From positions 1 through 21,396 of the IMG/VR virus record IMGVR_UViG_3300034019_000383: a DNA stretch of 21,396 nucleotides; one strand, written 5' to 3'. The position numbers and the translations under genes were made by a program. Position 1 is the stretch's first letter, and each line of letters starts with the position of its first letter. Origin of the DNA: a virus. The notes below the pieces were generated by a model. The model was not told the origin of the DNA, did not search any database, and saw only the letters and a list, made by a program, of their open reading frames with translations. This document shows positions 1 through 21,396 of the stretch, piece by piece.

Positions 1-20
1 CCATCTACTCCCAGTGCCAC
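1..20 (-). CDS. 5' end of a gene running off the left edge
   Basis: On the minus strand a GTG codon at 20-18 follows a clear ribosome-binding site (AAGGAGAG, 5 nt before the start) and reads M-A-L-G-V-D before the window ends. It lies 10 nt after the stop of the preceding gene in the same leftward operon. Only six codons are visible, so no function can be given. Position suggests a further late gene, since tail genes would be expected next. Confidence 0.35.
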
Positions 21-30
21 TTATCTCTCC

Positions 31-189
31 TTATTTCTTCTTCTTTGCTACTGCTGCGTTATCTACCAAGTTTGGATATGGACGACCAGCCGCTTTAGCA
101 CGCTTCTTTGCTGCGCTCTTCTGTGCTGGTGTCAGTTTCTTCGATGTCTTCTTAGGATTCTTTGTATCCCAAAATGCTTTCTTCTTCAC
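31..189 (-). CDS. Small Lys/Ala-rich basic protein, 52 aa
   Basis: A GTG-started reading frame of 52 codons whose first codon overlaps the stop of the upstream gene (GTGA, 4-nt overlap), which implies translational coupling. An adjacent GTG at 192 is an alternative start. The product is strongly basic (KKKAFW at the N-terminus, PKKTSKKLTPAQKSAAKKRAKAAGRPYPN in the middle, KKKK at the end). It has no signal peptide, membrane segment or Cys motif. The family is not recognised. As one of a train of tiny basic genes downstream of the capsid gene it could be a DNA- or RNA-binding virion-associated protein, but that is inference from charge and position only. Confidence 0.65.
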   Translation of the reverse strand: MKKKAFWDTKNPKKTSKKLTPAQKSAAKKRAKAAGRPYPNLVDNAAVAKKKK

Positions 190-464
190 CACTTCACCTT
201 ATCTGCCCAATATGCTGCGCTCATCTTGCCTTTGGCAATGTTCTTTGCGTGACGGGCCTTGAAGGATGCTTGACGCTTTGTAGGTTGCCTATCGCCTGTT
301 ACGCCTTGTTGTCCGAATCGGATTGTCTTGACTTGACTTCCTTCTTTGGCAACGACGACGTGACTCTTAGTTGGGTGAGAAGGCGTACGCTTGGGTTTGT
401 TGAAGCCCGCAACGCCAGCTCTTGCAAGACGCGGATCACGCTTTCTTTTGCTTTCCATACTCAC
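186..464 (-). CDS. Basic hypothetical protein, 92 aa
   Basis: Leftward ORF of 92 aa starting at GTG 464 (AGGGAAG upstream, 4-nt spacing). An in-frame ATG two codons later at 458 with about 10-nt spacing is an equally possible start. The product is very basic (MSMESKRKRDPRLARAG at the N-terminus, then PTKRQASFKARHAKN) and ends AAYWADKVKW. It overlaps the preceding gene by 29 nt and the next by 4 nt, as in a compact phage late operon. No domain is recognised. High Lys/Arg content suggests nucleic-acid contact. The opposite-strand frame across the same span looks like a shadow because the minus frame has a ribosome-binding site and coupled neighbours. Confidence 0.7.
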   Translation of the reverse strand: MSMESKRKRDPRLARAGVAGFNKPKRTPSHPTKSHVVVAKEGSQVKTIRFGQQGVTGDRQPTKRQASFKARHAKNIAKGKMSAAYWADKVKW

Positions 465-579
465 CGTACTTCCCTAGAACTGCACGAATCGTGCCATTCT
501 TGTTGAGTCTGACTACCATCCCGTCTCTGATAATGACAGAGTTGAACTTCTCACGTCGGCGGAATTGACCCGACGACAT
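436..579 (-). CDS. Small hypothetical protein, 47 aa
   Basis: ATG at 579 overlaps the upstream stop codon by one base (TAATG). The frame runs 47 codons to TGA at 436. The product has a basic N-terminus (SGQFRRREKF) followed by a short stretch, SVIIRDGMVVRLNKNGTIRAVLG, that reads like two beta strands with a turn (a small beta-hairpin fold), and a Lys-rich tail. It lacks a strong Shine-Dalgarno of its own, consistent with translational coupling. Its 3' end overlaps the next gene by 29 nt. I do not recognise the family. Confidence 0.65.
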   Translation of the reverse strand: MSSGQFRRREKFNSVIIRDGMVVRLNKNGTIRAVLGKYGEYGKQKKA

Positions 580-743
580 TACTTCTTCTTTTTCTTCTTT
601 GCCATTCCTGCTTCGCTCATAGCGATAGCGATGGCTTGCTTACGGGACTTGACTACTGGTCCCTTCTTGCCTGAGTGAAGGGTTCCACCCTTGAACTCAC
701 GCATTACTTTGGCGACCTTTTTAGCACCTTTTGCTTTTTTCAT
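579..743 (-). CDS. DUF6496-like small basic protein, 54 aa
   Basis: ATG at 743 overlaps the upstream stop (ATGA). 54 codons to TAA at 579. The core VMREFKGGTLHSGKKGP then VKSRKQAIAIAMSEAG is the signature I associate with DUF6496, a family of tiny basic proteins common in phage and uncultured viral genomes and of unknown biochemical role. The C-terminus is a Lys run (AKKKKKK). The family assignment comes from motif recall, not a search. In this operon it is the third of a set of consecutive small basic genes between the capsid region and the left edge. Confidence 0.75.
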   Translation of the reverse strand: MKKAKGAKKVAKVMREFKGGTLHSGKKGPVVKSRKQAIAIAMSEAGMAKKKKKK

Positions 744-931
744 TTGTCTAGGTACCGTCCTGGATTTTTGTTCTTGGACTTGAGTGGCTTCTTCTTCATA
801 ATGGCTGCATCAAGCGGGTTCATTTTCTTCTTGGCAGCAATCTTCTTAGCGGTTGCTTTCTTGCCGTATTCCTTGACCATTTCCTTTTTGGATTCGGTCT
901 TCTCGTGTTTCTTTCCATAGTGCATCGGCAT
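740..931 (-). CDS. Lys-rich hypothetical protein, 63 aa
   Basis: Start ATG at 931 overlaps the upstream stop by one base (TAATG), and AAAGGGG sits about 9 nt upstream. A second ATG at 925 is possible. The product begins MPMHYGKKHEK and is rich in Lys/Glu with repeated KK(A/T)AKK and KKKP blocks, ending RYLDK. It overlaps the DUF6496-like gene by 4 nt. No fold is recognised; it is probably helical and nucleic-acid- or protein-binding. Similar short MPMHYG-type N-termini are familiar from uncultured phage genomes, but I cannot name a family. Confidence 0.7.
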   Translation of the reverse strand: MPMHYGKKHEKTESKKEMVKEYGKKATAKKIAAKKKMNPLDAAIMKKKPLKSKNKNPGRYLDK

Positions 932-1095
932 TATTTTTGCCCCTTTGGGTATGCGCCATTAGCGCCCTTTTGCAATTCTTCGTATGTCATAAATGGACGG
1001 TTGTTCTGGTCTGCTGGATATTCCTTGTACCAACCAGGATGATCTGCAGGGTTGTACTTATTGTTCTGTAGGTTTGGGTCTTTTGCTGTAGGCAT
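931..1095 (-). CDS. Small hypothetical protein, 54 aa
   Basis: ATG at 1095 with a strong ribosome-binding site (AAGGAG then TAAGAA) that overlaps the last codons of the upstream gene. TAA at 931. The product is polar and aromatic (NPADHPGWYKEYPADQNNRPFMTYEEL) and ends in a Gly/Lys tail. Unlike its neighbours it is not strongly basic. No membrane segment or metal motif. Pro/Trp/Tyr content suggests a small structural or head-associated protein, but there is no recognised family. Confidence 0.7.
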   Translation of the reverse strand: MPTAKDPNLQNNKYNPADHPGWYKEYPADQNNRPFMTYEELQKGANGAYPKGQK

Positions 1096-1098
1096 TTC

Positions 1099-1389
1099 TT
1101 ACTCCTTGAAGGTAAGTGTATTTCCATCGAATGCTTTACCAGATTCGTTGGATAATCTGAGTGCTGCGTCTATATCTTTTTGCTTGGTAGATATTGGCTC
1201 TACGCCCTGCTTTACAGCAGAGTAGTAGGATTCCAATTCTTTGTTGTCTTTCTTTTCTCTGTCTTTATCCCAGCCTTGCCGAGTAGGGAAGCACCCTGCA
1301 AATGCAAAGTTTGCTGCTTGCAGACAGTCAGAGTATGAGTCGTGGTCTTGGGTCTTACACCCAGAGCGACAGTTAGGATTCTTTGTCAT
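1099..1389 (-). CDS. Conserved phage protein with GCKTQDH-SY-CL motif, 96 aa
   Basis: 96-aa ORF whose N-terminus, NCRSGCKTQDHDSYSDCL (residues 5-22), matches a motif I recall from small proteins in many actinobacterial phages, usually of unknown function. Cys at 7, 11, 22 and 33 together with His16 could bind a metal. The C-terminal half is helical and polar. There is no Shine-Dalgarno before the ATG at 1389, so translation probably depends on the gene ending 2 nt upstream. The position just after the capsid genes is typical for this family. Function unknown. Confidence 0.75.
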   Translation of the reverse strand: MTKNPNCRSGCKTQDHDSYSDCLQAANFAFAGCFPTRQGWDKDREKKDNKELESYYSAVKQGVEPISTKQKDIDAALRLSNESGKAFDGNTLTFKE

Positions 1390-1391
1390 AA

Positions 1392-1718
1392 TTATGCAAT
1401 TGGTTCTAGGTAGTCAGAATAGCCTGCATCAATAAGAATCTGGGCTTCTGCTTGAGTAAGAACATATTCGTGTCCACCAAGATAGTAGGCATCTGCGTTA
1501 GCCAAGTCATCTTGGTATGGAGTCTGAACTTCAGTCACAGTGGTTCCATTGACAATCAATGTGTAAGCACGAGGGATGTCAGTAATGAATGGATTGATAG
1601 GACCACTTATTGTTCCGCCAGTAATTCTTCTGGCAGCAAGACGTGAGTACTTATCAAAAGTTCCATACTGAGCGCCCCAAGTTTCCCAACGCCAAGGAGT
1701 TGTGAGTCTGTAGTCCAT
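1392..1718 (-). CDS. Hypothetical virion-associated protein, 108 aa
   Basis: ATG at 1718 preceded by GAAAGGAAGTA (good Shine-Dalgarno). 108 aa. It starts MDYRLTTPWRWETWGAQYGTF, has a beta-rich centre (RAYTLIVNGTTVTEVQTPYQDDLANAD) and a C-terminal helix (TQAEAQILIDAGYSDYL). It is the first gene after the major capsid gene, separated by a 65-bp gap that holds a hairpin. That position would suit a head decoration or head-to-tail completion protein, but the sequence does not prove it. No homologue is recognised. Confidence 0.7.
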   Translation of the reverse strand: MDYRLTTPWRWETWGAQYGTFDKYSRLAARRITGGTISGPINPFITDIPRAYTLIVNGTTVTEVQTPYQDDLANADAYYLGGHEYVLTQAEAQILIDAGYSDYLEPIA

Positions 1719-1747
1719 TACTTCCTTTCATAGCGAACTTACCGTTA

Positions 1748-1769
1748 GGCAGAGTTTCAAGGCTCTGCC
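1748..1769 (-). terminator. Hairpin after the capsid gene (possible attenuator)
   Basis: Perfect 7-bp inverted repeat GGCAGAG / CTCTGCC with an 8-nt loop, in the 65-bp gap between the capsid stop and the next gene. No U-tract follows on the minus strand, so it is not a full intrinsic terminator. It may be an RNA-stabilising or partial-termination element favouring capsid mRNA. Confidence 0.45.
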
Positions 1770-1783
1770 CAACAGTCAATCAA

Positions 1784-2719
1784 CTATACGATTGAAGATG
1801 CAGTTTCGATGCGGTATAGAGCCGCTTCACGAAGACGTGCGAAGCCACCGAAGTAGTACCAGCCGATGGTGCGGAAACGACGTAGTGCGTCGATTTCTGG
1901 ACCAATAACGGTTGAGATATCTGCTGCTTGTGCTTCAGCAAGTGCTTCACGACCAGCAACGACTGCCTTGTAGAGAGTCACTGCAGGTGATGCACCGTTA
2001 GATGCGGAGAGAACACGTGGTGTCTCTACGATGTACGCACCTTCGATTACGCCGACGGAGCCAGCGACGAATGGTGTACGGTCAACGTACTTGGTGAGTT
2101 CCTGGAATCCACCAGTTCCCGCTTCAGCGCGGAGATCCGCAGACTGACGTGGGTGGACGTATGCAGCATAGAGTTCGCCGATACGTGGAACTGCCTTGTT
2201 GGTGCGGAGCTGAGTTACAGCTTCGCGGATGTCTGCAACTGCCATTGTTCCAGAAGCGGTAACTCCTGAAGCGCCTGTTGCTGTACCACCGTAGATTACG
2301 TTGGTTCCACCAGTGAGAACGTTTGCTACAACTACGTCGATAGAATCGGCAGCGTTGTAAGCGATAACGTCTGCAAGAGCAGCGTCAACGTCGTTGAACG
2401 ATGTGAGGTTCAACTTCTTGGTGGTTGTAACTGCGTTTCCGTACTCATTGAGAGTTACGGATACAGTTGATGGGTTGCCGAATGCAACTGAGGAAACGTC
2501 TGAGGATTCTGTCAAAGTACCAGTCGCTGTTGCGAGGTCTGAGTAGATGGAGAATACAACTGACGATCCTGGCATAGCCTGTTGCACTGGCTTTACGTCA
2601 GCGAGCGCACGCATTACTGGAATGCTGCGGAGCGCCATACGTACATACTGGTCATATGCTGTTTTGACGAGCGCCGAAATATCGGAGGTCGTAGTCAGCG
2701 TACCTGTAGGTAATGCCAC
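1784..2719 (-). CDS. Major capsid protein, N4-gp56-like (HK97 fold)
   Basis: 311-aa protein starting at GTG 2719 (AAAGG, 8 nt upstream). After a short N-terminal arm and a helix (LVKTAYDQYVRMALRS) it reads SVVFSIYSDL, then LTESSDVSSVAFGNPSTVSVTLNEYGNAVTTTKKLNLTSF (about residues 68-108), ADSIDVVVANVL and GGTNVIYGG. This is the pattern of the N4-gp56 family of HK97-fold coat proteins: a glycine/serine-rich loop, a thrice-repeated beta strand with EYGN, and a long spine helix. Length suits the family. It follows a scaffold-like gene by 26 nt and would form the icosahedral shell. The family name is from pattern recall. That it is the coat protein is strongly supported by context. Confidence 0.88.
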   Translation of the reverse strand: MALPTGTLTTTSDISALVKTAYDQYVRMALRSIPVMRALADVKPVQQAMPGSSVVFSIYSDLATATGTLTESSDVSSVAFGNPSTVSVTLNEYGNAVTTTKKLNLTSFNDVDAALADVIAYNAADSIDVVVANVLTGGTNVIYGGTATGASGVTASGTMAVADIREAVTQLRTNKAVPRIGELYAAYVHPRQSADLRAEAGTGGFQELTKYVDRTPFVAGSVGVIEGAYIVETPRVLSASNGASPAVTLYKAVVAGREALAEAQAADISTVIGPEIDALRRFRTIGWYYFGGFARLREAALYRIETASSIV

Positions 2720-2745
2720 TTTAGTGCCTTTCGTTTAGGATCGGA

Positions 2746-3210
2746 TTAGAGTCCAGACTGCCTAATAACTTCATCCAGTTCTTCCTTGCTATTGGCTGAC
2801 ATCAAACGACGCATAATGTCTGCTTGAAGTTCAGGAGTATTTCCTGACTCAACAGCATTAGTCATACGTTGATAAGCCTTTGCTTGGGCTGGGTCAACAT
2901 TAGGTGTTGCCTGGGTTTCGGCCTGTTGAATTCCGAACAAGTCAGAATAATCTTCAAGCCATTTAGATACAGACTCTTCAGTTGGGTCTATATCCTGTGG
3001 GATAAATGAAGCGATCTTCGTATTTACCCCGCGACTAGCGAGGGCATCTTTGATTGCTCGTTCTCTGTTTGATTTAGCAAGTGATTCGTACTGCGCCTTT
3101 AGTTCAGCGAGTTCTTTATCTTTTGCCTTTGTTGCTTTACGCAACTGTTTGACGAGATCGCCACCATCATTGGTGTCAAAGTCATCGTCTTCGTAGTCGT
3201 AGTTGGACAT
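2746..3210 (-). CDS. Capsid scaffold-like protein, 154 aa
   Basis: 154-aa acidic, coiled-coil-rich protein: an acidic N-terminus (SNYDYEDDDFDTNDGG), a charged helix (about residues 19-52, KQLRKATKAKDKELAELKAQYESLAKSNRE), a conserved-looking middle (VNTKIASFIPQDIDPTEESVSKWLEDYSDLFG) and a helical C-terminus. This architecture directly upstream of the major capsid gene is typical of phage scaffolding proteins, which template the procapsid and are then removed. ATG at 3210 follows GGGAGAAGGA. There is no protease gene nearby, so release without cleavage is possible. Confidence 0.8.
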   Translation of the reverse strand: MSNYDYEDDDFDTNDGGDLVKQLRKATKAKDKELAELKAQYESLAKSNRERAIKDALASRGVNTKIASFIPQDIDPTEESVSKWLEDYSDLFGIQQAETQATPNVDPAQAKAYQRMTNAVESGNTPELQADIMRRLMSANSKEELDEVIRQSGL

Positions 3211-3247
3211 AGGTCCTTCTCCCTTTGTTAGTTGGTTTCGCAGGCCT

Positions 3248-3325
3248 CATATAGAATCGGGGGCTTTCTATATGGCTCCTACTGCTGGTCTTGATATCTC
3301 TCTAACAGGCCAGTCGTTCTGTTAG
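3248..3325 (-). promoter_or_regulatory. Two hairpins between internal-protein and capsid genes
   Basis: The 120-bp gap upstream of the scaffold gene holds two perfect inverted repeats: CTAACAG / CTGTTAG at 3302-3308 and 3319-3325, and CATATAGAA / TTCTATATG at 3248-3256 and 3266-3274 around a 9-nt GC-rich loop. Neither is followed by a U-tract on the minus strand. They may be RNase processing or mRNA-stability elements separating the large internal-protein messages from the abundant scaffold/capsid message. I see no convincing sigma70 promoter here. Confidence 0.5.
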
Positions 3326-3330
3326 CAGGC

Positions 3331-4716
3331 TTAGAATTGCCCTGCGCGTTCGCGGGCTAGTGCGCCTTGTGCAGCACCTGATGTGCCACTAAATTGCGCT
3401 TCTTCAAGTTGTTTCAGTTTGCCACGCATACGCGTAGCCTCTACTGAACCTGTCGTTCCAAAAAATTCTGCTTCTGCGGTTGCTTGACCGTACGGACCCA
3501 TTCCTTGCTTGGAATAGATATCGCCAAGTTGTGATGCTCTTGGTAGAACTGTTGCAACATTTTGGAATCCCTCACGCGCTTGCTGTGCAGTAACTCCAAA
3601 TGCTCCAAGTTCTTCCGCTCTTGCACGTGTAGTTCCAAGTCCTGCAATAGCAGCACCTGCACCAATTTCAGCAGCAGTCACCTTACGCTTGATATCTAAT
3701 ATAGCCTTCTCTGGATCAAGAGTATAGGCAAGGATGTCACCATTTGTAATATCAGGATAGAACTGCTTCAAAGATTCTTTGATTTGTGGAGCAGCATTGA
3801 TAACTCTGTTATATGCAACATTGAGACGATCTGCTAATTCATCGTCACGGACATCGGCTGCAAGAAGTTTCTCAAAACCTTCCTGACGACCCAAGTCTCC
3901 ACGTTGGTAGTATGATTCTGGAAGACCATATTGACGCATAACATTTTGGTATCTATCTTCCATATCAACATAATCTGCTTCAGATAATGCAGCAAGTCCT
4001 TTGGCTATCCGCTGTGCGTTAGCAGCAAAGCGCTTCTTGTAGGCATCTGTCTCACGTAGACGCAAGGTAAATTCTGCATCTGAGATACCATCTTGGATAA
4101 ACTTTTGCAGTGGTTGAACTAATGAACCTAGTCCCATACGACTGAATTCGTCATAAAGAAGACTATATGCTGATTCTGATGCCTTGCGCTTCTGCGCCAA
4201 GGCATCTGTTTGAATCTTTCCGTAGAACTCAGCAAGGATATTATTGACCTCTTCTGCAGTCATACCCTTATCGATTTCGTCTATAGGTACAAATTCTCCA
4301 GCCTGAATTTTTACTTGCTCTCCAGCAAGTTGTGCCAGACGTGCTCCTTCTCCTGCCTCCGCTGCTGCAGCAGCGATTGCAGCCTGCGCTTCAGCATCAG
4401 CCTGTTCTGCAGCGGCAGCAAAAGCCTCAGCATCACCCATTCCTTCTTGAAGGTCAGCAAAGCCTCGTTCTACAGCACTGATGCTTTCCATAGTTCTTGC
4501 AGCATCTGCAGCCATCTTGATTGAAAGTTCATCGCGTAATTTTTTTCTTGCAGCACTACTTGCAGTTACTGCTGGCTTTGGAGGGGTAGCAGTTTTCTTC
4601 GGTGCAGTAGGAGCCTTAGGCGTAATCTTTTTTGGAGCAGCTGCTTGAGCAGCAGCGGCTTGAGCACGAGCCTCGTCTGGACTTTTTGCTACTGTAGTTT
4701 TTTTCTTTTCAGCCAT
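3331..4716 (-). CDS. Large helical virion protein, 461 aa (putative internal protein)
   Basis: 461-aa protein with a Lys/Ala/Pro-rich disordered N-terminus (about residues 1-55), an Ala/Glu/Gln-rich helical segment (about 75-135, EAFAAAAEQADAEAQAAIAAAA) and a predominantly helical remainder. It ends in a Gly/Ala/Gln-rich tail (about 375-461, MGPYGQATAEAEFFGTTGS). There is no enzyme motif, signal peptide or clear membrane segment. It starts 2 nt after the preceding gene's stop, with AGGGG upstream. With its two larger neighbours it forms a block of big helical proteins reminiscent of the ejected internal virion proteins of podoviruses. That role is inferred from size, composition and position. 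The protein family is not recognised. Confidence 0.75.
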   Translation of the reverse strand: MAEKKKTTVAKSPDEARAQAAAAQAAAPKKITPKAPTAPKKTATPPKPAVTASSAARKKLRDELSIKMAADAARTMESISAVERGFADLQEGMGDAEAFAAAAEQADAEAQAAIAAAAAEAGEGARLAQLAGEQVKIQAGEFVPIDEIDKGMTAEEVNNILAEFYGKIQTDALAQKRKASESAYSLLYDEFSRMGLGSLVQPLQKFIQDGISDAEFTLRLRETDAYKKRFAANAQRIAKGLAALSEADYVDMEDRYQNVMRQYGLPESYYQRGDLGRQEGFEKLLAADVRDDELADRLNVAYNRVINAAPQIKESLKQFYPDITNGDILAYTLDPEKAILDIKRKVTAAEIGAGAAIAGLGTTRARAEELGAFGVTAQQAREGFQNVATVLPRASQLGDIYSKQGMGPYGQATAEAEFFGTTGSVEATRMRGKLKQLEEAQFSGTSGAAQGALARERAGQF

Positions 4717-4718
4717 TA

Positions 4719-6206
4719 TTACCCCTGGAATCCGAAGTCACGAAGTACCCGTAGCGCTGCGCTAGAGACTTCTTCTTTGGCCTGATCTGTGTATTGCCAA
4801 CGAGCATCTCTACGTAGTTGTTTCTCAAAGTCAAAGATAGTCATAGTCTTATCTGCGGTGATAGCACCACGTAAAGTAGGGTCATTGAGTGTAATGGAAT
4901 TCTCAGGCAATTCTAAGATAGTTGCCATACTTCTCTTGTATGGTGCGTAGACAGACTCAAGATCAAGTCCTGAATCTACAAGGGCAGCAGCGTTATCTGG
5001 TAGTCCAATGGCTGCAGTTTTGCGAATAAGGTTCTTGAAAGTATCAACATCTTCACCATTCTCAACGCGCTTTACCCATCCTGCTACAACATCTGCGCCG
5101 AAGTTCTTCTGAAGATTCAAGCCATTTGCCATAGCAGTCTTGGCTAAGTCTTGAGTAGTAAGAGTGCGCTTTGCTGCTTTGGTATTGCTGTACTCTGGGA
5201 GTTTACGAATCTTGTCTGAAAGGAATTGATCTCTGTCAATACCGCCTGTGTATTCAGTGACAGTAACGCCACCGATTTTCTTTTGGGTAGCCTTGGTAAT
5301 TGAAGAGGTTTTCTTTTCTTCAGCAATAAGATCTTTTGTGTATTTATCTCGCTCTTCTGGGGTTGGTAGGCGACCTAATTCAGACTTGAATATAGCCTCA
5401 ACCTTGGCAGCAGCCTCAAGTGGAGTTGAGATACTAACTGTTCCAGATGGAGCAGCAGGACCCTTTGCGCCTTTTCCAGCAGCAGTTTCATTGATTTTAT
5501 CTTGGAGGAATTGAGTCCAAGAAACTTCTTCTCCCCACGCTAGTGAGCGTGCTTGGTTTGCCCCAAGAGCACCTTGATATGCAGCAACAAGTGCATCATT
5601 GTAAATACCAGTTATTGGTCCTGTATAAAAGCCTGATGACTTGAGAAGCTCTGCTAAGTCTTGACGTTCCTTTGCAGACATAGCACGGACAATTTTGGCT
5701 GCATTGTTTACTTCGGAGATATAGTCACGTGCTGCGGCAGTTGTATCTGGCTCACCAGGAGTCTTGTCTTTTACTTCTACCTTGGGTTTAGGTGCATACT
5801 TGCCAGTCCCATTGATTCTATCTTTGAGATCTGCTGCACGAGCCTGAAGGATTGGACTGTTAGGTTGGCTCTGCATAAGAGCCATAACATCTTCAAGTTC
5901 CTGTTTAGCCTGAGATACTTCTTTGCTCTGGGCAGTAGAACGAATTTTCTTTTCATTAGCCTGAAAATAAGAAGTGCGTGAAGCCTCTACGCTCGAAGCA
6001 TTACTACGTGCTGAGTCATAAGCAGCCTGTGCTGCAGCAATACGCTTGTCAATAGCCTCACGCTGGGTAGCATCAATACGCCCACCAGCGGCAGCAAGTG
6101 CAGCCTTTTGTTTATTCAACTCTGCGGAAGCAGCAGTTAGTTTCTTGCGAGCAGCCTTGACTGCGGAGTCATTATCCAAGAAACTCTTGAGAGTTACCTC
6201 TGCCAT
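4719..6206 (-). CDS. Putative internal virion protein with PG-binding-like segment, 495 aa
   Basis: 495-aa helical protein. The N-terminal 130 residues are coiled-coil-like (AAAGGRIDATQREAIDKRIAAAQ...). Residues about 184-214 (LAELLKSSGFYTGPITGIYNDALVAAYQGAL) match the helix-turn pattern of peptidoglycan-binding_1 repeats (G-x-Y-x-G-x-I-x-G-x-Y). Residues about 272-296 (FKSELGRLPTPEERDKYTKDLIAEE) resemble a motif common in large phage structural proteins. The C-terminal half is charged and helical. The likely role is a virion protein that touches the cell wall during DNA entry. The peptidoglycan link rests on that one motif. It begins 13 nt after the giant gene ends, with AGGAG upstream. Confidence 0.75.
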   Translation of the reverse strand: MAEVTLKSFLDNDSAVKAARKKLTAASAELNKQKAALAAAGGRIDATQREAIDKRIAAAQAAYDSARSNASSVEASRTSYFQANEKKIRSTAQSKEVSQAKQELEDVMALMQSQPNSPILQARAADLKDRINGTGKYAPKPKVEVKDKTPGEPDTTAAARDYISEVNNAAKIVRAMSAKERQDLAELLKSSGFYTGPITGIYNDALVAAYQGALGANQARSLAWGEEVSWTQFLQDKINETAAGKGAKGPAAPSGTVSISTPLEAAAKVEAIFKSELGRLPTPEERDKYTKDLIAEEKKTSSITKATQKKIGGVTVTEYTGGIDRDQFLSDKIRKLPEYSNTKAAKRTLTTQDLAKTAMANGLNLQKNFGADVVAGWVKRVENGEDVDTFKNLIRKTAAIGLPDNAAALVDSGLDLESVYAPYKRSMATILELPENSITLNDPTLRGAITADKTMTIFDFEKQLRRDARWQYTDQAKEEVSSAALRVLRDFGFQG

Positions 6207-6219
6207 CTCTGCCTATCTC

Positions 6220-9200
6220 CTAGTCGTCCAGTAATCTTCCGAAGAGCACGTCATATGCTGCTTGGGTATTCTCGTTATACTTTGCTAATTCTTTGATTGA
6301 TGTAAGAGTTCCACTCTTGATAGAGTCCATCAACTCTCTGTTAGTCCCAGTAAGCGAGAATATCTCTTTCTGAGTCTTGTAGTCTGAGTAAGCCTTGACC
6401 ATCTGACGTAGAACATCTTGAGTGTCTTTACGGACATTCTTGTATTGCGGATCACCCAAGAACTTCTCTAGGTCATCTAGAGCTTGGAGAGTCTTGATTC
6501 TCTTCTCAGCACCTTGGTTTAGTTCTTCTGCAACCAATGGACGACCTGCAAAGAAACGGGTCTTCCAATCGTTGAACTGCTGACGAGCCAACGAGCGAGC
6601 ATAGTCAGATGCTGCAAACTTCAAAGAGTTCTCATATTCATCGCGCTTTTGATAGTAAGTCTGTAGGTCAGATGATGTCTGAACCTCACGTAGATAATCT
6701 TCTACTCGCTTGCTTGTGCGAAGACCCATTGTTTCCATCGTGCGGTAAGCATCGAATGAAAATGCTCCCTTATGTGGGATAAGGAATGCAGCAGCCTCTG
6801 GATACTTCTTGAACATTGCTTCGTTCTCAGTAACAAACTTACCTGATTCCTCAGCATATCCAAAGAATGCTACGGTCTTACGCTCTGATTCAGTAACTGT
6901 ATAAGGCACAGCGTTAGGGAACAGTTCAACCCAGCGCTTCATTGCTGCGTCATAATCTCCATCATACTGCTCGCGTAAAGCGTTGAAAGACGACTTGAAG
7001 TTTGCCTGACCAGCATCTCTAATCCACTCTTGCATATCAGACTTCAACTGCACTGAAGGTGATGCAGGTGCAAAGAAACCGAATACGAAGCGAGTTGCTA
7101 GAACTGAAAGCGTAGTGTTGCGTACCTTCTCACGATAAGCCTCTAGTTCACCAGCCGAAGGTGGAATAAGGTTACCTTCTGCGTCATAACGCTTAGGAAT
7201 GCCGTGACCTGCTGCCTCAAGATAAGTAACAGCCTTACGATATGCAGAGGCATACTGACCACTACGCTCATCTTGGCTCATAGCGCTCAGCGCACGATTG
7301 ACGTGTGCTGGCATTAGGCGTGAAACAAGTCCTTGATCTACTGAATACTCACCAAGTGTATATCGAGCAATCGTGTCGCCCATACCTGGTTCAAATATAT
7401 TAGTTAGGTTCTGCAGCGTTGTCATTGGGATTGCTGCCGCAGGACCAGAGAATGTAGGTAGCCACGATTCCGTATTCAAAGATGGTGACAACATCTTTAC
7501 AGATGCACCAAATTGAACAGGGAATGGGACCTTGAAATCTTGTTTGATACCTAAAGCGGTGAGTACGCCTTGCATTGCACGATACCCTGGAGCAAAGTGT
7601 GGGTAAACGAAATACTTTTCACCGCGATCATCTTCTTGAATCCAGCCAGAGTGTGCTACACCATCAAATGTAAGTGCTAACTTTTGGATAGCCTCTGGAT
7701 TGTAGCGAACAATACGAGCAAGACGGCGGTAAAAATCTTCTTGAGCACGGTAGAAACGAGCAAAGTTACGTGCTGTAAACGATGCTTGGCTACGGATAAG
7801 AGGATTATCTACGTATGGAAGTATCTGAGATACTGCACGTTCCTCTACTAACTTAGCGTACTCACGTTTTGCATTGACCAAAGCTGCGGCTTTGGACTCA
7901 GCATCATCGATGCCTTTAGTAAAGTTATCGTAGAAAGCCTGCTCAAAGCCAGATGCCTTCATCTGCTTACGAATTCTTGTTACTTCATATAGTGCCATAG
8001 GCTGGCGTGACAGACGAGCAGTTGATAGACCTAACCATACCCAACCCTTTTGCATCAAAGGTGAGGTGTAGTTGTTGACATCTGCAACTGGTACAAGCTC
8101 TGGACCAACAACAGCCGCTGGAATAGCATCCATATTATCTACATCTGGTAGGTCATCTAATGTCAATTTACCAGAGATGACATAACGGTTGAGTTCAGGA
8201 TCAAAGGTACGAATCTTATCTAATAGTTCAGTATTGACTTTTCCTGTACCGCGACCAACAACGATTGCTCTAGCACGGTTTAGCACAATCTGAGCGTATT
8301 CATCTATGGTTAGATTTTTGCCTGATGATAGACGTGCGTCGTCTAGAACCTTCTTGTTCTTAGGGTCAGATAGCCAAACCTTCATAGCATTGACTGCTTC
8401 TACTGGATTATCAGCGTTAGCAAGGGCTATAGAACCTAGTTCATCATTTCCATAGAAGGAGATACGCAAAGCCCAAGCAATCATCGATGCTTCATTGTTT
8501 GGCGTTAGACCAATTTCGGCAAAGCCGCGAGCACCTGCTGCTTGAGCATATTGAGTCTTTAGTCCACCAAGGTCTAGGCGAAGTTCTGCCTGCTTTACTC
8601 CAAGAGTCTTTGCTAGGTCAAATGCTGAATCAACGTAGTTTGCGCCTGCAGCGAAGTTGAATCCACCTTCAGAAATGATAGACAGTAGGTTGTCTATATC
8701 TCCGTAAAGAACCTGCTCTGTTAGCAGTTCCAATCCTTCGCTATCAAGTTTAGATAGACCAGCAGCTTTAGCAAATCGCTGAACACGGCCCTTTGTCAAA
8801 GCCTCAGCCATAATCTTGCGTACTTCTTGCTCTACGCCACCAGCAATCTCGCCACGTAAGCGACGGATTCCAGCCTCTGCTGACTTGACTTTCTTTGCAT
8901 CTTTGCTGGTCTTTACGATGTTATCGTATTCTGCAATCTTTGCTTTCTTTGCAGATAAAACCTTGTCAACATCTTTGATACGTGTAGCGTATTGTTCTGA
9001 TTCACCCTTATTGACAAATCGCATAATAAGACCCAGAGGTTCTGCTGCAAACTTCTCACCAGCAGTAAGTCCTGGAGTCAAACGGATAGCAGTATTGAGT
9101 CGAGTTGCTAGATAACGGTTCTTTGCAATACCCCAAGGGCTTCCACCGATAGCAATGTTGACCATCAAATCTTCAATAGAGTTACGTAATGCGTAACGAT

Positions 9201-11073
9201 ACCCAGCAAGAGTCAAGAATGACCAGGCATTGGTAGCACTTTCCATATATCTGCTGTTGGAAACACCAATGATGCGCTGGATAAGACTTGTTCTAGCAGA
9301 CATACGGTCAATATCTACTAGGCTTGGCGCTGAAACAAGGTCATTCATTTCGCTAGGTAGTAAACCGAAGTCAATATAGTCATCAGTTCCAGCAATGCTG
9401 TACTTTACTTGACCTTTGCCAGTCAAACGACGGACAATCTTCTGTCCTTCTACGGTCATATTCATACCGCGAATATCAGCGATAGTTGCGTATAGTCCAT
9501 AATAGAACTCTTTACGCTTTCCAGTCTCTTCAAGGCCTGCAAAAGTCTCAGAGATAAGACGTGCTTGGCGGGTAGGAACGACAATCGCTGCCAGTTGATA
9601 AATTTTATCTGGAGCATCTGCTGCAGTTACATCAAACTTGTCATCTTTGAATAATGGAATGCGAGTAAACTTGCGCTTAGCATTATCAATACGACGAGCA
9701 ATATCATTGCTAGAAAAACGTAGACGATCTAAGCCCTTTACCTTTAGGCCCTTGGCTGCCTCAATCATCTTTTCAGGTGATTCAGTAATAGCCTTATAGA
9801 TTCCATCCTGAGTCTCTGGTTGACCAAAGAAATCATCAACCAACTTAGGACCAATGTCATCTAAGTTGAATACTCGGTTAGCGCCAGTAAGAACTGCAAC
9901 TCTTGCCCTACGAGCAGTATCTAAACGTGGCATTAGGATACGACGACGTGCAGTTCCTGCACTCATCATTGTAAATGCGTCATCGCTATTATAGAAGAAA
10001 GCCTTGGCAGAGTTGATATCCTCAATCTCAGCCTTATTGAATAGGTTGATAACTGCTGGACCAAACTCTGGAGCTATACGCTCTGCTTCACGGCGTGCTT
10101 TAGCAGCAGCAACCTTATCTCCACGCTTTGTAGCCTCACGTAAATCCTTGAGTTTTGTACCGTATGTATCCCAAAACGCAGTAGTCTCTGGCTTAGCAAA
10201 GTAATTTGCTGCGGTTTCCCCATTCTTGCGAGCAGATACAACGATTGCTTCGTAAGCGTACTTGTTTACATCGTACAAACGCTTTGCTTTACCCACAAGA
10301 AGTGTAGGATCTGCAAAGATACGGTAGGCAGCATCTACTGCGCCAGATGTAATCTTATAGAAAAAGCCATTCTTGTAGAAATCGCCAGGAATAAAAGTAT
10401 CTAATACGTTGGCAACAGCACGACCTGGTGAATACTGAGCAGCATTGACTGCAGAAATAGCATCATCTAGTAAATCTCTGTCAGCCTGGAGTTTCTTTTC
10501 TTCAACTCCTGGCATATTCTTGAGACTGCGGTCAGAAATCTGTAGCCAGTACTTTTCTTCTGGTGTAGCAGTAGCCATAAGTTGTGCAACTTCTTGGCTG
10601 TTCTTAGCGCTACGAATCTTCTTGGCAATACCTACAAGATTCTTGCCATACTTTGACTCAGCATCTGATAGACGCTCTTCATTGAAAACCTTTTGACCGT
10701 CTTTTTCTGCACGATCCCACGCATCAGATAGGTCACGGCCTTCTTGTGCAGCAATGATACCTGTACGAGCAACACGAGTTGATAAGTCTGATAACGCCTG
10801 AGCAGCCTCAAATACCTTACCGCCAGTGTAATGCCAGGCCGTACCTAGCCAACCGCGATTAGGCTTTTCTTCTGGAGACTCTTGACCAAACTTATCCTTG
10901 AGATCTTGTTGTTCTTTAGGTGTAAGTTTGTTGTTATAGGCATCGCTGGCAACTGTGGCTGGGAGATTGAGAAGCGTCTTGTGTGTTTCTAGCGCTTTAT
11001 TCAAGCGATCAATTTGCTTCTTTTGCTTATCGGATAACCCAGCAGCAGAGGCTGCTGCATTGAGGTCAGCCAT
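6220..11073 (-). CDS. Giant helical virion protein, 1617 aa
   Basis: The largest gene, 23% of the window. I choose ATG 11073, which overlaps the upstream stop (TGATG) and follows GAGAGGTGAT. A TTG one codon earlier is less likely. The product is mostly helical and charged, with an N-terminal segment like KQKKQIDRLNKALETHKTLLN, many Lys/Glu-rich stretches, and a late conserved-looking core with RLMPAHVNRALSAMSQDERSG and TRFVFGFFAPASPS (about residues 1265-1365). I see no lytic transglycosylase, protease or polymerase active-site motif. Size and genomic block suggest an ejected internal protein analogous to T7 gp16 or the large inner proteins of N4-like phages. A tail tape measure is unlikely because it lies between portal and capsid genes. 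Identity unproven. Confidence 0.8.
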   Translation of the reverse strand: MADLNAAASAAGLSDKQKKQIDRLNKALETHKTLLNLPATVASDAYNNKLTPKEQQDLKDKFGQESPEEKPNRGWLGTAWHYTGGKVFEAAQALSDLSTRVARTGIIAAQEGRDLSDAWDRAEKDGQKVFNEERLSDAESKYGKNLVGIAKKIRSAKNSQEVAQLMATATPEEKYWLQISDRSLKNMPGVEEKKLQADRDLLDDAISAVNAAQYSPGRAVANVLDTFIPGDFYKNGFFYKITSGAVDAAYRIFADPTLLVGKAKRLYDVNKYAYEAIVVSARKNGETAANYFAKPETTAFWDTYGTKLKDLREATKRGDKVAAAKARREAERIAPEFGPAVINLFNKAEIEDINSAKAFFYNSDDAFTMMSAGTARRRILMPRLDTARRARVAVLTGANRVFNLDDIGPKLVDDFFGQPETQDGIYKAITESPEKMIEAAKGLKVKGLDRLRFSSNDIARRIDNAKRKFTRIPLFKDDKFDVTAADAPDKIYQLAAIVVPTRQARLISETFAGLEETGKRKEFYYGLYATIADIRGMNMTVEGQKIVRRLTGKGQVKYSIAGTDDYIDFGLLPSEMNDLVSAPSLVDIDRMSARTSLIQRIIGVSNSRYMESATNAWSFLTLAGYRYALRNSIEDLMVNIAIGGSPWGIAKNRYLATRLNTAIRLTPGLTAGEKFAAEPLGLIMRFVNKGESEQYATRIKDVDKVLSAKKAKIAEYDNIVKTSKDAKKVKSAEAGIRRLRGEIAGGVEQEVRKIMAEALTKGRVQRFAKAAGLSKLDSEGLELLTEQVLYGDIDNLLSIISEGGFNFAAGANYVDSAFDLAKTLGVKQAELRLDLGGLKTQYAQAAGARGFAEIGLTPNNEASMIAWALRISFYGNDELGSIALANADNPVEAVNAMKVWLSDPKNKKVLDDARLSSGKNLTIDEYAQIVLNRARAIVVGRGTGKVNTELLDKIRTFDPELNRYVISGKLTLDDLPDVDNMDAIPAAVVGPELVPVADVNNYTSPLMQKGWVWLGLSTARLSRQPMALYEVTRIRKQMKASGFEQAFYDNFTKGIDDAESKAAALVNAKREYAKLVEERAVSQILPYVDNPLIRSQASFTARNFARFYRAQEDFYRRLARIVRYNPEAIQKLALTFDGVAHSGWIQEDDRGEKYFVYPHFAPGYRAMQGVLTALGIKQDFKVPFPVQFGASVKMLSPSLNTESWLPTFSGPAAAIPMTTLQNLTNIFEPGMGDTIARYTLGEYSVDQGLVSRLMPAHVNRALSAMSQDERSGQYASAYRKAVTYLEAAGHGIPKRYDAEGNLIPPSAGELEAYREKVRNTTLSVLATRFVFGFFAPASPSVQLKSDMQEWIRDAGQANFKSSFNALREQYDGDYDAAMKRWVELFPNAVPYTVTESERKTVAFFGYAEESGKFVTENEAMFKKYPEAAAFLIPHKGAFSFDAYRTMETMGLRTSKRVEDYLREVQTSSDLQTYYQKRDEYENSLKFAASDYARSLARQQFNDWKTRFFAGRPLVAEELNQGAEKRIKTLQALDDLEKFLGDPQYKNVRKDTQDVLRQMVKAYSDYKTQKEIFSLTGTNRELMDSIKSGTLTSIKELAKYNENTQAAYDVLFGRLLDD

Positions 11074-11456
11074 CAATCACCTCTCGCTAATGCTTCCTGA
11101 TACAGAATTGTGATTTCACCTGTATTATCAAAAGGAAGCAACTGTGCTAAAGCGTCTGAAGTCTTAGTTTGCTGAACTGCAAATTCTACTCTTGGTCGAG
11201 TAATAGATCCTTCTAAAGAATCTCCTGGACGTTGTGTTGGGGCAAACAAAGAAACAATCTCTTGTTGACTTGGTGCCATACCCTGCTCTGATAAAGATAC
11301 TGGGTTTACATCTGGAGTCTTTGCAAGTGGACTGCCTGCTTTGATGGCAGCATTTTCTACGCCAGCACCATAGGAGTCTGATTGAAACTCTAATCCGTCT
11401 GTTCTTGTGGAGAACTTGCCTGGACCTGCTGGTCCTGCGAGTGGGCCTCTAGCCAT
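11073..11456 (-). CDS. Hypothetical protein, 127 aa
   Basis: 127-aa ORF with ATG at 11456, overlapping the preceding gene by 8 nt and the giant gene by one base. The N-terminus is Gly/Pro-rich and flexible (MARGPLAGPAGPGKFS). The rest is polar with PSQQEIVSLFAP (about residues 62-73) and a C-terminal helix (ITILYQEALARG). No cysteines, membrane segment or known motif. Tight coupling to the giant gene suggests a partner or small virion component. I do not recognise the family. Confidence 0.7.
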   Translation of the reverse strand: MARGPLAGPAGPGKFSTRTDGLEFQSDSYGAGVENAAIKAGSPLAKTPDVNPVSLSEQGMAPSQQEIVSLFAPTQRPGDSLEGSITRPRVEFAVQQTKTSDALAQLLPFDNTGEITILYQEALARGD

Positions 11457-11667
11457 TATTGTCCTCCATCTTCTCTAAATCTGATGTGAATTGTTCCCAC
11501 ACTCTGGAAACTTTTGTTTTTCTATTTGCGTTATACACTGCTAAATCTAAAATTTCTGATGCGAGCATCTCTATGGCTCGGATTATATTTACTGCAAAAC
11601 CTGATAAAACTACTAAGAAATCGGCGAGAGTGATAGAACGCGGTACGTAATCTTGTTCATCGTCCAC
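11449..11667 (-). CDS. Small helical protein with hydrophobic centre, 72 aa
   Basis: GTG start at 11667 preceded by GAGAGG (8-nt spacing). 72 aa. The middle (about residues 13-46, ITLADFLVVLSGFAVNIIRAIEMLASEILDLAVY) is hydrophobic and helical and may be an amphipathic or single membrane helix. It is flanked by an acidic N-terminus (MDDEQDYVP) and a charged tail. A plus-strand frame covers nearly the same span but lacks a ribosome-binding site. The role is unknown; position between portal and internal proteins favours a small structural protein. Confidence 0.65.
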   Translation of the reverse strand: MDDEQDYVPRSITLADFLVVLSGFAVNIIRAIEMLASEILDLAVYNANRKTKVSRVWEQFTSDLEKMEDNNG

Positions 11668-11688
11668 GTTCTATCCTCTCAAATAACA

Positions 11689-11823
11689 CTAAGCCTTCTT
11701 GCCTTTGCGTCCTGCTGGAGCATAGCCAAACTGAACATCTGACTTTGCTGGCTTCTTGGTATCCATCTTGCCTTTTGTTGGCTGTTGCATTGGAGCAGCA
11801 GCGCGACCACCTTTTTTATTCAT
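11689..11823 (-). CDS. Small basic protein, 44 aa
   Basis: ATG at 11823 lies 5 nt after a strong Shine-Dalgarno (AGGGAGGT), and the frame closes at TAG 11689. The product is basic and low in hydrophobics (MNKKGGRAAAPMQQPTKGK at the start, GYAPAGRKGKKA at the end), so it is probably disordered. It sits 11 nt after the portal stop. The strong ribosome-binding site, not the composition, is the main reason to call it. Function unknown, possibly a minor virion or DNA-binding peptide. Confidence 0.7.
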   Translation of the reverse strand: MNKKGGRAAAPMQQPTKGKMDTKKPAKSDVQFGYAPAGRKGKKA

Positions 11824-11834
11824 ATTACACCTCC

Positions 11835-13562
11835 CTACCCTGCAATAGATGCGAGTAACGTAGCAATGTCTGGACGAGCGCCAGCAGCAGGGGCCGCACC
11901 CATTTGTTCTGGAGTTGGCTGCGAGGCAGGAACGGGGGCCATACCTGCTGCTGGAACTTGTTCGCCCATTGGCATTTCTGGTTGTGGCTCTGGCATAAAT
12001 ACCTTCTCCACAATAGACTCTAGTTGTAATCCCTTTTGACGACCCTTGATTACCTCGGCGATTCGAGAAACAATCTGAGAAGGATCCTGACCTTGTGCAG
12101 CAAGCGCTGGGATAGCCTGGGCATACTGAGCAACAGCAACGCGCAAAGAATCGCGCATCTCTTCAATGTCAACACGTTGTTCTTCTTGAGTAACATTCAA
12201 CTCCATTGGAATTTCGCGGCGTACATAATCACGTGATACAAGTTTGTCAGAGCGCATCTGTAGCAAAGCAATGATTGCGTTGTTTGGATTCATACCCGAC
12301 ATAATTCCGTAGCGCACATCTACGCCGTATTCACCAGCGATAGCCTTGCTTGGAATGTACTTCATATTGAATGGAGTACCGTCGTCAACGCCCTTGATTT
12401 CTTTCTGGATGCTGCCGAAAATCTTTTCGTCTACTTCAAAGCAGAGCGATACAAGTTCCATAAATAGACGTGCAAACTGTGCTTGTGCTGCACGAACTTG
12501 TGTATCAAAGCCTGCTTGTAGCGCTTGAACTCCACGACCTGTAATGATGGAGGCATCAACGTTACCGCTACGTACTTCTGGGTAACGAGCGCCCAGACGA
12601 AGTTCACGTTCCAGAACACTGGATTCTGTAAATACTCCAGGAGGTAGTTCTAGCGGTACACGACGGATTGCCTGTGGATTAGCAGAGCGCATAATGGAAT
12701 CAGGGCCAAGAGCGAGTTCTTGGACATCCTGCGGAATAGCAATCGGTGCTTGAATAGATTTCTCTGCTGCTTGAATCTGCAATACAGCAAAGCGAGCACG
12801 AGCAAGTTGCACCGCTAGAATATCATCGAACTGACCACGTGCTTCGCCATCAAGAGATGAACGAACTGCAACGCGAGCCATACACTTTCCAACAGGATTA
12901 GGGATGTTGGATAGAACGAGGTTATTGCGTTCTGGAATAAAGATTAGATCTTGGTCTTTGTCGTGGTAACGAACCAAGGTGACTGCTTGTGCGCCAGATG
13001 CCAATGGCATACGTGGCATAATCTGTGTAGCAAACTCTGGATATTGCGCTGCTAGGGATTCAGCATCGCTAATTGTAATCTGTGTAAGTGAGATACAACG
13101 ACCAAATCTGTCAATCTCTGGATATACACCAAATGGGTTGAGTAGGCGAATACGTGGATTGTTGTTCTCGTAATCCATCTCTACCATTGCTGGAAGCATT
13201 CCGTAGGTGTTGAACCAGTCAGCTCCGTTGTACATTTGAATCTGTAGTTCAGAACCTGAGACGTAATAGTTAGCGATACGGGTTCTGGTATCTGCAGCCT
13301 TGCGTGCGTTGTCTGAAACCATATTGGTAGCAGCGCAGTTGAAGGATGGAAGAGGTGCCATCACTTCTGCTAGGTCACGGGCGGCTACATCGACGAAGTT
13401 AGCAACAAGAGGTTTTGGGTATTCTTCTGAGAACATAGCAGGATAGACCTTGCTAATGTCTCCTTGACGTACCGATAGCACGTCGCGCATACGCTGATCG
13501 CGTGGTGCGTACTTCGTTTGAAGTCGCGCTACCTTAGCGATTACCTCTTTGACTGTAAGCAT
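11835..13562 (-). CDS. Portal protein, 575 aa
   Basis: 575-aa protein between the terminase block and the structural genes. The N-terminal region (YPKPLVANFVDVAARDLAEVMAPLPSF, about residues 48-74) followed by YYVSGSELQIQMYNGADWFNTYGMLPAMVEMDY and NPFGVYPEIDRFGRC has the layout of phage portal subunits: membrane-proximal wing, then a conserved core. A stem-helix-like region follows (SIITGRGVQALQAGFDTQVRAAQAQFARLFMELVSLCFEVDEKIFG, about 338-385). The C-terminal 60 residues are Pro/Ala/Gln/Met-rich. Portals form the dodecameric DNA channel at one capsid vertex and dock the terminase. Assignment is by length, order and layout; the exact family was not searched. ATG at 13562 follows AGGGATA. Confidence 0.85.
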   Translation of the reverse strand: MLTVKEVIAKVARLQTKYAPRDQRMRDVLSVRQGDISKVYPAMFSEEYPKPLVANFVDVAARDLAEVMAPLPSFNCAATNMVSDNARKAADTRTRIANYYVSGSELQIQMYNGADWFNTYGMLPAMVEMDYENNNPRIRLLNPFGVYPEIDRFGRCISLTQITISDAESLAAQYPEFATQIMPRMPLASGAQAVTLVRYHDKDQDLIFIPERNNLVLSNIPNPVGKCMARVAVRSSLDGEARGQFDDILAVQLARARFAVLQIQAAEKSIQAPIAIPQDVQELALGPDSIMRSANPQAIRRVPLELPPGVFTESSVLERELRLGARYPEVRSGNVDASIITGRGVQALQAGFDTQVRAAQAQFARLFMELVSLCFEVDEKIFGSIQKEIKGVDDGTPFNMKYIPSKAIAGEYGVDVRYGIMSGMNPNNAIIALLQMRSDKLVSRDYVRREIPMELNVTQEEQRVDIEEMRDSLRVAVAQYAQAIPALAAQGQDPSQIVSRIAEVIKGRQKGLQLESIVEKVFMPEPQPEMPMGEQVPAAGMAPVPASQPTPEQMGAAPAAGARPDIATLLASIAG

Positions 13563-13567
13563 TATCC

Positions 13568-14149
13568 CTACTTCTTCTTGAATTTTCTGACAACGTTTCC
13601 AGACTGTCCAAAACCTTGTCTCTTGAATTCACGCATACGTTCTTGAGACACCTTACTGCTGCCAGAAACAAGGTCTTCTTTTTTGCCAGTTCTTGGATTG
13701 TATTGAGTTGTTCTAATTTCTTCGTACGGTCTCTCTTTAGGTGTAGAACCTTTTGATGACTTTTTAGCATTTTTTACTAAACGATTTACGTCAACTTTTG
13801 CTTCTGGCTTTGGCTTCAAGCCTCCGCTTTTAGTTGGAACAACTTTTTTCATTGCAAGTTTTTGCGCTTCAGTTCTTTTGGCAGCAGGAGTAGCCATCGC
13901 TCTTTTAGCAGCAGCAACGGTTGCTTCAGCCCTTCTTGCTACTTTTCCTGTATCTACTGCTTTTTTAGCAGCACTGACTGCTTTCACTGCTTTACCTGGA
14001 CCAACAACAGTTGCAACAATGGCAGCAGTCTTTGCAACACCTTTAGCAGTTCTCTTTACCTCTTTGGCTGTAATACGCATCGGGTTTTGCCCACCAGCAC
14101 GAGACTTGCCATAAGCAGTCTGTGCTTTTGTTGGTTTTTGTTTTGCCAT
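13568..14149 (-). CDS. Lys/Ala-rich basic protein, 193 aa
   Basis: 193-aa, extremely basic protein. The first half is Ala/Lys/Val helical repeat-like (VKRTAKGVAKTAAIVATVVGP then AVKAVSAAKKAVDTGKVARRAEATVAAAKRAM), resembling linker-histone tails and other DNA-condensing proteins. The second half is polar with a YEEIRTTQYNPRTGKKEDL segment and ends RKFKKK. ATG at 14149 follows AGGAG (7 nt). It lies between terminase and portal, where some phages place a small terminase or head-maturation protein, but no helix-turn-helix is evident. A DNA-binding packaging or core protein is possible. Family not recognised. Confidence 0.75.
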   Translation of the reverse strand: MAKQKPTKAQTAYGKSRAGGQNPMRITAKEVKRTAKGVAKTAAIVATVVGPGKAVKAVSAAKKAVDTGKVARRAEATVAAAKRAMATPAAKRTEAQKLAMKKVVPTKSGGLKPKPEAKVDVNRLVKNAKKSSKGSTPKERPYEEIRTTQYNPRTGKKEDLVSGSSKVSQERMREFKRQGFGQSGNVVRKFKKK

Positions 14150-14158
14150 TGTTATCTC

Positions 14159-16018
14159 CTAGATGAACTGTCTGTCTTTTTCTGCAAGGAGTTCATCTAT
14201 GTTGATGACCTTGCGCTTGCCACGCTCATAGCGGGACAAAAATGGATTCTTCATATGATGGGTGGTATGGATACCTTGAGATAGCCATTCACGCGCTTTG
14301 ATTTCACAGAACCAAAGAGCCATCACCATATCGGTCTTACCCTTGGTCGTAGGTGACCAAGTAATAAGTTGTTCTATCAAAGACTTGATATTCTCGGTTT
14401 GGTCTGATGGAAGATGAATCAGATTATCTCTATGATGCTTTCCATCTTGCTGTTTGGTACCAAAGAGGGTAGACATAGATGCCACACCAAAGCCTGCATC
14501 CCACTTGTTATTACCAGTATGGTGCTCTCTTAGTACAGTTCCTTTGGATGCAAGGAATTGTCTAATTCCTTCATCTTGCGTGAGAAAAGATTGAAAGGCA
14601 TTGCGCTCGACGATCCATTCCGAAGGCGCATATACGTTAGTCCAATCGGTAATGAGTTGTCTGATTTGTGCAGGCGTAGGACGCGTAATCTTGATAGCGT
14701 CAACAATGTAGCGCTTATGAGATATCCGATCAACCGCATAACAGACTGCCGCTGTGTCTCCGACCATTGCTGGGTCCAGTCCACAAATAAAACTGAAACC
14801 GTTGAGGTCTTTGGGATGACCTGGATTGCCAGGCACCAATCGACCTGCTTTTCGCATTCCATCGATAGAGCCTTTCACACATACAGGGTCAAAGATTGCA
14901 TCATCAGATATATCTTGCTGTTGATAAATCAAAGCCCACGTAGAGGCATCCATCGCTTGGCGCTCGTTGAAAAGGTTACGTCCATTCCAGCGGGGCCATA
15001 GACCTTCCTCGGTCTTCTGCTCTTCTGGTTGTCCATCAAAGGGTTGGTCTGAATAAGGCCAGAGGGTAACCCACTTGTCAGGGTCTTCATTAGATTCAAG
15101 TAGGGCTGGCATAGCCAGATAGGTCCAAGGGACTAAGCCACCAGGGTATCTATCCTGAGAACGTAGTTCTTTGTATAAATCTACTGCAGCAACGCGGGTA
15201 CCGATAACGATGAGCTTGCCTGTCGGGTTGAGACGGGAGCGTACATCTTGGGTAAGCCACTTGATCTGTCGTTCAAAGTCATTTGCATTAGAAAGGGTAA
15301 CCGCGTCGTCTATAAGAATCATATCGGCACGCTTACCGTAAATCTGACCGCCGATACCGACTGCCTCGATATTGGGGTCCTTCTCCGATGACTCTCTGAG
15401 TTCATCACCGAAGGTGACACGGGTAGCCTGCCAGGAGGCAGTCTTAGATTTGAACCCAACCCCAGCGGCGTATGCCTGCTGTAGTTCTTCGTACATTGGA
15501 TGCGTCAGTCGCTGCTTGATAGCATAAAGGAAGTCTGCGGCTAGACGCTGGGTTTGGGAAACTATGAGAACTCTAAAGTTCGGGTTATTGACAATCTTCC
15601 AGGTTACGTAGTCTACGGTGACCGTAATTGACTTGGCGTGGTTAGGAGGAATATTGATAAGGATGCGGTTATCTGCCAGACCCTTTTCGTACTTCATTGA
15701 CGGATGGAGCCAGCTCGGGTCCCTACCTTCGATTACATCTATCAGGTTCTGCTGATGAGAGAAAGTCTTGGACTTGAGGAAGCGCTGGCGGAAGCCAGCG
15801 AAGTCTAGTTCGTCTAAGGTCTTCTCGATAAAGGAGGCACCGCGTAACCCTAAGCGGGTTCTATCTACCTTGTCCTTGAAGGACGGATCGGTACGGCGGT
15901 AATACTCATAAGACTTATAGGATTTACCAGCAGAGGCGACAGCCTGCTCTACCGTCATACCTTCTGCGATAGCAGAGAGGATGACTCGCTTGGCTATATC
16001 GGAGGTATTCTCTGGCAT
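14159..16018 (-). CDS. terL: Terminase large subunit (ATPase/nuclease)
   Basis: 619-aa DNA-packaging motor. The ATPase domain has a variant Walker A, PPNHAKS (residues 124-130), a Walker B, MILIDDA (233-239), and a coupling motif, VIGTR (271-275). The RNase H-like nuclease domain shows acidic residues at GLDPA (Asp415), VERN (Glu471) and KTDMVMALW (Asp563). The N-terminal 60 residues (SDIAKRVILSAIAEGMTVEQAVASAGKSYKSYEYYRRTDPSF) look like a helix-turn-helix of the type found in small terminases, so recognition and motor functions may be fused. No separate small terminase is seen next to it. ATG at 16018 follows TTAGGATGAA. It is the first gene of the leftward operon, behind an attenuator-like leader. 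Confidence 0.93.
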   Translation of the reverse strand: MPENTSDIAKRVILSAIAEGMTVEQAVASAGKSYKSYEYYRRTDPSFKDKVDRTRLGLRGASFIEKTLDELDFAGFRQRFLKSKTFSHQQNLIDVIEGRDPSWLHPSMKYEKGLADNRILINIPPNHAKSITVTVDYVTWKIVNNPNFRVLIVSQTQRLAADFLYAIKQRLTHPMYEELQQAYAAGVGFKSKTASWQATRVTFGDELRESSEKDPNIEAVGIGGQIYGKRADMILIDDAVTLSNANDFERQIKWLTQDVRSRLNPTGKLIVIGTRVAAVDLYKELRSQDRYPGGLVPWTYLAMPALLESNEDPDKWVTLWPYSDQPFDGQPEEQKTEEGLWPRWNGRNLFNERQAMDASTWALIYQQQDISDDAIFDPVCVKGSIDGMRKAGRLVPGNPGHPKDLNGFSFICGLDPAMVGDTAAVCYAVDRISHKRYIVDAIKITRPTPAQIRQLITDWTNVYAPSEWIVERNAFQSFLTQDEGIRQFLASKGTVLREHHTGNNKWDAGFGVASMSTLFGTKQQDGKHHRDNLIHLPSDQTENIKSLIEQLITWSPTTKGKTDMVMALWFCEIKAREWLSQGIHTTHHMKNPFLSRYERGKRKVINIDELLAEKDRQFI

Positions 16019-16054
16019 TTCATCCTAACGGGCGTATAGATAGAATACACCCAA

Positions 16055-16117
16055 CTAAAAGAGGCTCCGCTTGAGCCTCATCATACGATTCGGCCTCGCT
16101 CCGTTAGGAGCGCTCAC
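16055..16117 (-). CDS. Possible leader peptide upstream of terL, 20 aa
   Basis: On the minus strand GTG at 16117 lies 5 nt after GGGAGGT, a perfect match to the 16S anti-Shine-Dalgarno. 20 sense codons follow (beginning MSAPNGARPNRMM, ending RLKRSLF) and the frame stops at TAG 16057-16055. The stop lies inside the U-tract of a terminator hairpin. Five of the 20 codons are for Arg (AGG, CGT, AGG, CGG) or Lys (AAG). This arrangement fits a translated leader of an attenuator for the terminase operon. Length alone would not justify a call; the ribosome-binding site and the hairpin position do. Confidence 0.4.
   Translation of the reverse strand: MSAPNGARPNRMMRLKRSLF
16057..16079 (-). terminator. 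Intrinsic terminator/attenuator upstream of terL
   Basis: Minus-strand GAGGCTC-AAGCG-GAGCCTC (perfect 7-bp stem, 5-nt loop) followed by TTTTAG. It would end leftward transcription about 40 nt before the terL start codon unless it is bypassed. The U-tract is short (4 U), so termination may be partial, as expected of an attenuator. Confidence 0.6.
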
Positions 16118-16148
16118 TGCTACCTCCCTAACGGGCGTAGCGTGAGCG
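16097..16148 (-). promoter_or_regulatory. Competing hairpins in the terL leader
   Basis: Two inverted repeats share bases 16111-16112. One is CGCTCC-GTTA-GGAGCG (16097-16112). The other is a 12-bp stem with a single bulge, CGCTCAC(T)GCTAC / GTAGCGTGAGCG (16111-16148). In leader RNA read leftward the larger stem would hold the leader-ORF start codon and most of its Shine-Dalgarno, so the two structures could switch access to the leader. Confidence 0.5.
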
Positions 16149-16155
16149 TAGCGTC

Positions 16156-16183
16156 GCAAATGCTAGGGCTGTTCCGCATTTGC
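16156..16183. repeat. 8-bp inverted repeat GCAAATGC / GCATTTGC
   Basis: Perfect 8-bp arms at 16156-16163 and 16176-16183 with a 12-bp spacer. It could be a protein-binding operator or an RNA stem. No U-tract follows on either strand. Confidence 0.5.
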
Positions 16184-16206
16184 TCCCATATACTGTATTA
16201 GGCAGG

Positions 16207-16234
16207 AAAAAAAAGCGGTTTCCCGCTTTTCTTC
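16207..16234. terminator. Bidirectional intrinsic terminator
   Basis: AAAAGCGG-TTTC-CCGCTTTT (stem 16211-16218 with 16223-16230) lies inside a run of A on the left and T on the right, so either strand yields a GC stem followed by U residues. It insulates the leftward terL leader from the promoter and origin region on its right. Leftward transcripts of terL must therefore start to its left or be antiterminated. Confidence 0.75.
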
Positions 16235-16250
16235 CAAAAATCTTTATAGA

Positions 16251-16266
16251 TGTGACTAACGTCACA
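16251..16266. promoter_or_regulatory. CRP/GlxR-like palindrome TGTGA-N6-TCACA
   Basis: TGTGACTAACGTCACA is an exact TGTGA-N6-TCACA palindrome, the consensus of CRP-family regulators including actinobacterial CRP/GlxR. It overlaps the expected -35 region of the TATAAT promoter at 16277, with its centre about 30 bp before the likely transcription start, a position more typical of repression than activation. It could also form an RNA hairpin. Binding by a host CRP protein is inferred from the motif. Confidence 0.55.
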
Positions 16267-16276
16267 GATATAGGCA

Positions 16277-16282
16277 TATAAT
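16277..16282 (+). promoter_or_regulatory. TATAAT -10 element, rightward
   Basis: A perfect -10 hexamer with only a weak -35 (GTGACT, 19-bp spacer) inside the CRP-like site. No gene with a good start follows for about 450 bp, so its transcript would run through the DnaA boxes and C-rich tract. It may serve replication priming or be a non-coding RNA promoter. Confidence 0.5.
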
Positions 16283-16303
16283 ACGGACAATACGGAAAAT
16301 GGA

Positions 16304-16317
16304 TCCACTTTAGTGGA
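16304..16317. repeat. Small inverted repeat TCCAC-TTTA-GTGGA
   Basis: Perfect 5-bp arms with a 4-bp spacer, about 15 bp after the expected start of the TATAAT promoter transcript. It would form a hairpin near the RNA 5' end or act as an operator. Confidence 0.35.
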
Positions 16318-16385
16318 GATATTTTGTTGGGGAGTACAAGTATCGCCCACGCGGATTTTATCACCCCCGCGTTCTATCTTGTGGC

Positions 16386-16451
16386 GTAGGGCAACGCCCT
16401 ACCCCCCTACCCTGTGGATAAGTCTGTGGATAACTTTTTACAAAAAAGTTA
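16386..16451. other. Putative replication origin with two DnaA boxes
   Basis: Two perfect DnaA boxes in the same orientation, TGTGGATAA at 16413-16421 and 16425-16433 (complement TTATCCACA), sit 12 bp apart start to start. On the left is a GC hairpin (GTAGGGC-AAC-GCCCTAC, 16386-16402). On the right is an AT-rich perfect 9-bp inverted repeat (TAACTTTTT-ACA-AAAAAGTTA, 16431-16451) that could be the easily melted part. The combination in the only long non-coding region argues for an origin fired by host DnaA. The origin function is inference. Confidence 0.65.
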
Positions 16452-16488
16452 GGGCTGGCTACCCCGTCGGCGCTGTGCGCCTCCCTAA
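16449..16488. repeat. Nested inverted repeats right of the DnaA boxes
   Basis: TTAGGG (16449-16454) pairs with CCCTAA (16483-16488), enclosing GGCGC-TGT-GCGCC (16469-16481). They give a two-level stem next to the origin-like core and share bases with the AT-rich hairpin, so only one can form at a time. Confidence 0.45.
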
Positions 16489-16660
16489 TATTTCCTTGCC
16501 ACAAATAAATATCCGCCCCGCTAACTCCGATTACGCCCCGCGATCTATCACTCACGCGCCTAACCCCTCGCGCCCTGCCTTAGACCTAGCCTAGAGACTT
16601 ACCCTTACCAGCTATCGGATCGCGTATCTCTCACCTACCCCGACACGCCCTAGATTTATT
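16489..16660. other. C-rich, gene-free tract
   Basis: No supported gene. In 16501-16620 the plus strand has 48 C against 18 G by my count, a marked strand asymmetry. CGCCC followed by C or T recurs at 16514, 16534, 16571 and 16646 (also 16395), and CGCCCCGC appears twice 20 bp apart. This may be an initiator-binding or single-strand-favouring part of the origin region. Confidence 0.4.
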
Positions 16661-16672
16661 TTCTGCTATCTC

Positions 16673-16700
16673 TTGACAGGATAGACTAGCCTAATCTAAT
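16673..16700 (+). promoter_or_regulatory. Strong sigma70-type promoter of the rightward operon
   Basis: TTGACA (16673-16678), 16-bp spacer, TCTAAT (16695-16700). It lies 48 bp before the first rightward start codon. The spacer is almost filled by an imperfect 15-bp palindrome (AGG-A-TAG-A-CTA-G-CCT, 16678-16692), a possible operator. Confidence 0.75.
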
Positions 16701-16711
16701 GTTCTCCCTAT

Positions 16712-16732
16712 CGGTTAGCAGATAGCTAACCG
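16712..16732. promoter_or_regulatory. 8-bp inverted repeat (operator or 5' UTR hairpin)
   Basis: CGGTTAGC-AGATA-GCTAACCG is a perfect palindrome with a 5-bp spacer, starting a few bases after the expected transcription start and ending just before the ribosome-binding region. As DNA it suits a dimeric repressor; as RNA it gives a 5' stem that protects the message or exposes the Shine-Dalgarno. Confidence 0.65.
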
Positions 16733-16733
16733 C

Positions 16734-16747
16734 GAAAGGATAAGGAA
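16734..16747 (+). promoter_or_regulatory. Ribosome-binding region complementary to the operon terminator loop
   Basis: GAAAGGATAAGGAA directly precedes the first start codon. It is the exact reverse complement of 19940-19953, the terminator loop plus one stem base at the end of the same operon. A near copy, GAAAGGATAAGAA, precedes the gene at 17205. Confidence 0.7.
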
Positions 16748-16897
16748 ATGGACAGATATTTGCTTATAGAACTAGGTAGCGAGGGCATCGCTTTTGAGAC
16801 CGCTCAATTTGATTTCTACGCCTCTTGGCTAGGTATTGGGATAGCTATTGCCTCACTTGTGGCTTACCGCATTATCAAGAGCAGAAAGGGCGCATAA
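16748..16897 (+). CDS. Single-span membrane miniprotein, 49 aa
   Basis: First gene of the rightward operon. ATG at 16748 with AAGGATAAGG upstream; 49 aa. The acidic N-terminal half (MDRYLLIELGSEGIAFETAQFDFY) is followed by a hydrophobic helix (about residues 27-43, WLGIGIAIASLVAYRII) and a basic tail (KSRKGA). By the positive-inside rule the N-terminus would be outside. The first product of an early phage operon is often host-directed, for example a membrane or superinfection function, but nothing specific is shown. The stop overlaps the next start (TAATG). Confidence 0.7.
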   Translation: MDRYLLIELGSEGIAFETAQFDFYASWLGIGIAIASLVAYRIIKSRKGA

Positions 16898-17127
16898 TGA
16901 ATTGGAGACAGGCTATTGCCCCCCTCGTTGCGTTTGAGGAATGGCTAGAGAAAACAGACGAAGGCTACGCCTACGCCAAGAAGAAGTACCAATGGGCAAG
17001 GGATCAGCAGGGTAAGGCGGAGAACTCGTCCGATCAGAACTACTGGGACTCCGTTCGCTGTAAGTGGGCTAAGGAAATGGAGGACATCAAGGCAGTAATG
17101 GCGGACACCTACAAAGCCAACTCCTAG
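16897..17127 (+). CDS. Hypothetical helical protein, 76 aa
   Basis: I place the start at ATG 16897, overlapping the previous stop by one base, rather than at an upstream in-frame codon inside the membrane miniprotein gene. AAAGG lies about 8 nt upstream. The product is soluble, helical and charged, rich in Trp/Tyr/Lys (MNWRQAIAPLVAFEEWLEK, YAYAKKKYQWARDQQ, YWDSVRCKWAKEMEDIK). No family is recognised. It is followed by a 77-bp structured gap before the next gene. Confidence 0.7.
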   Translation: MNWRQAIAPLVAFEEWLEKTDEGYAYAKKKYQWARDQQGKAENSSDQNYWDSVRCKWAKEMEDIKAVMADTYKANS

Positions 17128-17138
17128 TGCTTGCCTTT

Positions 17139-17166
17139 CCTCGCAGGGTTAGACTATCCTGCGGGG
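17139..17166 (+). promoter_or_regulatory. Hairpin in the leader of the 17205 gene
   Basis: CC(T)CGCAGG / CCTGCG(G)GG forms a 9-bp stem including one G-T pair, with a 10-nt loop. A second small repeat, GGAGG-AACTAG-CCTCC, follows at 17171-17186. There is no U-tract, so this is more likely an mRNA processing or translation-control element than a terminator. The loop area (17146-17160) also resembles the palindrome in the main promoter. Confidence 0.45.
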
Positions 17167-17204
17167 GAGGGGAGGAACTAGCCTCCACATTGAAAGGATA
17201 AGAA

Positions 17205-17615
17205 ATGGAAACAATGGAAAAGGAACAGACACTAGAGGGCTACCTTGTAGGTCTAGGTCTAAAGTTCAAGGCGGAAGAGATAGACGCGCCCGATAGTGCG
17301 CCTGAGTGGGTCAAGAGTGGGAGAGCGCGAGCCTATCGCGTAAGCCTCTCTCGTAATGGTAAGCGTGCCTCACTCAATTACTATCAAGGGAGAGGCATAC
17401 AACACGAGCCACGCCCTGCCGATGTAATCGCCTCGCTAATGCTGGACAGTTCCCTAGCCGATTACTCACTCAAGCAGTTCGGCGATGAGATGGGCTGGAA
17501 CGAATACACACTAGACACGCACAAGGCGTGCCAACTCAACAAGGCAAAGATCGTGCGCTTATTTGGTGAGGGAGATATTTATCAGACTCTCTCAGAATTG
17601 GCGGGTGGCTACTAA
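17205..17615 (+). CDS. Conserved phage/plasmid-type protein, 136 aa
   Basis: ATG at 17205 after GAAAGGATAAGAA. 136 aa. The N-terminal part (TLEGYLVGLGLKFKAEEIDAP) leads into a beta-rich centre (ARAYRVSLSRNGKRASLNYYQGRGI, about residues 41-65), then PADVIASLMLDSSLADYS and a C-terminal FGDEMGWNEYTLDTHKACQLNKAKIVRLFGE. I recall the same plan, with a GY-D-S-KA-C-k-L signature, in small uncharacterised proteins of actinophages and mobile elements. Function is unknown. The family resemblance is from memory. It ends with TAATG overlap into a membrane miniprotein. Confidence 0.8.
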   Translation: METMEKEQTLEGYLVGLGLKFKAEEIDAPDSAPEWVKSGRARAYRVSLSRNGKRASLNYYQGRGIQHEPRPADVIASLMLDSSLADYSLKQFGDEMGWNEYTLDTHKACQLNKAKIVRLFGEGDIYQTLSELAGGY

Positions 17616-17734
17616 TGTTCGAGGTTTCTACGAATTGGATCAACGGACTAGGGCAAGTGCTGGTCTATTGCCTAGCGATAGGGCTAGGGCTTTACCTACT
17701 AAGCAAAATCGAAACGAAAGGGGAGGACAAGTGA
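17615..17734 (+). CDS. Single-span membrane miniprotein, 39 aa
   Basis: ATG at 17615 overlaps the previous stop (TAATG). 39 aa: a short N-terminus, one hydrophobic helix (about residues 13-30, QVLVYCLAIGLGLYLLSK) and a charged tail (IETKGEDK). It lacks its own strong Shine-Dalgarno and is probably translated by coupling. Possible holin-like or membrane-perturbing peptide, but far from the transglycosylase gene. No family recognised. Confidence 0.6.
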   Translation: MFEVSTNWINGLGQVLVYCLAIGLGLYLLSKIETKGEDK

Positions 17735-17886
17735 GCGAGTATTCAACCTGCCACATATGCAAAGAGGATAGCAAGACTGAAGATATGGTGACAGATATAT
17801 CGGGAACGCTATATTGCTATGTCTGTGCTGACATCTGCTTAGTCTGCGGTATCTATCAACACGACTGCGAGGGGGCGAGCGTATGA
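17731..17886 (+). CDS. Cys-rich zinc-binding miniprotein, 51 aa
   Basis: GTG at 17731 overlaps the previous stop (GTGA) and follows GGGGAGG (5 nt). 51 aa with Cys at 7, 10, 29, 32, 36, 39 and 46. The spacing C-x2-C-x18-C-x2-C-x3-C-x2-C implies one or two zinc sites of zinc-ribbon or treble-clef type. First of four consecutive Cys-rich miniproteins. Likely role is binding to nucleic acid or to a host enzyme, by analogy with small phage zinc proteins; the actual target is unknown. Confidence 0.7.
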   Translation: MSEYSTCHICKEDSKTEDMVTDISGTLYCYVCADICLVCGIYQHDCEGASV

Positions 17887-17978
17887 ACTACATCAAGAAC
17901 GAGAAGGGAAGGCTGGTTTGTTGCTCTTGCGAGCGCGACATAATGGAACATCACAAGAGGCGGTGTCCTTATGCCTAA
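17883..17978 (+). CDS. C2HC zinc-finger-like miniprotein, 31 aa
   Basis: ATG at 17883 overlaps the previous stop (ATGA). 31 aa. The pattern C13-x2-C16-x6/7-H23/H24-x3/4-C28 fits a small C2HC finger (similar in spacing to Rad18/UBZ4-type fingers). Basic (IKNEKGRL, HHKRRC). It has no strong ribosome-binding site and relies on coupling. Its 3' end overlaps the next gene by 8 nt. Very short, but the metal-ligand spacing and tight packing support it. Confidence 0.6.
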   Translation: MNYIKNEKGRLVCCSCERDIMEHHKRRCPYA

Positions 17979-18129
17979 GTGTGGTGTGTGTGGCTGGTCT
18001 TTCTCAGATAGAACGCTGATGAAACACGCTGAAACCCCGTGCGGGGAGGAGAGCGAGAAGGCAGGTAAATACCTGCCTGAAATAGATGATTTACTACGAC
18101 AAGAGGAGGAAAGTAATGACCGAGTTTGA
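17971..18129 (+). CDS. C2HC zinc-finger miniprotein, 52 aa
   Basis: ATG at 17971. 52 aa. The N-terminus holds C4-x2-C7-x11-H19-x4-C24 (KCGVCGWSFSDRTLMKHAETPC), a finger-like ligand set, followed by an acidic helical tail (EIDDLLRQEEESND). It overlaps both neighbours. The acidic tail next to a finger suggests a protein-interaction or transcription-modulating role, but this is inference. Confidence 0.65.
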   Translation: MPKCGVCGWSFSDRTLMKHAETPCGEESEKAGKYLPEIDDLLRQEEESNDRV

Positions 18130-18217
18130 TTTCGTAGGCTCGACAGTAATCTGCCAAGCCTGCCGAAAAGAGTTTGAGTTACAAGAGAACGATTTATTTA
18201 GATGCGAGGAGTGCTAA
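18116..18217 (+). CDS. Zinc-ribbon miniprotein, 33 aa
   Basis: ATG at 18116 with AGGAGG 7 nt upstream. 33 aa. C13-x2-C16-x13-C30-x2-C33 is a compact zinc ribbon, with the last Cys at the very C-terminus. The N-terminus is MTEFDFVGSTVI. Fourth Cys-rich miniprotein in the run. The stop overlaps the next start (TAATG). Confidence 0.65.
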   Translation: MTEFDFVGSTVICQACRKEFELQENDLFRCEEC

Positions 18218-18387
18218 TGAACAAGGAATACTATCAAGCGAAGGCAGATCTCTGTCGGGACCTGGCAATTCAGCAGATGACAGAGGGAGATAGCAAGGAA
18301 GCGGGCGCTAACCTGATTCGTATGGTCAATGCCTTGAATGAATTACAACTAATCAACTACAAGGAGGAGAAGCGTGAAGCTAACTAA
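18217..18387 (+). CDS. Helical hypothetical protein, 56 aa
   Basis: I place the start at ATG 18217, one base into the preceding stop, with GAGGAG about 7 nt upstream. An upstream in-frame ATG at 18202 is inside the zinc-ribbon gene and less likely. The product (MNKEYYQAKADLCRDLAIQQM, then ANLIRMVNALNELQLI) is amphipathic helical, like the small helix-hairpin proteins found in many phage early regions. No family recognised. Confidence 0.65.
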   Translation: MNKEYYQAKADLCRDLAIQQMTEGDSKEAGANLIRMVNALNELQLINYKEEKREAN

Positions 18388-18601
18388 TTTCTATGAGGTA
18401 ATGGATCGCAAGGGAGATATTTCGTGGGGTGGGGCTAGTCCAAGCGAAGCCGTTGAATGGTTCAGACGAGGGCTAGATAACTCTATTTTTGTGAGTGTAT
18501 GGAATGAGCAGGACATTGAGAACCCTGTGCTGGTCACCGACAAGATAGAAGTCACAGCTCTAGTGCTGGCTACTATCACAAGCGAGAGGAGTAGAGGGTG
18601 A
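18374..18601 (+). CDS. Hypothetical protein, 75 aa
   Basis: GTG at 18374 follows AAGGAGGAG and overlaps the preceding gene by 14 nt. 75 aa. It begins MKLTNFYEVMDRKGDISWGGASPSEAVEWFRRGLDNSIFVSVWNEQD and continues with a beta-strand-like IENPVLVTDKIEVTALVLATI. The plan (strand, GxxS, helix with W/F and R, then strands) recalls short actinophage proteins whose members carry an S-P-x-E-A/W-x-R segment. Function unknown. Its stop overlaps the next gene's GTG. Confidence 0.7.
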   Translation: MKLTNFYEVMDRKGDISWGGASPSEAVEWFRRGLDNSIFVSVWNEQDIENPVLVTDKIEVTALVLATITSERSRG

Positions 18602-18684
18602 TATTTCTAGGCGTAATAGTGGCGACCATTCTTGCCTACCTGCTTATAGTGTGGGAGGATAAGCTCAATGAACCTCAAAACTGA
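18598..18684 (+). CDS. Single-span membrane miniprotein, 28 aa
   Basis: GTG at 18598 overlaps the previous stop (GTGA), with GGAG about 7 nt upstream. 28 aa. Almost the whole N-terminal part is a hydrophobic helix (MIFLGVIVATILAYLLIVW) followed by a short charged tail (EDKLNEPQN). It is two genes before the transglycosylase, so a holin-like or accessory lysis peptide is conceivable but unproven. Very short; the coupled start is the support. Confidence 0.55.
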   Translation: MIFLGVIVATILAYLLIVWEDKLNEPQN

Positions 18685-19006
18685 GAAGCCAAAGAAAGAA
18701 TATCCTGCGCTGGAAAAGCGCAGACGCAACTCTGAGAAGCGTGCGGTATGGCTACGCAATTATCAGAGGGCGAGAGCGCGAGCGCTCACCAAGCTGGCAC
18801 AGCAATACCCCGACCAATACAAGGATTTACTTGAGAAGGAGAGGCTAACTGATGAGGCTAATGGAAGGGCGTGGTTGGATATTAGTGGCGCTACCGCTAT
18901 TGACCTTGATGTTTCTGTTCTCACATATGGAGCAGGTAACACACTTAGATCCCAAGAAGGCAACGCAGATGAGCAGGACAAAGGCTACGTGGAAGGAGAA
19001 GAATGA
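18668..19006 (+). CDS. Basic helical phage protein, 112 aa
   Basis: ATG at 18668 with GGAGG 10 nt upstream. 112 aa. Residues about 15-65 (RRRNSEKRAVWLRNYQRARARALTKLAQQYPDQYKDLLEKERLTDEANGRAWLDI) form a basic helix followed by a QYPDxY motif. I have seen this type in actinophage small proteins (R-N-Y-R-R-A-R-x-R-A-L-x-x-L-A...YP). From residue 62 on, the C-terminus overlaps the transglycosylase gene by 155 nt in another frame, so that tail may be overprinted or extended. Nucleic-acid binding is likely from charge; no direct function known. Confidence 0.7.
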   Translation: MNLKTEKPKKEYPALEKRRRNSEKRAVWLRNYQRARARALTKLAQQYPDQYKDLLEKERLTDEANGRAWLDISGATAIDLDVSVLTYGAGNTLRSQEGNADEQDKGYVEGEE

Positions 19007-19280
19007 AAACAGAGCGCTCGCAAAAGAGTATGCGTGGGTTGCGTTTGGTTGGAGAGGAGGGCAGTGGCGATGTTTGGAGTCCTTATGGACCCGTGAGAGT
19101 AGGTTTGACCACTACGCTCAGAACCAGCAAGGAAGTAGCGCTTTTGGAATTGCTCAGGTACTTGGAGAAAAGAATAGAGATCCTCGAATACAGATACTCA
19201 GAGGTCTGCGCTATATTAGAGAACGATATTCTACCCCGTGTAGAGCGAACGCTTTCTCTCTTAGAAAAGGACACTACTAA
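18852..19280 (+). CDS. Membrane-anchored lytic transglycosylase/lysozyme-like protein, 142 aa
   Basis: ATG at 18852 after AAGGAGAGG. Residues about 9-24 (WILVALPLLTLMFLFS) form a signal-anchor helix. The C-terminal domain (about 66-142) has CLESLWTRESRF with the likely catalytic Glu82, then NQQGSSAFGIAQ (91-102), QILRGLRYIRERYSTPCRAN and a final GHY. This is the SLT-like transglycosylase plan seen in actinobacterial and actinophage proteins, which cleave the MurNAc-GlcNAc bond. The anchor suggests export by the host Sec system, possibly a SAR-type endolysin. An in-frame ATG at 18969 without the anchor is an alternative start. It overlaps the 112-aa gene by 155 nt. Confidence 0.8.
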   Translation: MRLMEGRGWILVALPLLTLMFLFSHMEQVTHLDPKKATQMSRTKATWKEKNENRALAKEYAWVAFGWRGGQWRCLESLWTRESRFDHYAQNQQGSSAFGIAQVLGEKNRDPRIQILRGLRYIRERYSTPCRANAFSLRKGHY

Positions 19281-19282
19281 AA

Positions 19283-19918
19283 GTGAAACTACTTGACCTC
19301 TACTGTAAGGCAGGTGGAGCAAGTAAAGGCTACGCTGACGCTGGCTTTGAGGTAACAGGGATAGACATAAAGAAACAGAAGCGCTATCCCTTTACCTTCA
19401 TACAGGCAGACTGTCTTGATGTATTGAAGGACTTGGATTACTTGAGAACCTTTGATGTGATAGCAGCTAGCCCACCTTGTCAGACTCATAGCGCAACCAA
19501 GCACCTACGGGTAGCGCAGGGTAAGACAACAGATAAGGTGGATCTCATACCTCAAACTCGTGAGGCTTTGATAGCAAGTGGCAAGCCTTATGTTATTGAG
19601 AATGTTCCTGGAGCTCCGCTTATCAACCCTGTTCAGTTCTGTGGTTCTAGTTTTGGCTTGAAGGTCAGAAGGCATAGACTCTTTGAGTCTAACCTCGCAC
19701 TCACAGGTTCATCTTGTAAGCACAAAGAACAAGGCAGACCTGTTGGCGTGTATGGTTCTATGAAAGATGAGATACCTAGCGGAGGACGCACCGCAAAGAC
19801 TATTGAAGAAGCAAGAGAAGCAATGGGTATTGAATGGATGATATGGGGAGAATTAGTAGAGGCTATCCCACCCGTTTATACTTATGAAATTGGAAAGCAA
19901 TTAGTTAGCCTGCTATAA
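19283..19918 (+). CDS. DNA cytosine-C5 methyltransferase, 211 aa
   Basis: GTG at 19283. Motif I is LDLYCKAGGASKGYADAGF (residues 4-22, with Lys in the usual FCGAGG position). The catalytic motif is SPPC (Cys66). ENV lies at 106-108 and RRHRLFES at 129-136 (motif VIII). Motif X-like IPPVYTYEIGKQL closes the fold. The target-recognition part between motifs VIII and X is short (about 137-180), typical of small phage enzymes, so specificity cannot be read. It would methylate cytosine at C5 in phage DNA, probably to escape restriction. Last gene before the terminator at 19928. Confidence 0.9.
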   Translation: MKLLDLYCKAGGASKGYADAGFEVTGIDIKKQKRYPFTFIQADCLDVLKDLDYLRTFDVIAASPPCQTHSATKHLRVAQGKTTDKVDLIPQTREALIASGKPYVIENVPGAPLINPVQFCGSSFGLKVRRHRLFESNLALTGSSCKHKEQGRPVGVYGSMKDEIPSGGRTAKTIEEAREAMGIEWMIWGELVEAIPPVYTYEIGKQLVSLL

Positions 19919-19927
19919 TAAAACTGT

Positions 19928-19964
19928 AAAGCTCCGCAGTTCCTTATCCTTTCTGCGGGGCTTT
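19928..19964. terminator. Bidirectional intrinsic terminator between convergent operons
   Basis: A 12-bp stem (AAAGCTCCGCAG / CTGCGGGGCTTT, one G-T pair) with a 13-nt loop, followed by TCTATTTG on the plus strand and by TTTACAGTTTTATT when read on the minus strand after the A-rich side. It ends the rightward operon and the leftward operon that converge here. The loop TTCCTTATCCTTT is complementary to the first rightward ribosome-binding region. Confidence 0.85.
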
Positions 19965-19965
19965 T

Positions 19966-20145
19966 CTATTTGTCTTTGTCATTTGAATAGAACCCTGATC
20001 CCCGAAAGGAGATAGGAGGAGAGGACCAGAGTCTATTCATCATTTCGCCGCAGTCAGAGCAGGAGGGGGTGCTTGCTTCGGCGTGGATTGAACGCTCAAC
20101 GAGAGAGGTAATTGAGCAGTTCGGACATTTGTATTCGTATATCAT
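19966..20145 (-). CDS. FmdB-type zinc-ribbon protein, 59 aa
   Basis: I place the start at ATG 20145 (MIYEYKCPNC), which overlaps the stop of the adenine methyltransferase gene (ATGA). An upstream in-frame ATG lies inside that gene. C7-x2-C10 and C29-x2-C32 form the zinc ribbon, and the C-terminus SFRGSGFY matches the FmdB / putative regulatory zinc-ribbon family found in bacteria and phages. The role is probably regulatory or nucleic-acid binding; the family is poorly characterised. Last gene of the leftward right-hand operon. Confidence 0.8.
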   Translation of the reverse strand: MIYEYKCPNCSITSLVERSIHAEASTPSCSDCGEMMNRLWSSPPISFRGSGFYSNDKDK

Positions 20146-20600
20146 CTTATCACTACCACCGCAGAGGGAAATGGCGCGGAGTTCTTTTGGTTGCCAAACT
20201 TGAGACGACCTTTGATAAATCTTACCTCGTGATGGATACAATAGTTATGCCACCAATTCGTATCAGTGCGAGCAGGAACAAGGCAGACAACAACTCCACC
20301 TAGCTTTGCTTCTCTGTTTGCTTTCTCTAGCCACTTACCTATTACCCTGCCGTATGGTGGGTTGAGCCAGATAGGTTTACCTTCTGAGTCCATATTCCAA
20401 TAGCGACCAAAGGCATCTCTGCGAAATGGCTCAGGGTGATCTGGTCCATACCAATTCTCAGGTACAAGGGTGGAAGAGGAGAGTGCGGCGGCATCTAATC
20501 CAAAGTTGAACTCGTGGTTCAGTTTGTTGAAGAAGTCTTTGGGCGTACTCCAAGTATCATCGTTAGATGTACGCATACCTGTAGTAAATCCTTTTGTCAT
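20142..20600 (-). CDS. Phage Dam-type adenine-N6 methyltransferase, 152 aa
   Basis: ATG at 20600 overlaps the previous stop (ATGA). 152 aa. Early motif WSTPKDFFNKLNHEFNFGLDAAA (residues 17-39), catalytic NPPYG (80-84) and LVPARTDTNWWH (107-118) followed by FIKGRLKF are the hallmarks of the phage DNA N-6-adenine-methyltransferase (Dam, PF05869-type) family. It transfers methyl from AdoMet to adenine N6. Length is within the family. It pairs with the cytosine methyltransferase across the terminator, suggesting a double modification of the phage genome. Recognition site not predictable. Confidence 0.9.
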   Translation of the reverse strand: MTKGFTTGMRTSNDDTWSTPKDFFNKLNHEFNFGLDAAALSSSTLVPENWYGPDHPEPFRRDAFGRYWNMDSEGKPIWLNPPYGRVIGKWLEKANREAKLGGVVVCLVPARTDTNWWHNYCIHHEVRFIKGRLKFGNQKNSAPFPSAVVVIR

Positions 20601-21229
20601 TGGTAAGGACTATCTCCACCGAGATTGTTCTGTAACTTACGAAGAGAACTTTGGCAACGCCTATCAGCGGTGGAGATAGCACACTCTAGGTACGAGGCTA
20701 ACTCTTGGAGAGTAAGGTTCTCGTGGTATCTCTTGATGAGAATATCTTTATCAACTACATCTAACTTCAAGTATGCCTTCTTAATATCAATGAGCGTGGC
20801 GAGAAGGTTGCCACCTTCAGCAGGAGCAGACTGCTTCTTTGGTTGCCCATCGTTGATGAGGTTCTGAGCCTGTTCTAATACTGTATTATCTACAACGGAA
20901 GCGATGACGTGAGGCAAGAGCTGGGCTATGACGACAGTATCATAGAAGGCTTCATCAGTAAGTTTATATCCGCTACGAGTAGCCTTCTCCCTGCGAGCAT
21001 AGCGTTCTGCGTGACGCTTCATCTGCCACGCCATACGCTTCTCGTTGATGACTCGCTGGACTGTGTTCTCTTCCGATAGTAATTGGTTGAAGTGTTCTGC
21101 TCGTGAGTAGTACCACGACCAGCACTCTTGAACTACATCTTCTCGCTCAACAAAGTTGCGGTATCTACTGAAGATAGTTCTAGCTACGCTAAAGACTATA
21201 TCGCCAGCAGAGGGGTGAGTCTCAGTCAT
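20597..21229 (-). CDS. Sigma-factor-like protein, 210 aa
   Basis: ATG at 21229, overlapping the preceding stop by 8 nt. 210 aa. The N-terminal part (IFSRYRNFVEREDVVQECWSWYYSR, about residues 19-43) resembles the sigma region 2 entry helix, and the C-terminus (LDVVDKDILIKRYHENLTLQELASYLECAISTADRRCQSSLRKL, about 155-198) is a region-4-like helix-turn-helix. The middle is Lys/Arg-rich. Similar 200-aa proteins are frequent in actinophages and are annotated as sigma or DNA-binding proteins. It could direct late transcription. A repressor or other HTH protein is the alternative. Ends with ATGA overlap into the adenine methyltransferase. Confidence 0.75.
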   Translation of the reverse strand: MTETHPSAGDIVFSVARTIFSRYRNFVEREDVVQECWSWYYSRAEHFNQLLSEENTVQRVINEKRMAWQMKRHAERYARREKATRSGYKLTDEAFYDTVVIAQLLPHVIASVVDNTVLEQAQNLINDGQPKKQSAPAEGGNLLATLIDIKKAYLKLDVVDKDILIKRYHENLTLQELASYLECAISTADRRCQSSLRKLQNNLGGDSPYQ

Positions 21230-21396
21230 TGGGTAGCTCGGGCCACTTCTTATCTAATACCATAATTGCAATAGCAGAATAGTTGAGCAGGTCTATGAAG
21301 GAGTCGCGGAGGGACTCGTTACTGGGAGAGACTTTGCTATCAAGGAGGTTATTGATGCGAGCCACCTTGTCCCACATTCGCACGCGGAGTCCGTTG
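21222..21396 (-). CDS. C-terminal part of an Nmad1-like (DUF1599) protein, partial
   Basis: The frame enters at the right edge and stops at TGA 21224-21222; 57 residues are visible. RVRMWDKVARINNLLD followed by SNESLRDSFIDLLNYSAIAIMVLD fits the C-terminal signature of the nucleotide-modification-associated domain 1 family (formerly DUF1599), phage proteins linked to base modification. Its start lies beyond the window. It belongs to the same leftward operon as the sigma-like and adenine methyltransferase genes. Confidence 0.75.
   Translation of the reverse strand, partial: NGLRVRMWDKVARINNLLDSKVSPSNESLRDSFIDLLNYSAIAIMVLDKKWPELPND

Follow-up and report, generated by a model that had tools for sequence, protein, structure and literature searches.

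A hairpin loop complementary to the ribosome-binding leaders of its own operon suggests an antisense RNA in a family of uncultured phages

Why should the loop of a hairpin at the end of a phage operon be the exact reverse complement of the ribosome-binding region at the operon's beginning? The question is raised by a 21,396-nt stretch of viral DNA (IMG/VR record IMGVR_UViG_3300034019_000383, positions 1-21,396), hereafter the window, where such a hairpin closes a rightward operon of probably early genes.

Hairpin and target leaders in the window

The hairpin and its loop are placed as follows.

19928..19964, + strand: hairpin with a 12-bp stem and a 13-nt loop, then a U-rich tail; terminator shape
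19940..19953, + strand: loop TTCCTTATCCTTT plus the stem-base C; antisense to the leaders and the subject of the class test in relatives

Folding assigns exactly these 13 nt to the loop of the stem 19928-19939/19953-19964 (-19.0 kcal/mol). The 12-bp stem, directly followed by TTTTCTATTT, has the make-up of an intrinsic (rho-independent) terminator; it is missing from the list produced by the terminator scan because its loop exceeds the length limit of that scan. The window has no match in Rfam 15 at the gathering score, and megablast of the region against named phages returned none. We considered whether a gene begins at the loop on the minus strand and rejected this, as no ATG or GTG lies there within approximately 20 nt after the Shine-Dalgarno (SD)-like sequence.

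The operon upstream of the hairpin contains the following features.

16673..16702, + strand: possible operon promoter, as read from the sequence (TTGACA, 18 nt, TAATGT)
16734..16747, + strand: leader of the first gene, GAAAGGATAAGGAA, target 1; 14 nt perfect, predicted duplex -20.5 kcal/mol
16748..16897, + strand: first rightward gene, 49 aa; predicted from its sequence to encode a small membrane-like protein
17192..17202, + strand: leader GAAAGGATAAG, target 2; 11 nt perfect, predicted duplex -14.8 kcal/mol
17205..17615, + strand: gene with a targeted leader, 136 aa; phrog_4273, unknown function
18656..18663, + strand: leader AGGATAAG, weaker target 3; 8 nt, gene start at 18668
19283..19918, + strand: C5-methyltransferase-like gene, 211 aa, last of the operon; PF00145 (Pfam, 7.5e-6), phrog_363 (3.6e-35)
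19911..19919, + strand: TGCTATAAT, extended -10-like, spanning the methyltransferase stop codon; putative promoter of a short RNA

The candidate operon promoter is not among the listed hits of the promoter scan, and family searches with the first gene gave no match. For the methyltransferase, the search for cellular relatives yielded a remote clostridial match only.

The segment 19940-19953 is the exact reverse complement of 16734-16747 (14 nt), 17192-17202 (11 nt), and 18656-18663 (8 nt), and the ATG codons at 16748, 17205, and 18668 lie directly downstream of these leaders. An earlier note on this DNA had reported the first two matches, which we confirm, with folding now placing the loop, and had given the third as 7 nt, one less than we find. 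Extended complementarity to ribosome-binding regions is one mark of antisense small RNAs that act there. No further copy of the motif with 0-1 mismatches occurs elsewhere in the window and hence none precedes the leftward structural genes.

Shuffled loops, a control named in the earlier note, rarely equal this complementarity. With composition kept, a 14-nt match anywhere in the operon was reached in 4/20,000 shuffles, and the observed match at the leaders was equalled in 0/1000. When the SD core GAAAGG was held fixed, 14 nt were reached in 117/20,000, which is approximately the rate (1/168) at which the true order itself recurs. The interaction prediction recommended in the same note gave -20.5 kcal/mol for leader 1 with the loop, compared to -10.0 kcal/mol for leader 1 with ACCUCCUUUCU, which we take to be the 16S rRNA tail and which may not be that of the host. 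Among other hairpin loops, about 8/505 have a non-trivial match of at least 9 nt, as opposed to 52% of 31 loops at methyltransferase ends. A first tally, in which 22% of other pyrimidine-rich hairpin loops had matches of at least 9 nt, was discarded when inspection showed these to be mostly the leader's own minus strand.

Loops and leaders differ together among relatives

With the methyltransferase gene as an anchor, we found about 40 related viral contigs in which a hairpin with a loop of 10-15 nt, mostly pyrimidine-rich, directly follows the same gene. The loops sort into classes (TTATCCTTT, TAACCCTTT, ACCTCTTTC, and others), and the leaders tend to fit the loop of their own class (AAAGGATAA, AAAGGGTTA, GAAAGAGG). 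The leader motif AAGGGTTA is found in 25/422 in class A and 1/565 elsewhere, AAGGATAA in 4/32 in class W and 2/955 elsewhere, and AAAGAGG in 10/147 in class B and 8/840 elsewhere, Fisher values on these counts ignoring shared ancestry. Swapping loops between classes ruins the fit (class-level permutation, 6/5040, the classes having been defined by eye from the same data). Among orthologous genes the leader changes with the class and suits the loop found there. Leader motifs occur on genes of more than 20 unrelated families, and in class A 26/32 motif occurrences precede a start. Changes that match on both pairing sides, a further mark of antisense small RNAs, are seen in classes W, A, and B, while class F fails the class test and classes C, D, and G are weak in it.

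The earlier note had proposed that the loop could pair with the leaders and had looked to relatives for compensatory changes. Loop and leaders do differ together there, and pairing, be it by a separate small RNA, a 3'-end fragment, or a looped mRNA, is supported for this reason. The contrary observation foreseen in that note, a hairpin retained with an unmatched loop, applies in part: the relatives L001/L324, L012/L174, and L353 show no leader match longer than 8 nt in the contig sequence examined. L076, a close relative with the same loop as the window, matches its leaders over no more than 10 and 9 nt; a perfect match of 14 nt is therefore not in itself a conserved trait. The leader AGGATAAG is also present in L075/L076. 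Formal counting of stem covariation in class A gave a slight signal that is not decisive (one double change). IMG/VR pattern scans for loop 14-mers hit scattered contigs in a chance-like manner among the matches listed and were not used.

The end of the methyltransferase gene has a second recurrent feature. The promoter scan reports TTGGAA-18-TATAAT with TG at this place, and TGNTANNNT occurs at or near the methyltransferase stop in about three-quarters of the hairpin-bearing relatives, compared to about 7% in shuffles; there is no -10-like element in five class A phages (TGCTGGGTT). The TGnTAnnnT element at the stop codon resembles a promoter from which a very short RNA could be made, and its position just upstream of the hairpin favours a separate RNA.

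Proposed mechanism and alternatives

On balance, we consider it likely that the phage makes an antisense RNA, either transcribed separately or derived from the 3' end of the operon mRNA, and that this RNA blocks ribosomes at several genes of its own operon. The hairpin 19928-19964 would be the active end of this RNA. Two or three genes of the operon have extended ribosome-binding leaders to which its 13-nt loop would pair, keeping ribosomes off them and perhaps also exposing the duplex to nuclease. The RNA would probably be made from the promoter overlapping the methyltransferase stop codon and also arise as the operon mRNA 3' end; it would therefore accumulate as the operon is transcribed and lower the translation of the targeted genes. 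The sequences show the complementarity, its exact position in a hairpin loop, and the joint variation of loop and leaders among relatives; the separate RNA, its pairing in the cell, repression, and its timing are inferred. The joint variation in three main phage groups points to a possible built-in RNA switch by which an uncultured phage family would lower the translation of several probably early genes.

An unlikely alternative, also raised in the earlier note, is that the loop mimics the anti-SD at the 16S rRNA 3' end and binds any purine-rich site, including those of the host, the long leader match being a by-product. CCTTTC or CTTTC is indeed present in all W, A, and B loops, the leaders of class B and D phages are purine-rich with a similar flavour, and cluster K mycobacteriophages other than K1 have a loop that is CU-rich in a general way only. 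However, each class has loops of its own, whose match to their leaders extends past the SD core and worsens when loops are traded between classes. An anti-SD sequence is missing from class G loops, and leader 1 is predicted to pair twice as strongly with the loop as with the 16S tail. This tail is nearly constant across bacteria and the loops are not constant across classes, so mimicry alone is not supported.

It is quite unlikely that the hairpin is an ordinary terminator whose complementarity reflects chance and the purine/pyrimidine bias of leaders and terminator loops. Its terminator shape and the relatives without a match would agree with this; the shuffles and the class permutation, the class-specific leaders of orthologous genes, and the few matches of other hairpin loops would not. 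Moreover, classes A and F have a terminator apart from the antisense hairpin, which in class A stands in front of it.

The motif could instead be a DNA site of a protein, similar to a stoperator or operator, with one orientation at gene starts and an inverted copy at the operon end. The inverted copy is the same site as DNA, and cluster A phages have one-orientation stoperators (PMC3203893). We regard this as very unlikely, as the motifs are at ribosome-binding distance from start codons and every class has the inverted copy placed precisely in the loop of a hairpin, within or outside a terminator, which a DNA site would not need. Least probable is a function of the other strand, on which leftward transcripts would display the leader sequence in a loop as a decoy for ribosomes or a regulator: in the window the hairpin does fold on the minus strand, where the leftward genes end and a U-rich stretch follows, but more weakly (-15.1 vs. 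-19.0 kcal/mol), a class A leftward transcript would reach the terminator before the hairpin, and in cluster K1 phages both flanking genes are rightward.

Comparison with known systems

One of the two nearest known counterparts of the antisense RNA proposed here is an arrangement in cluster K mycobacteriophages, where Start Associated Sequences (SAS), a repeated extended ribosome-binding sequence conserved beyond the 16S-pairing part, precede many genes (PMC3203893, PMC11373665). In Adephagia, Anaya, Validus, Niklas, and LilPharaoh one antisense SAS copy lies exactly in a hairpin loop, so that these K1-type phages share with the window both the repeated extended leader and the antisense loop. 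We dropped the idea that all SAS phages have such a loop, as only 5/16 cluster K phages examined carry it and it is absent from 10/16; in ZoeJ, also of cluster K, a reverse SAS site adjoins the start of a leftward gene. SAS differs in being an unrelated 13-bp sequence, GGGATAGGAGCCC, with 13-19 sites, and its hairpin sits in the gap of a reported late-transcription start, whereas the hairpin of the window is behind the methyltransferase. GGGATAGGAGCCC does not precede the starts in the window, where leaders read GAAAGGATAAG(GAA), and the two systems at most work alike.

Tentatively, and with more doubt than confidence, one may see here a widespread, unrecognised phage strategy, in which a repeated extended leader links the translation of early genes, one hairpin RNA with an antisense loop turns the set off, and loop and leader diversify together. 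Were this true, they would diversify in the manner of a repressor and its operators, possibly with phage-specific exclusion of relatives, and the SAS of cluster K, or at least those of K1 phages, would belong to this strategy too. Single examples of control through pairing at ribosome-binding sites are known; in this phage family one loop and several leaders vary together. Nature provides in these classes a set of pairs, matched and mismatched, on which RNA control in phage development can be tested, and phages growing in M. smegmatis offer a cheap and direct test of a part of SAS function, a question since 2011.

The other is in Staphylococcus aureus, where a pyrimidine-rich motif in the icaR 3'-UTR pairs with the SD region of its own mRNA, reduces translation, and favours decay by RNase III (PMC3868564). 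In the window the loop is complementary to SD regions, and the operon layout suggests that loop and leaders would lie on one mRNA. Differences are that icaR is one host gene whose motif is 7 nt long and located 260 nt past the stop codon (PMC3868564), whereas the window has a 13-nt hairpin loop and several matching leaders in a phage operon, with sequence classes that differ between phages. RsaE and RNAIII of S. aureus are named in the same source as small RNAs with UCCC loops (PMC3868564). Their CU-rich loop is single-stranded and binds more than one mRNA at the SD region, as is proposed here for the leaders, but these RNAs are host-encoded with a constant motif, whereas the phage loops change together with their targets. 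Finally, the antisense RNA C4 of phages P1 and P7 blocks the ribosome-binding site of a gene in the same operon transcript, from the front of which it is processed. Both are cases of a phage RNA acting, or proposed to act, on ribosome-binding sites of its own operon; C4 stands at the front and has a single target, whereas the element of the window stands at the operon end and would have several.

Window layout and loop–leader complementarity

The 21.4-kb virus record has a terminase whose nearest relatives are an unclassified tailed phage (46%) and then Streptomyces phages (about 43%). Its structural genes run leftward, and the rightward part ends in a hairpin:

16748 (start) to 19918, + strand: rightward operon, with a small C5-methyltransferase-like gene last
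19928-19964, + strand: hairpin directly 3' of the methyltransferase gene, with a 12-bp stem, a 13-nt loop and a U-rich tail after it

Two DnaA-box-like copies of TGTGGATAA (16412-16435) lie in the intergenic DNA that separates the divergent operons. Three heavily overlapping ORFs in different frames occupy 18668-19296 (18668-19006, 18852-19280, transglycosylase-like by phrog_15428, and 19003-19296), and on the minus strand, at 20142-21229, a Dam-like adenine methyltransferase adjoins a weak sigma-70 region 4 match.

The earlier note was correct in claiming that the hairpin loop, together with one adjoining base, is an exact reverse complement of the first-gene leader, i.e., its ribosome-binding region (16734-16747, 14 nt). 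The 11-nt match to the second leader at 17192 was recovered at the same length, and the third, at 18656, spans 8 nt rather than the claimed 7. No loop-target copy precedes the leftward genes of the window at 0 or 1 mismatch. Equal complementarity is rare in shuffled controls, which the note had proposed: in 20,000 trials, a shuffled loop matched 14 nt within the operon four times, and none of 1000 shuffles equalled the real leader match. When the Shine-Dalgarno (SD) core GAAAGG was fixed and the rest shuffled, 14 nt was reached only at about the recurrence rate of the true order.

Hairpins in related phages

With the methyltransferase gene as anchor, about 40 relatives were found to carry a hairpin with a 10–15 nt loop behind this gene. 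The loops, assigned to classes by eye, are pyrimidine-rich in every class except G.

Loop classes of the methyltransferase-side hairpin (L-handles denote related viral contigs)
W: loop TTCCTTATCCTTT; window, L075, L076
A: loop TTTCTAACCCTTT and variants; about 20 phages
B: loop GTTACCTCTTTCC and variants; 7 phages
C: L005
D: L022, L034
F: loop TTCTTACCTTTCTCT; L348, L351, L353
G: loop TTTTGTTCATTTA

The loop is part of a terminator-like hairpin in W, B, C, D, and G, and of a separate hairpin 5' of the terminator in A and F. At class A loci, L001:5633-5720 among them, the terminator that follows the antisense hairpin has a better U tail in the leftward than in the rightward direction; a leftward transcript would thus end ahead of the hairpin, which would be present in rightward transcripts only. 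In class B relatives, a further CU-rich stretch is located 3' of the promoter-like element described below and 5' of the hairpin (GCGCCTCTTTCGC at L023:5638-5660, CGCTCTCCTTTCG at L077:5640-5655); in L077 it has 10-nt matches upstream.

Joint differences of loops and leaders

Leaders differ between classes together with the loops, being GAAAGGATAA in W, GAAAGAGG in B, and GAAAGGGTTAGAAATG or near it, the mirror of the class's own loop, in A. The motif AAGGGTTA occurs in 25/422 class A leaders vs. 1/565 others (Fisher 6e-9, a value that ignores shared ancestry), AAGGATAA in 4/32 W leaders vs. 2/955, and AAAGAGG in 10/147 B leaders vs. 8/840, both likewise ignoring kinship. Because of this, loops were exchanged between whole classes; a fit equal to the real one arose in only six of 5040 assignments. 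W, A, and B contribute most of the signal, which is weak in C, D, and G and fails in F.

Orthologous genes whose leaders differ are the strongest single line of evidence. In one family, the leader is AAAGGATAA in L076 (class W), and GAAAGGGTTA and AAGGGTTA in L033 and L330 (class A); in another, class A has GGGTTAGA, class B GAAAGAGG, and class D GAGAGTG, and each leader fits the loop of its own class. The motifs precede more than 20 unrelated gene families, so a single inherited gene is not the source of the pattern. Of the 32 copies of AAGGGTTA on the plus strand in class A, 26 lie before a start codon (background 0.23); 24 more, outside this count, are on the minus strand. Among 505 other hairpin loops of these phages, with loops that are the minus strand of a leader itself set aside, about 8 match a leader over at least 9 nt, vs. 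52% of 31 methyltransferase-side loops (W, A, B, D). The comparison of relatives suggested earlier thus lends strong comparative support to a loop–leader pairing.

Relatives with a hairpin but no fit, which the note had counted against pairing, do exist: L001/L324, L012/L174, and L353 keep the hairpin and have no leader match above 8 nt within their fragments. In these cases, the match may have been lost, host genes may be targeted, or targets may lie beyond the fragment. L076, with the same loop as the window, has leader matches of 10 and 9 nt, so the shared core is about 9–11 nt, not 14. Class G terminators (L357, L365, L356, L354) have the same stem as the window's, and their loops are complementary to TAAATGAACAA, across the start codon, instead of the SD region (11 nt at L357:8089; a partial match of 10 nt at L365:270); this pairing, different in kind, is only suggestive.

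Promoter-like element and possible mechanism

At or near the methyltransferase gene end, about three quarters of hairpin-bearing phages have TGNTANNNT, shaped like an extended -10 element (TGCTATAAT in the window; about 7% in shuffles). It is absent from all five relatives with another gene directly behind the methyltransferase (L358, L363, L364, L366, L368). Its bases are constant while the last amino acids vary (LL, VL, MI, ML), which points to selection on DNA. This putative promoter would yield an RNA of some 40–70 nt in most classes. The promoter reading is less certain because the predicted start falls inside the hairpin in some class A phages, and five have TGCTGGGTT instead.

Most likely, an RNA bearing the hairpin, either its own transcript or the 3' end of the operon mRNA, would keep ribosomes off several leaders by loop pairing. 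The loop is predicted to pair with the first leader at -20.5 kcal/mol, twice the strength predicted for pairing of this leader with a typical 16S tail, which may not be the host's (-10.0). Such control could serve as feedback or as an early-to-late shut-off.

Comparison with known systems

The putative pairing would be a form of antisense control at ribosome-binding sites; we found no publication describing this hairpin in the openly licensed literature. In S. aureus icaR, a UCCCCUG motif in the 3'-UTR base-pairs with the mRNA's own SD and reduces translation (PMC3868564). Cluster K mycobacteriophages carry the 13-bp Start Associated Sequence (SAS) at the ribosome-binding position of 13–19 genes (PMC3203893, PMC11373665), with a role "undetermined" in 2011 (PMC3203893) and "not known" in 2024 (PMC11373665). 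Pope and co-workers noted a single opposite-orientation copy in four phages, without a tie to a gene start. In Adephagia (JF704105, L401), the sole antisense copy (58682-58694) falls exactly within the loop of a strong hairpin. This hairpin occupies part of the noncoding gap between gp92 and gp93, in which a late transcription start has been reported (PMC11373665). The K1-type phages Anaya, Validus, Niklas, and LilPharaoh keep this loop on stems of variable sequence; elsewhere in cluster K, the SAS is retained and the loop is changed to other CU-rich sequences or lost. We regard the link to these phages as a lead rather than a general rule.
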